Shown: positions 1 through 64,000 of the stretch, in pieces
How positions within the stretch are numbered: the stretch's first letter is position 1
Layout of the letters: every line of letters begins with the position of its first letter
Assembly: GCF_001591385.1 (NCBI RefSeq)
Contig: NZ_BCUU01000015.1
Coordinates: 1 to 64,000 of the forward strand
Origin: Variovorax soli NBRC 106424
GTDB taxonomy: Bacteria > Pseudomonadota > Gammaproteobacteria > Burkholderiales > Burkholderiaceae_C
Reading direction: 5' to 3'
Length of the DNA: 64,000 bases
Made by a program: the position numbers and the translations under genes
The notes under the pieces: model-generated
Seen by the model: only the letters and a program-made list of their open reading frames with translations
What the model was told of the DNA's origin: nothing
Databases searched by the model: none

Positions 1-360
1 ACCACCGTAGCCGCCGCCACCACTGCGGCCACCGCCGCCGTAGCCGCCGCCGCCACCACCGTAGCCGCCACCACCGCCGCCGCCGTAGCCACCGCTACGG
101 GGGGGACGTGCTTCCATGGGGCGCGCTTCGTTCACGACGACGCTGCGGCCGCCCAGAGGCTGACCGTTCATGCCGTTGATGGCTGCCTGCGCTTCCGCGT
201 CGCTGCCCATTTCGACAAAACCGAAGCCCTTCGAACGGCCGGTGTCGCGCTCCATCATCACCTTGGCGCTGGTCACGGAACCGAATTGGCCGAAGGCTTG
301 TTCCAGGTCACCGTCACGCACCGAGTAAGGCAGGTTGCCGACGTAGAGTTTGTTGCCCAT
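1..360 (-). CDS. glycine-rich RNA-binding protein with one RRM domain (3' end beyond window)
   Basis: Binds single-stranded RNA; small bacterial RRM proteins of this kind are often cold-induced. The 120 visible residues start at an ATG with an AGGAG site about 7 bases upstream. RNP2 (LYVGNL) lies at residues 5-10 and RNP1 (KGFGFVEM) at about 44-51, so one RRM fills residues 1-80. The rest is a Gly/Tyr/Arg-rich tail (repeats of Tyr followed by several Gly) that runs off the left edge. The tail is low-complexity and resembles hnRNP/cyanobacterial Rbp tails. Family assignment is secure; the RNA target is unknown. Confidence 0.93.
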   Translation of the reverse strand, partial: MGNKLYVGNLPYSVRDGDLEQAFGQFGSVTSAKVMMERDTGRSKGFGFVEMGSDAEAQAAINGMNGQPLGGRSVVVNEARPMEARPPRSGGYGGGGGGGYGGGGGGYGGGGRSGGGGYGG

Positions 361-629
361 CAAGGGACTCCTATAAACACATCAATAAAAGCGATGGAGT
401 CCCGAGAGCGTGACTCGCACATACCAGGTGCAAAGCCTCGCGAAACTGCCCGATCACCGATAACCCCCGCCAAAAATCAAGCGGTGGGCTCGCGCATTAT
501 GGGTGATTTATAGAAATTGCAAGCAATTTTTTGACGCTTGCATCCCACAGCCCCAAAAAATACTGAAAGTTTGTGCTCGCTCACAACATGAGGGGCGTCT
601 GACGGGCGCTTTGCAGGGTCGGTTACAAT
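361..629. other. intergenic region between the RRM gene and the Mn riboswitch
   Basis: No coding region is seen here. It is more AT-rich than its surroundings. A near-perfect palindrome (aaattgc-aa-gcaattt) spans 514-529. On the minus strand a plausible promoter for the RRM gene reads TTGCAA (517-522) and CATAAT (496-501) with a 15-base spacer, leaving a long 5' leader of roughly 130 bases, which is common for cold-shock mRNAs. The promoter is inference from sequence only. Confidence 0.35.
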
Positions 630-820
630 GGCGGACTGTCATTGGGGAGTAGCCGCCTTCCAACTTGCAGCAAGTTCGAGAAGGGCCCGCGTCAACAGAC
701 TTGTCCCACCCCAACGGGACATGGCGCGTGCAGTGATTACCTGGCGAGACCATTGACTGTGCAGCTTCGGGAATACGGCCGAAGGGCTGCATGGTCAATC
801 GCGTCCTTCGGCCCAGGAGC
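630..820 (+). promoter_or_regulatory. yybP-ykoY-type manganese riboswitch with expression platform
   Basis: The conserved family signatures are present: GGGGAGTAG (645-653) and GGCGAGACC (743-751). The closing helix P1 can form between 636-645 and 750-759 (8 of 10 pairs). Downstream there are two mutually exclusive hairpins: 761-770 with 779-790, or the perfect 9-bp stem 777-785 with 805-813. The latter abuts the Shine-Dalgarno AGGAG (815-819) and is followed by seven T (822-828). The 3' side of P1 (748-753) can also pair with 791-796. This class senses Mn2+, and the next gene is a GDT1-type exporter, a usual target. Confidence 0.88.
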
Positions 821-829
821 ATTTTTTTC

Positions 830-1393
830 ATGCAAGCATTCAGCGTTGCCACGGGCGTCGTCACCCTGGCCGAGATGGGCGACAAGACCCAACTTCTGGC
901 GCTCGTCCTCGCGTCGCGCTTTCGCAGCCGGGCCTGGCCCATTGTCGCGGGCATCTTCGTCGCCACCATCGTCAACCACGCACTGGCCGGTGCCGTGGGC
1001 AACTACATCACCCATTGGCTGGGCCCCACGGCGCTGCGCTGGATCCTGGGCGGCTCCTTCCTGGCCATGGCGGTGTGGATGATGATTCCCGACAAGCTCG
1101 ATGAAGAAGACGGCGCCATGCGCGGCCATTTCGGGGTGTTCGGCACCACGGTCGTGGCCTTCTTCCTGGCCGAAATGGGCGACAAGACGCAGATCGCCAC
1201 GGTGATGCTGGCTGCGCGCTTCGTCAACGACTACTTCTGGGTGGTCGCCGGCACCACGCTGGGCATGATGCTGGCCAATGCGCCGGTGGTCTTCCTGGGC
1301 GACCGCATCATGCGGCGCGTGCCCATCAAGTGGGTGCACGGCGTCTCGGCCGCCATCTTCGCGGTGCTGGGCGTGCTGATGATCATCGGTTGA
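830..1393 (+). CDS. GDT1/UPF0016 (TMEM165-like) Mn2+ exporter
   Basis: Inner-membrane cation transporter of 187 residues, the family's usual size, with about six hydrophobic segments in two homologous halves. Each half carries the signature EMGDKTQ (residues about 15-21 and 117-123), the acidic metal-binding motif. Bacterial relatives (Vibrio MneA, cyanobacterial Mnx) export manganese. The ATG at 830 is preferred because AGGAG lies at 815-819; an in-frame ATG at 791 lies inside the riboswitch platform. Regulation by Mn2+ through the upstream riboswitch is the natural inference. Substrate is inferred from family and riboswitch. Confidence 0.92.
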   Translation: MQAFSVATGVVTLAEMGDKTQLLALVLASRFRSRAWPIVAGIFVATIVNHALAGAVGNYITHWLGPTALRWILGGSFLAMAVWMMIPDKLDEEDGAMRGHFGVFGTTVVAFFLAEMGDKTQIATVMLAARFVNDYFWVVAGTTLGMMLANAPVVFLGDRIMRRVPIKWVHGVSAAIFAVLGVLMIIG

Positions 1394-1420
1394 GTTGCCA
1401 CGCCGGGGCTATACTCCCCT

Positions 1421-1474
1421 TCGCGCCGATTTGCTCCAGCTTGCGGGCGCGTTACAAGTTCAGCTAAAGACGGA
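1421..1474 (+). promoter_or_regulatory. SAM-II (SAM_alpha) riboswitch controlling metXW
   Basis: A 54-base segment matches the compact SAM-II pseudoknot: TCGCGC...GATTTG, GCTTGC, GCGCGTTA, then GCTAAAGA at the 3' end. CGCGC (1422-1426) pairs with GCGCG (1447-1451) as the first stem. A -10-like TATACT sits at 1410-1415, so transcription would start right at the aptamer. SAM-II elements commonly precede metA/metX genes in proteobacteria, and metX follows. I find the match to the family very convincing. Confidence 0.93.
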
Positions 1475-1481
1475 TGCCCGA

Positions 1482-1518
1482 CCCGGCTCGTTTTTGGCGA
1501 GGCCGGGTTTTTCTTTTT
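1482..1518 (+). terminator. intrinsic terminator between the SAM-II aptamer and metX
   Basis: A GC-rich stem pairs 1482-1490 with 1498-1507 (9 bp, one bulged G) around a T-rich loop. It is followed by TTTTT C TTTTT (1508-1518). It ends four bases before the metX ATG, so it probably acts as the riboswitch expression platform (transcription attenuation). Confidence 0.8.
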
Positions 1519-1522
1519 CCAC

Positions 1523-2668
1523 ATGTCTTCCTTCGAAGTCACGCCGCAGTCGATGTTCTTTGCCGAGGCCCTGCCCTTGCGAAGCGGCGCGTCGATCGCC
1601 GGCTATTCCCTTGCCTACGAAACCTACGGCACGCTCAACGCCGAGCGCAGCAACGCCGTGCTGGTGTGCCATGCGCTCAATGCGTCGCACCACGTGGCCG
1701 GCACCTATGCGGGCCAGCCCAAGTCGCAGGGCTGGTGGGACAACATGATCGGCCCCGGCAAGCCGGTGGACACCGACCGCTTCTTCGTGATCGGCGTGAA
1801 CAACCTCGGCTCGTGCTTCGGCTCGACCGGCCCGATGCACGTCAATCCTGAAACCGGCCGCGTGTGGGGTGCCGACTTCCCGGTGGTCACTGTGGAAGAC
1901 TGGGTCGACGCGCAGGCGCGGCTGCTCGATGCACTGGGCATCGACACCCTGGCCGCCGTGATGGGCGGCAGCCTGGGCGGCATGCAGGCCCTGTCGTGGA
2001 CGCTGCAGTACCCGCAGCGGGTGAAGCACGCCGTGGTGGTGGCCAGCGCGCCCAATCTCACGGCCGAGAACATCGCCTTCAACGAGGTGGCGCGCCGCGC
2101 GATCGTGACCGACCCGGATTTTCACGGCGGGCATTTCTACGCGCATGGCGTGCTGCCCAAGCGCGGCCTGCGCATCGCCCGCATGATCGGCCACATCACG
2201 TACCTGAGCGACGACGTGATGAACGAGAAATTCGGCAGGCAGCTGCGCGACGCGGCGGCCTCCGGCGCGGCCTACCGCTATTCGACGCAGGAGGTGGAGT
2301 TCCAGATCGAGAGCTACCTGCGCCACCAGGGCGACAAGTTCAGCGAGTACTTCGATGCGAACACCTACCTGCTCATCACGCGTGCGCTCGACTACTTCGA
2401 CCCGGCGCGCGAGCATGGGGGCGACCTGAGCGCCGCACTGAAATCGGCGAGGGCGAAGTTCCTGCTGGTGAGCTTCACCACCGACTGGCGGTTTTCGCCG
2501 CAGCGCAGCCGCGAGATCGTGAACGCGCTGCTCGACAACCGCTGCAACGTGAGCTACGCCGAAATCGACGCGCCGCACGGCCACGACGCCTTCCTGCTGG
2601 ACGACGTGCGCTACACCGGCGTGGTGCGCTCTTATTTCGAGCGCATCGCTTTGGAGGTGATGTCGTGA
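1523..2668 (+). CDS. metX: homoserine O-acetyltransferase/O-succinyltransferase MetX
   Basis: First committed step of methionine synthesis: acylates L-homoserine from acetyl- or succinyl-CoA, in the cytoplasm. The protein has 381 residues, the family length, with an alpha/beta-hydrolase fold. The nucleophile elbow is MGGSLGGMQ (about residues 150-158, Ser nucleophile), the acid is in FTTDWRF, and the histidine is in PHGHDAF near the C-terminus. The N-terminus ([16 protein letters not shown]) is typical. No clear Shine-Dalgarno is free: the only purine-rich stretch lies in the terminator stem. It overlaps metW by 4 bases (GTGA). Whether acetyl or succinyl is used cannot be told from sequence inspection. 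Confidence 0.96.
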
Positions 2669-3255
2669 GCGACGAAAGCACCCAGCGCCTGATCGCCCAA
2701 CTGGTGCCGCCCGGCTCGCGCGTGCTCGACCTGGGCTGCGGCGACGGCAGCCTGCTCGACCTGCTCCAGCGCGAACGGGGCTGCACCGGCTATGGCGTCG
2801 AGATCGCCGACGGCAACGTGCTCAAGTGCATCCGCCGCGGTGTGGACGTGATCCAGCTGAACCTGGACGAAGGCCTGGCGCTGTTCCAGGATGCTTCCTT
2901 CGACGTGGTGCTGCAGATCGACACGCTGCAGCACCTGCGCAATGCCGAGATCATGCTGCGCGAGACCGTGCGCGTAGGGCGCATCGGCATCGTGGCTTTC
3001 CCCAACTTCGCGCACTGGCCCAACCGCATCAGCATCGCGCGCGGCCGCATGCCGGTGACCCGGCGCCTGCCCTACCAGTGGTACGACACGCCCAACATCC
3101 GCGTGGGCACGTTCAAGGACTTCGAGGTGCTGGCGGGCAAGAACAACCTGCGCGTGCTCGATGCCTTCGGTCTGCAGGGCGAGCGCGAAGTGCGCTGGCT
3201 GCCCAATGCCCGTGCTGGCACGGCGGTGTTCAAGTTCGAGCGCAACGGCGCTTGA
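2665..3255 (+). CDS. metW: methionine biosynthesis protein MetW
   Basis: A 196-residue class I methyltransferase-fold protein with the AdoMet-binding motif [12 protein letters not shown] (about residues 19-30). MetW accompanies MetX in many proteobacteria and is needed for full homoserine acylation; a chemical role as methyltransferase is not established. The GTG start at 2665 overlaps the metX stop (GTGA) and has GGAGG at 2653-2657, which decides it. Co-transcribed and translationally coupled with metX, hence under the SAM-II switch. Confidence 0.95.
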
Positions 3256-3285
3256 CGATGCCCAGGCACGCCCGGCGGGGCTGAC

Positions 3286-3879
3286 ATGGCCTTCACCCTT
3301 GCGCATGCCGTGCACAGCGAGCTGCTCATCAAGAAGAGCCGCTTCATCGGCTGCGTCCAGCCGGTGGACGGCCGGCCGCAGGCACAGGCGATCGTCGAGT
3401 CATTGCGCGCCCAACACCCTACTGCCGCACACGTGTGCTGGGCCCTGATGGCCGGCGGCCAGTCCGCAGCCAACGACGATGGGGAACCCGGCGGGACCGC
3501 CGGCCGGCCCATGCTCGAAGTGCTGCGCCATCAACAACTCGAAGGCGTGCTGGCCACGGTGGTGCGCTACTTCGGCGGCGTGAAGCTGGGCGCTGGCGGC
3601 CTGGTGCGTGCCTACACCGATGCGGTGGCCCAGGCCCTGATCGATGCACCGCTGCAGCCGCTGGTGGTGCAGGCCGCCTTGCAATGCGCGGTGCCGTACG
3701 ACGCCGAGGGCGTGGTGCGGCGCGAACTCTCGGCCTCTTCGGCCAGCCTGAACGAAGTGCGGCACGAGTCGCTGGTGCACTTCGCGTTCAGCTTGCCGGC
3801 CGACCGTGCGCCAGCGCTGAAGAGCCGAATTCAGGACGTCACGCAAGGCCGCGTGGTGTGGGACGCCACATCGGCCTGA
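3286..3879 (+). CDS. YigZ/IMPACT family protein
   Basis: A 197-residue cytoplasmic protein of the UPF0029/IMPACT family. The N-terminal domain shows the typical KKSRFIG motif (about residues 16-22), AHVCWAL, and the conserved NDDGEPGGTAGRPML stretch (about 64-78). YFGGVKLGAGGLVRAY (about 96-111) ends that domain. The C-terminal part is the DUF1949-type alpha/beta domain. Eukaryotic IMPACT inhibits Gcn2 activation; the function of the bacterial protein is not settled. It starts 30 bases after metW and may be co-transcribed. Confidence 0.93.
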   Translation: MAFTLAHAVHSELLIKKSRFIGCVQPVDGRPQAQAIVESLRAQHPTAAHVCWALMAGGQSAANDDGEPGGTAGRPMLEVLRHQQLEGVLATVVRYFGGVKLGAGGLVRAYTDAVAQALIDAPLQPLVVQAALQCAVPYDAEGVVRRELSASSASLNEVRHESLVHFAFSLPADRAPALKSRIQDVTQGRVVWDATSA

Positions 3880-3893
3880 TGGTTTTCACCATG

Positions 3894-3907
3894 CTTTCAG
3901 CTGAAAG
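3894..3907. repeat. 14-bp perfect palindrome between the YigZ gene and the bactofilin gene
   Basis: CTTTCAGCTGAAAG is its own reverse complement, 15 bases after the YigZ stop and about 105 bases before the bactofilin start. A second small inverted repeat (atggt-tttc-accat) is at 3879-3892. It may be a regulator site or part of a 3' structure. No T-run follows. Confidence 0.5.
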
Positions 3908-4013
3908 TACACGCAATGCGCGTGCGCGGCCTTATTTGGTTACGTCTCTTGCGTAATGAAGTCGCAAGCCGTGCGGATGCGCTCCTACCATGCGCGTTTT
4001 GCAGGAGTTCACA

Positions 4014-4556
4014 TTGGCATCACAGTCCCCCTTCTTCGGTAAGCGCGATCGCGAATCCGACTCGCTCACCTCTCGTCCCGCACCGTTGATGGGCTCCGGT
4101 ACCAATCTCTCCGGATCGCCTGTCGGCTCTTCTCCTTCCGTCCCCGCTTCCGTTGCCAACACGGCCGCCAACGCCGCCAAGGAAAGCGGCGCCAAGCTGA
4201 CCGTCGGCCCCAACATCAAGCTAAAGGGCGTCGAGATCACCGATTGCGACACGCTCGTGGTCGAAGGCCTGGTCGAAGCCACGATGGATTCGCGCGTGAT
4301 GCAGATCGCCGAAACCGGCGCCTTCAAGGGCTCGGCCGGCATCGATATCGCGGAGATCCGCGGCATCTTCGACGGCAACCTCACCGTGCGCGAGAAGCTG
4401 GTGATCCATGCCACCGGCAAGGTCAGCGGCAAGATCCGCTACGGCAAGCTGGTGATCGAAGAAGGCGGTCAGTTGTCCGGCGAAGTCAGCGTGGGCACCT
4501 CGTCCGCCGACAAGTCGGCCAGCAAGCCGGCCGCGCCGCTGCAAGCGGCGGCCTGA
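4014..4556 (+). CDS. bactofilin-family cytoskeletal protein
   Basis: Polymer-forming protein (DUF583) of about 180 residues. A disordered, Ser/Pro/Asn-rich N-terminus (about 1-60) precedes the right-handed beta-helix core (about 62-160) with short repeating strands such as VEITDCDTLVVEGLVEA and GKIRYGKLVIEEGGQLSGEV. A short Ala-rich tail follows. Bactofilins form nucleotide-independent filaments at the membrane and position envelope enzymes. The TTG at 4014 is preferred because AGGAG lies 6 bases upstream (4003-4007); an in-frame ATG at 3990 has no such site and would add eight residues. Confidence 0.9.
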   Translation: MASQSPFFGKRDRESDSLTSRPAPLMGSGTNLSGSPVGSSPSVPASVANTAANAAKESGAKLTVGPNIKLKGVEITDCDTLVVEGLVEATMDSRVMQIAETGAFKGSAGIDIAEIRGIFDGNLTVREKLVIHATGKVSGKIRYGKLVIEEGGQLSGEVSVGTSSADKSASKPAAPLQAAA

Positions 4557-4575
4557 GCGCACCAGCGCCCCAGGT

Positions 4576-5337
4576 TCAATCGGGCGCCGGCGTCCAGCCG
4601 AGCCGCTCGAGCAAGGCACCGGCCGCAGCCGGTGCCTTTTCTTTTGCGCCGTTGATGAAGTAGACGAAGGTGTCGCGCTTGGCGGCCCAGCCTTTGGCGC
4701 GTTTGCCCCATTCGTCCAGCGCCTTCGGTGCGTAGCCGGTGGCCTCGTCGGCCTGCGCCATCATCAGCCGCGCATAGGCCACCGGCCCGTCGGGTTCCTC
4801 GAAGGAGGGGTACTTGTCGGAGTCGGTGAACACCGTGGACACGCCGTACTTCTTCGCCAGCGCCTGGTACTCGGGCGTGACGAAGCTCACGTGCCGCACA
4901 TCCATCACGTGGCGCAGCACATGGCTGCCCTCCTTGGCCGGCAGCAGCGCCAGAAAGGCCTCGAAGTCCTCGGCCTCGAACTTCTTGGTCGGCATGAACT
5001 GCCAGACGATGGGGCCGAGCCGCGCGCCCATCTCGGTCGGGCCGCTGTCGATGAAGCGCTTGATCGAATCGCCCGCCGTGGCCAGCAGCTTGCGGTTGGT
5101 GGCAAAGCGCGTGGCCTTCATGGAGAACACGAAGCCCTCGGGCGTCTCGGCCGCCCACTTGCGAAAGTGCTCGGGCTTGAAGCCGCTGTAGTAGGTGCCG
5201 TTGATCTCGATGGCGCTGAGGTGCCGGCTCGCGTACGCCAGCTCGCGCGCATGCGCCAGCCCCTTGGGATAGAAGTTGTCGCGCCAGGGCTCGAAGGTCC
5301 AGCCGCCCACGCCGACGTGAATGCCAGTCTTGCTCAC
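4576..5337 (-). CDS. DUF72 domain protein (YecE-like)
   Basis: A 253-residue TIM-barrel-like protein of the DUF72 family. The N-terminus has IHVGVGGWTFEPWRDNFYPKG (split motif: GVGGW, then FYP), followed by SAIEINGTYY (about residues 41-50) and FSMKATRFATN. FVYFINGAKEKAPAAA near the C-terminus matches the family's YFnn..k.hApaNA pattern. The biochemical role is unknown. The GTG at 5337 has an AAGGTG-like site 6-7 bases upstream. Its last codons contain the bactofilin terminator on the opposite strand. Confidence 0.9.
   Translation of the reverse strand: MSKTGIHVGVGGWTFEPWRDNFYPKGLAHARELAYASRHLSAIEINGTYYSGFKPEHFRKWAAETPEGFVFSMKATRFATNRKLLATAGDSIKRFIDSGPTEMGARLGPIVWQFMPTKKFEAEDFEAFLALLPAKEGSHVLRHVMDVRHVSFVTPEYQALAKKYGVSTVFTDSDKYPSFEEPDGPVAYARLMMAQADEATGYAPKALDEWGKRAKGWAAKRDTFVYFINGAKEKAPAAAGALLERLGWTPAPD
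4613..4645 (+). terminator. intrinsic terminator for bactofilin, inside the antisense end of the DUF72 gene
   Basis: A perfect 11-bp stem, 4613-4623 with 4628-4638, has a CGCA loop and continues into TTTTCTTTT (4637-4645). It terminates plus-strand transcription from the bactofilin gene. The same bases encode the Ala/Gly-rich C-terminal residues of the DUF72 protein on the minus strand. Confidence 0.85.
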
Positions 5338-5436
5338 GAGGTGCACCTTTGCTGATGAGTGTCCGGGGCGCACTCTACGCGGGCGGCGCGGCAGGCGCAA
5401 AATGTTCGTTTTGAAGTCTTTCCCGGAGAAACCACG

Positions 5437-6962
<1,526 letters not shown>

Positions 6963-6966
<4 letters not shown>

Positions 6967-7832
6967 GCGAAAGCGCGCCCAGAACGCTGCGCACCGCCGA
7001 CGGCCAGACGCTGGCGCTGCGCGAGTGGCTGGCGACGCCGGCCGCACCGCTGGCGGTGGTGCACGTCACCCACGGCCTGGGCGAGCACGCCGGGCGTTAC
7101 GCGCACGTGGCGCAGCGGCTCAATGCGCTGGGCTTTGCCGTGCGGGCGCATGACCACTTCGGGCATGGCCTGTCCAGCGGCGCGCGAGGTGGGTTGCCGA
7201 ACGAACTGCGGCTCGTCGACGATCTTGCTCTGTTGATCGACAACGCGCGGGCAGCCTATCCGGGCTTGCCGATCGTGCTGCTCGGCCACAGCATGGGCGG
7301 CCTGGTGGCGGCCAGTTTCGTGGCACGTGGCGTGCGGCCGGTGAACGCGCTGGTGCTGTCTTCGCCGGCCCTGTCGCCCACGCTCAGCGCGGCGCAGAAG
7401 GGATTGATCGCCGTTCTGTCGCGCCTGGCGCCCGGCCTGCGCGTGGGCAATGGGCTCGACGCGCAGGACCTGTCGCACGATCCTTCGGTGGCGCCGGCCT
7501 ATCTTTCGGATCCGCTCAACCACGACCGCATCGGCGCCCGGCTGGCGCGCTTCCTGGCAGAAGAAGGTGCGCGCGCGATGGGGGCCGCACCGCAATGGCC
7601 GGTGCCCACGCTGCTGCTGTATGCGGGCGCCGATCGCCTGGTGCGGCCCGAGGGAAGCCGCGCCTTTGCGGCCGCCGCGGCGCCGAGCGGCCAGGTGCAG
7701 GCGATCGCTTTCGAGCAGCACTTTCACGAACTCTTCAACGAGCTGGACGCACGGCCGGTGTTCGAGGCGCTCGAACAATGGCTGGGTGCACGCTTCGGTT
7801 TCGACGCGCGGCGGGCCGCCGCCATCGCCTAG
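6963..7832 (+). CDS. alpha/beta hydrolase, monoacylglycerol lipase/lysophospholipase-like
   Basis: A 289-residue serine hydrolase. VHVTHGLGEHAGRY (about 29-42) matches the HG[L]xEHxxRY signature of monoglyceride lipases and lysophospholipase L2. The nucleophile elbow is GHSMGG (about 106-111), the acid is in AGADRLV (about 222-228), and the histidine is in FHELFNE (about 257-263). The GTG start overlaps the M20 stop as GTGA, so translation is coupled with the peptidase. No signal peptide. Physiological substrate unknown. Confidence 0.9.
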
Positions 7833-7833
7833 T

Positions 7834-9006
7834 TCAGGCAGTCTTGGGCGTCAGCCGCCGCACCCGCACCAGCCAGAGCAGGGCCGCACCGATCAGCAGT
7901 ACCGGCAGCAGCGAACCCAGGTTGAGCCATTGCCAGCCACGCGTGGTGACCAACACGCCCGACGCCAGCGAACTCACGGCCAGCGTGGCGAAGATGCAGA
8001 AGTTGAGGGCTGCCTGCGCGCGGTCCCGCTCCTGCGCCATGTAGGTCGACAGCGAAAGCGTGGTGCTGCCGGTGAAGAGGAAGTTCCAGCCCACGCCCAG
8101 CAGGAAGAGCGCGACCAGGAAGCGATGCAGGTCCACACCCGACAACGCGACCGCGATGCAGCCGAGGTTGAGCAGGAGACCGACCGCCATCACGGGCACC
8201 GCGCCGAAGCGGCGGATGAGGTGGCCGGTGAAGAAGCCTGGCGCGAACATGCCGATGACGTGCCACTCCAGCACCCAGGCCACATCTTCGAAGGGAAAGC
8301 TGCACACCTGCATGGCCAGTGGCGTGGCCGCCATCAGCAGGTTCATCACGCCGAAGCCCAGGGCACCTGCCATGGCGGCCACGATGAAGGCCGGCTGGCG
8401 CGCGATTTCCGACATCGGCCGCCCGCCGTGGCTTTGCTCGCCGCTCGGCGCCGCAGGAAACCGGATGAACTGCATGAGGGCCATGGCCAGCACCGCCACT
8501 GCGGCCAGGGCCACATACGCGCCGGCAAACGGTGCACTGAGCCATTGGCGCGAGACGGACGCGAGGTTGGGGCCGACCACCGCGCCGATGAGGCCGCCGG
8601 CCATCACGACCGAAACCGCCTTCTCGCGCCAGCCTGGGGCGGCCAGTTCGGCCGCGGCGAAGCGGTAGAGCGTGGCGTTGGCGTTGTAGTACCCGGCCAC
8701 CAGCGTGGCGGCGCACAGCAGCCAGAAGGCGTGCGCCAGCGCCGCCGCCGCACAGGTCAAGGCGGAGGCGAAGGCCACCGCCAAGCCGATCTGGAAGGAA
8801 ATGCGCCGCCCGAACCGCCGCTGCGTGCGCGCCACCCATCCGGTGGAAAGCGCGCCGCCCACCACATAAGCCATGACGGGCAGGGTCGCCATCCAGGCCT
8901 GCGGCGCCAGCGCCAGACCGACCAGTCCGTTCATCGCCATGAAGGCCACGTTGTTCGTCAGGAACAGGCCCTGGCAGATGGTGAGCAGCAGCAGATGGCG
9001 ATTCAT
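7834..9006 (-). CDS. MFS transporter
   Basis: A 390-residue integral membrane protein with about 12 hydrophobic segments and the cytoplasmic loop 2-3 motif around TGWVARTQRRFGRR (about residues 55-68), typical of the major facilitator superfamily. Substrate is unknown. It ends one base after the convergent hydrolase gene. An AAGGA site sits about 12 bases before the ATG. Nothing nearby suggests a specific substrate. Confidence 0.9.
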   Translation of the reverse strand: MNRHLLLLTICQGLFLTNNVAFMAMNGLVGLALAPQAWMATLPVMAYVVGGALSTGWVARTQRRFGRRISFQIGLAVAFASALTCAAAALAHAFWLLCAATLVAGYYNANATLYRFAAAELAAPGWREKAVSVVMAGGLIGAVVGPNLASVSRQWLSAPFAGAYVALAAVAVLAMALMQFIRFPAAPSGEQSHGGRPMSEIARQPAFIVAAMAGALGFGVMNLLMAATPLAMQVCSFPFEDVAWVLEWHVIGMFAPGFFTGHLIRRFGAVPVMAVGLLLNLGCIAVALSGVDLHRFLVALFLLGVGWNFLFTGSTTLSLSTYMAQERDRAQAALNFCIFATLAVSSLASGVLVTTRGWQWLNLGSLLPVLLIGAALLWLVRVRRLTPKTA

Positions 9007-9038
9007 GCGGGCAGCGGTGTCCTTCCGGGGGTTCCGCG

Positions 9039-9569
9039 TCAGCCGCGCAGCAGGCCGCTGAGCGACGCCATCAGATCCTGCTGGTTGCCCGCGCCCTGCT
9101 CCGGCACCTTGCCCTGCGGCGTGAGGTGGTTGATGAGCAGCGGCAGCACGCTGGCCAAGAGCGGCAGCAGCGTCTGGGCATTGATGCCGAGCTTGGACGC
9201 CATGCCGGAGATGGCATCGCTGCCGAGCGCGCCTTGCACCTGGTCGGGCGAGATCTGCTGATTGGCGCCGGTGCCGACCCAGGAGCCCACCACGTCGCCC
9301 AGGCCAGCCTGTTCGAACTTGGACACCAGGCCACCCAGTCCGCCCATCTGGCCGTCGTTGGCCAGCAGGCCGCCCAGCACGTCGGCCAGGCCGCCGCCCG
9401 CGGCATTGGCACCGGCGCCGCCGCCCGTGTTGCCACCGAGCAGGGCATCGAGTCCGCCCATGCCTGCCAAGGCACTCAGGCCTTCCAGACCGCCGGCTGC
9501 GCCGCCGGGCTGTTGCTGCTGCTGGGCACCGCCCAGTACCTGACCGAGAACCGAATCGAGCAATCCCAT
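9039..9569 (-). CDS. YidB family protein (DUF937)
   Basis: A 176-residue protein starting MGLLDSVLGQVLGG, the usual YidB start, followed by a Gln/Gly/Ala-rich low-complexity region. From about residue 80 there is the conserved DUF937 part: LVSKFEQAGLGDVVGSW, ISPDQVQGALG, and LLPLLASVLPLLINHLTPQGKVP. Function is unknown. The ATG at 9569 has GAGGAG about 7 bases upstream, so longer in-frame versions are rejected. Probably a single-gene unit. Confidence 0.9.
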   Translation of the reverse strand: MGLLDSVLGQVLGGAQQQQQPGGAAGGLEGLSALAGMGGLDALLGGNTGGGAGANAAGGGLADVLGGLLANDGQMGGLGGLVSKFEQAGLGDVVGSWVGTGANQQISPDQVQGALGSDAISGMASKLGINAQTLLPLLASVLPLLINHLTPQGKVPEQGAGNQQDLMASLSGLLRG

Positions 9570-9680
9570 GACGTACTCCTCAAGATGGCAGAGCTGCGCA
9601 TTGTGCAGGAGCAGCGCAGGCCGCGGCGTGAAGAAAGGATTCCGATGGTTCCCCGGTGCGCCGGGAGGCACCCGGGAAGT

Positions 9681-10409
9681 TCAGTCGGCGTCTTGACCGG
9701 CCAGCAACACCAGGGCAGCCAGCGCGGCCGTTTCCGCCCGCAGCACGCGGGCACCCAGGGTGACGGGCGCAAAGCCCGCCGCACGCGCCTGCTCGTCTTC
9801 CTCGCGGCTGAGGCCGCCTTCCGGGCCGCTGAGCACCAGGAATGCTTCATCGGCGGTGGACGCGCCGGTCCGTGCGATGCCGCGAGTTCCCTGCGCAAGG
9901 CTCAGCACCAGGCGGCGCGCGCCGGAGGATTCCGACCCAAGCCACTTCGAAAATCCTTGCACCGGATGCACGTGCGGCACCCGGTTGCGTCCGCACTGCT
10001 CGCACGCGGCGACGGCAATGGCTTCCCAGTGCGCACGCTTCTTTTCGGCGCGCTCGCCGCTCAGGCGCAGCACCGCATGCGCCGTCATCAAGGGCTGGAT
10101 GCTGGCCACGCCCAGCTCGGTCGCCTTTTCCACCAGCCAATCCATGCGTTCGTTGGCGGGCATGCCCACGGCCAGGTGAACGGCGCGCGGCGCTTCCCTT
10201 TCGACGGCCAGGTGTGCATTCACCGTCACGCCCACGTCGTTGCGCCCCATTCGTTCGACGGTGGCGCTGTACTCACCGCCCTCGCCGTTGAACAGGGTGA
10301 GTTCGTCGCCGGGTTGGAGCCTTAGCACCTGCACATGGCGGGCGGCGCCGGCGGGCAGATCGAAGGACAGACCGGCGCTCAGCGCACCGGGACAATGGAA
10401 TCGCGGCAT
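9681..10409 (-). CDS. rsmE: 16S rRNA (uracil(1498)-N(3))-methyltransferase RsmE
   Basis: Methylates N3 of U1498 in 16S rRNA using AdoMet. The 242-residue protein has an N-terminal PUA-like domain (MPRFHCPG..., HVQVLRLQPGDELTLFNGEG) and a C-terminal SPOUT knot. The knot shows LVLSGPEGGLSREED (about 187-201) and LGARVLRAETAA (about 214-225), both family signatures. It follows amgK by 29 bases on the same strand. No strong ribosome-binding site is visible before the ATG, so coupling to amgK is likely. Confidence 0.95.
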   Translation of the reverse strand: MPRFHCPGALSAGLSFDLPAGAARHVQVLRLQPGDELTLFNGEGGEYSATVERMGRNDVGVTVNAHLAVEREAPRAVHLAVGMPANERMDWLVEKATELGVASIQPLMTAHAVLRLSGERAEKKRAHWEAIAVAACEQCGRNRVPHVHPVQGFSKWLGSESSGARRLVLSLAQGTRGIARTGASTADEAFLVLSGPEGGLSREEDEQARAAGFAPVTLGARVLRAETAALAALVLLAGQDAD

Positions 10410-10438
10410 GGCGATCTGGGAAGGATTCGAACGCGCCG

Positions 10439-11539
10439 CTAGACGCGGCCGAAGGCATAGCCGCTGGCGGCCTGGATGCCCTCGATCTGGTCGATGGCGC
10501 GCAGCAGCGGAGCAAGCTCCCGGTAGCGTCCGGCGGTGGCACGGATGTAGCCGATGAAGCGCGGGGCGTCGGCCAGGTAGCGCGGCTTGCCGTCGCGCAG
10601 CGTCAGGCGCGCGAAGATGCCGGCCACCTTCAGGTGGCGCTGCAGCCCCATCCATTCCACGGCGCGGTAGAAGGCGCCGAAGTCTTCATCGACCGGCAGC
10701 CCCGCCTTGCGGGCCTTTTGCCAGTAGCGCACCGTCACGTCGATCACGAATTCCTCGTCCCAGCTCAGGAAGGCATCGCGCATGAGACTGGCGATGTCGT
10801 AGGTGATCGGGCCGTACACGGCGTCCTGGAAGTCGAGCACGCCCAGTTCGCCGGTCGACGGGTTCACCATGAGATTGCGCGGCATGAAGTCGCGGTGCAC
10901 GTAGACGCTGGGCGACGCCAGGTTGTTCTTCACGATCAGATCGAAGCTGCGCGCCAGCGTTTCGGCCAGCGGGCCTTCCACCGCGATGCCGCGGTGCTTC
11001 GCCACGTACCAATCCGGGAAGAGCGCGAGTTCACGGCGCAGCAGGGCTTCGTCGTAGGCGGGCAGCACGCCGGCCGCGGATGAAAGCTGCCAGTGCACCA
11101 GCGCGTCGATGGCGGCCTCGTACATCGGCCGCGCTGCCTCGGGCTGTGCCGGGTCGATCCGGTCCAGCATGGTCTGGCGGCCCAGGTCGTTGAGCAGCAG
11201 GAAGCCCTGCGCCTGGTCCCAGTCGAGCACCTGCGGTGCCGTCACACCGGCCTGCGACATGAGTTGCGCCACCTTCACGAAAGGTGCGCTGTCTTCCTTG
11301 TCGGGCGGTGCGTCCATCACGATCCGGGTGGAGGCCGGGCCCTCGCCTGCGGCGTCGACGCGGAAGTAGCGCCTGAAGCTGGCGTCGGCCGATGCCAGCC
11401 GCACGGAGTCGGGCCGCAGGCCATGTGCCGGCGCAACGCGCGTCAGCCAGGCGGCGAAGGCCTTTTCGCGCTGCGCATCGTTCCAAAGGATGCCGGCGGG
11501 CGTGTGGACGTCGAGGCCCGGGGTCGAAGGTGCTGTCAT
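10439..11539 (-). CDS. amgK: N-acetylmuramate/N-acetylglucosamine 1-kinase AmgK
   Basis: Aminoglycoside-phosphotransferase-fold sugar kinase of 366 residues that makes MurNAc-1-phosphate in the cell-wall recycling shunt upstream of MurU. The kinase signatures are SFRRYFRV (about 53-60), the Brenner motif VHRDFMPRNLMV (about 215-226) with catalytic Asp, and LDFQDAVYGP (about 237-246) with metal-binding Asp. Position divergent from lptD, as in pseudomonads, supports AmgK over a generic phosphotransferase. MurU is not adjacent here but lies at 30008-30778. The start overlaps open frame upstream of lptD. Confidence 0.88.
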   Translation of the reverse strand: MTAPSTPGLDVHTPAGILWNDAQREKAFAAWLTRVAPAHGLRPDSVRLASADASFRRYFRVDAAGEGPASTRIVMDAPPDKEDSAPFVKVAQLMSQAGVTAPQVLDWDQAQGFLLLNDLGRQTMLDRIDPAQPEAARPMYEAAIDALVHWQLSSAAGVLPAYDEALLRRELALFPDWYVAKHRGIAVEGPLAETLARSFDLIVKNNLASPSVYVHRDFMPRNLMVNPSTGELGVLDFQDAVYGPITYDIASLMRDAFLSWDEEFVIDVTVRYWQKARKAGLPVDEDFGAFYRAVEWMGLQRHLKVAGIFARLTLRDGKPRYLADAPRFIGYIRATAGRYRELAPLLRAIDQIEGIQAASGYAFGRV

Positions 11540-11669
11540 GGATAATCGATTCTACAAATCCGTCCTGGCGGCGGCCGCCCAGCGGCAGGCCGGCGGGACC
11601 CGTGCCATGTGCTGGCAACAATGCCGCGCGTCTTGTTTCACCGCATACAAAAAGTACCTTCCGCTGCCG

Positions 11670-14108
11670 ATGCTTGAATTGTCCCGTGCCACCTGGCGTC
11701 GGTGCCGCCCGCCTCTGCCGCTGGCGCTGCTCACCGTCGCACTGCTGCACGCGCAGGCGGCCATGGCGCAGGATGCGCAGGGCGCGGCGGCGCCCGACCC
11801 GCTGTCGAGTCCGCTGCAATTGCGGCGCACGCCGATGCTGGCCGAGTCCGAGCCGCGCTCGCAAAGCGGCGATCTGCCCAGCTTCATCTCGGGCGACAAG
11901 ATTTCCGGCAGGCCGGATCTCGAGGCCGTGGTCGAGGGCCATGCCCAGCTGCGCAAGGGCGACACCGTCATCAATGCCGACCGGCTCGAGTACTACCAGC
12001 CCGACGACACCGCCAAGGCCACCGGCAATGTACGGATCAACCAGGCGGGCAACATCTACGAAGGCCCGGCGCTGCAGCTCAAGCTGGAGACCTTCGAAGG
12101 CTTCTTCGACCGGGTGCGCTACCAGTTCCTGGCCAATGGGGCGCATGGCGAAGCCAGCCGCATCGACTTCATCGACGAGAACGTCTCGATTGCGCGCAAC
12201 GCCAGCTACACCACCTGCCGGCGTGAAGATTTTCCCGGCTGGACGCCCGACTGGGTGCTGAGCGCTGCCTCGATCCACACGGACAAGGAAGAAGACGTGG
12301 GCGTCGCCAAGGACGCGCAGCTGAGCTTCATGGGTTTGAGCACGCCGCCCTTTCCTTCGCTGAGCTTTCCGCTCTCGGGCGCCCGCAAGAGCGGCCTGCT
12401 GCCGCCCGTCATCGGCCTGGACAACACCAACGGGCTGGAGCTGAGCCTGCCCTACTACTGGAATATCGCGCCCAACCGCGACCTGACGTTCATCCCGACG
12501 CTCATGAGCAAGCGCGGCGTCAACCTGGGGACGGAATTCCGGTATCTGGAAAACACATACAGCGGCGAGGCGCGCGTCGACTACATGCCCAACGACAGGC
12601 TGCGCGACGGCGAGGACCGCTGGGGCATCTGGACGCGGCACCGGCAGACCTTCGACGCGAAGCCGCTGGGCCTGGATTTCCTGAGCGGGTCGCTGAACAT
12701 CAACCGGGTCAGCGACGACAACTACTGGCGCGACTTCAACCGCACGCCCTCGGTCACGCAGCGCCTGCTCGCTTCGGAAGCCTCGCTGAACTGGGCCAAG
12801 GGCGACTGGACCGGCACGGTGCGGGCCTTGTCCTACCAGACGCTGCAGGCCCAGGATTCGATCATCGTGCCGCCGTACGACCGGCTGCCGCAGCTGACCG
12901 CCAACTACACCAAGTACAACCTGCCGGGCGGCTTCGACTTCACCTTCGACGCCGACTACACGCGCTTTCACGGCGATCCGGCCCTGCAGCGGCTGCTCTA
13001 CCCGGGCCGCCCCGACCAGCCCGACGCCGAACGCATGTTCGCGGTCGGCGCGATCAGCCGGCCCTTCCTCACGCCGGGCACCTTCGTCATTCCGAAGCTG
13101 ATGCTCAACGGCACCGCGTACCAGTTCGACGCCGACTATTTCGGCCGAGCCAGCGCGACCCGCGTGCTGCCGACCTTCAGCCTGGACTCGGGGTTGATCT
13201 TCGAGCGCGACACCAATTTCTTCGGGCGCGCCTTCACGCAGACGCTGGAGCCCCGGGCGTTCTATACCTACACGCCCTTCAAGGACCAGAGCCAGCTGCC
13301 CGTCTACGACACGGCGCAGAACGATTTCAACTTCGCGACCATCTACACAGAGAATGTGTACTCGGGCAACGACCGCATCGCCGACAACAACATGGCAACC
13401 GTGGGCGTGACCTCGCGGCTGATCGATCCCGACACCGGCGCCGAAGCCGCGCGCGTGGGCATCGCGCAGCGCATTCGCTTCAAGGACCAGGAAGTCGTCC
13501 TGCCGGGCCAGGCGCCCGTCACGGACCGCTTCAGCGACATCCTGCTGGGCGGCAGCGTCAACTGGACGCCGAAGTGGAGCACCGAGGGCACGATCCAGTA
13601 CAACCCCGACACGCAGCGCTCCAACCGCACCACACTCGGCGGGCGCTACCAGCCCGGGCCCTACCGCTCGCTGTATGCGGCCTACCGTTTCCAGCGCGAG
13701 TCGACGCCCCAGGCCAACGACGGCAGCCAGTCGATCGATTTCGCCTGGCAATGGCCGCTGAACGACCTGTGGGGCGACAAGGGCCAGGACCTCGGCCCCG
13801 GCCGCGGCCAGGGCGGCGGGCGCTGGTACGCCGTCGGACGGCTGAACTACAGCATGGAAGACAATAAGCTCACCGACGGCATCGTCGGGCTGGAATACGA
13901 TGCATGCTGCTGGATCGGCCGCGTTGTCCTGGAGCGGCTGACCACTGGCCAGACCAGCGCCAACACGCGCATCATGTTCCAACTGGAGTTCGTCGGATTC
14001 GCCGCCGTGGGCACCAGCCCGCTGCGAAGCCTGCAGAGCAACATTCGCGCTTACCAGCCCCTGCGTCAACGGTTCGACTCGCCGAGCCGCTTCACCCAAT
14101 ACGACTGA
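11670..14108 (+). CDS. lptD: LPS-assembly protein LptD
   Basis: Outer-membrane barrel that inserts lipopolysaccharide into the outer leaflet, with LptE as plug. About 812 residues: a signal peptide (PLALLTVALLHAQAAMA), an N-terminal beta-taco OstA/LptA-like domain (about 60-200; VVEGHAQLRKGDTVINADRLEY) and a barrel to the C-terminus. Disulfide-type cysteines are seen in TTCRRE and the conserved DACCWIG pair. The start is uncertain: the ATG at 11670 gives the usual short signal peptide, whereas in-frame ATGs at 11607 and 11538 add unlikely residues. No strong Shine-Dalgarno. Operon with surA, 20 bases downstream. Confidence 0.95.
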   Translation: MLELSRATWRRCRPPLPLALLTVALLHAQAAMAQDAQGAAAPDPLSSPLQLRRTPMLAESEPRSQSGDLPSFISGDKISGRPDLEAVVEGHAQLRKGDTVINADRLEYYQPDDTAKATGNVRINQAGNIYEGPALQLKLETFEGFFDRVRYQFLANGAHGEASRIDFIDENVSIARNASYTTCRREDFPGWTPDWVLSAASIHTDKEEDVGVAKDAQLSFMGLSTPPFPSLSFPLSGARKSGLLPPVIGLDNTNGLELSLPYYWNIAPNRDLTFIPTLMSKRGVNLGTEFRYLENTYSGEARVDYMPNDRLRDGEDRWGIWTRHRQTFDAKPLGLDFLSGSLNINRVSDDNYWRDFNRTPSVTQRLLASEASLNWAKGDWTGTVRALSYQTLQAQDSIIVPPYDRLPQLTANYTKYNLPGGFDFTFDADYTRFHGDPALQRLLYPGRPDQPDAERMFAVGAISRPFLTPGTFVIPKLMLNGTAYQFDADYFGRASATRVLPTFSLDSGLIFERDTNFFGRAFTQTLEPRAFYTYTPFKDQSQLPVYDTAQNDFNFATIYTENVYSGNDRIADNNMATVGVTSRLIDPDTGAEAARVGIAQRIRFKDQEVVLPGQAPVTDRFSDILLGGSVNWTPKWSTEGTIQYNPDTQRSNRTTLGGRYQPGPYRSLYAAYRFQRESTPQANDGSQSIDFAWQWPLNDLWGDKGQDLGPGRGQGGGRWYAVGRLNYSMEDNKLTDGIVGLEYDACCWIGRVVLERLTTGQTSANTRIMFQLEFVGFAAVGTSPLRSLQSNIRAYQPLRQRFDSPSRFTQYD

Positions 14109-14128
14109 TTTCGACCCGAAGGCCAGCC

Positions 14129-15574
14129 ATGAGCCATTCCAGAATCCTCCTTCGCGCCATCGTCCTCGCGGCCCTGGGTGCCGTGGGCGCTGCCCAGGCG
14201 CAAAGCAGCCTGCGATCGAACAGCAGCGCGGCTCCGGCGCCGCGCGGCATCACGGACATCATGCGGGCCGGGCCTCAGCGCAGCGAGCCACCCGCGGCCG
14301 CCGCGCCCTTGCCCACGCCTGCGCCCGCCACCACGCCCAGCGGGCAACGCGTGGCCGAGTACATCGTGGCGCTGGTCAATTCGGAGCCGGTGACCAACAC
14401 CGAAGTGCTGTCCCGGGTGCAGCGCGCCTTGCGCCAGGGAGGGCCGGAGGTCGAGCGCGTGCCGCGCCCCGAACTCAACCGAATGGCGCTGGAGCGCATC
14501 ATCGTCGAGAAGGCGCAACTGCAGCAGGCCAAGGAAATCGGCATCAAGGTGGACGAGCTGCAGGTGGACCAGGCCGAGGAAGGCGTGGCCCGCCAGAACC
14601 AGATGACGGTCACCGAGCTGGGCCGGCGCCTGGCCCAGGAAGGCATCTCGCGCGACGCGTACCGGCGAGAGCTGCGCACCCAGATCACGATGTCGCGCCT
14701 GCGCGAGCGCGAGGTCGAGCCGAAGGTGAAGGTGACCGACCTCGAGGTCGATCAGTACCTGCGCGACCAGAGCAATTCCGCCAAGGCTGCGCCGAACGTC
14801 AACATCGCCCACGTGCTGGTCGCGGTGCCCGACGGGGCCTCGGATGCGAAGGTGGCCGAACTCGAGCGCAAGGCGCAGGGCATTGCCCAGCGCGCGCGTG
14901 CGGGCGAAGACTTCGCCGCCCTGGCGCGCGACCAGTCGGATGCGCCGGATCGCCTCAACGGCGGTGCGCTGGGCATGCGCAGCGCCGAACGCTACCCACC
15001 CCTGTTCGTGGAGGCGACCCAGGGCCTGCAGGTCGGCGGCATCGCCGGTCCGGTTCGCTCCGGTGCCGGCTTTCACGTGCTGAAGGTGCTTGCCAAGTCG
15101 CAACCGGGCGACGCTGCTTCCACCGTCACGCAGACCAAGGTGCGTCACATCCTGCTGCGTGTGGACGACAAGCGCAGCACCGCGCAAGCGGCCAAGGAAC
15201 TTGCCGAATTCAAGAAGCGCATCGAGGCGGGCACGGCCACCTTTGCCGGCCTGGCGCGCGACAACTCGCAGGACGGCAGTGCCAAGGACGGCGGCGAACT
15301 CGGCTGGTCGCGTCCCGGCATGTTCGTGCCCGAGTTCGAGGAGGCCATGGACCGCCTGCAGCCCGGCCAGGTGAGCGATCCGGTGGTGTCGCGCTTCGGC
15401 GTGCACCTGATCCAGGTCGAGCAGCGCCGCGAGGCCAAGCTCTCGCAAGCCGAGCAGCGCGACGCCGCACGTGCCGTGCTGCGCGAAAAGCGCATGGAAG
15501 AGGCCTACAACACATGGGTGCAGGAAGTGCGCGGCCGTGCCTACGTCGAGTACCGCGAGCCGCCCCAATCCTGA
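14129..15574 (+). CDS. surA: periplasmic chaperone / peptidyl-prolyl isomerase SurA
   Basis: Escorts outer-membrane proteins, including LptD, through the periplasm. The 481 residues comprise a signal peptide ending around AAQAQ (residue 25), a Pro/Ala-rich linker, the SurA N-domain from VAEYIVALVNSEPVTNTEV (about 72-90), and two parvulin domains. Parvulin 1 begins at NVNIAHVLVAVPDG (about 222) and parvulin 2 at VRHILLRVDD (about 338). GAAGG-type GAAGG at 14118-14122 precedes the ATG. pdxA, which follows surA in E. coli, is missing; rsmA follows directly. Confidence 0.96.
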   Translation: MSHSRILLRAIVLAALGAVGAAQAQSSLRSNSSAAPAPRGITDIMRAGPQRSEPPAAAAPLPTPAPATTPSGQRVAEYIVALVNSEPVTNTEVLSRVQRALRQGGPEVERVPRPELNRMALERIIVEKAQLQQAKEIGIKVDELQVDQAEEGVARQNQMTVTELGRRLAQEGISRDAYRRELRTQITMSRLREREVEPKVKVTDLEVDQYLRDQSNSAKAAPNVNIAHVLVAVPDGASDAKVAELERKAQGIAQRARAGEDFAALARDQSDAPDRLNGGALGMRSAERYPPLFVEATQGLQVGGIAGPVRSGAGFHVLKVLAKSQPGDAASTVTQTKVRHILLRVDDKRSTAQAAKELAEFKKRIEAGTATFAGLARDNSQDGSAKDGGELGWSRPGMFVPEFEEAMDRLQPGQVSDPVVSRFGVHLIQVEQRREAKLSQAEQRDAARAVLREKRMEEAYNTWVQEVRGRAYVEYREPPQS

Positions 15575-15617
15575 TGTCGGGCGCCAATTCGACACGCCGT
15601 TTACGGGGCGCGCCTGA

Positions 15618-16388
15618 ATGAAGCACATTCCGCGCAAGCGCTTCGGCCAGCATTTCCTCGCCGACGAAGGGATCATCGACGCGATCGTGCGCGAGATCGC
15701 GCCGCGGCCGGGCGATCCCATGGTGGAAATCGGCCCGGGGCTGGCCGCCCTCACGCAGCCCCTGGTGGAACGGCTCGGGCATCTCACCGTGGTCGAGCTC
15801 GACCGTGACCTGGCGGCGCGGCTGCGCAGCCACGGCCAGTTGCGCGTCATCGAGTCGGACGTGCTGAAGGTCGATTTCGGCGCGCTCGCGCAGGAGCTTG
15901 CGCCCGGCCAGGATGCCGCCCTGCGGGTGGTGGGCAACCTGCCCTACAACATCTCCACGCCGATCCTTTTCCATCTGTTGGCCTTCGCGGGCCGGATTGC
16001 CGACCAGCACTTCATGCTGCAAAAGGAGGTGATCGACCGCATGGTCGCGGCGCCCGCCACGGCCGACTACGGCCGCCTGAGCGTGATGCTGCAGTGGCGC
16101 TATGCGATGGAGAACGTCCTCTTCGTGCCGCCCGAGAGTTTCGATCCGCCGCCGCGGGTCGACAGTGCCGTGGTGCGCATGGTGCCGCGCGCCCAGCCGG
16201 CGCCGGTGCGGCCACCGTTGCTGGAGGAGCTGGTGCAGACCGCCTTCAGCCAGCGGCGCAAGCTGCTGCGCCACACCTTGGGCAAATGGCTCGATGCGAA
16301 GGGTTTCGCAGGCAACTTCGACACGCAGCGGCGTGCCGAGGAAGTGCCGGTGGACGAATACGTGGCGCTGGCGCTTGAGTTGCCATAG
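15618..16388 (+). CDS. rsmA: 16S rRNA (adenine(1518)-N(6)/adenine(1519)-N(6))-dimethyltransferase RsmA (KsgA)
   Basis: Dimethylates A1518 and A1519 near the 3' end of 16S rRNA, a late 30S maturation step. The 256-residue protein shows RKRFGQHFL (6-14), the AdoMet motif [11 protein letters not shown] (about 35-45), VVELDRDLA, and the catalytic NLPYNIS (about 105-111). The C-terminal helical region has [12 protein letters not shown]. It starts 43 bases after surA and is followed by a strong terminator, closing the lptD-surA-rsmA unit. Confidence 0.97.
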
Positions 16389-16414
16389 CCTGCTTCGCTG
16401 CGCAGCGCCCACAA

Positions 16415-16438
16415 AAAAACCCGCCGAGGCGGGTTTTT
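16415..16438. terminator. bidirectional intrinsic terminator after rsmA
   Basis: Stem AAAAACCCGC (16415-16424) pairs with GCGGGTTTTT (16429-16438) around a CGAG loop. It has a T-run for plus-strand transcription and a matching A-run that gives a T-run on the minus strand. It separates rsmA from the convergent RNase-barstar unit. Confidence 0.9.
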
Positions 16439-16460
16439 CTTTGGCTTGGCGCGCAGCCGA

Positions 16461-16691
16461 TCAGGCGGCAGCGAGCCAGTAGCCGGCGTTGAAGGGGCTG
16501 CTCATGCGCAGCGCCAGGGGCGACACGTCCAGGAGCTTGTCCGTGGGCATCTTCTCGGCGTTGGGGTCTTCCTGGACCTCGGCGGCGGGCGCGGATGCTG
16601 CGGTTTCGAGCGTGGCGCTGTCGTTAGCCTCGTTCGCCCGTTCTGCTTGGCTGGCTTGTGCAGAACGGGCTACAGAAAAGAATAGAAGCAC
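16461..16691 (-). CDS. small hypothetical protein downstream of barstar
   Basis: A frame of up to 76 residues, starting GTG at 16691 inside the barstar 3' end (22-base overlap) and ending just before the bidirectional terminator. Third codon positions are nearly all G/C from about 16640 down to the stop, which supports real coding. The sequence is Ala/Glu-rich, then LLDVSPLALRMSSPFNAGYWLAAA. I do not recognise a family. No signal peptide is convincing. The true start may be internal (an ATG at 16550 would leave about 29 residues), because the N-terminal codons lie in an inverted repeat. Confidence 0.5.
   Translation of the reverse strand: MLLFFSVARSAQASQAERANEANDSATLETAASAPAAEVQEDPNAEKMPTDKLLDVSPLALRMSSPFNAGYWLAAA
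16636..16670. repeat. 11-bp perfect inverted repeat at the barstar stop codon
   Basis: GCCCGTTCTGC (16636-16646) and its exact complement GCAGAACGGGC (16660-16670) flank a 13-base spacer. The outer arm touches the barstar TAG. There is no T-run, so it may be an RNA stability element, a transcription pause or a small mobile repeat rather than a terminator. Confidence 0.6.
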
Positions 16692-17089
16692 CGGAAGGGA
16701 ATCTTGCGGTCGCCCCAGTAGTCGGCGGCGTCACGGAAGATGTCCAGCAGCTGCTCGCGCGCTTCCTTGTCGAACTTGGCGTTGGCCGGGATCTGTTCCA
16801 GCACCACCACGAAGCCGGGCTGCGGGCCCGACTTGTGCAGCGGGTCGGTCATGCAGTCGTACAGCGCGTCGAAGTTCTTGCCGAAGTGCTGCGGGAACAT
16901 GAACTGCTGCGCGATCAGGTCGAGCACGTCCTGCTTGCTCTGGGCGTTGCCCAGGTTGGCATACAGGAAGTGCTGGCCCGCCGAATGCGCCGCCTCCTGC
17001 AGGTCGCTCACGCGGAACGCGCGGATCGACTGCACGATGTTCGGGCGCACGCCGCGAAGGGATACGTTCATCTCCGGAGGTCTTTCCAT
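16670..17089 (-). CDS. barstar-family ribonuclease inhibitor
   Basis: Cytoplasmic inhibitor expected to bind the RNase encoded immediately upstream. The protein has 139 residues with this start. The barstar core runs from about residue 35: FLYANLGNAQSKQDVLDLIAQ, then FGKNFDALYDCMTD (Trp/Asp-type inhibitory helix region), FVVVLEQIP, and a C-terminal strand ending RKIPFRCFYSFL. The family's F-GxNxDAL pattern is clear. The start is uncertain: ATG at 17089 is chosen, but ATG 17071 with GGAG directly before it and TTG 17137 are possible. It lies 72 bases downstream of the RNase gene on the same strand. Confidence 0.88.
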   Translation of the reverse strand: MERPPEMNVSLRGVRPNIVQSIRAFRVSDLQEAAHSAGQHFLYANLGNAQSKQDVLDLIAQQFMFPQHFGKNFDALYDCMTDPLHKSGPQPGFVVVLEQIPANAKFDKEAREQLLDIFRDAADYWGDRKIPFRCFYSFL

Positions 17090-17161
17090 GGTTGTCGTCA
17101 ACATTTCATCGTCAGGTGCGTCCAGGCACCTCTCCAATACATATCCTGGCCAATCCTCGGC

Positions 17162-17572
17162 TCATGGCACGATGCGGCGAAAGCTCGCATAGTGGTCTGC
17201 GGTGTACCAACAGGCCGATGGCGCCTTCTGCGCCCCACCACACACAATGCGCCGCGCGCCGCGGTTGCGCGCACCCGGGGTTTCGACCGTGTATTCGCGA
17301 TAGTGGCCGCGCGCTTCGCGTGGCAGCAGACGTTCGCGGTTGCCGAACACGCTGCCATCCTTGTCGTACCGAAACGGTCCGCCATTGAAAATGGCCTGAT
17401 AGGTCCGTTGTCCTTCCGCCGGCAGTTCGGCCAGTGCGACGGTGGTCGCCTGGGTCTTGCTTGTCGCGGCGCCAGGCCATTCGAAGCCTTGAGCCCCGGT
17501 CGAAAGCGCCGTGAGCACAAGCCCCGTGAGCGCAAGTTTCGAAACAGCTGACCTGAGGAAGGCGAACGCCAC
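17162..17572 (-). CDS. secreted guanyl-specific ribonuclease (barnase/RNase N1-T1 family)
   Basis: Small extracellular or periplasmic RNase. With the GTG start at 17572 it has 136 residues, beginning with a signal peptide (AVSKLALTGLVLTALSTGAQG). The mature part has FNGGPFRYDKDGSVFGNRE, then the catalytic set of the microbial RNase superfamily: Glu in YTVETPG, Arg in RGARRIVCGG and His in TADHYASF. Two cysteines (CGG, CWY) could form a disulfide. A TTG at 17629 would add 19 residues before the signal. The adjacent barstar gene supports the assignment. No clear ribosome-binding site. Confidence 0.85.
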   Translation of the reverse strand: MAFAFLRSAVSKLALTGLVLTALSTGAQGFEWPGAATSKTQATTVALAELPAEGQRTYQAIFNGGPFRYDKDGSVFGNRERLLPREARGHYREYTVETPGARNRGARRIVCGGAQKAPSACWYTADHYASFRRIVP

Positions 17573-17725
17573 GATGGGACAACGCGAACTGAAAGAGCGG
17601 GTGGGCCAATGAGCCGATTCGGTGGGCAAACCCTGAAAACCGAGCCTGGAACCTGTTCCAAGCCTTGGGGTTTACCCTCGAATTCAAGCCCGCCAGTGTG
17701 CACCAGACGCGCGCAAATAGCAAGC

Positions 17726-17785
17726 GCCTGCCCAAAAGTTGAGCAGGCATTCAGGTCGCGTCCACCGCGCGAAGTTGGTGGACGC
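17726..17785 (-). terminator. tandem hairpins downstream of maeB
   Basis: Two stem-loops follow the maeB stop on the minus strand: a perfect 9-bp stem 17758-17766 with 17777-17785, and a 6-bp stem GCCTGC/GCAGGC between 17726 and 17749. Neither is followed by a good T-run, so they may act as mRNA end-stabilising structures or weak terminators. Confidence 0.45.
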
Positions 17786-17799
17786 TTCGGCGTCAGGCC

Positions 17800-20160
<2,361 letters not shown>

Positions 20161-20339
20161 GGACGTGTTGACTCCAGCTGCCGCGGTTGCAGGTCCGGCC
20201 CCGCGGCATCGTTATAGGGGGCGCCGATTGTAGACCTCGCCAGCGCCGGGGCGGGAGGTGGCCTCAACTCACCGCACTGCGGCGCTATGGCAAACTGCCG
20301 CGAGGAGCAGGGACCGTCCAAATCGAGGAGAGAAGCGAC

Positions 20340-21383
20340 ATGGCGCTGATGGATTTCATCAAGAAGCAGTTCATCGACATCATCCAGTGGACCGAGACCG
20401 GCGACGGCACGCTGGCCTGGCGTTTCCCGATGCAGGACATGGAGATCCAGAACGGCGCCTCGCTCACGGTGCGCGAGTCGCAGGTGGCCCTGTTCGTCAA
20501 CGAGGGCCAGGTGGCCGACGTCTTCGGGCCGGGCATGTACAAGCTCACGACCCAGACCCTGCCGGTCCTCACCTACCTGAAGAACTGGGACAAGCTCTTC
20601 CAGTCTCCCTTCAAGAGCGACGTCTACTTCTTCAGCACCCGCCAGCAGGTGGACCAGAAGTGGGGCACGCCCCAGCCCATCAGCATCCGCGACAAGGACT
20701 TCGGCGCGGTGCGCCTGCGCGCCTTCGGCAACTATGCCTACCGCGTGGCCGACGCGAAGAAGTTCCACACCGAGATCTCCGGCACGCGCGACATCTATTC
20801 GGTGCAGGACCTGGACGGCCAGCTGCGCGGCCTGGTGCTGCAGAACATCAGCAACGCCATTGCCGCCAGCGGCGTGCCCTTCCTGGACCTGGCGGCCAAC
20901 CAGAACCAGTTTGCGCAGGCGCTGGCCAACCAGCTGGCGCCGGAATTCTCGAAGCTGGGCCTGCAACTCGACGGCATGACCGTGCAGAACCTCTCGCTGC
21001 CCGAGGAGCTGCAGAAGATCCTCGACCAGAAGATCGGCATGGGCATGGTCGGCAACGACATGGGCAAGTTCATGCAATACCAGACGGCGCAGGCCATCCC
21101 GAAGTTTGCCGAAGGCGCCTCGCAGGGCGGCGGCGTGGCGGGCGACGCCATGGGCCTGGGCGCGGGCGTGGCGCTGGGCCAGGTCCTGGCGCAGAACCTG
21201 GCGCAGGGCCTGCAAGGCGGCCAGGGCGCTGCACCGGCGGCCCCGGCGCCTGCCGTGGCAGCCGTCAGCCCGGCCGACGTCATGGCCACGCTGGAGAAGC
21301 TGGGCGAACTCAAGGCCAAGGGCATCCTCACGCAGGAAGAGTTCGACGCCAAGAAGACCGAACTGCTCAAGAAGCTGGTCTGA
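20340..21383 (+). CDS. SPFH domain protein with C-terminal SHOCT motif (YdjI/virion-core-like)
   Basis: First gene of a five-gene operon. Of 347 residues, about 1-240 are an SPFH/band-7-type domain: LVRESQVALFVNEGQVADVFGPGMYKL, then YFFSTRQQVDQKWGTPQPI and a long region with NQLAPEFSKLGLQLDGMTVQNLSLPEELQ. A Gly/Ala/Gln-rich linker (about 255-310) follows, and then a SHOCT motif, LGELKAKGILTQEEFDAKKTELLKKL, at the end. There is no transmembrane segment. Related proteins cluster with PspA-type membrane-stress genes. GAGGAG lies 9 bases before the ATG. Likely scaffolds a membrane-associated complex; this is inference. Confidence 0.88.
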   Translation: MALMDFIKKQFIDIIQWTETGDGTLAWRFPMQDMEIQNGASLTVRESQVALFVNEGQVADVFGPGMYKLTTQTLPVLTYLKNWDKLFQSPFKSDVYFFSTRQQVDQKWGTPQPISIRDKDFGAVRLRAFGNYAYRVADAKKFHTEISGTRDIYSVQDLDGQLRGLVLQNISNAIAASGVPFLDLAANQNQFAQALANQLAPEFSKLGLQLDGMTVQNLSLPEELQKILDQKIGMGMVGNDMGKFMQYQTAQAIPKFAEGASQGGGVAGDAMGLGAGVALGQVLAQNLAQGLQGGQGAAPAAPAPAVAAVSPADVMATLEKLGELKAKGILTQEEFDAKKTELLKKLV

Positions 21384-21430
21384 CGCCTCGGCGCAGATCT
21401 TTCTCGCAGAGATGACGCCATCGTCGTCGA

Positions 21431-22939
21431 ATGGCTGAGGGCGCAGCCAGCACTCAGCGTGCCTACCGGGCGCCCTGCCCGGGCTGCGGCGCGCCGGTCG
21501 AGTTCCGCTCGGCGCAGTCGACCCATGCCGTCTGCGCCTATTGCCAGAGCACCGTGGTGCGCCAGGGCGACACGCTGGCGCGAATCGGCAAGATGGCCGA
21601 GCTCTTCGACGACTTCAGCCCGCTGCAGCTCTTTGCCGCAGGACGCATCCAGGAGCGCGGCTTCACCATCGTCGGGCGGCTGCAGTACCGCTACCAGGGC
21701 GGTCATTGGACCGAATGGATCGCCGCCCTCGACGACGGCCGCATCGGCGTGCTCGCCGAGGACAACGGCGCGTACGTCTTTGCCCTGCCGCACGAACTCA
21801 AGCGCGCGGCGCCTGCGGCGGCCGCCCTCCAGCCGGGCCTGACCACCGCCATCGACGGTGAGCCCTTCACCGTCGGCTCCCATCAGCAGGTCAGCCTGGT
21901 CTCGGCCCAGGGCGAACTGCCGCGGCTGCCCGAACTGGGCCGGCCCTTCACCGTGGTGGAGCTGCGGAGCGACCGGGGGCTGGTGCTCAGCCTGGAATAC
22001 GAAGCCGAGGCGCCCACGGCGTACCTGGGGCGCAGTGTCGCGCTGGACGAACTCCAGCTCGCCGGGCTGCGCGCCGAGTCGGCCAAGGAGGAGAAAGGCC
22101 GCAGCTTCGCCTGCCCGAATTGCGGCGCACCGGTCACGCCGGTGCTGGCCGAGAGCCGGTCCATCGCCTGCGGAAGTTGCGGGACCCTCATCGACCTGAG
22201 CGCGGGGCTGGGCGGTGAGCTCAAGCACGCCGTGCAGGACGAGCCGGTGCGCCCGCTGATCGCATTGGGCAAGACCGGCCAGCTGCAGGGCGTAGCGTGG
22301 CAGGTGCTGGGCTTCCAGCACCGCATGGGCGAGGTGCCCGGCGAGGACGAGCAGTTCGGCTGGAGCGAATACCTGCTCTACAACCGGCAGCGCGGCTTTT
22401 CCTTTCTGGTGGATTCCGAAGAGGGCTGGAGCCTGGTGCGCCCCCTCACCGGCGGCGCGAACCTGTCGAAGGACGGGCGCCTGGCCACCGCCCAGGGAAA
22501 GCAATACCAGCTGCAATACAGCTACAAGGCGACCACGAGCTACGTGGCCGGCGAGTTCTACTGGCGCGTCGAGCGCGGCCAGCAGACCTTCAACCGCGAC
22601 TTCGCCGCCGGCAATGCGCTGCTGTCGCTGGAGCAATCGGCCGGTGAACAGACCTGGTCGGCCGGCTCGAAGATCGACAGCGCCGCCGTGGCCGTGGCCT
22701 TCGGCCTGGAAGACCGGAAATCGTTCTTCAAGCGCAGCGACGCGGGGCCAGTCAGCTTGGCGCCGCGCCTGGGCTGCGGCATGGTCATCCTGATCCTGGT
22801 GCTGCTCATCGTGCTGCTGCTTTTGCTCAGCACATGCAGCGCGCGCTGCGATCCGCGCTACGAGAACTGCTCTTCTTCGTCCTACCGCACCTCGGGCGGC
22901 TCCTATGGGGGCTATTCGAGCGGCGGTGGCCACAAGTAA
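21431..22939 (+). CDS. DUF4178 membrane protein with two zinc ribbons
   Basis: A 502-residue protein. It opens with a zinc ribbon (CPGCG...CAYCQ, about residues 16-39), then a first DUF4178 beta-barrel-like domain (about 55-200). A second zinc ribbon follows (CPNCG...CGSCG, about 223-246), then a second DUF4178 domain (about 280-430, with WSEYLLYN and GFSFLV). One transmembrane helix (about 444-466, Ile/Leu/Val-rich) and a short Cys/Ser/Gly-rich tail end the protein. DUF4178 is of unknown function but recurs with DUF350 and aminopropyltransferase-like genes. Starts 47 bases after the SPFH gene. Confidence 0.85.
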   Translation: MAEGAASTQRAYRAPCPGCGAPVEFRSAQSTHAVCAYCQSTVVRQGDTLARIGKMAELFDDFSPLQLFAAGRIQERGFTIVGRLQYRYQGGHWTEWIAALDDGRIGVLAEDNGAYVFALPHELKRAAPAAAALQPGLTTAIDGEPFTVGSHQQVSLVSAQGELPRLPELGRPFTVVELRSDRGLVLSLEYEAEAPTAYLGRSVALDELQLAGLRAESAKEEKGRSFACPNCGAPVTPVLAESRSIACGSCGTLIDLSAGLGGELKHAVQDEPVRPLIALGKTGQLQGVAWQVLGFQHRMGEVPGEDEQFGWSEYLLYNRQRGFSFLVDSEEGWSLVRPLTGGANLSKDGRLATAQGKQYQLQYSYKATTSYVAGEFYWRVERGQQTFNRDFAAGNALLSLEQSAGEQTWSAGSKIDSAAVAVAFGLEDRKSFFKRSDAGPVSLAPRLGCGMVILILVLLIVLLLLLSTCSARCDPRYENCSSSSYRTSGGSYGGYSSGGGHK

Positions 22940-22969
22940 ATCACCAATCACCCTCAAAAGGAGGTCGTC

Positions 22970-23188
22970 ATGGGAATCGAATGGTTGAAGCCGGCGGTGG
23001 TGCTGGGTTCGCTGGTCTACGCGCTGATCGGCGTGGTGGTGTTCTGCGTGTGTTTCGTCGTCATCGACAAGCTCACGCCCTATGACCTGTGGAACGAGAT
23101 CGTCGAGAAGCAGAACCGCGCGCTGGCGCTGGTGGTTGCGGCCATGTCCCTGGGCATCTCCATCATCGTGGCGGCCGCCATCCATTGA
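22970..23188 (+). CDS. DUF350 family small inner-membrane protein
   Basis: A 72-residue protein with two hydrophobic helices (about 7-32 and 50-71) separated by a short charged loop (DKLTPYDLWNEIVEKQNRALA), i.e. one DUF350 unit. E. coli YjfL and many relatives carry this domain. An excellent AAAGGAGG site lies 6-7 bases before the ATG. The stop codon overlaps the TTG start of the next gene (TTGA), so expression is coupled. Function unknown; presumed membrane partner of the neighbouring proteins. Confidence 0.88.
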   Translation: MGIEWLKPAVVLGSLVYALIGVVVFCVCFVVIDKLTPYDLWNEIVEKQNRALALVVAAMSLGISIIVAAAIH

Positions 23189-24720
23189 ACCCCGCCGCGC
23201 GCCGTCCGGGCCCGGTGGACCTGGCCCTGCTGGCCAGCGTCTTCGTGGTGGCCGCCTGCGGCCTGGTGTACGAACTCACGGCCGCGGCACTGAGTTCGTA
23301 CCTGCTGGGCGATTCGATCCTGCAGTTCAGCACGGTCATCGGCACCTATCTGTTCGCGATGGGGCTGGGCTCCTGGCTCTCGCGCTTCCTGGAGCGCCAG
23401 CTGCCGGCGCATTTCCTGCGCATCGAGTTGCTGGTGGCGTGCGTGGGCGGGCTGATGCCGGCCCTCCTCTACCTGGCCAATGCCTGGGTGCCGGGCGCCT
23501 TCCGGCTGCTGCTCTACGGCATGGTGGTCGTGGTGGGCACGCTGGTGGGGCTGGAGATTCCGCTGGTCATGCGCATCCTGCGCCGGCATGTGCAGCTCAA
23601 GGAGCTGGTCTCGCAGGTGCTCACCTTCGACTACCTCGGGGCGCTGGCGGTGTCGGTGGCTTTTCCGCTGCTGCTCGTGCCGCACCTGGGCATGATCCGC
23701 ACCGGCCTTCTGTTCGGCTGGATGAATGCGGCCGTGGCGGTGTGGGCGCTGTGGCTGTTCCGGCATGAACTGCGGCGCCTGCCTGCGCATGCGCTGGCCT
23801 GTGCCGCCACGCTGGTGCTGCTCGGCCTGGCCTTCGCGCAAGCGGATCGCATCACCAGCGTGGCGGAAGATCGCTTCTACCAGGACCGCATCGTCTTCAG
23901 CGCCAGCTCGCCCTACCAGCGCATCGTCGTCACGCGCGGCAGCGCCGGGCACCGCCTGTTCCTCAACGGCAACCTGCAGTTCGCCGAGCGCGACGAGTAC
24001 CGCTACCACGAGGCGCTGGTGCATCCGGTGATGGCGGCCCACGGCGCGCCCAGGAAGGTGGCCGTGCTCGGCGGCGGCGACGGGATGGCGGTGCGCGAGA
24101 TCCTCAAGTACCCGTCGGTCGAGCAGGTCACGCTGGTGGAACTCGATCCGAACATGACCGAGCTGTTCTCGAGCCACGCGACGCTGGCGGCGCTCAACGG
24201 CCACTCGCTTGCATCGAGCAAGCTGCGCATCGTCAACACCGATGCCTTCCAGTGGCTGCAGCAGGACGCGAGCGACGGGGCCGACACCTACGACGTGATC
24301 GTGGTGGACTTTCCCGATCCGACCAACTTCGCCATCGGCAAGCTCTACACCAACTCCTTCTACGCGCTGCTCGACAAGCGGTTGTCGGCCAGTGGCTATG
24401 CGGTGGTGCAGACCACTTCTCCGCTCATCGCACGCAAGAGCTTCTGGACCGTTGCCGCCACCATCGAATCGGTGGGCCTGGCGGCCACGCCCTATCACGC
24501 GCATGTCCCGAGCTTTGGCGAGTGGGGCTTCATCGTCGCCAGCCGCAGGCCCTGGCGCACGCCCGACGCGCTGCCCGCCGGCCTGCGCTTTCTCACGCTG
24601 GATACCTTGCCGCAGCTGTTCGCCTTTCCGCCCGACATGGCACGCGTGCCGGCGCCGGTGAACCGGCTGTCGAACCAGGTGCTGGTCACCACCTACGAGC
24701 ACGAGTGGGGCAAGCCATGA
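23185..24720 (+). CDS. membrane-anchored polyamine aminopropyltransferase (spermidine synthase-like)
   Basis: A 511-residue fusion: about seven transmembrane helices (residues 10-225) followed by a cytoplasmic spermidine synthase fold (about 235-511). The fold carries the nucleotide-binding motif VLGGGDGMAVREILK (about 290-304), VELDPNM, and the catalytic-acid motif VVDFPDPTNFAIGKLYTNSFY split as DFPDP and LYTNSFY (about 371-390), so the catalytic Asp is retained. It presumably transfers an aminopropyl group from decarboxylated AdoMet to an amine. The TTG start overlaps the DUF350 stop, and its own stop overlaps the next ATG (ATGA). The acceptor substrate is unknown. Confidence 0.88.
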   Translation: MNPAARRPGPVDLALLASVFVVAACGLVYELTAAALSSYLLGDSILQFSTVIGTYLFAMGLGSWLSRFLERQLPAHFLRIELLVACVGGLMPALLYLANAWVPGAFRLLLYGMVVVVGTLVGLEIPLVMRILRRHVQLKELVSQVLTFDYLGALAVSVAFPLLLVPHLGMIRTGLLFGWMNAAVAVWALWLFRHELRRLPAHALACAATLVLLGLAFAQADRITSVAEDRFYQDRIVFSASSPYQRIVVTRGSAGHRLFLNGNLQFAERDEYRYHEALVHPVMAAHGAPRKVAVLGGGDGMAVREILKYPSVEQVTLVELDPNMTELFSSHATLAALNGHSLASSKLRIVNTDAFQWLQQDASDGADTYDVIVVDFPDPTNFAIGKLYTNSFYALLDKRLSASGYAVVQTTSPLIARKSFWTVAATIESVGLAATPYHAHVPSFGEWGFIVASRRPWRTPDALPAGLRFLTLDTLPQLFAFPPDMARVPAPVNRLSNQVLVTTYEHEWGKP

Positions 24721-26345
24721 TCGGGCGCCGCCGCTTCCTCGGCGCGGCCGCCGGCAGCCTGGCGCTGGCGGCGTGCGAGGCGCCGTCGTCCTCGGCGTCG
24801 CACATCGGAGGCGGCTTCGAAGGCATCGACATGGCGCGCGGCCATGCGTTGCGCGATGGCAGCCTGGCCGGCAAGGCACCGCAGGAATCGCGCCGCACCC
24901 GCGTGGTGATCGCGGGCGGCGGCGTCGCCGGCCTGGCGGCAGCGCGCGCCCTGCGGCTGGCCGGCATCGAGGACTTCGTGCTGCTGGAGCTGGAGGACGA
25001 GCCTGGCGGCAACAGCCGAGGCACGGCGGTCAAGGGCGTGCCCTGCCCCATGGGCGCGCACTACCTGCCCGTGCCCGGCGACGACGCCCGCGAAGTGCAG
25101 GACCTGCTGGAAGAGCTGGGCCTGCGGCGGCGCGTGGCCGGCCGCTGGGAATACGACGAGCGCCACCTGTGCCACAGCCCGCAGGAGCGCCTGTTCTTCG
25201 AAGGCCGGTGGCAGGAAGGGCTGTTGCCGGTGCAGGGCGTGCCTGCCGGCACCCTCGCGCAGTACCAGCGATTCGATTCGCTGGTGGAATCGCTGCGCCG
25301 GCGCGAGCATTTCGCGATTCCCATGGCGCGCTCGGCCCTGGGCCCGGGGCAGCTGGCGCTCGATGCGCAGCCCTTCGACGCCTGGCTGGACCAGCAAGGC
25401 CTGGATGATCCGCACCTGCGCTGGTACCTCGACTACTGCTGTCGCGACGACTACGGCGCCGGCAGCGAAGCGGTCTCTGCCTGGGCCGGCATCCACTATT
25501 TCGCCAGCCGCCACGGCTTCCATGCGCCGGGTTCGGCGGCGGACGAGTCGCCGGAGCGCGATGCCGTGCTGACCTGGGCCGAGGGCAACGGCTGGCTCAC
25601 GCGGCGGCTGGCCGAGCCGCTCGGGGCGCAGCGTGTGCTGTGCGGCCAGGTGGTGATGCGGATTTCGCAGGGGCGCTCGGGCGTGGAAGTCGACGTCTTC
25701 GACGCCGGCAGGCGCGCGCTCGTACGCTGGCAGGCCGAGCACTGCATCGTCGCCCTGCCCATCTTCCTGGCGGCGCGCGTGGTGGAAAGCCCACCCGACT
25801 TCCTTCGCCGGGCGGCGGCAACGCTGCGCCATGCGCCCTGGCTTGTCGCCAACGTGCATCTGGGCGCGCCGCTGGCCGACCGGCCGGGCGCCGCGCCGAG
25901 CTGGGACAACGTGCTCTACGGAACGCGCGGCTTGGGCTATGTGGATGCCGGCCACCAGCGCCTGGACCCGACGCCGCGCGAGACGGTCATCAGCTGGTAT
26001 CGGCCGCTGGGGCCCAGCCGCCATGACGCCGGCATCGACGGCCGGCGCCTGCTGCTGGAGCGCCCGTGGACCGCCTGGCGCGACGAACTGCTGGCCGAGC
26101 TGTCCGCGGCCCATCCCGACCTGGCCGGCCTGGCGACGCGCATCCAGATCACCCGCTATGGCCACGCCATGGCCATTCCGGCGCCCGGCCTGCTCGCCCA
26201 GTTGGGGGGCAGGCCGCAGCGCCTGGTTCGCGAGGGCCGCGTGGCCTTCGCGCATGCCGACTGGTCGGGCTACTCGATCTTCGAAGAGGCCTTCAGCCGC
26301 GGCCACTGGGCCGGCACGGCAGTGGCCGGCCGGCCTGCAGTCTGA
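24717..26345 (+). CDS. exported FAD/NAD(P)-binding oxidoreductase, amine-oxidase-like
   Basis: A 542-residue protein. The N-terminus GRRRFLGAAAGSLALAAC reads as a twin-arginine signal (RRRFLG) with a lipobox (LAAC), so a folded flavoprotein anchored outside the inner membrane is likely. The dinucleotide-binding motif VVIAGGGVAGLAAARAL is at about 62-78, with a downstream acidic residue in LLELEDEPGG. The C-terminal part has WSGYSIFEEAFSRGHWAG, as in amine-oxidase-type flavoproteins. It is coupled to the aminopropyltransferase (ATGA overlap), which suggests action on a polyamine-like product; that is inference. Confidence 0.83.
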   Translation: MIGRRRFLGAAAGSLALAACEAPSSSASHIGGGFEGIDMARGHALRDGSLAGKAPQESRRTRVVIAGGGVAGLAAARALRLAGIEDFVLLELEDEPGGNSRGTAVKGVPCPMGAHYLPVPGDDAREVQDLLEELGLRRRVAGRWEYDERHLCHSPQERLFFEGRWQEGLLPVQGVPAGTLAQYQRFDSLVESLRRREHFAIPMARSALGPGQLALDAQPFDAWLDQQGLDDPHLRWYLDYCCRDDYGAGSEAVSAWAGIHYFASRHGFHAPGSAADESPERDAVLTWAEGNGWLTRRLAEPLGAQRVLCGQVVMRISQGRSGVEVDVFDAGRRALVRWQAEHCIVALPIFLAARVVESPPDFLRRAAATLRHAPWLVANVHLGAPLADRPGAAPSWDNVLYGTRGLGYVDAGHQRLDPTPRETVISWYRPLGPSRHDAGIDGRRLLLERPWTAWRDELLAELSAAHPDLAGLATRIQITRYGHAMAIPAPGLLAQLGGRPQRLVREGRVAFAHADWSGYSIFEEAFSRGHWAGTAVAGRPAV

Positions 26346-26370
26346 AGACAGACCTGGCGCCCGCCGGGCC

Positions 26371-27759
26371 TCAGGCCTTCATCAGCGCTTCGATCTCGTC
26401 GGCCTTCACCGGCACGCCGCGGCTGATGAGTTCGCAGCCCGTCTCGGTGACCACCGCGTCGTCCTCGATGCGAATGCCCAGGTTCCAGAATTCGTCCGGC
26501 ACGCCTTCGGTCGGCCGCACGTAGAGGCCGGGTTCGATGGTCAGCACCATCCCCGGACGCAGGATGCGGCTGGGGCGGTTCGTGATCGTCTCACCCGACA
26601 GCGGGTCCTTGCGCTCGCTGGTCTCGCCGATCTGGCTCGGCTCCACGTAGCTGCCGCAGTCGTGCACATCCATGCCCAGCCAATGGCCGGTGCGATGCAT
26701 GTAGAAGGGGAAATAGGCGCGCTGCTCGATCACATCCTCGGCCGTGCCCAGCTTTTTCGCGTCCAGGATCTTCAGGTCGAGCAGGCCCTGGGCCAGCACT
26801 TTGACGGTGGCTTCGTGCGGGTCGGTAAAGCGCGCGCCCGCCTTGGTGGCAGCCACTGCGGCGTCCTGGCTGGCCAGCACCAGGTCGTACAGGGCGCGTT
26901 GCGGACCGGTGAACCTGCCGTTGGCCGGAAAGGTCCGCGTGATATCGCTGGCGTAGCCATCCAGCTCGCAACCGGCGTCGATCAGCACCAGGTCGCCGTC
27001 CTTGACGGGGGCGACATCGGCTCGGTAATGCAGCACACAGGCATTGGCGCCTGCCGCGACGATCGAGCCATATGCCGGGTATTGCGAGCCGTTGAGGCGA
27101 AATTCGTGCAACAACTCGGCATCCAGGTGGTATTCGCGCACATCGTCGCCTTTGCGCAACATATTGGCGGACAACTTCATCGCGCGGATGTGGGCCTTGG
27201 CGCTGATGGCTGCGGCCTTTCGCATGACATCCAGCTCGTGGGCGTCCTTGACGAGCCGCATTTCGTCAAGCGGGCCGCACAAATCGCGCTGCTCCTCCGG
27301 ACAAATTGCGCCATAGCGCACCCGGGCCCGGACCGTCTGCAACCACTGGTCTACCCTAGTTTCGAGGCCTTTATGAGTCGCAAAGTTGTACCAGACGACC
27401 TCGCGGTTCTCCAGCAGGCGTGGCATTTGCTTGTCGAGCTCGTCGATGGACCAGGCCGCGTCCACGCCCAGCGCATGCGGCGCGGCCTCGGGGCCTAGCC
27501 GGTATCCGTCCCAGATTTCCCGCTCCAGGTCCTTGGGCGCGCAGAAAAGGGTGCTGCGGCCATTTCCCTCGAGCACCAGCCACGCATTGGGCTCGGTGAA
27601 GCCGGTCAGATAGAAGAAGTAGCTGTCGTGGCGGAAGAGGTAGTCGCTGTCCCGGTTGCGCTGGCGCTCCGGCGCGGTGGGAACGATCGCGATGCCGCCG
27701 GCACCGAGTTGGGCGGCCAGGCGGGCACGCCGGTCAGCGTAGGGAGAGTTGTTTGTCAT
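26371..27759 (-). CDS. pepP: Xaa-Pro aminopeptidase (aminopeptidase P)
   Basis: M24 metallopeptidase that removes N-terminal residues before proline. The 462 residues comprise an N-terminal AMP_N domain (DSYFFYLTGFTEPNAWLVL, about 48-66) and the pita-bread catalytic domain. The dimetal ligands are visible in DAGCELDGYASDITRTFP (two Asp, about 262-273), HRTGHWLGMDVHD (His), LTIEPGLYV (Glu) and GIRIEDDAVV (Glu). ATG at 27759 is chosen; a GTG three codons upstream is equally possible, as neither has a strong ribosome-binding site. Convergent with the FAD gene. Confidence 0.96.
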   Translation of the reverse strand: MTNNSPYADRRARLAAQLGAGGIAIVPTAPERQRNRDSDYLFRHDSYFFYLTGFTEPNAWLVLEGNGRSTLFCAPKDLEREIWDGYRLGPEAAPHALGVDAAWSIDELDKQMPRLLENREVVWYNFATHKGLETRVDQWLQTVRARVRYGAICPEEQRDLCGPLDEMRLVKDAHELDVMRKAAAISAKAHIRAMKLSANMLRKGDDVREYHLDAELLHEFRLNGSQYPAYGSIVAAGANACVLHYRADVAPVKDGDLVLIDAGCELDGYASDITRTFPANGRFTGPQRALYDLVLASQDAAVAATKAGARFTDPHEATVKVLAQGLLDLKILDAKKLGTAEDVIEQRAYFPFYMHRTGHWLGMDVHDCGSYVEPSQIGETSERKDPLSGETITNRPSRILRPGMVLTIEPGLYVRPTEGVPDEFWNLGIRIEDDAVVTETGCELISRGVPVKADEIEALMKA

Positions 27760-27876
27760 AGGCGTCACGATGCCATACGTCTGTAACAGGTGGGTGTTGC
27801 AGTCGCGCAGATCGTGAAAAGGTTTGCAAGAACGATTGCCTGGGCAGCTGTCAATAGAAAGAATTGGTTATGTCGA

Positions 27877-29952
27877 ATGAAGGATATGGCCTTGAAAGTA
27901 ATTAAGAGTAGTGTTTTCCTCGCAACGCTCCTGGCGCTCACCGCATGTGGCGGTGGAGGCGGCGGCAGCAGCGGCAGCGCGCAAGCTTCCGGCACCGGCT
28001 CGGACGGCGCCGCGAGTATCAACAGCAGCACGGACGGCGCCGCGAGCACCAGCCCCACGGCCCCGGCAAGTACCCCCAGCGGCACCACCAGCCCCTCGGC
28101 CCCCTTGGCGAGTTCCGGCTCGGCCACCGGCGGGCAGGTGACCAATGGCAGCAACTCCGTCGATCCGGCGGCCTACGTCGCCATGGCGGCAAAGATCAGC
28201 GCCCCCGAAGGCCTGGACTACCGCTATGGCGACGATCCCGCCGCACCCGCGGTCCAGAAGGGCGGTGCGCCGCAGCTCTACCAGCGTGCGGACAACCTGC
28301 GCAAGTACGCGTCGGACGGCGGCTACTGGCAGGTGGGCGGGCCCGAGAGCTCGTATGTGGGTGACTACTTCCAGAACTTCTACAACGCGCTGTTCGTCGC
28401 CGATGCGCCGGACGCTCGCGTGGGCGTGAGCAACCTGCTGACCGCAGCTACCACCTTCAACGAGTTCATGCAGCGTCCGCAGCCGATCCCGAGCCTGCAA
28501 GGCCGTGCCTTCAGTGCGGACCAGGTCGCGAGCGACTACGCCAATGTCGATTTCAACGGCCTGGACGACATTCACGGCAAGAATCTGGGCGCTCGCCGCC
28601 CGGTGGCCGCGGCGCGCTGCTTCGGCAACCCGGGCTGGTGCATGGAGCCGGTGGTGGCCTACCAGGACGGCCTCCTGTCGACCGGCTGGGGCAGCAACAC
28701 GGCCTCCGCCGCCGCCTCGTTGCGCCTGCCCGCCAACAAGGTGCCGACGGCGGTCACGCAGACCAACAGCGGCGAGTTCGCGCTGGTGAGCGTGTGGGAC
28801 ACGACCACACAGCGTGGCCAGATTGCCGTGATCGCACTGGCGGGCATTTGCGAGGGTTGCACCGCCAGCCGGCCGGACCAGTTCACCAACTACTGGGGCG
28901 AATGGGGCGCCGTGCATCCCGGCCTGCCGAACCTGGGCAACATCGGTTTCATGAAGCTGCTGGGCTTTGTCGACCTGCCCGAGACGATGCGCGCACCGAC
29001 CGAGATTTCCGCCACCACGGGCTGGAATCCCTCGACCGGCCGTCCGCAGGACGCCAGCGGCAACTACATCACCCACTATCAGACGCCGCTGGCTGACGAG
29101 ACCGTTCGCCAGACCTACGTGTCGGGCAGGAACGTCGGCGGCTATGCCAATGGCGGTGTCGCAGTGGTGGTCTCCAAGTCGGAGCAGCGCGCGGCCTTCA
29201 TCGACCTGAAGCCGCTGTTCAGCTACTACCGCTCGATGTACTTCGGCGCCAAGTCCAACTACGACAAGACGACCACCCTCGGCCAGGCCGACAACCAGTG
29301 GCCCTTCGCCTTCTCGCAGATGCCTGACAGCGCGCGTCCGCAAGTCGTGAAGGTGATGGACCTGGGCGCCCGCCCGACCGCCGTGAAGACCACGATGTGG
29401 GGCAACAACCTGCGCGCGTTCATCGCCACGCAAGAGGGCTACCTGCGGCTGTTCGACCTGGGCGGCTACGGCAACGGCAGCGGCGCCAACACGGCGGCCA
29501 TCAACCAGGTGGGCAGCGTGCCCGTCGGGCGCAACCCCACCAGCATCGCCTACGTGCGAGGCGATGGGGCCGGCGGAAGCATCAACGAGAACCTGATGGT
29601 GCTCTCGCGTGCCGAAGGTGCGGTTCGCTGGGTCGACCTGTCGGCGGACCACAACAGCGGCACGGTGCGTGCCGACGTGCTGCGCGACTCGCGCATCGTG
29701 GACCCGATCGCCATCGAGGACAACGAGAACCACGGCACGGCCTTCCAGATGCTCACCATGGCCGACTACGGTGGCAAGGCAGTGCGCAACTATCGCTGGG
29801 GACCGGTGGTCTTCCATACCAACCCCGGCGGCGCCTGCCCGGCACCCACGGGCTGCCTGATGGGTGCGGACAACCAGGCCAAGTTCGAATACGGCGGTGC
29901 CACCGTGCTGCCGGGCAAGCCCTTCATGGTCACTGGCGCCAACGTGCCGTGA
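27877..29952 (+). CDS. large exported lipoprotein, possibly beta-propeller
   Basis: About 691 residues. The signal peptide ends in a lipobox (LLALTAC) followed directly by six Gly, then a Ser/Thr/Ala/Gly/Pro-rich tether of about 90 residues. The body has no family I recognise. Its second half has repeats like PTAVKTTMWGNNLRAFIATQEGYLRLFDL and RNPTSIAYVRGDG, which suggest YVTN-type propeller blades. The first codons are AT-rich compared with the rest of the window. The start is weak: ATG at 27877 or 27886. It stands alone between pepP (divergent) and murU (convergent). Surface location is inference. Confidence 0.8.
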   Translation: MKDMALKVIKSSVFLATLLALTACGGGGGGSSGSAQASGTGSDGAASINSSTDGAASTSPTAPASTPSGTTSPSAPLASSGSATGGQVTNGSNSVDPAAYVAMAAKISAPEGLDYRYGDDPAAPAVQKGGAPQLYQRADNLRKYASDGGYWQVGGPESSYVGDYFQNFYNALFVADAPDARVGVSNLLTAATTFNEFMQRPQPIPSLQGRAFSADQVASDYANVDFNGLDDIHGKNLGARRPVAAARCFGNPGWCMEPVVAYQDGLLSTGWGSNTASAAASLRLPANKVPTAVTQTNSGEFALVSVWDTTTQRGQIAVIALAGICEGCTASRPDQFTNYWGEWGAVHPGLPNLGNIGFMKLLGFVDLPETMRAPTEISATTGWNPSTGRPQDASGNYITHYQTPLADETVRQTYVSGRNVGGYANGGVAVVVSKSEQRAAFIDLKPLFSYYRSMYFGAKSNYDKTTTLGQADNQWPFAFSQMPDSARPQVVKVMDLGARPTAVKTTMWGNNLRAFIATQEGYLRLFDLGGYGNGSGANTAAINQVGSVPVGRNPTSIAYVRGDGAGGSINENLMVLSRAEGAVRWVDLSADHNSGTVRADVLRDSRIVDPIAIEDNENHGTAFQMLTMADYGGKAVRNYRWGPVVFHTNPGGACPAPTGCLMGADNQAKFEYGGATVLPGKPFMVTGANVP

Positions 29953-30007
29953 TCACCGAAGCGGGACGGATGGGCGCAGGGCGCGCCTGATCGTCCCCCT
30001 TCTTTCC

Positions 30008-30778
30008 TTACTGCGGCGCTGCGCGGCCCTCCGGGTCGTTCAGCGCCGCAAGTCTTTGGGGGGTGCCGACGTCGGTCCAGGGGCCGTGATAGATCTCGGC
30101 ACCGACCAGGCCCTCGTCCATGGCCAGGCGCAGCATGGGCGCCAGTGCCGCCTTCACGCCGGCGGCGTTGCCCGCGGGTATCTCGCAGCGCGGGGCGCAG
30201 AAGAACTCGGCCCGGTACAGGGCGATGGTGGAGAAGGTGTAGCTCGGCTGTCCATCTTCGGGCCGGGACAGCGCACTGCCGCCGGAGGCGATGCCGAAAT
30301 CCCCCCGCGGGTTGTGCGCCGGATTCGGCACCAGCCACAGATGCGCCAGCCGCCCGCTGTCGGCAAAGCGCGCCACGGCCTGCCGGCTGAATTCGAACCC
30401 GGGCGCAAAGATGTCGCCCGCCGCCACCCAGAACACGTCCGCCAGTTGCGGCAACGCACGCACGATGCCGCCTGCCGTCTCCAGCGCGGCGCCGAAGTCC
30501 GCGCCTTCGTGCGAATACGAAAGCGCCATGGCGGCTGTCGGCCGGCCGTCTGCCGGTGGCATGAATCGATCGCCGAAGTGCGCGGGAATCTGCTCGCCCA
30601 GCCAGGCGGTGTTGACCAGCACGTCATGAAATCCTCCGCGCCCCAGTGCCTCGAGCGTCCATTGCATCAGGGGCTTGCCCTGCACGGGCAGCAGCGGCTT
30701 GGGCGTGGCGTCGGTGAGCGGACGCATGCGCTCGCCCCGTCCGGCGGCCAGCACCATGGCCTGGGCGCGCGCGTGCAT
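30008..30778 (-). CDS. murU: N-acetylmuramate-1-phosphate uridylyltransferase MurU-like nucleotidyltransferase
   Basis: A 256-residue sugar-1-phosphate nucleotidyltransferase. The N-terminal signature MVLAAGRGERMRPLTDATPKP (split: LAAGRGERM, then PKPLLPV) binds the nucleotide. AAGDIF (about 123-128) carries the catalytic metal Asp and YHGPWTDVGTPQRL (about 229-242) the C-terminal Asp. Length and motifs fit MurU, which makes UDP-MurNAc from the AmgK product. RmlA-like enzymes would be longer. It begins one base into the speD stop (TGATG). AmgK is encoded at 10439-11539, so the pathway is split. Confidence in MurU rather than another NDP-sugar enzyme is moderate. Confidence 0.82.
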   Translation of the reverse strand: MHARAQAMVLAAGRGERMRPLTDATPKPLLPVQGKPLMQWTLEALGRGGFHDVLVNTAWLGEQIPAHFGDRFMPPADGRPTAAMALSYSHEGADFGAALETAGGIVRALPQLADVFWVAAGDIFAPGFEFSRQAVARFADSGRLAHLWLVPNPAHNPRGDFGIASGGSALSRPEDGQPSYTFSTIALYRAEFFCAPRCEIPAGNAAGVKAALAPMLRLAMDEGLVGAEIYHGPWTDVGTPQRLAALNDPEGRAAPQ

Positions 30779-31197
30779 CAGCAGGCCACCTGCGCCGCAG
30801 CCACGGCATGCTGCCCGCCGCCCGTCAGCGCGCCGCGCCGCAGCTCGTTGCGGTCGCTGCGCTGGGGCTTGAACAGGGCGACCAGGCCGTCCATCAGGAC
30901 ATGCGCGGCCGCCGAACGGTCGGCCCCGACGTTGCAGACATAGACATCGAGCGTGGCCGCACGCAATTCGGGCCAGGTGTGCACGCAAAGATGCGACTCG
31001 GCCAGCAGCACCGTGGCGGTCACGCCGCCCGGTCCGCTGGGCGTCGGCGGGAATGGCTGGAACAGCTCGCCCACCGGATGCAGGCCGGCGGCAGCGGCGG
31101 CCTCGCGGCATGCGGCGCCCAAGGACTCGGCATCCACGAACCATTGGCTGGCGCAGCGGCAGTCGTGCAGATCGGCGGTGAGATGCAGGCCATGCAT
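30778..31197 (-). CDS. speD: S-adenosylmethionine decarboxylase proenzyme SpeD (short class)
   Basis: Makes decarboxylated AdoMet, the aminopropyl donor for spermidine synthesis. The 139-residue proenzyme shows [14 protein letters not shown] with self-cleavage expected between Glu67 and Ser68; Ser68 becomes the pyruvoyl cofactor. The catalytic Cys is expected in YVCNVG (about 87-92). The start at 31197 matches the usual MHGLHL-type start. Co-transcribed with murU, which overlaps its stop by one base. No soluble speE is seen nearby; the membrane aminopropyltransferase at 23185-24720 is the only such enzyme in the window. Confidence 0.92.
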
Positions 31198-31279
31198 AAG
31201 GCTGTCAACTCTAGCAGCCGGCTGCGGGCCGCTAAAATTGCGGGTTCTCCCCAACTTCTCCCCCCAGAAAGCCAAAAAG

Positions 31280-33331
31280 ATGGCCAACCAAGCCTTGATG
31301 GCCAACGCGATCCGCGCGCTGGCGATGGACGCCGTTCAACTCGCCAACTCCGGCCATCCTGGCGCGCCGATGGGCATGGCCGACATGGCCGTCGCGCTGT
31401 GGGGCGACCACCTGCGCCACAACCCGGCCAACCCGGGCTGGTTCGACCGCGACCGCTTCGTGCTCTCCAACGGCCACGCATCGATGCTCATCTACTCGGT
31501 GCTGCACCTCACCGGCTACGACCTGCCCATCCAGGAGCTGAAGAACTTCCGCCAGCTGCACAGCAAGACGGCCGGCCACCCCGAAGCGGGCATCACGCCG
31601 GGCGTGGAAACCACCACCGGCCCGCTGGGCCAGGGCATCACGAATGCGGTCGGCTTCGCGCTGGCCGAGAAGCTGCTGGCGGCCGAGTTCAACCGTGACG
31701 GCCACAGCATCGTCGACCACCACACCTATGTCTTCCTGGGCGACGGCTGCCTGATGGAAGGCATCAGCCACGAAGCCTGCGCACTGGCCGGCGCCTGGAA
31801 GCTGGGCAAGCTCATCGCCCTGTACGACGACAACGGCATCTCCATCGACGGCCCGGTCAAGCCCTGGTTCATCGACAACACGGCCGAGCGCTTCAAGGCC
31901 TACGGCTGGAACGTGATCGGCCCGGTGGACGGCCACGACGCGTCCGAAGTGTCCAAGGCCATCGCCGAAGCCAAGGCGCAGAACGACAAGCCCACCCTCG
32001 TCATCTGCAAGACGCAGATCGGCAAGGGCAGCCCCAACCGCGCCAACACGGCCAAGGCCCACGGCGAGCCGCTGGGCGCCGACGAAATCGGCCTGACCCG
32101 CAGCGCGCTCAACTGGCCGCACGCGCCGTTCGAGCTGCCAGGCGCCGTGTACGAAGAGTGGGACGCGAAGAAGTCCGGCGCCAAGCAGGAGGCCGCCTGG
32201 AACGACAAGTTCGCCGCCTATGCCAAGGCCTTCCCCGACCTGGCCGCCGAGTTCACCCGCCGCATGAAGGGCGAGCTGCCCAAGAACTTCCACCAGACCG
32301 CCTTCGACGCGGTGGTGGCGGCCCACACCAAGGCCGAGACCGTGGCCAGCCGCAAGGCCTCGCAGATCGCGCTGGAAGCCTTCACCGCCGCCCTGCCCGA
32401 GCTGCTGGGCGGCAGCGCCGACTTGACCGGCTCCAACCTCACCAACACCAAGAGCACCCCGGCGCTGCGTTTCGGCAGCCAGGGCGAGGTGCTGCGCGGC
32501 GAGGGCAACGAACAGAACCCCGACGGCCTGCTGGGCCGCCACATCAACTACGGCGTGCGCGAGTTCGGCATGGCCGCCATCATGAACGGCGTGGCGCTGC
32601 ACGGCGGCTACATCCCCTACGGCGGCACTTTCCTCACGTTCAGCGACTACAGCCGCAACGCCATCCGCATGGCGGCACTGATGAAGCAGCGCGTGGTGCA
32701 CGTGTTCACGCACGACTCCATCGGCCTGGGCGAGGACGGCCCCACGCACCAGTCGATCGAGCATGCCGCCTCGCTGCGCCTGATTCCCAACCTGGACGTC
32801 TGGCGGCCCGCCGACACGGCCGAGACCGCCGTGGCCTGGGCCGTGGCACTGCAGAACCAGAGCAAGCCGACGGCCCTGCTGCTGTCGCGCCAGAACCTGC
32901 CCTACTCGCCCAAGAGCGACCTGTCGGACATCAGCAAGGGCGCGTACGTGCTGGCCGAACCGGAGCGCGTGGGCCTCAAGTCCAAGAAGACGGCGGCGGT
33001 GATCATCGCCAGCGGCTCCGAAGTGCAGCTGGCGCTCAAGGCGCAGGAGCTGCTGGCCGCCAAGAAGATCGCGGTGCGCGTGGTTTCCATGCCCTCCACC
33101 ACCGCCTTCGACCGCCAGGACGTCGACTACAAGAAGAGCGTGCTGCCCAAGGGCATCAAGCGCATCGCCGTCGAAATGGGTGCCACCGACGGCTGGTGGA
33201 AGTACGGTGTGTCGGCCGTGGTCGGCATCGACACCTATGGCGAGTCGGCACCGGCCGGCGTGCTGTTCAAGCATTTCGGCTTCACGGCGGAGAACGTGGC
33301 CGCCACGGTCGAGGCGGCTCTCAAGCGCTGA
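31280..33331 (+). CDS. tkt: transketolase
   Basis: Thiamine-diphosphate enzyme of the pentose phosphate and Calvin cycles, transferring two-carbon ketol units. The 683 residues have the usual order: N-terminal PP domain with [18 protein letters not shown] (about 24-41; split GHPGAPMG) and the ThDP motif [12 protein letters not shown] (about 155-166), then the Pyr domain ([14 protein letters not shown], with catalytic Glu; [12 protein letters not shown]), then the C-terminal domain. A -10-like TAAAAT is at 31233-31238. It is followed by gapA 42 bases later, a common central-carbon arrangement. Confidence 0.97.
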
Positions 33332-34375
<1,044 letters not shown>

Positions 34376-34394
34376 TCGGCAGCGACGCCCAATA

Positions 34395-34421
34395 AAAAAC
34401 GCGCCCTCGAGGCGCGTTTTT
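34395..34421. terminator. bidirectional terminator between gap and the lipoprotein gene
   Basis: Stem AAAAACGCGCC (34395-34405) pairs exactly with GGCGCGTTTTT (34411-34421) around a CTCGA loop. T-runs exist in both directions, so it serves gap (plus) and the convergent lipoprotein gene (minus). Confidence 0.93.
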
Positions 34422-34441
34422 CATGGGTCATCGATCCCGGT

Positions 34442-35023
34442 TCAGCGCAGCAGCGTGTTCTTGCGGATCTCGTCGCTGAGCTTGGCCGACAGGTCGGAGG
34501 ATGCGCGGCGCGCGGCCAGGCCCGGGTCATACCGGAACTCGTCGAACTCCGCCTTGCCGGCGCCGTTGGCCTTCACCCGCGTGAGCTCGGAGCCCGCGGG
34601 ATTGGTGACGATGCACACCACCTCGGTGTTGAAGACGGTCAGCGGCTTGGCAAAAGGCGACGGCGCACTGAAGTCGGCCTTGATCTGCGGCGTGAACACA
34701 TAGGAAATTCCTGCGGCCTGGATCCCTGCGCTGTCCTTGGCCGAGGGCACGACCACCACGTCCGTGTACACGGCGCGCAAGGCGTCGAGGCCGGACTGCT
34801 CGAGCTGCCGGCTCGCGACATCTCCGCTGGTGCCCGGTGCATACACCTGCCTGCCGCTGTCGCCTGCGGACATGACGTAGGCGACCTTCTTCTGGATGAG
34901 GGGCCCCTGGGTTGGCGCACCGGCGGCGCTCGTCCCAGTGGAGCTGGCGCAGCCAGCAAGCGCGGCAACGGCGGCCATGGCGGCGACACCGCCGGCGAAG
35001 TGGATGATCCTGTCGACGTTCAC
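34442..35023 (-). CDS. hypothetical lipoprotein, DUF4136-like size
   Basis: A 193-residue exported lipoprotein: signal peptide MAAVAALAGC with the lipidated Cys at about residue 25, then a Ser/Thr/Gly-rich tether and a compact domain. VYTDVVVVPSAKDS and YVFTPQIKADFSAPSPF suggest an envelope lipoprotein that may bind to outer-membrane partners, but I do not recognise a family with certainty. The GTG start at 35023 has AGAGGAAG just upstream. Convergent with gap across a terminator. Confidence 0.8.
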   Translation of the reverse strand: MNVDRIIHFAGGVAAMAAVAALAGCASSTGTSAAGAPTQGPLIQKKVAYVMSAGDSGRQVYAPGTSGDVASRQLEQSGLDALRAVYTDVVVVPSAKDSAGIQAAGISYVFTPQIKADFSAPSPFAKPLTVFNTEVVCIVTNPAGSELTRVKANGAGKAEFDEFRYDPGLAARRASSDLSAKLSDEIRKNTLLR

Positions 35024-35140
35024 TTTTTTCTTCCTCTCCTGAAAGGTGGAACTCGTTGGGGAACAAGAGGCCGCCGGATGATAGCCCTTGGGCTGGCCAA
35101 GCCGCAGCTTTCGACACGAAGTCAGGACCGGATCATCTCG

Positions 35141-35449
35141 TCAGACAGGTTCCAGCACATGGATCACCCGGCTGGCCAGCAGGTCCTTCACCTTGGCGCC
35201 ATAGGCCTGCATGTGGGGCGCCGCGCCATGCGCCTGCAGCGCGGCCAGCGACTCCCACTTCTCGACCACCACGAAGGTGTCGTCCCCCACGCTGCCCTTC
35301 GAGGGCGGCAGGCCCTTGGCGTCCACGGTGGCCTGGTATTCGATGCAGCCCTGCTCGGCCAGCACGGCCGGCACATTGGCCTGGAAGGCTTCGAGAACGG
35401 CGGCACGCTGGCCGGGCTTGGCGGTGATGACGGCGACGACATGGATCAT
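35141..35449 (-). CDS. antibiotic biosynthesis monooxygenase (ABM) domain protein, YgiN-like
   Basis: A 102-residue single ABM domain, a dimeric ferredoxin-like fold found in quinol monooxygenases such as YgiN. Typical features are IHVVAVITAKPGQ (2-14), CIEYQATVD (about 35-43), FVVVEKWESLAALQAH (about 59-74) and APHMQAY. No cofactor site is needed in this family. GGAGA lies about 8 bases before the ATG. The substrate is unknown. It lies just upstream of the amidase gene on the same strand. Confidence 0.88.
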   Translation of the reverse strand: MIHVVAVITAKPGQRAAVLEAFQANVPAVLAEQGCIEYQATVDAKGLPPSKGSVGDDTFVVVEKWESLAALQAHGAAPHMQAYGAKVKDLLASRVIHVLEPV

Positions 35450-35537
35450 GAAAAGGGTCTCCAGTGGTTGGTGATGGAAGAACGAGCTTCGGCTGCAAGC
35501 CTAAGCACTTTGCGGCCGATGCGCCGTCGCGTGCGCA

Positions 35538-36917
35538 TCAGCCCGCAAGCTCGCCCAGCAGGCGCGCCAGCGCGATGGTGCTGCGATCTTCCAGGTAGGG
35601 CCCGATGATCTGCACGCCCAGCGGCAGGCCCTCTTCATCGCGGGCCAGGGGCGCCACGGTCGCGGGCAGTCCGGCCATCGAGGCCAGGGAGGACCAGGCG
35701 CCCTGGGCGCCGTAGGGCGTGGGTTGGCCATCGATGCGCAACTGCCGCGCATTCCAGTCGGGGTTCTCCTCATGCGCAAAGGCGGCGCAGCCGAAAGGCG
35801 GGCACAGCAGCGCATCGAACTCTTCGAAGAAGGCGCGCCACTGCACCCGGTACTGGTCGCGGGTGCCCATGAGGCGGATCCAGTCGTGCGCGCTCAGGGT
35901 GGTGCTGCCGCCGGGCTCCCACGCGCCCAGCAGCGTGGTGACCAGGGTGGCGTAGTGCGCTGCGATGTCCTGCAGCTTGGGCAGGCGTTCGCTGCTGCGC
36001 GCCACCTTGGCGCCTTCGCGCGCCAGCCGGCCGGCCAGCGCGTCGAGGGCGCCGCGCATGGCCTGCGACGTGGCGCAGGCCGGGTGCTGGTCCAGCACCA
36101 GTACCCGCCAATCGCGCAGCCGGTCGTGGCGCGGCGCCGGCAACGCCAGGCGCCAGCCCTTGGCATCGGGCACCTCGGCGCCTGCCAGGGCGCCGAACGC
36201 CAGTTCGAGGTCTTCGGCACGGCGCGCCAGCGGGCCGACCACCCCGGGCCGGTCGCCCGGCTCCATCTGCGTGCCCGGAAAGTCGTGGCCGCGCGCGGGC
36301 AGCACGCCCACGCTGGGCTTGTGGCCGTACACGCCGCAAAAGTGCGCCGGCACGCGGATCGATCCGTACAGGTCGGAGCCCAGCTCCAGCGCCACCATGC
36401 CGGCCGCCAGGGCCGCGGCGCCCCCGCCGGAGGAGCCGCCCGGCGAGCGCGACGCGTCCAGCGGATTCACCGTGCGCCCATAGACCGGATTCACGCTCTG
36501 CCAGTCGGCCAGCGCCATGGCGATGTTGGTCTTGCCCAGGATCACGGCGCCGGCCGCCTTCAGGCGCTGGACGGCCACCGCGTCGGCCTGCGGCCGGAAA
36601 TCCTTGAAGGGCGGCAGGCCCCAAGACGTGGGCAGGCCGGCCACGTTGAAGGACTCCTTGACCGTCATCGGCACGCCCAGCAGCGGCAAACGCTCGCCCC
36701 GTGCGCGTGCGGCGTCGGCGGCGCGGGCCTGCTCGCGGGCGCGGTCGAAGTCGCGCAGCACCACGGCGTTGATGGCGCCGTCGAGCGTCTCGATCCGGCC
36801 GATGGCCGCCTCGCACAGTTCCAGCGCGCTGGCCTGGCCGTCGGCGACGGCTTGGGCGCAGGCGCTGGCGCCTTGCGTGATCAGGTCCTCGAAGGTGTTG
36901 GGGCTGGACAGGCTCAT
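35538..36917 (-). CDS. amidase signature family hydrolase
   Basis: A 459-residue amidase with the Ser-cisSer-Lys triad: Lys in GVPMTVKESF (about residue 87), cis-Ser in the SPGGSSGGGAAALA stretch (about 159-172) and the nucleophile Ser in GSDLYGSIRVPAHFCG (about 181-196). C-terminal LPLGVQIIGPYLED is also a family hallmark. It hydrolyses an amide, but the substrate cannot be read from sequence. It is not part of a gatCAB set. A 270-base gap to the pirin gene holds only a short GC hairpin (37047-37062). Confidence 0.93.
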   Translation of the reverse strand: MSLSSPNTFEDLITQGASACAQAVADGQASALELCEAAIGRIETLDGAINAVVLRDFDRAREQARAADAARARGERLPLLGVPMTVKESFNVAGLPTSWGLPPFKDFRPQADAVAVQRLKAAGAVILGKTNIAMALADWQSVNPVYGRTVNPLDASRSPGGSSGGGAAALAAGMVALELGSDLYGSIRVPAHFCGVYGHKPSVGVLPARGHDFPGTQMEPGDRPGVVGPLARRAEDLELAFGALAGAEVPDAKGWRLALPAPRHDRLRDWRVLVLDQHPACATSQAMRGALDALAGRLAREGAKVARSSERLPKLQDIAAHYATLVTTLLGAWEPGGSTTLSAHDWIRLMGTRDQYRVQWRAFFEEFDALLCPPFGCAAFAHEENPDWNARQLRIDGQPTPYGAQGAWSSLASMAGLPATVAPLARDEEGLPLGVQIIGPYLEDRSTIALARLLGELAG

Positions 36918-37187
36918 GCGGCATTCACTCCACGGAAGGGCAAGGCTCGGTGCGCAACCGCGCGGGCGGCGCGTCGCGCCGACCGTGCAGCTTACAGGTC
37001 GAGGCCCGGCAGGTGGATTGAAAGGACAGCCGCGGGCATCGGAGTACCGCCCGTGCGGGCGGCTGCCGAGGAGGCCACTCCTACCAGCGCCGCGCGACTG
37101 TCGCTCTCGAAAGCTTAGCCGCTCTGGGTGAATAGAGGATGACCAACGTGCAGGAGACCCTGGTCGCCGCTGCGCGTCGGCCGTGCG

Positions 37188-38261
37188 TCATGCCGGTTGG
37201 CGCAGATCCTCCGGCCGCTCTTCGCGGCCGTCCGGATGGCGGGCGAAGCGGGCCGGATCGCGGCCGTGCACGGGCGCGCCGTGCGGCCAAGGCCAGCCGC
37301 CGAACTGGGTCCGGCGGTAGTCGGCCATGGCCTGCGCGATCTCGGCCTGCGTGTTCATCACGAAGGGGCCGTACTGCGCGACCGGCTCGGCAATGGGGCG
37401 GCCCTGCAGCACCAGGAACTCGCCGGCGGCATCGCCGTTGACCAGCTCGACGTCGGCACCGGCATCGAGCTCGACGGCCGCATGGCCGTCGATGCGGCGG
37501 CCGCCGACCTGCACCGAGGCGCCCTGGAAGAAGTACAGCATGCGCCGCGTCCCCTGCCCCGCCGCGGCCGGCAGCGTCCAGCGGGCGCCGGGCGCCATGC
37601 GCACGGTCCAGATGGCCACGTCCGAATCGTCCTGCGCGGCCCAGGAGGCCGGCGGCGGCGCCAGGGGCTGCAGTTCGCCCGCATTCGGGCCGGTGCCCGC
37701 ATCCAGCGGCAGGCGCCCGGCGATGCAGGCCAGTTCCGTCTCGCGCCCGTTGGTGTCGAGTGCGCGCAGGCGTGGAATGTCCTCGGCCCAGAACATGGTG
37801 AAGTGCGGCGCCGCCATCTTGCTGCGCGCGGGCAGGTTCAGCCAGATCTGGAACAGCTCCAGCGGATTGGGCGCGTCTGACTTGAGCAGCGGGAACATTT
37901 CCGAATGCACGATGCCCGCACCCGCGGTGAGCCACTGCACGTCGCCGCCGCCGAAGCGCGCGGCCGCGCCCAGCGAGTCGGAATGGTCGATGAGCCCCTG
38001 GCGCACGATGGTCACGGTCTCGAAGCCGCGGTGCGGATGGCCCGGAAAGCCCGGCACCTCTTCGCCGTGGTACATGCTCCAGCCGTCCTTGCGGCTGAAG
38101 TCCTGGCCGATGTCGCGGCCCGCCAGCAGCTTCGCATCGGGGCCCATCTGCGCATTGCCTTGCGGGTAGGCGTCGTCGTGATGGACGCAGAACAGGAAGG
38201 GGTCGATGGTGGGCCAGGGAAAGCCCAGCGGATGAAGCTTCAGGACGGGATCGGCAGACAC
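37188..38261 (-). CDS. pirin family protein
   Basis: A 357-residue bicupin. The metal-binding motif HPHRGFETVTIV (about 83-94) follows GFPGHP; further ligands are expected in AGAGIVHSEMF (about 122-132, His and Glu). QIWLNLPARSKM and the C-terminal AEPVAQYGPFVMNTQAEI are typical. Some pirins act as quercetin dioxygenases; the in vivo role is unsettled. The GTG start at 38261 is decided by AAGGAGA about 7 bases upstream; longer in-frame starts are rejected. Confidence 0.93.
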   Translation of the reverse strand: MSADPVLKLHPLGFPWPTIDPFLFCVHHDDAYPQGNAQMGPDAKLLAGRDIGQDFSRKDGWSMYHGEEVPGFPGHPHRGFETVTIVRQGLIDHSDSLGAAARFGGGDVQWLTAGAGIVHSEMFPLLKSDAPNPLELFQIWLNLPARSKMAAPHFTMFWAEDIPRLRALDTNGRETELACIAGRLPLDAGTGPNAGELQPLAPPPASWAAQDDSDVAIWTVRMAPGARWTLPAAAGQGTRRMLYFFQGASVQVGGRRIDGHAAVELDAGADVELVNGDAAGEFLVLQGRPIAEPVAQYGPFVMNTQAEIAQAMADYRRTQFGGWPWPHGAPVHGRDPARFARHPDGREERPEDLRQPA

Positions 38262-38399
38262 GGCAGGTCTCCTTGTGGCGTGGGGCGCAGGCAATGGCTG
38301 CGATCCCTTTCAAGTGGGGGCGCCGCCCGGGATGAAAAGCGCCGCGCGTGCGACACAGCGGCCCAGCGATGGAACGATGGGGCCGCCGCGGGAACCCTG

Positions 38400-38876
38400 T
38401 CAGTGGTGGTGTCCGTGCTCGCCGTGCACGTGGCGATGCTCGATTTCCTCGGCCGAGGCGGCACGCACGCCGGTCACCTTGACGGTGAAGCGCAGCGGGA
38501 TGCCGGCCCAGGGATGGTTGCCGTCCAGCAGTACCTTGTCGCCCTTGACCTTCATCACCCAGAAGATGTGCGGCTGGCCGTCGTCCAGCGTGCCCTGCAG
38601 CTGGCCGCCCACCTTCACGCCCGGCGGGAATTCCGCCTTGGGGATGGTGCGCACCAGCGATTCGTCGCGCACGCCGAAGGCGTCTTCGGGGGCCAGCGCC
38701 ACGGTGGTCTGGAAGCCGGCTTCCTTGCCTTCCAGCGCCGCCTCGATCTTGGGCAGCGTGTTGTCGTAGCCGCCGTGCAGGTAGACCATCGGGTCCTTGC
38801 TCTGCTCCATCAGCTTGCCGGTGGCGTCGCTCACCTTGTATTGCAGGGTAACGACGGTGTCTTTGGTGATTTGCAT
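38400..38876 (-). CDS. slyD: SlyD-like FKBP-type peptidyl-prolyl isomerase
   Basis: A 158-residue PPIase/chaperone. The FKBP part has TVVTLQYKVSDATGKLME (8-25) and VYLHGGYDNTLPKIEAALEGK (about 31-51). An inserted IF chaperone domain lies at about 68-125, and the protein ends in HRHVHGEHGHHH. The His-rich tail is a metal-binding feature of SlyD, which delivers nickel in hydrogenase maturation in E. coli. No hydrogenase genes are in this window. It is on the same strand as the cytochrome gene upstream. Confidence 0.92.
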   Translation of the reverse strand: MQITKDTVVTLQYKVSDATGKLMEQSKDPMVYLHGGYDNTLPKIEAALEGKEAGFQTTVALAPEDAFGVRDESLVRTIPKAEFPPGVKVGGQLQGTLDDGQPHIFWVMKVKGDKVLLDGNHPWAGIPLRFTVKVTGVRAASAEEIEHRHVHGEHGHHH

Positions 38877-38930
38877 AGGGGCGCCATTGTCCCAGAGCGG
38901 GCGCGCAAGCGCTCGGTCCGGGAGCGTGGG

Positions 38931-39836
38931 TCAGCCGTGCGGCTGCGGCGCCAGTGTCTTCAGGTACAGGTGGAGTGCCCGCACATCGGTGTCGTTCATC
39001 TCGCGCAGCGAGCCGAAGGGCATCACCTTGATCTCCTGGCCGTCGGGGCGCCTGCCGCTCCTGAACATCGCGGCGAAGGATGCGGCGTCGGGGTAGCGCA
39101 CCATGGCCGTGCCTTCGCCGGGCGTGAGGTTGGCGGCGGCGGGCCAGTCGGGCGGCCCGCCGGGCACCTTGCCGCCGGCGAGGCTGGCGCCATGGCAGCC
39201 GATGCACATGTTGGCCACGTAGGCGCCGTGCTGCACCGTCACCGCATCGGGCACCGGCTTCTCGGGCGGCTTCGTATGGTCGATGCGGGCGGCGGCGTCG
39301 TGGATCAGGCCGAAGCCGTACATGGCGCGCACCGGCAGCGGCAGGTCGATGACCGGGCCACCGCCCTCGGCCGGCGGCAGGTGGCGGATGTAGGCCACCA
39401 GTGCGGCCAGGTCCTCGTCGGTGAAGCGGTTGTAGTCCTCGCTGGGCATGATCATCAGCGGCCGCCCCTGGGGGTTGACGCCGTGGCGCAGGCTGCGGAC
39501 CCAGTCCACCGGCTGATAGTCCTTCACCACGCTGCCGGGGCCGGGGCTGATGTTGGGGCCGGCGATGCGCATGCCCTTGCCGTCATCGAGGAACATGTTG
39601 CCGTTGCCCTTTGCACCGTGGCAGTCGACGCAGCCGCGCGAGGCGAAGAGGTAGCGGCCGCGCTCGATGGCCGCGGCATCGTCCTTGTAGGCCACCGGCT
39701 GCACCTGGAGCTCGACGGTGCGATGCATCTTCTTTGTGGCCAGCTGGTCGCCGGCAAAGAGCGCTGCCGCGGCGAGCGCGACCAGGAACAGCAGCGCGAT
39801 GCCGATGCGCTTGAGCCAGGTCTTGCTACTGCTCAT
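38931..39836 (-). CDS. membrane-anchored dihaem cytochrome c
   Basis: A 301-residue protein with one N-terminal membrane anchor (IALLFLVALAAAALFAG, about 12-28) and two haem-binding CxxCH sites: CVDCH (about residue 69) and CIGCH (about residue 212), each in a class I cytochrome domain. Distal Met candidates are in LMIMPSEDY and IKVMPFGSL. It likely passes electrons from a periplasmic oxidation to a terminal acceptor. Its ATG overlaps the stop of the VOC dioxygenase gene (ATGA), so the two are coupled. Confidence 0.9.
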   Translation of the reverse strand: MSSSKTWLKRIGIALLFLVALAAAALFAGDQLATKKMHRTVELQVQPVAYKDDAAAIERGRYLFASRGCVDCHGAKGNGNMFLDDGKGMRIAGPNISPGPGSVVKDYQPVDWVRSLRHGVNPQGRPLMIMPSEDYNRFTDEDLAALVAYIRHLPPAEGGGPVIDLPLPVRAMYGFGLIHDAAARIDHTKPPEKPVPDAVTVQHGAYVANMCIGCHGASLAGGKVPGGPPDWPAAANLTPGEGTAMVRYPDAASFAAMFRSGRRPDGQEIKVMPFGSLREMNDTDVRALHLYLKTLAPQPHG

Positions 39837-40816
39837 GCCCGCTGCTCCCGCGCCGCGGCCTGCGGCTTGCGCCTGCCGGCGAACAGCTTGCGCGCCACCA
39901 GATGGCGGGCCATGTTCAGCCGCAGGCGTAGCTGCGGCTTGTGGCCCCAGCTGCTGGTGGTCTGCGTGGCCTGGACCTGCCAGCCGTGCGGATCGATCTC
40001 GCGCGTGCCGGCGCCGATCTCGAAGTCGAAGCCCGAGGGCGTGGCGCCGTAGAAGGAAAAGGTGCCGTCCGGGTCGGGGTGCTGCCCCAGGCCCAGGCTC
40101 AGCGGCACCCTGTGGCGCTGCGCACGCTCGAAGGCGATGCCGATGTCCGCCAGCCGCGCCGCCTGCAGCATGAAGTGGTGCATGCGCTTGGGCAGCGGCA
40201 GGTCGAACAGCGCAATGGAATGGTGGCGCGCGTTGCAATGCATGAAGGTGCCGCGCACGTCGATGGGGCCGACCTTGGTCGCCAGGCGCTCGGTCACGCC
40301 GAAGCCCAACAGGCCGGCGTAGAAGGCTTCCATGGCCGCCAGGTCGTCCGACACCAGCACCGCATGGCCGAGGCCGAGTTCGCCGGTGCGAAAGCCTTCG
40401 GGAAAGGCCTCCGACACGAAGGGCTGCGCTGCCTCGTCCGGGTCGACGAACAGTTCCACCGTGTTGCCCGCGGGATCGGTGGTGCGCACCAGCCGGCGCA
40501 CCCGGCGCGAGATGCACAGGCGCGCATCGCCTTCCTCGAGCGCACGGCCGGCGCCCGAGATGCGCAGGGCCAGCGCATCCAGCACCTGCTCGCTGGCGCA
40601 TTGGAGCCCGATGGCCGCCACGTCGTCGGCGGGGCCCTCCTGCACCATCAGGCGCTGGGCCTGTGCGTCCAGTTGCCAGCCGCAGCTGCCGTCAGGATTG
40701 AGCAGCGGCGCCGGCAGGCCGAGCGTGTGCTGGCAGAACTCGGCCCAGCGCTTGGGGCGCCTGGCCTCGAAAACCAGATAACCGAGACGAAGATCGGGGC
40801 TTGCGAGGGGGGTCAT
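39833..40816 (-). CDS. VOC superfamily extradiol ring-cleavage dioxygenase-like protein
   Basis: A 327-residue protein with two VOC (glyoxalase/bleomycin resistance/dioxygenase) modules: about 8-125 and 140-290. The Fe(II) ligand pattern of BphC/catechol 2,3-dioxygenases is present: His in GLGHAVLVSDD (about 147), His in HCNARHHSIALFDLP (about 200-214) and Glu in GFDFEIGAG (about 265). HHFMLQAARLADI also fits. The ring substrate is unknown. ATG at 40816 is chosen; GTG at 40828 is an alternative. Coupled to the cytochrome c gene and divergent from tetR. Confidence 0.85.
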   Translation of the reverse strand: MTPLASPDLRLGYLVFEARRPKRWAEFCQHTLGLPAPLLNPDGSCGWQLDAQAQRLMVQEGPADDVAAIGLQCASEQVLDALALRISGAGRALEEGDARLCISRRVRRLVRTTDPAGNTVELFVDPDEAAQPFVSEAFPEGFRTGELGLGHAVLVSDDLAAMEAFYAGLLGFGVTERLATKVGPIDVRGTFMHCNARHHSIALFDLPLPKRMHHFMLQAARLADIGIAFERAQRHRVPLSLGLGQHPDPDGTFSFYGATPSGFDFEIGAGTREIDPHGWQVQATQTTSSWGHKPQLRLRLNMARHLVARKLFAGRRKPQAAAREQRA

Positions 40817-40830
40817 GGCGAAGCTCACTA

Positions 40831-40897
40831 AAATTGATGAAGAAAACCAAAATTGGATGAATCATCTAAAAATGGATGTTAGCTATAAGGTACTAAC
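40831..40897. promoter_or_regulatory. AT-rich divergent control region between the VOC gene and tetR
   Basis: A low-GC stretch in otherwise GC-rich DNA. It holds three imperfect direct repeats (aaattgatga 40831-40840, aaattggatga 40850-40860, aatggatg 40871-40878) and a 20-base inverted repeat GTTAG-N10-CTAAC (40878-40897) just before the tetR start. A likely site for the TetR-family protein; this is inferred from position and symmetry. Confidence 0.5.
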
Positions 40898-40904
40898 AGG
40901 GTCA

Positions 40905-41648
40905 ATGCAACCTTTGCCCATAGCGCTTTCGGCCGGGCTGAGCGCCTTGCCCGCGGGCTTGCCCAAGCGCGAGCGCACGCGGGCCCAGCTGGTGGATGCG
41001 GCGCTCAAGGTGTTCTCGGTGCGCGGCGTGGCCGCAGGCACCATCCAGGAGATCGCCGACGTGGCCGGCATGACCACCGCCACGGTCTACAACCACTTCA
41101 AGACCAAGGAAGAAGTGCAGCGCGAGGTGGCCCTGCGCCTGGCCAACACCTTGTGCACACGCATTGCCGAAAGCCAGGCCGGGGTGAAGGAAGGCGCCGA
41201 GCGCATGGCCATCGGCGGGCGGCGCTATGTGTGGCTGGCCGAAGTTGCACCGCAGTGGGCCTTGCTGATGCTGGACGTGGCCGCAGCCACGCCGGACCTG
41301 CTGATGCATATCCGCCAGTTCACGCTGGCCGACCTGCGGCTGGGCGTGAAGCAGAAGGCCTTCCGCATCGCCAACGAGCAGGTGGCCATCGACCTGATCA
41401 ACGGCGCCGGCACGAACGCCATGCGCAGCGTGGCGCTGGGGCTGGCGCCGGCTTCGCACGGTGCCGACATGGCCGCCTGCGTGCTGCGCGGCCTGGGCGT
41501 CGCCCATGAAAAGGCGGAGGAAATCGCGCGCCGGCCCTTGCCGAACTTTCCTGACGCTCCGGCCATCGGCGCGGCCGCCGCGCCGGAGCGTGCCCGCGCT
41601 ACCGCTGCCAAGGCCAGAAAGACCACCCGGGCCGCCCGAGCATCGTGA
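40905..41648 (+). CDS. TetR/AcrR family transcriptional regulator
   Basis: A 247-residue repressor-type protein. The N-terminal HTH is at about 28-75: AQLVDAALKVFSVRGVAAGTI, then IADVAGMTTATVYNHFKTKEEV (split IADVAG / TVYNHF). The ligand domain follows, with an Ala/Arg/Lys-rich tail (about 220-247). It is divergent from the VOC dioxygenase-cytochrome operon, which it likely controls together with itself. The GTGA overlap with mpg couples the two. Ligand unknown. Confidence 0.9.
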   Translation: MQPLPIALSAGLSALPAGLPKRERTRAQLVDAALKVFSVRGVAAGTIQEIADVAGMTTATVYNHFKTKEEVQREVALRLANTLCTRIAESQAGVKEGAERMAIGGRRYVWLAEVAPQWALLMLDVAAATPDLLMHIRQFTLADLRLGVKQKAFRIANEQVAIDLINGAGTNAMRSVALGLAPASHGADMAACVLRGLGVAHEKAEEIARRPLPNFPDAPAIGAAAAPERARATAAKARKTTRAARAS

Positions 41649-42238
41649 AGGCGCTGGCCCACATCGACTTCGGCGCCGACGCCCACGAGGTGGCGCAGCA
41701 GCTCATCGGCGTGACCGTGCTGGTCGATGGCGTGGGCGGCATCATCGTGGAGACCGAGGCCTACGACCGCACCGACCCTGCCTCGCATTCCTTTGCGGGG
41801 CCGACGATGCGCAACGCCGCGATGTTCGGCCCGCCGGGCCGCAGCTACGTCTACCGCTCGTACGGCATCCACTGGTGCATGAATTTCGTGTGCCGCGAGG
41901 AAGGGCATGGCGCCGGGGTGCTGATCCGCGCCATCGAGCCGACCGAGGGCCTGGCGCGCATGCGCGAGCGCCGCGGCCTGGAGGACGAGCGGCTGCTGTG
42001 CTCCGGGCCGGGCCGGGTGGGACAGGCGCTGGGCATCGACGGCAGCTTCAGCGGCCATCGGCTGGACCGCCCGCCCTTTCGCCTGCTGGCGGCGCCGCCA
42101 GACGGCGTCGAGCTGCTGGTGGGGCCGCGCATCGGCATCTCCAAGGCGATGGATGTGCCGTGGCGCTTCGGGCTGAAGGGATCGCGCTTTCTCAGCAAGC
42201 CCTTTCCGGCGACGTCCTCGCGGCGCGCGGGCCCCTGA
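41645..42238 (+). CDS. 3-methyladenine DNA glycosylase (AAG/MPG family)
   Basis: Base-excision-repair enzyme removing alkylated purines. The 197 residues contain VETEAYDRTDPASHSF (about 35-50, with the catalytic Glu), the intercalating Tyr region RSYVYRSYGIHWCMNFV (about 66-82), and GVLIRAIEPTEG. SGPGRVGQALGI and GPRIGISKA near the C-terminus are typical. The GTG start overlaps the tetR stop. The link to TetR is by co-transcription only. Confidence 0.94.
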   Translation: MKALAHIDFGADAHEVAQQLIGVTVLVDGVGGIIVETEAYDRTDPASHSFAGPTMRNAAMFGPPGRSYVYRSYGIHWCMNFVCREEGHGAGVLIRAIEPTEGLARMRERRGLEDERLLCSGPGRVGQALGIDGSFSGHRLDRPPFRLLAAPPDGVELLVGPRIGISKAMDVPWRFGLKGSRFLSKPFPATSSRRAGP

Positions 42239-42245
42239 ATTCGAA

Positions 42246-43475
42246 TCAGGCCGCGCGTGGCGGCTTGGGCAGCCAGGCGAAGCCGGCGGCGCCCACCGAC
42301 AGCAGGATGCCGATGGTGGCCAGCACTGCCGCGAACGGATCCAGGCCATGCGCGGTGGCCATCGACGCCACGGCGCCGGTGAACCACTGCATGAAGGCCA
42401 CGCCGAGGAACATCGCCATGGTGAACAGCGCCATGGCGCGCCCGGTCATCTCCGCCGGGTAGGCGCCGCGCGTGTCGGCGTACTGCAGCACGATGTAGCC
42501 CGACAGCAGGCCGGAAACGACCATCACCGCCACGTCCACGGCGGCCGAGGGCGCGTAGGCCATCAGGAAGAAGCCCGCCGCCACCGCCACCGTGCACGCC
42601 ACGATGCGCTGGCGGCGCCTGGCCGGGCCCGGATCGAGCCGGCCGAACAGCGGCGGCCCGAACATGCCCACCACCGAGACGATGAGCGCGATGTTGCCGC
42701 TTTGCACCAGCGAAAAGCCGTGCCGCTCCACCAGCAGCGGCCCCAGCCAGAGCCCCCGCAGCGAGATGAACGAGGCATACGTCACCGAGGCCAGCAGCAG
42801 GATGCCCAGCGTGTGCGGCAGCCGGAACAGGGCGCCGTAGCTCAGCAGCGCCTGCCACATCGACAGCGGCGCGTGCGCGCCGGCGCCGGGCTGCGGCGGC
42901 TCGTGCACCTTCCAGGCCATGAGCAGCCAGGCGGCCACCGAGCACAGCATCAGCGCAACAAAGCCCGCGCGCCAGGACGCGGCGCTCACCAGCCAGGCCA
43001 GCGGCGTGCCGGTGAGCAGCATGCCCACCGAACCCAGGCCCAGCACCAGCCCGGAGACCGGCGCAAAGCGCTCGGGCGGAAAGTGCCGCGCGATGAACAC
43101 CGTGCACACCAGGAAGGCCGGCGCGCAGCCGATGCCGATCAGCACCTGCCCGACCAGCAGCACGCCGAAGTCGTGCGACAAGGCTGACAGCAGCGCGCCC
43201 GCAATGGCGCAGGGAAAGGCGAACAGCACCGTGCGCCGCAGGCCGTACACGTCGATGCCCATGCCCATGAAGAACTGCAGCGCGCCGAAGGCGAAATGGA
43301 AAGCGCCTGCGAACAGCCCCAACTGCTGGGCCGACAGGCTGAATTCGCGCTGCAGCGGCGGCGCCAGGATGGCCGCCATGGTGCGAAAGGACTGGCTCAG
43401 CGCAAAGGCGCTGCAAAGGGCCGCCAGCATCACCCAGGCGGGTGGGGTCCTGGAAGCGGCCCCGGCGCTGCTCAC
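42246..43475 (-). CDS. MFS transporter downstream of dbpA
   Basis: A 409-residue protein with about 12 membrane helices. It resembles nitrate/nitrite- or cyanate-type MFS permeases in pattern (FHFAFGALQFFMGMGIDVYGLRRTV, split FAFGALQF and DVYGLRR), but substrate is unknown. The GTG at 43475 overlaps the dbpA stop (GTGA) and has no site of its own, so it is translated by coupling with the helicase gene. It is convergent with mpg. Confidence 0.88.
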   Translation of the reverse strand: MSSAGAASRTPPAWVMLAALCSAFALSQSFRTMAAILAPPLQREFSLSAQQLGLFAGAFHFAFGALQFFMGMGIDVYGLRRTVLFAFPCAIAGALLSALSHDFGVLLVGQVLIGIGCAPAFLVCTVFIARHFPPERFAPVSGLVLGLGSVGMLLTGTPLAWLVSAASWRAGFVALMLCSVAAWLLMAWKVHEPPQPGAGAHAPLSMWQALLSYGALFRLPHTLGILLLASVTYASFISLRGLWLGPLLVERHGFSLVQSGNIALIVSVVGMFGPPLFGRLDPGPARRRQRIVACTVAVAAGFFLMAYAPSAAVDVAVMVVSGLLSGYIVLQYADTRGAYPAEMTGRAMALFTMAMFLGVAFMQWFTGAVASMATAHGLDPFAAVLATIGILLSVGAAGFAWLPKPPRAA

Positions 43476-44884
43476 GTCGCGTCGAGCAGGCGCACCTTCA
43501 CGCTCTTGCCCTTGACCCGGCCGCCGGACAGGCGGCGCACCGCCTCTTGCGCAATGGCGCGGTCGACTGCGACGTAGGTCGAGAAGTCGTTGATGTTGAT
43601 CTTGCCCACCTGCTCCCTGGCGAAGCCGGCTTCGCCGGTGAGCGCGCCCAGCACGTCGCCGGCGCGGATCTTTTCCTTGCGCCCGCCGGCGATCTGCAGC
43701 GTGACCATGGGCGGCAGCAGCGGCTCCTGGCTGGCGGGCACCAGTTCGGCCAGTGGATGCCAGTCGGACTCGCGGCCTTGCAATTGCTCGATCTTGCCCA
43801 CGCTGCCCATCTCGTCCATGGCCGCCAGGCTCAGCGCCAGGCCCTGCGCATCGCCGCGGCCGGTGCGGCCGATGCGGTGGATGTGCACCTCGGGGTCGGG
43901 GCTCACGTCGACGTTGATCACCGCGGCCAGCTGCGAAATGTCGAGCCCGCGCGCCGCCACGTCGGTGGCCACCAGGACCGAGCAGCTGCGGTTGGCGAAC
44001 TGCACCAGAACCTGGTCGCGCTCGCGCTGCTCCAGTTCGCCGAACAGCGCCATCGCGCTGTAGCCCTGGCTGGTCAGCACCTGCACCAGGTCGCGGCATT
44101 GCTGCTTGGTGTTGCAGAAGGCCAGCGTGCTTTCCGGGCGGAAGTGCGCCAGCAGGCGCGACACGGCGTGCAGCCGCTCGTTCTCGGTCACTTCGTACCA
44201 GCGCTGCTCGATCTTGCCTGCCTCGTGCTGGGCCTGCACCGTGATCTGCTGCGGCTCGCGCATGAACTGGCGCGCAAGCTGCGCGATGCCGTCGGGGTAC
44301 GTGGCCGAGAACAGCAGCGTCTGGCGCTGCGCGGGGCACTGGCGGGCCACTTGCGCGATGTCTTCGGCAAAGCCCATGTCCAGCATGCGATCGGCCTCGT
44401 CCAGCACCAGCGTGTTGAGGGCGGACAGGTCGAGGTTGCCGCGCTCCAGGTGGTCGAGGATGCGTCCGGGCGTGCCCACCACGATGTGCGCGCCGTGGCC
44501 CAGGCTCGCGGTCTGGCCGCGCAGCGCAATGCCGCCGCACAGGGTGACGAGCTTGATGTTCTCTTCCGCGCGCGCCAGGCGCCGGATCTCGGTGCTGACC
44601 TGGTCGGCCAGCTCGCGGGTGGGGCACAGCACCAGGCTCTGCACCGCGAAGCGCCGGGGATTGAGGTTGGCCAGCAGGGCCAGGGCGAAGGCGGCCGTCT
44701 TGCCGCTGCCGGTCTTGGCCTGTGCGATCAGGTCCTTGCCGAGCAAGGCCGCGGGCAGGCTGGCCGCCTGGATCGGCGTCATGCGCGCGTAGCCCAGGCT
44801 GGCCAGGTTGGCCAGGATGTGGGGCGCCAGCGGCAGCGTGTCGAAGCCGTCGGCCGCTGCGGCCTGGGCTGCGCTTGCGCTCAT
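43472..44884 (-). CDS. dbpA: ATP-dependent RNA helicase DbpA
   Basis: DEAD-box helicase assisting 50S assembly at 23S rRNA helix 92. The 470 residues include the Q motif (ARMTPIQAASLP), motif I AKTGSGKT (about 55-62), motif II DEAD (about 162-165), SAT (about 194-196) and motif VI HRIGRTGRG (about 335-343). The C-terminal DbpA RNA-binding domain is at about 395-470, with LQIAGGRKEKIRAGDVLGAL and KININDFSTYVAV. The RNA-binding domain distinguishes it from RhlE/RhlB. It follows infA by 21 bases. Confidence 0.96.
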   Translation of the reverse strand: MSASAAQAAAADGFDTLPLAPHILANLASLGYARMTPIQAASLPAALLGKDLIAQAKTGSGKTAAFALALLANLNPRRFAVQSLVLCPTRELADQVSTEIRRLARAEENIKLVTLCGGIALRGQTASLGHGAHIVVGTPGRILDHLERGNLDLSALNTLVLDEADRMLDMGFAEDIAQVARQCPAQRQTLLFSATYPDGIAQLARQFMREPQQITVQAQHEAGKIEQRWYEVTENERLHAVSRLLAHFRPESTLAFCNTKQQCRDLVQVLTSQGYSAMALFGELEQRERDQVLVQFANRSCSVLVATDVAARGLDISQLAAVINVDVSPDPEVHIHRIGRTGRGDAQGLALSLAAMDEMGSVGKIEQLQGRESDWHPLAELVPASQEPLLPPMVTLQIAGGRKEKIRAGDVLGALTGEAGFAREQVGKININDFSTYVAVDRAIAQEAVRRLSGGRVKGKSVKVRLLDAT

Positions 44885-44905
44885 CGGGCCGGTCAGGCGC
44901 GAGCC

Positions 44906-45181
44906 TTAGCGGCGCTGGCCACCGCCGGGCGTCGGTGCCGGGCCGGTGCCGGGCGGACGGCGCTCGAGGTGACGGAAGGTGATGCGGCCCTTCGTCAGGT
45001 CGTAGGGCGACAGCTCCAGCGACACCTTGTCGCCCGCCAGGATGCGGATGTGGTGCTTGCGCATCTTGCCGCCGCTGTAGGCGATCAGCTGATGGCCGTT
45101 GTCCAGCGTCACGCGATAGCGCGAGTCGGGCAGGACTTCGGTCACCGAGCCGCTCATTTCAATCAGTTCTTCCTTTGGCAT
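44906..45181 (-). CDS. infA: translation initiation factor IF-1 (extended copy)
   Basis: S1-like OB fold of about 72 residues that binds the 30S A site: [24 protein letters not shown], then [43 protein letters not shown] (split motifs [26 protein letters not shown]). A Pro/Gly/Thr-rich tail of about 17 residues follows that standard IF-1 lacks. Burkholderiales often have a second infA outside the ribosomal protein cluster. AAGG lies about 8 bases before the ATG. Operon with dbpA. Confidence 0.95.
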
Positions 45182-45452
45182 TCAGTACCTTCTTGCGTGC
45201 GAGTGGTTGCGCGGGCGGCCTTGGCCGGGCCATCCACGCCTGTTGGATTCAATCAAAAACCGGGCGTTCTCGCCCATGGCCGGGCCAGGCAAGGAGGCCG
45301 CCCTGTCCGCAAGGACCCGCCGAAAAGCGAACCCTCGATTGTAACTTGACGGGCATGGGTGTTGCTTTGGCCGCCCCGAATGGGCCTGCCTGGACTGGCC
45401 GCCGAGGACCGCCGCTGGGCGCCCGTTGCGAAGCCGCACGCGAAGGCGCACG

Positions 45453-46589
45453 ATGAAGCATCCGTTGCTGCCGACGGCAAGGAGCGCCCTCATGCGAGTC
45501 CCCGATTTCGCGCATTCCGCAGCGAACCTGCGGCGGGTGCTCGCCATGCTGGCGCTGTCGGCATGGCTGGCCCTTGCCGGCGCAGACGTCCATGCGGCGG
45601 TCCCCGGCCACGGGCCGGCGCCGGCTCCGAAGGCCGAGGACTCTCCGGCCAACCAGGCGCAGGTGGCCGCCCTGCGCCGCGCGCTGAACGCCGTGGTGGC
45701 GCTGCGCGTCAGCGCCACGGAAGGCGCATCCACGGCGCGCAGCCTGGGCGAGGAACGCAGCGGCAGCGGCGTGGTCATCGATGCCGACGGGTTGATCCTG
45801 ACCATCGGCTACCTGCTGCTGGAGGCGCAGACCATCGAGGTGGTCACCCAGGACGAGCGCCGCATGCCGGCGCGCCAGGTGGCCTACGACCAGGCCACCG
45901 GCTTCGGGCTGGTGCAGCCGCTGGTGCCGCTGCGCCCGCGCATCGAGCCGGCGCCCATGGGCGGCGTGGCCTCGCTGGAAGCGGGCGAGCCGCTGATGGT
46001 GTCGACCTCCGGCGACGGCGGCGCCGTGGTCGGCGTGGTGCGCATGGTCGACCGCCGGGCCTTCTCGGGCTACTGGGAATATCACATCGACCAGGCGCTC
46101 TTCACGGTGCCGCCGGTGCCCAACCACAGCGGCGCGGCGGTGTTCAACCGCAAGGGCGAACTGGTGGGCATTGGCAGCCTGTTCGTGTCGGACGCGCCGG
46201 CCGTCGGCCGCGTGGTGCCGGGCAATATGTTCGTGCCGGTGGACCTGCTGGCGCCGGTGCTGGCGGAAATGCGCGCCACCGGCAGCACCCGGGCCAGCCG
46301 CCGGCCGTGGCTGGGCGTGTCGTCGCAACTGCAGGACGGGCGGGTGCGCATCGTGCGGGTGGAGCGCGGCGGCCCCGCGCAGCTGGCCGGCGTGAGCGCG
46401 GGCGACGAGGTGCTGGAAGTGGACGGGGCGCCGGTGGATTCGCTCGAAAGCTTCTACAAGAGGATCTGGACCCATCCCGCGCCGACGGATGAGGTGGAGC
46501 TCACCGTGCGCAGCGGAGAAGAGGTCCGCAAGGTGCGCGTCCAGGCGGTCGACCGCATGCAGACGCTGCGCAAGCCGCAGGGCATTTGA
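45453..46589 (+). CDS. exported S1C (HtrA/DegP-like) protein with degraded catalytic triad and one PDZ domain
   Basis: About 378 residues: a signal region (VLAMLALSAWLALAGADVHA), a chymotrypsin-like domain (about 70-265) and a PDZ domain (about 280-370; WLGVSSQLQDGRVRIVRVERGGPAQLAG split). Against HtrA, the His of TNNHVV is Tyr120 (LTIGYLLLEA), the Asp of SDIAL is Gly150 (ATGFGLVQ), and only the Ser of GNSGG remains as Ser226 (NHSGAAVFN). Protease activity is therefore unlikely; a chaperone or scaffold role in the periplasm is inference. GAAGG lies about 7 bases before the ATG at 45453. Confidence 0.88.
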   Translation: MKHPLLPTARSALMRVPDFAHSAANLRRVLAMLALSAWLALAGADVHAAVPGHGPAPAPKAEDSPANQAQVAALRRALNAVVALRVSATEGASTARSLGEERSGSGVVIDADGLILTIGYLLLEAQTIEVVTQDERRMPARQVAYDQATGFGLVQPLVPLRPRIEPAPMGGVASLEAGEPLMVSTSGDGGAVVGVVRMVDRRAFSGYWEYHIDQALFTVPPVPNHSGAAVFNRKGELVGIGSLFVSDAPAVGRVVPGNMFVPVDLLAPVLAEMRATGSTRASRRPWLGVSSQLQDGRVRIVRVERGGPAQLAGVSAGDEVLEVDGAPVDSLESFYKRIWTHPAPTDEVELTVRSGEEVRKVRVQAVDRMQTLRKPQGI

Positions 46590-46598
46590 ACGGCTTCA

Positions 46599-48065
46599 TC
46601 AGGCCCGCATCTCGGCGCGCAGCGCGCCGTACAGGCGGGCAAAGCGCGCGTGCCGCTCGGCGAATGCTGCATGCCGCGCCATGTCCGGCTCGAAGCTGTC
46701 GGCCAGCGGCGGCGCCGCGCAGACCTCTTGCGCGGCTTCGCCGGTGCACGCCAGCCGTCCCAGCCGTGCGGCACCCAGGGCCGCGCCCACTTCCGAGCCG
46801 CTGCGCCGGTCCAGCCGCCGGCCCAGCACGTCAGCCAGCAGCTGGGCCCAGTAGCTGCTGCGCGAGCCGCCGCCCACCAGCGTCACGCTGTCGATGCGTG
46901 CGCCGCCGCTCAGCAGCGCGCGCTGCCCGTCGAGGAAGGCGAAGGCCACCCCCTCGAGCACCGCGCGCGCCAGGTGGCCGCGCCCGTGCGCGTGGCTGAG
47001 GCCGAAGAACACGCCGCTGGCATGCGGGTCGTTGTGCGGGGTGCGCTCGCCCGACAGGTACGGCAGGAAGGTGGGCAGCGGCTCGGCATCCGGCAGCGCC
47101 TGCGCCTCGCTCACCAGCTGCGCCTCGCTCTCGGCATGCGTCACGCCGCGCAGCCAGCGCAGGCAGCTGGCCGCGGCGAGCATCACCGTCATCTGGTGCC
47201 AGGTGCCCGGGAACACATGGCAGAAGGCGTGCACCGCGTCGGCCGGGTTGGGAGAGAAGGCGTCGTTGGCGACGAAGTAGACGCCGGAGGTGCCAAGCGA
47301 CAGAAACGCCGTGCCCGGCGCCGCCACCCCGATACCGGCCGCGCTGGCTGCGTTGTCCCCGCCGCCGCCGGCCACGACCACGCCGGGCGGCAGCCCCAGC
47401 TCGTCGGCCACCGCCTTGCGCAGCACGCCACTGGCGGCGCAGCCTTCCACCAGCCGCGGCATGTGCGCCGGCGTCAGGTGGGTGGCGGCCAGCATCTCGT
47501 GCGACCAGCGCCGCGCGCCCACATCCAGCCACAGCGTGCCGGATGCGTCCGACATGTCGGACACGGCTTCGCCGGTGAGGGTGAGGCGCAGGTGGTCCTT
47601 GGGCAACAGCACCAGCGCGGTCTGTCGAAAGATGTCGGGCTCGTGCTGTTCCACCCACATGAGCTTGGGCGCGGTGAAGCCCGGCATCGCGATGTTGCCG
47701 GTGATGCGCCGGCTGGCTGGCGCCCGCTCGCGTTCGAGCTCGTCGCACTGCGCATGGCTGCGGCCGTCGTTCCAGAGGATGCAGGGCCGCAGCACGCGGT
47801 GCTGCGCATCGAGCAGCGTGGCGCCGTGCATCTGGCCCGACAGGCCGATGCTGCGCACGGCGCCCCAGGGCTTGGGGTGCTGCGCGCGTAGCTCGCCGAG
47901 CGCGGCTTGCGTGGCCTGCCACCAGGCATGCGGGTCCTGCTCCGCCCACAGCGCATGCGGCCGCGAGATCTGCAGCACGCGGCTGCTCTGACCGACCACG
48001 CGGCCCGCGTCGTCCACCAGCACCGCCTTGACTTCGGAGGTGCCCAGGTCGATGCCCAGATCCAT
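46599..48065 (-). CDS. xylB: xylulokinase
   Basis: FGGY-family sugar kinase of 488 residues phosphorylating D-xylulose (or a related ketose/alditol). MDLGIDLGTSEVKAVLVD (1-18) is the first phosphate-binding segment; GLSGQMHGATLLD (about 73-85) is the xylulokinase-type substrate region, where MHG is characteristic. LSLGTSGVYF and VTLVGGGSRSSYW complete the fold. It is 24 bases downstream of a TIM-barrel isomerase gene, so the two act on one sugar. No sugar transporter is in the window. Confidence 0.93.
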   Translation of the reverse strand: MDLGIDLGTSEVKAVLVDDAGRVVGQSSRVLQISRPHALWAEQDPHAWWQATQAALGELRAQHPKPWGAVRSIGLSGQMHGATLLDAQHRVLRPCILWNDGRSHAQCDELERERAPASRRITGNIAMPGFTAPKLMWVEQHEPDIFRQTALVLLPKDHLRLTLTGEAVSDMSDASGTLWLDVGARRWSHEMLAATHLTPAHMPRLVEGCAASGVLRKAVADELGLPPGVVVAGGGGDNAASAAGIGVAAPGTAFLSLGTSGVYFVANDAFSPNPADAVHAFCHVFPGTWHQMTVMLAAASCLRWLRGVTHAESEAQLVSEAQALPDAEPLPTFLPYLSGERTPHNDPHASGVFFGLSHAHGRGHLARAVLEGVAFAFLDGQRALLSGGARIDSVTLVGGGSRSSYWAQLLADVLGRRLDRRSGSEVGAALGAARLGRLACTGEAAQEVCAAPPLADSFEPDMARHAAFAERHARFARLYGALRAEMRA

Positions 48066-48089
48066 GTCGCCCTTTCTTCCCTGGCGCGA

Positions 48090-49145
48090 TCAGCCGATGC
48101 CGAGGATCTTGCGGTTGGCTGCGGTGTTGACCCCGCCGCCGGCAAAGTCGTCGAAGGCCCGGTCGGCCACGCGGATGATGTGCTCGGCAATGAAGGCCGC
48201 GCCTTCGCGGGCGCCGTCTTCCGGGTGCTTCAGGCAGCACTCCCATTCCAGCACTGCCCAGCCCGGAAAGTCGTAGGCCGCCAGCTTGGAGAAGATGGCG
48301 CCGAAGTCCACCTGCCCGTCGCCCAGCGAGCGGAAGCGCCCGGCGCGGTCGATCCAGTTCTGGAAGCCGCCGTACACGCCCTGCTTGCCGGTCGGGTTGA
48401 ATTCCGCATCCTTCACGTGAAAGATCTTGATGCGCTCGTGGTAGTGGTCGATGTAGGCCAGGTAGTCCAGCTGCTGCAGCACGAAGTGGCTCGGGTCGTA
48501 GAGCAGGCAGGCGCGCGGATGGTTGCCCACGCGCGCAAGGAACATCTCGTAGGTCACGCCGTCGTGCAGGTCCTCGCCGGGGTGGATCTCGTAGCACACG
48601 TCCACGCCCACCTGGTCGAAGGCGTCCAGGATGGGTTTCCAGCGGCGCGCCAGCTCGTCGAAAGCTTCTTCGATGAGGCCGGCCGGGCGCGGTGGCCACG
48701 AGTAGAGGTAGGGCCAGGCCAGCGCGCCCGAGAAGGTGGCGTGCGCCGTGAGCCCCAGGTTGGCCGAGGCCTGCGCCGCGTAATGCAGCTGCTGCACCGC
48801 CCAGGCCTGCCGCGCGGCCGGGTTGCCGCGCACCTCGGGCGCCGCGAAGCCGTCGAAGCCCGCGTCGTAGGCCGGGTGCACCGCCACCAGTTGGCCCTGC
48901 AGGTGGGTCGACAGCTCGGTGATCGCCAGGCCGTGCCGGGCCAGCGTGCCCTTGACTTCGTCGCAATAGGTCTTGCTCTGCGCCGCGCGCCGAAGGTCGA
49001 ACAGGCGCGCATCCCAGCTGGGAATCTGCACGCCCTTGTAGCCCAGGCCCGCCGCCCAGGCGCCGATCGCGTCCAGCGAGTTGAAGGGAGCCTGGTCGCC
49101 GGCGAACTGGGCCAGGAAGATGGCTGGCCCCTGGATGGTCTTCAT
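48090..49145 (-). CDS. sugar phosphate isomerase/epimerase (xylose isomerase-like TIM barrel)
   Basis: A 351-residue AP endonuclease family 2 fold. Metal ligands are in VCYEIHPGEDLHDG (Glu, about 184-197), LYDPSHF (Asp and His, about 217-223), IKIFHVKDAEF (about 242-252) and the late Glu in VLEWECCLKHPED. It lacks the classic XylA signatures, so it is more likely an epimerase/isomerase of a polyol or inositol-like sugar. AAGGAGA precedes the ATG at 49145. It leads the xylB operon. Confidence 0.9.
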   Translation of the reverse strand: MKTIQGPAIFLAQFAGDQAPFNSLDAIGAWAAGLGYKGVQIPSWDARLFDLRRAAQSKTYCDEVKGTLARHGLAITELSTHLQGQLVAVHPAYDAGFDGFAAPEVRGNPAARQAWAVQQLHYAAQASANLGLTAHATFSGALAWPYLYSWPPRPAGLIEEAFDELARRWKPILDAFDQVGVDVCYEIHPGEDLHDGVTYEMFLARVGNHPRACLLYDPSHFVLQQLDYLAYIDHYHERIKIFHVKDAEFNPTGKQGVYGGFQNWIDRAGRFRSLGDGQVDFGAIFSKLAAYDFPGWAVLEWECCLKHPEDGAREGAAFIAEHIIRVADRAFDDFAGGGVNTAANRKILGIG

Positions 49146-49315
49146 GAAAGGAGTCTCCTTTTTCGTCTTGCGACACCCATTGTGTGCGGCAGCAACACCG
49201 CGTCCAGTCCGAAGTCCGGTTTCTCGCGAAATCGAAAGCACGCGCCACGGGGACGCGCCACAATATTTCCCATGTACGACTTCGGGCGACGCCTGCGGGG
49301 CGCGCCGAGCCAGGG

Positions 49316-50200
49316 ATGTCACAAACCGTAGCCAGCCGCCTCAAGATCGGCCTGTCGGCCTGCTTCCAGCACGCCGACCCGGGCCGCTCGCTGTTCACCA
49401 ACAAGACGCTGCAGTACGTGGAGCAATCGATCGCGCACTGGCTCATGTCGGCCGGTGCGCTGGTGGTGATGGTGCCCTGCCCCACCGGCGAGACCGCGCG
49501 CGGCGACACCAGCCTGGCGCACTACGCCGAGTGGCTCGACGGGGTGGTGATGCACGGCGGGGCGGACGTCTGGCCCGGAAGCTACGGCGAGATGCCGCTG
49601 CGCGAGGCCTGGATGGGCGACCGCATCCGCGACCTGTACGACCTGGCGCTGGTGGAGGCCTTCGAGCAGGCGGGCAAGCCGATCTTCGGCGTGTGCCGCG
49701 GCCTGCAGCTCATCAACGTGGCCTTCGGCGGCACGCTCTACCAGGACATCGCCACCCAGCATCCGCATGCGCTGCAGCACCGCGACCCGGTGAGCTACGA
49801 CCAGAACTTCCACGACATCGTGTTCGTGGAAGGCACCCGGCTGTCGCAGATGTATCCCGGCATGGTTCACGCGCGGGTCAACAGCATCCACCACCAGGGC
49901 ATCAAGCACCTGGCGCCGGGCTTCGAGGTGGAGGCCTGGAGCTACCCCGACCATGTGCCCGAAGCCATCCGCCGCAAGCCGGTGCCGGGCCGCGGCTACA
50001 TCGCCGCCACCCAGTGGCACCCGGAATTCCACCAGCCCGGCACCCCGATCAGCACGGTGGACGACGGGGCCATCCTGGACGACTTCCTTGGCGCCTGCAT
50101 GGCGACCCGCGCGCGCGCGCGGCCGCCGCAGCACGTGGCCCCGGGCAAGATCCGCGACCGCGCGGCGCGCTTGTTGCGCCAGGCCCTGCTGCGCAACTGA
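49316..50200 (+). CDS. class I glutamine amidotransferase-like (gamma-glutamyl-GABA hydrolase family, C26)
   Basis: A 294-residue hydrolase cleaving gamma-glutamyl bonds. The nucleophile is Cys127 in FGVCRGLQLINVAFGG; the His-Glu pair is in ATQWHPEFH (about 233-241). GGADVWPGSYGE (about 82-93) matches the family's substrate loop. E. coli PuuD in the putrescine pathway is the best-known member, but no puu genes are here, so the symbol is withheld. ATG at 49316 with a weak CAGGG site; divergent from the sugar isomerase operon. Confidence 0.9.
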   Translation: MSQTVASRLKIGLSACFQHADPGRSLFTNKTLQYVEQSIAHWLMSAGALVVMVPCPTGETARGDTSLAHYAEWLDGVVMHGGADVWPGSYGEMPLREAWMGDRIRDLYDLALVEAFEQAGKPIFGVCRGLQLINVAFGGTLYQDIATQHPHALQHRDPVSYDQNFHDIVFVEGTRLSQMYPGMVHARVNSIHHQGIKHLAPGFEVEAWSYPDHVPEAIRRKPVPGRGYIAATQWHPEFHQPGTPISTVDDGAILDDFLGACMATRARARPPQHVAPGKIRDRAARLLRQALLRN

Positions 50201-50215
50201 GCGCGGGGCGGCAGC

Positions 50216-51184
50216 TCAGCCCGCTTGGCCCAGCAGCTGGGTGAAGCGCTGGAGGTCGACGTTGCCGCCGCTCAGGATCACGCCGATGCGCTGCCCCGGC
50301 TGCGCCAATCGGCGCGCGGCGGCAAAGGCGAGGCAGCCGGTGGGCTCCACCAGCATCTTCATGCGCTCGGCGAAGAAGCGCATGGCATCCACCAGCTCGG
50401 CGTCGGTGGCGGTGTGGATGTCCTCCACCTCGCGGCGGATGATGGCGAAGGTGTGTTCGCCCAGGTGCTGGGTCTGCGCCCCGTCGGCAATGGTGCGCGG
50501 CGTGTCGATGTGCACGATGCGGCCCGCGCGAAAGGATTGCTGCCCGTCGTTGCCGGCCGCCGGCTCCACGCCATAGACCTTGCACTGCGGCGCCAGCGCC
50601 CTGGCGGAAAGCGCGCAGCCCGACAGCAGGCCGCCGCCGCCCAGCGGCACGAAGAGCGCGTCGAGCGGCCCGGTGTCTTCCAATAGCTCCAGCGCGGCCG
50701 TGCCCTGCCCGGCGATCACGTGCGGATGGTCGTAAGGCGGGATCAGCGTCATGCCGCGTTCTTCGGCCAAGCGGCGGGCCAGCACCTCGCGGTCTTCCTT
50801 GTAGCGGTCGTACAGCACCACCTCGCCGCCGTAGCCGCGCGTGGCCGCCACCTTCATGGCCGGCGCGTCGGCGGGCATGAGGATGGTGGCCGGAATGCCC
50901 AGGATCTGCGCCGCCAGCGCAATGGCCTGCGCGTGGTTGCCCGATGAGAAGGCCGCCACGCCGGCGCGGCGCTGCCCGGCGTCGAAGCACGACAGCGCAT
51001 TGAAGCCGCCGCGGAACTTGAAGGCGCCCATGCGCTGGAAGTTCTCGCACTTGAAGAAGAACTGCGCGCCGGTGGCGGCATCCACCGTGCGCGAGCGCAT
51101 CACCGGCGTGCGGTGCGCCTGGCCAGCCAGCCGGGCGGCGGCGGCCTTCACGTCCTCGAAGCCCGGGGTGGCCAGTGCGCTCAT
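50216..51184 (-). CDS. PLP-dependent threonine dehydratase-like / threo-3-hydroxyaspartate ammonia-lyase
   Basis: A 322-residue fold-type II PLP enzyme without an ACT domain. The PLP lysine is in KCENFQRMGAFKFRGGFNAL (split ENFQRMGAFKFRG, about 51-63) and the phosphate loop is SCGGGGLLSG-like GGGGLLSG (about 184-191). SSGNHAQ (about 82-88) recognises the amino acid carboxylate. Length and the GAFKFRG...SSGNHAQ pattern fit serine racemase/hydroxyaspartate ammonia-lyase better than biosynthetic IlvA. Substrate is inferred. It lies 23 bases downstream of topB on the same strand. Confidence 0.86.
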   Translation of the reverse strand: MSALATPGFEDVKAAAARLAGQAHRTPVMRSRTVDAATGAQFFFKCENFQRMGAFKFRGGFNALSCFDAGQRRAGVAAFSSGNHAQAIALAAQILGIPATILMPADAPAMKVAATRGYGGEVVLYDRYKEDREVLARRLAEERGMTLIPPYDHPHVIAGQGTAALELLEDTGPLDALFVPLGGGGLLSGCALSARALAPQCKVYGVEPAAGNDGQQSFRAGRIVHIDTPRTIADGAQTQHLGEHTFAIIRREVEDIHTATDAELVDAMRFFAERMKMLVEPTGCLAFAAARRLAQPGQRIGVILSGGNVDLQRFTQLLGQAG

Positions 51185-51207
51185 CGCTTCCCTCCTGTCG
51201 CCTGCAA

Positions 51208-54156
51208 TCAGCTCAGGTGCTTGCCGACGATGCCGGCCAGCTCGAACATCGTGACCTGGTCCTTGCCGAACACGGGCTTGAGCCTGGCATCGGCATTGAT
51301 GGCGCGCTTGTCCTTGGCGTCCTGCAGGCCGTTGGCCTTGATGTAGTCCCACAGCTTCTTGATCACTTCGGTGCGGGCGACCGGCTCGTTGCCCACGACT
51401 GCGGCGAGTTCGGCGCTGGGCGTGAGCCCCGCGGCGGGCTTGCGCGGCGCCTTGGGCGCCTTGGGCGTCTTGGCCGCCGCGGTCTTCTTGGCAGCCGGTG
51501 CCTTCTTCGCGGCGGCCTTCTTGGCCGCGGTCACGGTCGGCGTCTTCGTGGTCGCCAGCGTCTTGCGCGGCGGGAACTTGGAGGTGCGCGGCTCGAATTC
51601 GAAGGTGACCTTGCCCTCTTCCTTGTTCCACACCAGGAAGGCCTTGAAGGCGCGCCGCGTGCGCATGCTGACGAACTTGTCCAAGAGGTCGGTCTTGCCT
51701 TCGGCCAGGAGCTTTTGCACCTGCTCGGGCGACACCGGCTGCTGCAGGATCACCTTGCCGGACTTGAAGTCGCAGGTGGGCGTGGGCTGCGCCGCCGTGG
51801 GCACCGACTTCTCGCACACATAGTTGCTGCCGAACTCGAACACGCGGCTGCTGCATTTCGGGCACGGCCCGAGGGATTGCTGGCCGCTGAAGTCGACGAT
51901 CTCGCCCGTTTCGGCCGGGTCCTTCTCGTCGCCGAAGTCGAACTCCAGCTTGTAGTTCTTCGCCTCTTCGTCGAACTTCAGGACGATCTCGGAGACGAAG
52001 GGCCAGCCCGCCTTGGAGCGGAAGCCTTCCAGCGGGCCGATGTGCTTGTCGCGCAGCAGCGCCTCGGCCTCGGCCACCTCGAAGGTGCGGCCGGCCGGCG
52101 ACTTGCCGAAGGAAAAGCCGCAGGGCTCCTGCCCAGGCTTGCCGGTGCAGGCGTAGCGCCGGTAGTTCTCGCGAACCACGCCGCCGCAGTTGGGGCACGG
52201 CGTGCTCAAGGTGGCGTAGTCGCCCGGTACGGTGTCGCGGTCGTACTCCTTGGCCTTCTTGACGATGTGCTCCGTCATTTCGGCGATCTCGCGCATGAAG
52301 GCGTCGCGGCTGAGCTTGCCGTGCTCCATCTGCGAGAGCTTGTATTCCCACTCGCCGGTGAGCTCGGCCTTGGACAGTTCCTCCACCCCCAGGCCGCGCA
52401 GCAGCGTCATGAGCTGGAAGGCCTTGGCCGTCGGGATGAGCTCGCGGCCCTCGCGCAGGATGTACTTCTCGGCCAGCAGGCCTTCGATGATGGCTGCGCG
52501 CGTGGCCGGCGTGCCCAGGCCCTTTTCCTGCATGGCCTCGCGCAGCTCGTCGTCGTCGATGAGCTTGCCGGCGCCCTCCATGGCGCCCAGCAGCGTGGCT
52601 TCGGAATAGCGGGCCGGCGGACGGGTCTTCAGGCCCTTGGCGTCGGCGGATTCATTCAGCACCTTCTCGCCGGGCTTGACGGGCACCAGGTTCTTGCCGT
52701 CCTTCTCGTCGTCGTCGCTCACCGCTTCCTTGCCGTAGATGGCCATCCAGCCCGGCTTGACCAGCACCTTGCCGTCGGAGCGGAAGTTGTAGTCCTTGCC
52801 CTCGTGCGACACGGTGCTGATGCGGGTGGTCACCTGGAATTCGGCGCTGGGGAAGAACACCGACAGGAAGCGCCGCACCACGAAGTCGTACAGCTTCTGC
52901 TCCGCATCCGACAGGCCCGAGGGCGCCTGCAGCGTCGGGATGATGGCGAAGTGGTCCGACACCTTGGCGTTGTCGAAGATGCGCTTGGCTGGCCGGACGT
53001 AGTTGCCGTCGATGGCCTGCTGCGCGAAAGGCGCCAGATGCTTCATGCCGCTGTTGGCGAGCATGCCCATCGTCTGCTTCACCACCGGCAGGTAGTCCTC
53101 GGGCAGTGCGCGCGAGTCGGTACGCGGGTAGGTGAGTGCCTTGTGCCGCTCGTACAGGCTCTGCGCGAGCGCCAGCGTGGTCTTGGCCGAGAAGCCGAAG
53201 CGGCTGTTGGCCTCGCGCTGCAGCGAGGTCAGGTCGAACAGCAGCGGCGAGGCCTGCGTGGTGGGCTTGCTTTCTTCCGTGACGGTGGCGGGTTGGCCGC
53301 GCGCCGCATCGGCAATGGCCAGGGCGTCGCGCTCGTTCCACACGCGGTCGGCGCGCTGCTCGGGGTCGGGCTCGCCATTGGGCAACAGGGGCGCGTTGGC
53401 CTTCTTCCAGTTCGGATCGAACCATTTACCCGGGTACTGGCCCGCCTCGGCCTGGAAGCTCGCGTGGATTTCCCAGTAGTCGCGCGAGACGAACTTGCGG
53501 ATCTGCTCCTCGCGCTCCACCACCACCGACAGGGTGGGTGTCTGCACCCGGCCCACGGTGGTGAGGAAGAAGCCGCCGTCGCGCGAGTTGAAGGCGGTCA
53601 TGGCCCGGGTGCCGTTGATGCCCACCAGCCAGTCGGCTTCGGAGCGCGAGCGCGCCGCATCGGCCAGGCCCTGCATCTGCTTTTCGCTGCGCAGCTGCTC
53701 GAAGCCGTCGCGGATCGCCTGCGGCGTCATCGACTGCAGCCACAGCCGCTGCACCGGCTTGCCCAGCGGCTTGGCGCCGCCGGCGTACTGCTCGATCAGG
53801 CGGAAGATCAGCTCGCCCTCGCGGCCCGCGTCGCAGGCGTTCACCAGCGCGGACACATCTTTGCGCTTGGCCTGCTTCACCACGGCGTTCAGGCGCGTCT
53901 TGGTCTTTTCCACCGGCTTCAAATCGAAGCGCGGCGGGATCACCGGCAGGTTGGCAAAGCTCCACTTGCCGCGCTTCACGTCGTATTCCTCGGGGGCCTG
54001 GATCTCCACCAGGTGGCCCACGGCGCTGGTCACGACGTACTTCTCGTTCTCGAAGTGCTCGTCGTGCTTGTCGAACTTGCCGGCCACCGGCGTGAGCGCC
54101 CGGACGATGTCCTGGGCCACCGACGGTTTTTCTGCAATCACCAATGTCTTCGTCAT
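51208..54156 (-). CDS. topB: DNA topoisomerase III with zinc ribbons, H1-like basic linker and C-terminal SWIB domain
   Basis: Type IA topoisomerase of 982 residues that decatenates and relaxes DNA. Toprim is at 1-135 (VIAEKPSVA; DAGREGE); the catalytic Tyr is in ALTYPRTDSR (about residue 344). After the core (to about 610) come Cys pairs CPNCGG, a YRRYACTG region, and CPKCSSRVFE. Residues about 872-907 form a Lys/Ala/Pro-rich tail like histone H1 (AAKKAPAAKKTAAAKTPKAP). The final 75 residues (908-982) are a SWIB/MDM2 domain (LAAVVGNEPVARTEVIKKLW; KANGLQDAKDKRAI). It is divergent from a SET-domain gene. Confidence 0.93.
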   Translation of the reverse strand: MTKTLVIAEKPSVAQDIVRALTPVAGKFDKHDEHFENEKYVVTSAVGHLVEIQAPEEYDVKRGKWSFANLPVIPPRFDLKPVEKTKTRLNAVVKQAKRKDVSALVNACDAGREGELIFRLIEQYAGGAKPLGKPVQRLWLQSMTPQAIRDGFEQLRSEKQMQGLADAARSRSEADWLVGINGTRAMTAFNSRDGGFFLTTVGRVQTPTLSVVVEREEQIRKFVSRDYWEIHASFQAEAGQYPGKWFDPNWKKANAPLLPNGEPDPEQRADRVWNERDALAIADAARGQPATVTEESKPTTQASPLLFDLTSLQREANSRFGFSAKTTLALAQSLYERHKALTYPRTDSRALPEDYLPVVKQTMGMLANSGMKHLAPFAQQAIDGNYVRPAKRIFDNAKVSDHFAIIPTLQAPSGLSDAEQKLYDFVVRRFLSVFFPSAEFQVTTRISTVSHEGKDYNFRSDGKVLVKPGWMAIYGKEAVSDDDEKDGKNLVPVKPGEKVLNESADAKGLKTRPPARYSEATLLGAMEGAGKLIDDDELREAMQEKGLGTPATRAAIIEGLLAEKYILREGRELIPTAKAFQLMTLLRGLGVEELSKAELTGEWEYKLSQMEHGKLSRDAFMREIAEMTEHIVKKAKEYDRDTVPGDYATLSTPCPNCGGVVRENYRRYACTGKPGQEPCGFSFGKSPAGRTFEVAEAEALLRDKHIGPLEGFRSKAGWPFVSEIVLKFDEEAKNYKLEFDFGDEKDPAETGEIVDFSGQQSLGPCPKCSSRVFEFGSNYVCEKSVPTAAQPTPTCDFKSGKVILQQPVSPEQVQKLLAEGKTDLLDKFVSMRTRRAFKAFLVWNKEEGKVTFEFEPRTSKFPPRKTLATTKTPTVTAAKKAAAKKAPAAKKTAAAKTPKAPKAPRKPAAGLTPSAELAAVVGNEPVARTEVIKKLWDYIKANGLQDAKDKRAINADARLKPVFGKDQVTMFELAGIVGKHLS

Positions 54157-54185
54157 CTCGGCTCTCTCTACAATCTGGCGCTTCT

Positions 54186-54222
54186 CACGCGTGCGTACAC
54201 GCGCACGCGCATGCGTACATAT
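54186..54222. repeat. 37-bp perfectly alternating pyrimidine-purine tract between topB and the SET gene
   Basis: Every base from 54186 to 54222 alternates pyrimidine and purine, mostly CG and CA/TG steps. Such tracts favour left-handed Z-DNA under negative supercoiling. It also contains the 8-base direct repeat TGCGTACA at 54192-54199 and 54212-54219, exactly 20 bp apart. It lies between the divergent starts of topB (54156) and the SET gene (54244), so it probably overlaps both promoters. Confidence 0.8.
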
Positions 54223-54243
54223 TCAAACTAACAGACTTCGGCG

Positions 54244-54798
54244 ATGCCTTCCAAATCCACCCCGAGCAGCGGCCGCCGCATCCAGACGCGGCGCTCCGGC
54301 GTCCACGGCAACGGCGTGTTCGCCCTGCAAGACATCGCCGAAGGCGAAACCCTGGTCGAGTACAAGGGCGAGGTCATCACCTGGGAAGAGGCGCTGCGCC
54401 GCCATCCCCACGACCCGTCGCAGCCCAACCACACCTTCTACTTCCACGTCGACGACGAGCGTGTGATCGACGGCAAGGTGAACGGCAACTCCGCCAAGTG
54501 GATCAACCACTCGTGCGACCCCAACTGCGAGGCCGACGAGCAGAATGGCCGCATCTTCATCAAGGCCCTGCGCAACATCAAGGCCGGCGAAGAGCTCAAC
54601 TACGACTACGGCCTGATCATCGACGAGGAATACACGCCCAAGCTGCTGGCCGAGTTCCCCTGCTGGTGCGGCGCCGAGACCTGCCGCGGCACGCTGCTGT
54701 CGCCCAAGGACGACGAGGAAGAAGGCAAGAAGTCCAGCAAGAAAAAGAAGAAGAAAAAAGCCAAGAACAAGAAAAAGAAGGCCAAGAAGAAGGATTGA
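54244..54798 (+). CDS. SET-domain protein (putative protein-lysine methyltransferase) with Lys-rich tail
   Basis: A 184-residue protein with a full SET core. GVHGNGVFALQDI (about 19-31) starts the domain; WINHSCDPNCEA (about 86-97) is the AdoMet-binding NHSC motif; GEELNYDYGL (about 116-125) carries the catalytic Tyr residues. The post-SET cysteine cluster is CWCGAETCRGTL (about 140-151). An acidic patch and a Lys-rich tail (about 160-184) follow. It likely methylates lysines of basic proteins; the target is unknown. The adjacent topoisomerase tail is a candidate. No clear ribosome-binding site. Confidence 0.9.
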   Translation: MPSKSTPSSGRRIQTRRSGVHGNGVFALQDIAEGETLVEYKGEVITWEEALRRHPHDPSQPNHTFYFHVDDERVIDGKVNGNSAKWINHSCDPNCEADEQNGRIFIKALRNIKAGEELNYDYGLIIDEEYTPKLLAEFPCWCGAETCRGTLLSPKDDEEEGKKSSKKKKKKKAKNKKKKAKKKD

Positions 54799-54808
54799 GC
54801 TCCCTGCC

Positions 54809-55624
54809 ATGACCCCCCAGCCCGCATCCGCCTGGCCGCTGGCCGAACTGAGCGCGCAGCTCGATGCCTTGCTGCCGGGCTGCCGGGTGGAACTGGTGGA
54901 GGAAATCGACTCCACCAACACCGAGCTGATGCGGCGCGGGCGCGCGGGCCGGGCCGGCGAGGCCGTGCTGCTGGTGGCCCTGCGCCAGAGCGCCGGCCGC
55001 GGGCGCATGGGCCGGCCCTGGCAAAGCCAGACGGGCGAGACCGACGCCGCCCCCACCCTCACCTTTTCGCTGGGGCTTCCGCTGGCGCCGCGCGACTGGT
55101 CGGGCCTCTCGCTGGCCGTGGGCGTGGCGGTGGCCGAGGCGCTGGATCCGCAACGCAGCGCCGGCCTGGCCCTGAAGTGGCCCAACGACCTGTGGCTGCA
55201 GGACCGCAAGCTGGCCGGCATCCTGATCGAGACCGCCACCCTGCCCGGGGAAGCGTCGACGGCCACGCGCTACGCGGTGATCGGCGTGGGCATCAACATC
55301 GGCCCGCGCGACGCGCAGGGCATGAACACGCCACCGGCCTGCGTGCGCGAGTGGCAGCCGCAGGCCACCGCTCCTGGCGCGCTGGCGCAGATCGCGGCGC
55401 CCCTGCTGCGCACGGTGCTGGAGTTTTCCGAGACAGGCTTCGGCCCGCTGGCCACCCGTTTTGCCCAACGCGACGCCCTGCGCGGGCGCGAGGTGCAGCT
55501 GAGCGACGGCACCGCAGGCCGCTGCGAAGGCGTGGGCTGGACCGGCGAACTGCTCGTGCATACTGCGGCCGGCATGCAATCCATCACCAGCTCCGAAGTC
55601 AGCGTGCGCCCGCGCGCCGGCTGA
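54809..55624 (+). CDS. birA: biotin-[acetyl-CoA-carboxylase] ligase, monofunctional BirA type
   Basis: Attaches biotin to the carrier lysine of acetyl-CoA carboxylase. The 271 residues hold the catalytic domain only: EEIDSTNTELM (about 31-41), the adenylate-binding loop SAGRGRMGRPW (about 61-71), LKWPNDLWLQDRKLAGILIE (split KWPNDLW and KLAGILIE, about 121-142), and IGVGINI. The C-terminal SH3-like domain follows. There is no N-terminal helix-turn-helix, so it should not act as a repressor. It starts 10 bases after the SET gene and is probably co-transcribed. Confidence 0.95.
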   Translation: MTPQPASAWPLAELSAQLDALLPGCRVELVEEIDSTNTELMRRGRAGRAGEAVLLVALRQSAGRGRMGRPWQSQTGETDAAPTLTFSLGLPLAPRDWSGLSLAVGVAVAEALDPQRSAGLALKWPNDLWLQDRKLAGILIETATLPGEASTATRYAVIGVGINIGPRDAQGMNTPPACVREWQPQATAPGALAQIAAPLLRTVLEFSETGFGPLATRFAQRDALRGREVQLSDGTAGRCEGVGWTGELLVHTAAGMQSITSSEVSVRPRAG

Positions 55625-55641
55625 CACACACAGGCCCCGAC

Positions 55642-55845
55642 GTGCGAATTCTGCTGATCGCCCTCGTGCTGGCCAACGGCCTGTATTTCGCCTGGAGCCA
55701 CGGCGCGCTGGCCGCTTTCGGCTGGCTGCCGGCCTCGTACGGCGAACGCGAACCGCATCGGCTGGAGCAGCAGGTGCGCCCCGGCGCGCTGCAGATCAAG
55801 CCGGCCGCTTCTTCGCCGTCTCCCGCGCCTCAAAGCGCACGCTGA
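55642..55845 (+). CDS. small membrane-anchored hypothetical protein downstream of birA
   Basis: A 67-residue protein starting GTG: one N-terminal membrane helix (ILLIALVLANGLYFAW, about 3-18), then a short Pro/Ser/Ala-rich end. The N-terminus looks like the anchors of SPOR-domain proteins that follow birA in related genomes, but no SPOR domain remains, so it may be a shortened version. Its last 50 bases overlap the convergent sensor kinase gene. Identity is inferred from position only. Confidence 0.65.
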   Translation: MRILLIALVLANGLYFAWSHGALAAFGWLPASYGEREPHRLEQQVRPGALQIKPAASSPSPAPQSAR

Positions 55846-57253
55846 AGCGCGAGCCGGGCGGCTTCTTGCCCGGGTGGGCGTCTTCGAGCGACACGGTCGC
55901 GTTGTGCTGCCGCGCGATCTCGCACACGATGGGCAGGCCCAGGCCCGAACCATCCGCATCGTTGCCCAGCACGCGGTAGAAGGGTTCGAACACCAGCTCC
56001 TTGTCGGCCTCGGAAATGCCGGGGCCGGAGTCTTCCACCTGCAGGACCACGACATGGCCGAAGGGGTCGGCCAGCACCCGTGCGGTGATCACGCCGGGCT
56101 TGTCGGGCGACGAGGGCGTGTAGGCAATGGCGTTGTCCACCAGGTTGCGGATCAGCTCCTTGAGCAGCGTGGGAAAGCCCTCCAGCTGCACGCCGGGCGC
56201 ACCGGGCTGGTGGCCGTCGTAGCCCAGGTCCAGCGCCTTGTCCATGGCGCGCGGCACGGCCTCGCGCACCACCTCGATGGTCAGCCGCGCCAGGTCGCAG
56301 ACTTGCGGCGCCAGCGCGCCACCGCCGCCTTCGGCCCGCGCCAGGGCCAGCAGCTGGTTCACCGTGTGGGTGGCGCGCATGCTGGAGCGGCCGATCTGCT
56401 TGAGCGACTGCTTGAGCTCGTCGGCATTGGCGTTCTCGCGCTGCGCCAGGTCGGCCTGCATGCGCAGGCCCGCCAGCGGCGTCTTGAGCTGGTGCGCCGC
56501 GTCGGCCAGGAAGCGCTTCTGGGTCGCCAGCGAATCCTTCAGGCGCATCAGCAGGCCGTTGACCGAGGCCACCAGCGGCGCCACCTCGACCGGCACGGCG
56601 CTGTCGTCCAGCGGGCTCAGGTCGTCGGGGCGGCGCTTGCGGATGCGGTCTTCCAGCTCCGACAAGGGGTTGATGCCGCGCGCCAGCGCCAGCCAGATCA
56701 GCAGCACCGCCAGCGGCAGGATGGCGAACTGCGGCAGCAGCACGCCCTTGATGATCTCGGCGGCCAGCACCTGCTGCTTCTCGCGCGTTTCGGCCAACTG
56801 CACCAGCACCTTGAGTGGCGGGCCGTCGGGCTGCGCCAGCTCGATCCAGATGCTGGCCACGCGCACCGCCTCGCCGCGCAGCTTGTCGTCGCGCAGCACC
56901 ACTTCGCCGGGCGCCTCTTCTTCCTCGGGCAGGGGCACTTCGGCGTCGCCGTCCAGCAGGCGCTTGTCGGCGCCCAGCACCTGGTAGTACACGCGGTCGG
57001 TGCCGTCGGCGCGCAGGATCTGGCCGGCCGACTCCGGCAGCTGGAACTGCACCAGCCCGTTCTGGATGGTGACCATGCGCGACAGCGTGCGCGCATTGAA
57101 CTCGAGCGCGCGGTCGAAGGGCCGGTTGGCAATGCCCTGCGCCACCAGCCAGGTCACGCCGATGCTCACCGGCACCAGCAGCAGCAGGGGCGTGAGCATC
57201 CAGTCGAGGATTTCGCCGAACAGGGAGCGCTGGCCGCGTTGGAAGAGTCTCAA
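55796..57253 (-). CDS. sensor histidine kinase (TctE/2CSK-like)
   Basis: A 485-residue membrane kinase. Helix 1 (about 18-40) and helix 2 (about 176-196) flank a periplasmic sensor region of about 135 residues, as in the 2CSK_N sensor domain of Burkholderiales TctE kinases. Then come HAMP, the phosphoacceptor His in DAAHQLKTPLAGL (about 253), the N-box NLVDNAIAYTP, and G-boxes DSGPGI and GSGLGLPIV. The start is TTG 57253. It lies 61 bases after the response regulator gene. Signal unknown; citrate/tricarboxylate is only a family suggestion. Confidence 0.92.
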   Translation of the reverse strand: MRLFQRGQRSLFGEILDWMLTPLLLLVPVSIGVTWLVAQGIANRPFDRALEFNARTLSRMVTIQNGLVQFQLPESAGQILRADGTDRVYYQVLGADKRLLDGDAEVPLPEEEEAPGEVVLRDDKLRGEAVRVASIWIELAQPDGPPLKVLVQLAETREKQQVLAAEIIKGVLLPQFAILPLAVLLIWLALARGINPLSELEDRIRKRRPDDLSPLDDSAVPVEVAPLVASVNGLLMRLKDSLATQKRFLADAAHQLKTPLAGLRMQADLAQRENANADELKQSLKQIGRSSMRATHTVNQLLALARAEGGGGALAPQVCDLARLTIEVVREAVPRAMDKALDLGYDGHQPGAPGVQLEGFPTLLKELIRNLVDNAIAYTPSSPDKPGVITARVLADPFGHVVVLQVEDSGPGISEADKELVFEPFYRVLGNDADGSGLGLPIVCEIARQHNATVSLEDAHPGKKPPGSRFSVRFEARETAKKRPA

Positions 57254-57314
57254 GGTGGTGGTGTCTCGCGCAGAAGAAGGTCATGCAGGCGAACGTGCCG
57301 CCTACGACCCGGGT

Positions 57315-57989
57315 TCAGCCCTGGATCTTCTCCAGGCAATACCCCAGCCCGCGCACCGTCGCAATGCGAATGGGGCCCTTCTCGATCTTCTTGCGCAGGC
57401 GGTGGATGTACACCTCGATGGCATTGAGGCTCACCTCTTCGCCCCATTCGCACAGCCGCTCCACCAGCTGGTCCTTGCTGACCAGCCGGCCGGCGCGCTG
57501 CAGCAGCACTTCGAGCAGGCCCAGCTCGCGTGCCGACAGCTCCACCATCTTGCCGTCGATGGTGGCCACGCGGCCTGCCTGGTCGTAGATCAGCGGGCCG
57601 TGCTTGATGGCGTTGCTGGTGGCGCCCATGCCGCGCCGCGTGAGGGCGCGCACGCGCGCCTCGAGTTCCTGCAGCGAAAAGGGCTTGGCCATGTAGTCGT
57701 CGGCGCCGAAGTCCAGGCCCTTGACGCGCTCTTCCACGCTGTCGGCCGCGGTGAGCACCAGCACCGGCATCTGCTGGCCGCGGGCGCGCAGGCGCTTGAG
57801 GATTTCCAGGCCGTGCAGCCCGGGCAGGCCCAGGTCGAGGATCAGCAGATCGAACTCGCTGTTGGTCATGAGCGCCGCGTCGGCCTGGTTGCCGCTGGCC
57901 ACATGATCGACTGCCGCGCCCGAAGTGCGCAGGCTGCGCAGCAGGGCGTCCGCCAACACCTGGTCGTCTTCGGCAATCAGTATGCGCAT
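57315..57989 (-). CDS. OmpR-family response regulator (TctD-like)
   Basis: A 224-residue regulator with an N-terminal receiver (acidic pair ILIAEDDQV; phosphoacceptor Asp in LLILDLGLPG, about 51; Lys in DDYMAKPF) and a C-terminal winged helix (about 125-224; SLNAIEVYIHRLRKKI, ATVRGLGYCL). It is the partner of the kinase encoded 61 bases downstream. The ATG at 57989 has AAGGAGA 8 bases upstream, which decides the start. No transport gene for the presumed target is in the window. Confidence 0.95.
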   Translation of the reverse strand: MRILIAEDDQVLADALLRSLRTSGAAVDHVASGNQADAALMTNSEFDLLILDLGLPGLHGLEILKRLRARGQQMPVLVLTAADSVEERVKGLDFGADDYMAKPFSLQELEARVRALTRRGMGATSNAIKHGPLIYDQAGRVATIDGKMVELSARELGLLEVLLQRAGRLVSKDQLVERLCEWGEEVSLNAIEVYIHRLRKKIEKGPIRIATVRGLGYCLEKIQG

Positions 57990-58067
57990 TGCGTTTGTCT
58001 CCTTACGCGATTCTAGAAGTCGCAACCTCCCATTGCTGCCGGGGCGACTCAGGGCTTGCCCGCCCTT

Positions 58068-58559
58068 TCAGGCAGGCTCGCCGGCCTCGCCTGCGTAGGC
58101 CTCCAGCCCCAGCGCCACCACGGTGGCGACCTCCTGGCCCACGGCGGCGCGAAACTCGTCCTCGGCCTGCGCCACGGCGCGCCGGAAGGCTTCCAGCCAG
58201 GCCAGGCCGTCGGCGGTGAACTGCACCTGCCGGGCCCGCGCGTCGAGCGGATCGGGGCTGCGCGTGACCAATCCCCAAGCCTCGCACTGGTCGACCAGCA
58301 TGCCCATGGCCTGCTTGGTCATGCCGGCGCGCTCGGCCAGCTCGGTCAGGCGCGAGCCGCCGCGCGCCAGGTGGCGGGTGATGTGGATGTGGGCCGCACT
58401 CACCTGCGCGCGGGCCGCGAGGTTGGACAGCGCCAGCGGCACCTCGACCTCATGCGCCATGAGCGAGAGCACCCGCTCGTCGAAGCGCCGCATGGCGTGG
58501 CCCAGCAGGCGGCCCAGGTGGGTCTGGCGCCAGGCGTCTTGATCGGGGTTCAGGGACAT
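58068..58559 (-). CDS. MarR family transcriptional regulator
   Basis: A 163-residue winged-helix dimer-type regulator. The recognition region is GSRLTELAERAGMTKQAMGMLVDQCEAWGLVTRSPDPLDARARQVQFT (split: LAERAGMTKQAM, helix-turn-helix; DARARQVQFT, wing), about 67-115. It is divergent from recA, and an 8-bp inverted repeat lies 10 bases before its start. Ligand and targets are unknown; autoregulation through that repeat is likely. Confidence 0.92.
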   Translation of the reverse strand: MSLNPDQDAWRQTHLGRLLGHAMRRFDERVLSLMAHEVEVPLALSNLAARAQVSAAHIHITRHLARGGSRLTELAERAGMTKQAMGMLVDQCEAWGLVTRSPDPLDARARQVQFTADGLAWLEAFRRAVAQAEDEFRAAVGQEVATVVALGLEAYAGEAGEPA

Positions 58560-58569
58560 GGCTCAAATG

Positions 58570-58600
58570 GTAAAGCAAACTGACTAAATAACTGCTTTAC
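58570..58600. promoter_or_regulatory. likely MarR operator (8-bp inverted repeat)
   Basis: GTAAAGCA (58570-58577) and its exact complement TGCTTTAC (58593-58600) flank a 15-base AT-rich spacer. It is just upstream of the marR ATG (58559) and within the marR-recA divergent region. Symmetry and position suggest an operator; proof needs binding data. Confidence 0.65.
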
Positions 58601-58624
58601 TCGCCGGTATGGCCACGTACACTA

Positions 58625-58640
58625 CTGTTCAAGCATCCAG
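58625..58640 (+). promoter_or_regulatory. LexA (SOS) box upstream of recA, one mismatch
   Basis: CTGT-N8-CCAG matches the proteobacterial SOS box CTGT-N8-ACAG in 7 of 8 fixed positions. It lies 62 bases before the recA start, as expected for SOS-controlled recA. Confidence 0.65.
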
Positions 58641-58662
58641 CCTGTGATTCGAAGCAGGCTGG
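58637..58662 (+). repeat. 8-bp inverted repeat in the recA leader
   Basis: CCAGCCTG (58637-58644) pairs exactly with CAGGCTGG (58655-58662) around a 10-base loop, so the recA 5' leader can form a hairpin. Its first bases overlap the SOS box. No function assigned. Confidence 0.55.
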
Positions 58663-58701
58663 CAACCAAACACCAACCTGTTGATTTTCAAGGAGATTCT
58701 C

Positions 58702-59829
<1,128 letters not shown>

Positions 59830-59842
59830 GCCTTGGCCGGAG

Positions 59843-59879
59843 GCGCCGGTGCGGGCTTCATGAAGGCCCGCGCCGGCGC
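59843..59879 (+). terminator. recA-recX intergenic hairpin (attenuator)
   Basis: A 14-bp stem pairs 59843-59856 with 59866-59879, with one G-T pair and a TTCATGAAG loop. No T-run follows. In E. coli a hairpin between recA and recX limits readthrough, so recX is made at much lower level; this one is well placed to do the same. Confidence 0.65.
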
Positions 59880-59887
59880 GGCGATCC

Positions 59888-60337
59888 ATGGGATTCGACG
59901 CCCCTTCCCTCAAGGGCCGGGCCCTGCGCCTGCTCGCGCAGCGTGAGCACTCGCGCGCCGAGCTGGAGCGCAAGCTGGCCAGGTATGAAGAAGAGCCCGG
60001 CACCCTCGCCCAGGCGCTGGACGAACTGGCAGCTCGCGATTTCATCAGCGAACCGCGCGTGGTGCAGTCGGTGCTGCACCAGCGCGCGAGCCGCATGGGT
60101 GCCATGCGCCTGAAGCAGGAACTGCAACAAAAGGGCATTGGCGCCGAGGCCATCGCCGGCGCCATGGCGCAGCTCAAGAGCACCGAACTGGAGCGCGCAC
60201 GCGAGGTCTGGCGCCGCCGCTTCGGCCAGCCGCCCGCCGACGCCGCGGAGCGGGCGAAGCAGACGCGCTTCCTGCTGGCGCGGGGCTTTTCGGGGGAGAT
60301 CGTTCGCCGCGTTCTCTCCCTTCCCGACGACATCTGA
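59888..60337 (+). CDS. recX: RecA regulator RecX
   Basis: Inhibits RecA filament growth and coprotease activity. The 149 residues are built of repeated three-helix units: [20 protein letters not shown] (split [13 protein letters not shown]), [20 protein letters not shown], and [12 protein letters not shown], with [15 protein letters not shown] at the end. These match the RecX signatures. It lies 58 bases after recA behind a hairpin and should be co-transcribed at low level. Confidence 0.95.
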
Positions 60338-60397
60338 GCCGACTTGCGTGCTGCCGGCACGCCTCTTGCACTCCGGGTTGATCAAAAATTTTCAGAG

Positions 60398-60419
60398 TGC
60401 GCTTATATTTGTAAGCGCA
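60398..60419. promoter_or_regulatory. 22-bp palindromic operator overlapping the promoter of the MurR/RpiR gene
   Basis: TGCGCTTA (60398-60405) and TAAGCGCA (60412-60419) are exact complements with a 6-base spacer. TATATT at 60404-60409 is a -10 candidate and TTGATC (60378-60383) a -35 candidate, spaced 20. A MurR/RpiR dimer bound here would block transcription; autoregulation of the whole operon is likely. Confidence 0.7.
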
Positions 60420-60438
60420 TTTACCTGAAGCCCCGACA

Positions 60439-61374
60439 GTGCAAGCATCCTCTTCCCCGGCCGGCAGCGGCAACACCATGGTGGCGCGCCGCATCGCCCA
60501 GGTGTTGCCGCAGCTCACGCGCGCGCACCGGCGGGTGGCCGACCACGTGCTGGCGCATCCGCTGCAGGTGGCGACGCAGCCCATCGACGAACTGGCAGCC
60601 AGCATCGGCGTGTCGGTGGCCACGGCCAACCGCTTCGCGCGGGCCCTGGGCTTCGAGGGCTATGCCACCTTCCGAGCCGAACTGGTGCGCGGCTTCGAGC
60701 CGCTGCTGGCGCCGGTGCAGGAGCTGCGCGACAACCTGGCGCAGCCGGGCACCGTGGCCGAGGTCTTCATGGCGGTGCTCGACGAGAGCCAGCGAAACAT
60801 CGGGGCCACCCGCCGCTCGCTGGACCATGCCGCCTGCGAGGAGGCGGTTCGCCGCATCCTCGCGGCGCGCACGACCGCGATCGTCGGCTTCGGTGCGAGC
60901 GCCTGGCTGGCCGGGCTGCTGCACCATGGGCTGGAGTCCTACTGCCCCGACGTGCGGCTGCTCGCCGGGCCAGCAGGCGTCAGCCAGGCGGCCCGTGCCC
61001 TCGCCCGCCGCGGCCCGGAGGACCTGCTGGTCGCCATGGCCTTCCCGCGCTACCTCAACGACACCGTCACGCTGGCGCGCGAGGCCCGCGCGCGCGGCGT
61101 GCAGGTGCTGGCCATCACCGACCGGCCCAGTTCGCCGCTGGCGCCGTTGGCCGATGTGGTGCTCTATGCCCAGACCGGCACCCGCTACCGCCCCAACTGC
61201 GAGACCGGCGCGCTGGCGCTGGTCGAGGCGCTGAGCAGCGCCGTGGCCCTGCGCGCCCCAGGCGCCTACCAGACGGCTGGCAAAGTCGTCGATTCGGTGG
61301 CACCGTGGCTGCATGGCGGCCCGGGCCGGCAGGCGCAGGTGCTTCCGAACCCTTCAACCAAACGATCCCGATGA
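60439..61374 (+). CDS. MurR/RpiR family transcriptional regulator
   Basis: A 311-residue regulator with an N-terminal RpiR HTH (about 14-90: LAASIGVSVATANRFARALGFEGYATFR, split SVATANRFARALG) and a C-terminal SIS sugar-isomerase domain (about 125-270: AIVGFGASAWLAGLLHHGL, then LLVAMAFPRYLNDTV and LAITDRPSSPLA). SIS domains usually bind phosphosugars, but here the linked genes are for a peptide (glutathione-type) pathway. GTG start at 60439. Its stop overlaps the next ATG (ATGA). Likely controls itself and the downstream operon. Confidence 0.9.
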   Translation: MQASSSPAGSGNTMVARRIAQVLPQLTRAHRRVADHVLAHPLQVATQPIDELAASIGVSVATANRFARALGFEGYATFRAELVRGFEPLLAPVQELRDNLAQPGTVAEVFMAVLDESQRNIGATRRSLDHAACEEAVRRILAARTTAIVGFGASAWLAGLLHHGLESYCPDVRLLAGPAGVSQAARALARRGPEDLLVAMAFPRYLNDTVTLAREARARGVQVLAITDRPSSPLAPLADVVLYAQTGTRYRPNCETGALALVEALSSAVALRAPGAYQTAGKVVDSVAPWLHGGPGRQAQVLPNPSTKRSR

Positions 61375-62348
61375 GTTCCACCACCCCCGTCATCGCCATC
61401 CATGGCGGCGCCGGCACCATCAGTGCCGCCACGCTCGCGCCCGATGCCGCGCGTGGCTACCACGAGGCCCTGCACGCCATCACGCTGGCCGCGCAGAAAC
61501 TGCTGCTCGCTGGCGGCTCGGCCCTCGACGCCGCCTGCCTTGCGGTCGAGATGCTGGAAGACTGCCCGCTCTTCAACGCCGGCCACGGCGCCGTCTTCAC
61601 CCATGCCGAAACCCACGAGCTGGATGCCGCGGTGATGGATGGCGCCGACCTGCGCGCCGGCGCCATTGCCGGCGTGAGCCATGTGCGCCGCCCGGTGCGC
61701 GCGGCACGCGCCGTGATGGAGGACGGTGCCCATGTGCTGCTGGCCGGCGCGGGCGCCGAGGCTTTCGCACGCGAGCGCGGGCTGGAGATGGTCGAGCCTT
61801 CCTATTTCTCCACCGAGGCGCGCCGTGCCCAGTTGCACCGTGTGCGGGATGCCGGCCGCGTCGCCCTCGACCACGACAGTGCCGCCCTCGCCTTCAACTT
61901 CCAGCGCGAGCAAGCCCCGCTCGACGAGGACCGCAAGATGGGCACTGTCGGCGCCGTCGCGCTCGACATCCAGGGCCACCTCGCAGCCGCCACCTCCACC
62001 GGCGGCATGACCAACAAGCGCGTGGGCCGCGTGGGCGATTCGCCGCTCATCGGCGCCGGCACCTATGCCGACGACCGCACCGCCGCCGTGTCCTGCACCG
62101 GCAGCGGCGAGATGTTCATCCGCGTGGCCGCCGCCTACGATGTCTGCGCACGCATGCGCTACGCGGGGCAGTCGCTCGGCGAGGCGTGCGAGGCGGTGGT
62201 CATGCACAGCCTGCCGGCCATCGGCGGCAACGGCGGACTGATCGCCGTCGACCGCCAGGGAAACCTGAGCCTGGCCTTCAACACCGAAGGCATGTACCGT
62301 GCGCATGCCCGCGGCGCGCAGGCGCCGGTCACTGCCATCCATCGCTGA
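61371..62348 (+). CDS. iaaA: isoaspartyl peptidase/L-asparaginase (IaaA)
   Basis: Ntn-hydrolase cleaving beta-aspartyl dipeptides and asparagine. The 325-residue precursor has [11 protein letters not shown] (8-18), then self-cleaves before the nucleophile Thr192 in [34 protein letters not shown] (split [18 protein letters not shown]) and [10 protein letters not shown] define the substrate pocket. E. coli iaaA also sits directly before gsiABCD, the glutathione importer. ATG at 61371 overlaps the regulator stop, and gsiA begins 5 bases after its stop. Confidence 0.95.
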
Positions 62349-62352
62349 ATCC

Positions 62353-64000
62353 ATGTCCGCTGTTCTCGCCGAAGCCGGCACTTCTTCCGCCGCCTTGCAC
62401 CTGCCCGAGCAGCACGTGCTGGCGGTCAACGACCTCACCGTGCGCTTCGCCACGTCCGAGCGCACGGTCGATGCCGTGCGCAATCTGTCCTTCCACGTCG
62501 AGCGCGGCGAGACGCTGGCCATAGTGGGCGAGTCGGGCTCGGGCAAGTCGGTCACCTCGCTGTCGGTGATGCGGCTGGTCGAATGGGGCGGCGGCCGCAT
62601 CCCGAGCGGCACCATGGCCTTCCGCCGGCGCAACGGCGAGGTGCTGGACCTGGCGCGCGCCTCCAACGCAACGATGCGCGCCATCCGCGGTGCCGACATC
62701 GCGATGATCTTCCAGGAGCCGATGACCTCGCTCAACCCGGTGTTCACCGCCGGCGACCAGATCGCCGAGGCCGTGTCCATCCACCAGGGCAAGGACCGCA
62801 CGGCAGCGCGTGCCGAGGCCCTGCGCATGCTGGAGCTGGTGCGCATTCCGGAGGCGCGCAGCGTGCTCTCGCGCTATCCGCACCAGCTCTCGGGCGGCAT
62901 GCGCCAGCGGGTGATGATCGCCATGGCGCTGTCGTGCCGGCCTTCGCTGCTCATTGCCGACGAGCCGACCACCGCGCTGGACGTCACCATCCAGGCGCAG
63001 ATCCTGCAGCTCATCCGCGAGCTGCAGCGCGAGATGCACATGGGCGTGGTCTTCATCACGCATGACATGGGCGTGGTGGCCGAGGTGGCCGACCGCGTGC
63101 TGGTGATGTACCGCGGCAACCAGGTCGAAGAGGCGCCGTCGGCGCAGATCTTCGCCCAGCCCCAGCACCCCTACACCAAGGCGCTGCTGTCCGCCGTCCC
63201 CCGGCTGGGCGCGATGCGCGGCACCGACCTGCCCGCCAAGTTCGAGCTGCTGCGCGTCGATGCGCCGGCGGGCGTCGAGGCCGCGCCGGTGGTCGACACG
63301 GTCCGGCGAGATGCGCCGCCCGTGCTTCGCGTGCAGGACCTGGTCACGCGTTTCCCGCTGCGCCAGGGCTTCTTCGGCCGCGTCACGCGCGAGGTGCACG
63401 CGGTGGAGAAGGTGAGCTTCGAGCTGCGCGCCGGCGAGACGCTGGCACTGGTGGGCGAATCGGGCTGCGGCAAGTCGACCACCGGTCGTTCGCTGCTGCG
63501 CCTGGTCGAGAGCCAGCGCGGCCGCATCGAGTTCGGCGGCCGCGAGATCCTGTCGCTGCCCGAGCGCGAGGTGCGCCATCTTCGCCGCGACATCCAGTTC
63601 ATCTTCCAGGACCCCTTCGCCTCGCTCGACCCGCGGGTGACGGTGGGCTTCTCGATCATGGAGCCGCTGCTGGTGCATGGCGTGGCCGACGGCGAGAAGG
63701 CGCGCGAGCGGGTCCGCTGGCTGCTCGACAAGGTGGGCCTGCCGCCCGAGTATGCGCAGCGCTATCCGCACGAGTTCTCCGGGGGCCAGCGCCAGCGCAT
63801 CGCGATTGCCCGCGCCCTCGCGCTCAACCCGAAAGTGGTGGTGGCGGACGAGTCGGTGTCGGCGCTGGACGTGTCGATCCAGGCGCAGATCGTCAACCTC
63901 ATGCTGGACCTGCAGCGCGAGCTGGGGGTGGCCTTTCTCTTCATCTCGCACGACATGGCGGTGGTGGAGCGCATCAGCCATCGCGTCGCCGTGATGTACC
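62353..64000 (+). CDS. gsiA: dual-ATPase ABC transporter subunit GsiA-type (3' end beyond window)
   Basis: ATP-hydrolysing subunit of a glutathione/dipeptide importer. About 549 residues are visible and continue to the right edge. The first ABC domain has VGESGSGKS (about 58-66), Q-loop FQEPMTS, signature LSGGMRQRV and Walker [10 protein letters not shown]. The linker and oligopeptide motif ([19 protein letters not shown]) follow. The second domain has [10 protein letters not shown] (about 369-378), [18 protein letters not shown] and [10 protein letters not shown]. The neighbourhood iaaA-gsiA strongly points to glutathione import (gsiBCD expected beyond the window). Close relatives are the fused Dpp/Opp ATPases. 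Confidence 0.93.

What the first reader, a model, noticed from the sequence alone, without database searches (positions are those of the whole stretch)
51208..54798. Chromatin-type locus: topoisomerase III-SWIB fusion divergent from a SET-domain methyltransferase
TopB carries an H1-like Lys/Ala/Pro linker (about residues 872-907) and a C-terminal SWIB domain. The divergent neighbour is a complete SET protein (NHSC, ELNYDYG, post-SET cysteines) with its own Lys-rich tail. SWIB, SET and histone-like tails are hallmarks of eukaryotic chromatin; Chlamydia also combines a SWIB-fused topoisomerase with a SET enzyme acting on histone-like proteins. Having all of these in one divergent locus suggests that the SET enzyme methylates the topoisomerase tail or other basic DNA-binding proteins, as a bacterial chromatin-control module. 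The domains are visible; the partnership is my inference.
Basis: partly seen in the sequence, partly recalled or inferred. Interest (0 to 1): 0.7.

Follow-up and report, generated by a model that had tools for sequence, protein, structure and literature searches.

The report
SET methyltransferase beside SWIB-tailed topoisomerase III

Summary
In detail: a 982-aa topoisomerase III with a Lys/Ala/Pro linker and C-terminal SWIB (51208-54156, -) lies 87 bp from a divergent 184-aa SET protein (54244-54798, +). The pairing is strongly conserved: 120 of 122 family genomes with both genes listed are divergent neighbours. The block is really topB/SET/birA; birA beside SET is equally constant. The 'module' reading is weaker. 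SWIB is missing from up to 47 of those 120 TopBs, the Lys-rich SET tail from many genera, and genomes that lost SET keep topB, two of them with SWIB. In another family SET and topB adjoin convergently, and TopB's tail has 0-1 lysines. The SWIB tail resembles a standalone protein (H1-like AAPAKK-repeat tail plus SWIB) whose kind is found in at least 110 of 120 genomes. KK-rich tails on that protein occurred only in SET-bearing genomes (28 of 40 versus 0 of 8), but lysine depletion and phylogeny confound this. I judge SET an intrinsic lysine methyltransferase of H1-like basic tails, TopB's possibly among them: inferred, not shown.

The parts
51208..54156 (-). topB: DNA topoisomerase III (type IA), 982 aa
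   Evidence: Pfam Topoisom_bac 365 bits, Toprim, Toprim_Crpt; NCBIfam PRK14724 full length
51424..51585 (-). Lys/Ala/Pro-rich H1-like linker of TopB (about aa 858-911)
   Evidence: sequence; contains the AAKKxxAKK coding pattern found in only 3 genes of the genome
51214..51423 (-). C-terminal SWIB domain of TopB (aa 912-981)
   Evidence: PF02201 E 2.4e-25; same place in the whole-genome search
54157..54243 (.). 87-bp divergent intergenic region between topB and SET
   Evidence: from ORF coordinates; distances between aligned ends in relatives 85-702 bp, median 153.5; no sigma-70-like or terminator-like consensus found in 54050-54900
54244..54798 (+). SET-domain protein, predicted lysine methyltransferase, 184 aa, with post-SET cysteines
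   Evidence: PF00856; invariant motifs; AlphaFold model mean pLDDT 82, pTM 0.68; best Foldseek match MLL1 SET, 37% identity, TM-score 0.62 by query length
54703..54795 (+). Lys-rich C-terminal tail of the SET protein (variable among relatives)
   Evidence: tail table
54809..55624 (+). birA, biotin--[acetyl-CoA-carboxylase] ligase, 10 bp downstream of SET
   Evidence: PF03099, TIGR00121; downstream of SET in 77 of 77 named and 20 of 20 non-SWIB loci with room

Best explanation
The SET gene encodes an active, endogenous (not host-directed) protein lysine methyltransferase of the SET1/MLL-like fold. It most likely methylates lysines in H1-like (A/P)AKK-repeat tails of the cell's own nucleoid proteins. 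In this genome the candidates are a standalone H1-tail-SWIB protein, a 173-aa HC2/H1-like protein, possibly TopB's linker (and an RsfS-like protein's tail), and perhaps its own tail. Methylation would tune how these tails hold DNA or partners, and so tune topology or compaction. The topB/SET/birA block is an inherited arrangement of the family. The SWIB domain of this TopB was probably added in one clade by fusion of a standalone SWIB-type module. Shown: fold prediction, motifs, block conservation, existence of the candidate tails. Inferred: activity, substrates, fusion, effect.
For: Catalytic and Zn-binding residues invariant or nearly so across 23 sequences; E 5e-39 to human KMT2A by profile and 37% identity to MLL1 SET in Foldseek. 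Found in 187 of 200 family genomes over 132 of 141 genera (E up to 0.001, so a few may be paralogues), which fits a housekeeping role. In the own genome the AAKKxxAKK codon pattern hits 3 genes only: topB, an RsfS-like gene and the H1-like gene. SWIB domains in 118 of 120 genomes, in a short open frame in at least 110 (capped list); the own standalone copy carries an AAPAKK-repeat tail and is 65% identical to TopB's SWIB over 71 residues. KK-rich SWIB tails: 28 of 40 SET+ and 0 of 8 SET- genomes; all 6 inferred SET-loss lineages fall where the KK-poor state is inferred. TopB tail has at least one KK in 72 of 77 SET+ and 4 of 10 SET- genomes. Precedents: cpnSET is reported to methylate chlamydial Hc1 (PMC3980110 passages); NUE automethylates, probably at two adjacent Lys outside its SET domain (PMC2904774 passages).
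Against: SET- genomes are also depleted of lysine in the TopB core (K fraction p 0.0013; KK p 0.0036), so tail changes may reflect composition. SET losses cluster in about 3 KK-poor clades, and tests on independent pairs have too few pairs to be significant (2 pairs; 4). 12 of 40 SET+ genomes have KK-poor SWIB tails. The HC2/SET association fails at the strict threshold in the order (12 of 40 v 36 of 193, p 0.13), and HC2 hits include H1-SWIB, RsfS-like and a few TopB tails besides H1-like proteins. NUE did not methylate Hc1 in the study that tested it. f6 TopB tails lack lysine. No methylation data exist here.
Confidence: 0.42

Rival explanations
1. Passive neighbour: SET is an intrinsic methyltransferase whose substrate has nothing to do with topB or nucleoid tails (for example a translation or metabolic protein), and it merely sits inside a slowly changing block topB/SET/birA.
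For: birA is as constant a neighbour as topB (77 of 77 and 20 of 20). Two genes beyond birA are also often kept (63 of 72 and 57 of 69). In 5 of 5 SET-less family loci with room, topB and birA simply face each other. Outside the family 19 of 36 genomes have SET and topB on different contigs, and none of the 36 is divergent-adjacent.
Against: The PLP-enzyme gene on topB's other side is adjacent in 0 of 67 named loci, so order is not conserved everywhere. In four f6 loci SET and topB adjoin in a different, convergent orientation, and 11 of 36 lie 1.5-33 kb apart.
Confidence: 0.32
2. One reading: SET specifically methylates the TopB tail and the locus is a dedicated topoisomerase-control module.
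For: Tight divergent pairing. TopB tail KK retained in 72 of 77 SET+ against 4 of 10 SET- genomes.
Against: f6 has the adjoining pair but 0-1 Lys in the TopB tail. Basic TopB tails persist in all 20 SET-less genomes of other families that were read. Lysine depletion of SET- genomes also affects the TopB core.
Confidence: 0.15
3. Secreted effector acting on eukaryotic histones, as described for BtSET, LegAS4/RomA and NUE.
For: Closest solved structures are eukaryotic histone methyltransferases. Reviews describe BtSET of Burkholderia thailandensis as a type III effector (PMC3980110, PMC7819608 passages).
Against: Present in 187 of 200 family genomes over 132 genera, in a constant place next to topB and birA; the N-terminal extensions are not conserved. 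Secretion signals and secretion genes were not searched for.
Confidence: 0.06

Closest known systems
NCBIfam PRK14724 / PRK08173 topoisomerase III families
   Same: TopB matches PRK14724 over its whole length including the SWIB end
   Different: Nothing essential; the SWIB-bearing form is already a curated family. The model says nothing of the SET neighbour.
Chlamydial set: TopA-SWIB (CT643), NUE/cpnSET, Hc1/Hc2, standalone SWIB (CT460)
   Same: Same four kinds of part: SWIB-fused type IA topoisomerase, SET enzyme, H1-like proteins, small SWIB protein (PMC6426960 passages)
   Different: Here the enzyme is topoisomerase III, not I (PRK06319 scores 189 bits against a cut-off of 868), and topB and SET are adjacent. 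A 2025 paper on CtTopA calls SWIB rare in prokaryotes outside Chlamydia (PMC12445093 passages), while PMC6426960 already reports it in Verrucomicrobia and 11% of Proteobacteria; in this family it is in 118 of 120 genomes.
BtSET / LegAS4 / RomA bacterial SET effectors
   Same: SET-domain methyltransferases of Proteobacteria; the only NCBIfam hit of our SET is the LegAS4/AnkI model, far below cut-off (44 of 550 bits)
   Different: The match covers the SET part only. Whether BtSET is the topB-linked orthologue was not testable here (no locus named Burkholderia was fetched).
Eukaryotic MLL/SET1 (KMT2) SET domains
   Same: Fold, NH.C, YDY motif, post-SET cysteines; 37% identity in Foldseek
   Different: No accessory domains, short protein; substrate unknown; no test of descent was done

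Membership tests
SET-domain (class V) protein lysine methyltransferase | PF00856 SET domain over its full length | tested here: met
   E 1.2e-25, profile 1-105 of 105
SET-domain (class V) protein lysine methyltransferase | NHxC motif, catalytic Tyr, ELxYDY, post-SET CxCx4C (motifs recalled) | tested here: met
   invariant or nearly invariant in 23 rows
SET-domain (class V) protein lysine methyltransferase | SAM-dependent lysine methyl transfer | not testable with these tools
   needs enzymology
DNA topoisomerase III PRK14724 | full-length match above curated cut-off | tested here: met
   1976 bits v 1088
Chlamydial topoisomerase I/SWI fusion PRK06319 | match above curated cut-off | tested here: not met
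   189 bits v 868
LegAS4/AnkI (T4SS effector, NF043024) | match above curated cut-off | tested here: not met
   44 bits v 550
   within the family 120 of 122 and 75 of 75; outside it not as divergent neighbours in any of 36
   family f6, 4 loci, 0-1 Lys
   needs mass spectrometry

The most novel reading that the evidence does not exclude
A largely non-pathogenic bacterial family runs a histone-tail-like methylation system: the SET enzyme writes methyl marks on KK repeats of H1-like tails carried by a near-universal H1-tail-SWIB nucleoid protein, by an H1-like protein and by topoisomerase III. Lineages whose KK-rich tails decayed later discarded the enzyme, while one clade wired the same tail-SWIB module directly onto topoisomerase III.
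Probability: 0.25. Interest if true: 0.85.

Novelty: new variant of a known kind. Interest (0 to 1): 0.5.

Why it matters
The reviews seen here discuss bacterial SET proteins mainly as effectors that hit host chromatin. A SET enzyme found in 187 of 200 genomes of a large family and fixed beside a topoisomerase gene makes an internal chromatin-like role the simpler view, and it offers tractable laboratory species in which to find the substrate. The wide spread of SWIB in this family also runs against the statement in print that SWIB domains are rare in prokaryotes outside Chlamydia (PMC12445093, passages).

Tried and rejected
Secreted effector: rejected as main reading because of breadth and constant locus. 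SWIB as an obligate partner of SET: rejected, since SWIB is absent from many paired TopBs and present without SET. SET/HC2 co-occurrence as proof of substrate: 121 of 187 SET+ against 2 of 13 SET- family genomes (p 0.0006; among genomes up to 3.1 Mb 20 of 28 against 2 of 13), and 29 of 40 against 77 of 193 in the order at E up to 0.001. But SET loss is only 2 changes on the 56-genome tree, HC2 hits are mixed, and the strict-threshold order test fails. KK-tail association: kept as a hint only, because of the composition control. Promoter/terminator scan: nothing found. Class-level search: apart from the own genome and one family member, 3 more of 185 genomes have a match at E up to 1e-40; their topB linkage was not examined. 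Literature: 10 searches listed nothing that describes the topB-SET pairing in beta-proteobacteria; I judged this from listings and read passages of only a few papers, and most subscription papers are not held. PMC3372290 (outline and abstract) and PMC10969213 (hits in the reference list only) were not useful.

Errors of mine: searches used out-of-frame references for the PLP-enzyme neighbour; it was corrected and counted.
Full report
WHAT IS THERE. TopB (51208-54156, -) is a complete topoisomerase III with a C-terminal SWIB domain and a Lys/Ala/Pro linker. SET (54244-54798, +) is a complete SET domain whose expected catalytic and post-SET residues (motifs recalled) are invariant or nearly so among 23 sequences. 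birA follows 10 bp after SET. SET is the only PF00856 match in the genome. The predicted structure (mean pLDDT 82, pTM 0.68) is closest to MLL1 SET domains among solved structures (37% identity, TM-score 0.62 by query length; by sequence profile E 5e-39).

CONSERVATION OF THE PAIR. Two searches covered the same 200 genomes of the family (141 genera). SET was matched in 187 of 200 and TopB in 193 of 200. Match lists are cut by the tool, leaving 149 rows each besides the own genome; 122 genomes appear in both. Of these 120 are divergent neighbours, with 85-702 bp between aligned ends; the other two have the genes on separate contigs, TopB starting about 200 bp from a contig start in both and SET 106 bp from one in one. 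Of 80 named loci, mostly titled as Comamonadaceae genera, 75 have room upstream and all 75 show divergent topB; 77 have room downstream and all 77 show birA; 69 of the 76 with a TopB match have a SWIB match. The gene on topB's far side in the window (a PLP enzyme, PF00291) is adjacent in 0 of 67, while the two genes tested beyond birA are found in 63 of 72 and 57 of 69. So the unit is topB/SET/birA, and adjacency to topB is no more constant than adjacency to birA.

OUTSIDE THE FAMILY. In 240 genomes of the order (7 of them family members), 56 have SET at E up to 1e-15 and 122 have TopB at E up to 1e-60. Of the 49 non-family genomes with SET I took the 40 stronger ones; 36 of these also have a listed TopB. 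Among the 36: 19 on different contigs (which in fragmented assemblies does not exclude linkage), 4 adjacent (all family f6, convergent), 11 at 1.5-33 kb (two of these only if the contig is circular), one at 87 kb, one 3 Mb away; none divergent-adjacent. A quick tree puts the f6 genes among other-family SETs (21 of 50 inner branches are poorly supported).

THE PARTS ARE NOT A SET. 47 of the 120 paired TopB matches end before SWIB. This is an upper bound for loss, since one unpaired TopB whose match also ended early (G066) does keep SWIB. Twenty of the 47 were fetched: none has SWIB and all keep a short K/A tail. Lys-rich SET tails (10 or more K after the last Cys) occur in 25 of 26 same-genus sequences and 15 of 28 of the other family sequences with listed loci, but in 0 of 19 readable rows of the non-SWIB loci, most of which end ...PKR. 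Of 6 SET-less family loci examined, 5 show topB and birA face to face with SET absent; the sixth contig had no room. Two of the 6 (L273, L276) keep TopB-SWIB. In 20 SET-less genomes of other families the TopB tail has 3-18 Lys; in f6, with SET adjoining, it has 0-1. This is the strongest evidence against TopB's tail being the reason for the linkage.

WHERE THE SWIB TAIL COMES FROM. SWIB is found in 118 of 120 family genomes, and the capped list shows it in an open frame under 500 aa, hence not TopB, in at least 110. The own genome encodes such a protein with a tail of repeated AAPAKK units followed by SWIB, 65% identical to TopB's SWIB over 71 residues. TopB's C terminus therefore looks like that kind of module fused on (inference); SWIB presence on TopB needs only 2 changes on a 56-genome TopB tree.

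CANDIDATE SUBSTRATES. In this genome the AAKKxxAKK coding pattern occurs in three genes: topB, a 221-aa protein I recognise as RsfS-like (name recalled, no family search run) with a K/A tail, and a 173-aa H1-like protein (HC2 family, 63 bits) downstream of what looks like nrdB (recalled). Standalone SWIB tails were read in 48 hand-chosen genomes: KK count at least 4 in 28 of 40 SET+ and 0 of 8 SET-. In the rank tests three rows with unsure starts were dropped, leaving 38 and 7 (KK p 0.003). Only one SWIB copy was read in genomes with two. On an 88-row TopB tree six SET-loss lineages fall where the KK-poor state is inferred, which makes up 41-51% of the branch length; a seventh, the poorly placed G133, is KK-poor itself but ambiguous if its own tail is ignored. 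If losses were independent that would be unlikely (about 0.005-0.01, my arithmetic), but they sit in about three clades, which weakens it to roughly 0.07-0.13; the independent-pairs test has too few pairs. TopB tails behave alike (72 of 77 against 4 of 10 with any KK). The control is unfavourable: the TopB core of SET- genomes is also poorer in Lys and KK. I therefore treat the tail hypothesis as a lead.

LITERATURE. [quoted passage not shown] cpnSET is reported to methylate Hc1 (PMC3980110, passages), while NUE did not but automethylates, probably at a Lys pair (PMC2904774, passages). BtSET is described as a type III effector of B. thailandensis (PMC3980110, PMC7819608, passages). In B. cenocepacia an H1-like HctB was pulled down with Bnr1, whose gene deletion alters supercoiling (PMC9060813, passages). 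I found no report of the topB-SET pairing in the ten searches listed under Tried and rejected.

VERDICT. A dedicated SET-on-TopB module is not supported; an intrinsic methylation system for H1-like tails is the most attractive reading but unproven.

Noticed in passing
L308, about 2716-3135 (+) (own genome, G000:C68): Standalone protein with an AAPAKK-repeat H1-like tail plus SWIB domain; SWIB in a short open frame in at least 110 of 120 family genomes.
   Followed up: yes
L286 1174-1695 (+) (own genome, G000:C80): 173-aa Lys/Ala-rich H1-like protein (HC2 family, 63 bits) next to what looks like nrdB (name recalled).
   Followed up: partly
L283 1342-2007 (-) (own genome, G000:C1): RsfS-like protein (name recalled) with a long AAKK/APAKK C-terminal tail, itself an HC2 hit of 45 bits.
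   Followed up: no
L269-L272: Family f6: SET and topB adjacent but convergent, one pair with overlapping matches, TopB tail nearly without lysine.
   Followed up: partly
G001-G024: 18 of 24 same-genus genomes carry at least one further, diverged SET match (about 37-43% identity), which the window's genome lacks.
   Followed up: no
L366/L367 (G104): TopB match in two pieces within one open frame of 1012 aa, as if a short insert splits the protein near residue 450.
   Followed up: no
window 50216-51184 (-): PLP-dependent enzyme (PF00291) beside topB in the window, adjacent in none of 67 named relatives, so its place here is probably local.
   Followed up: partly
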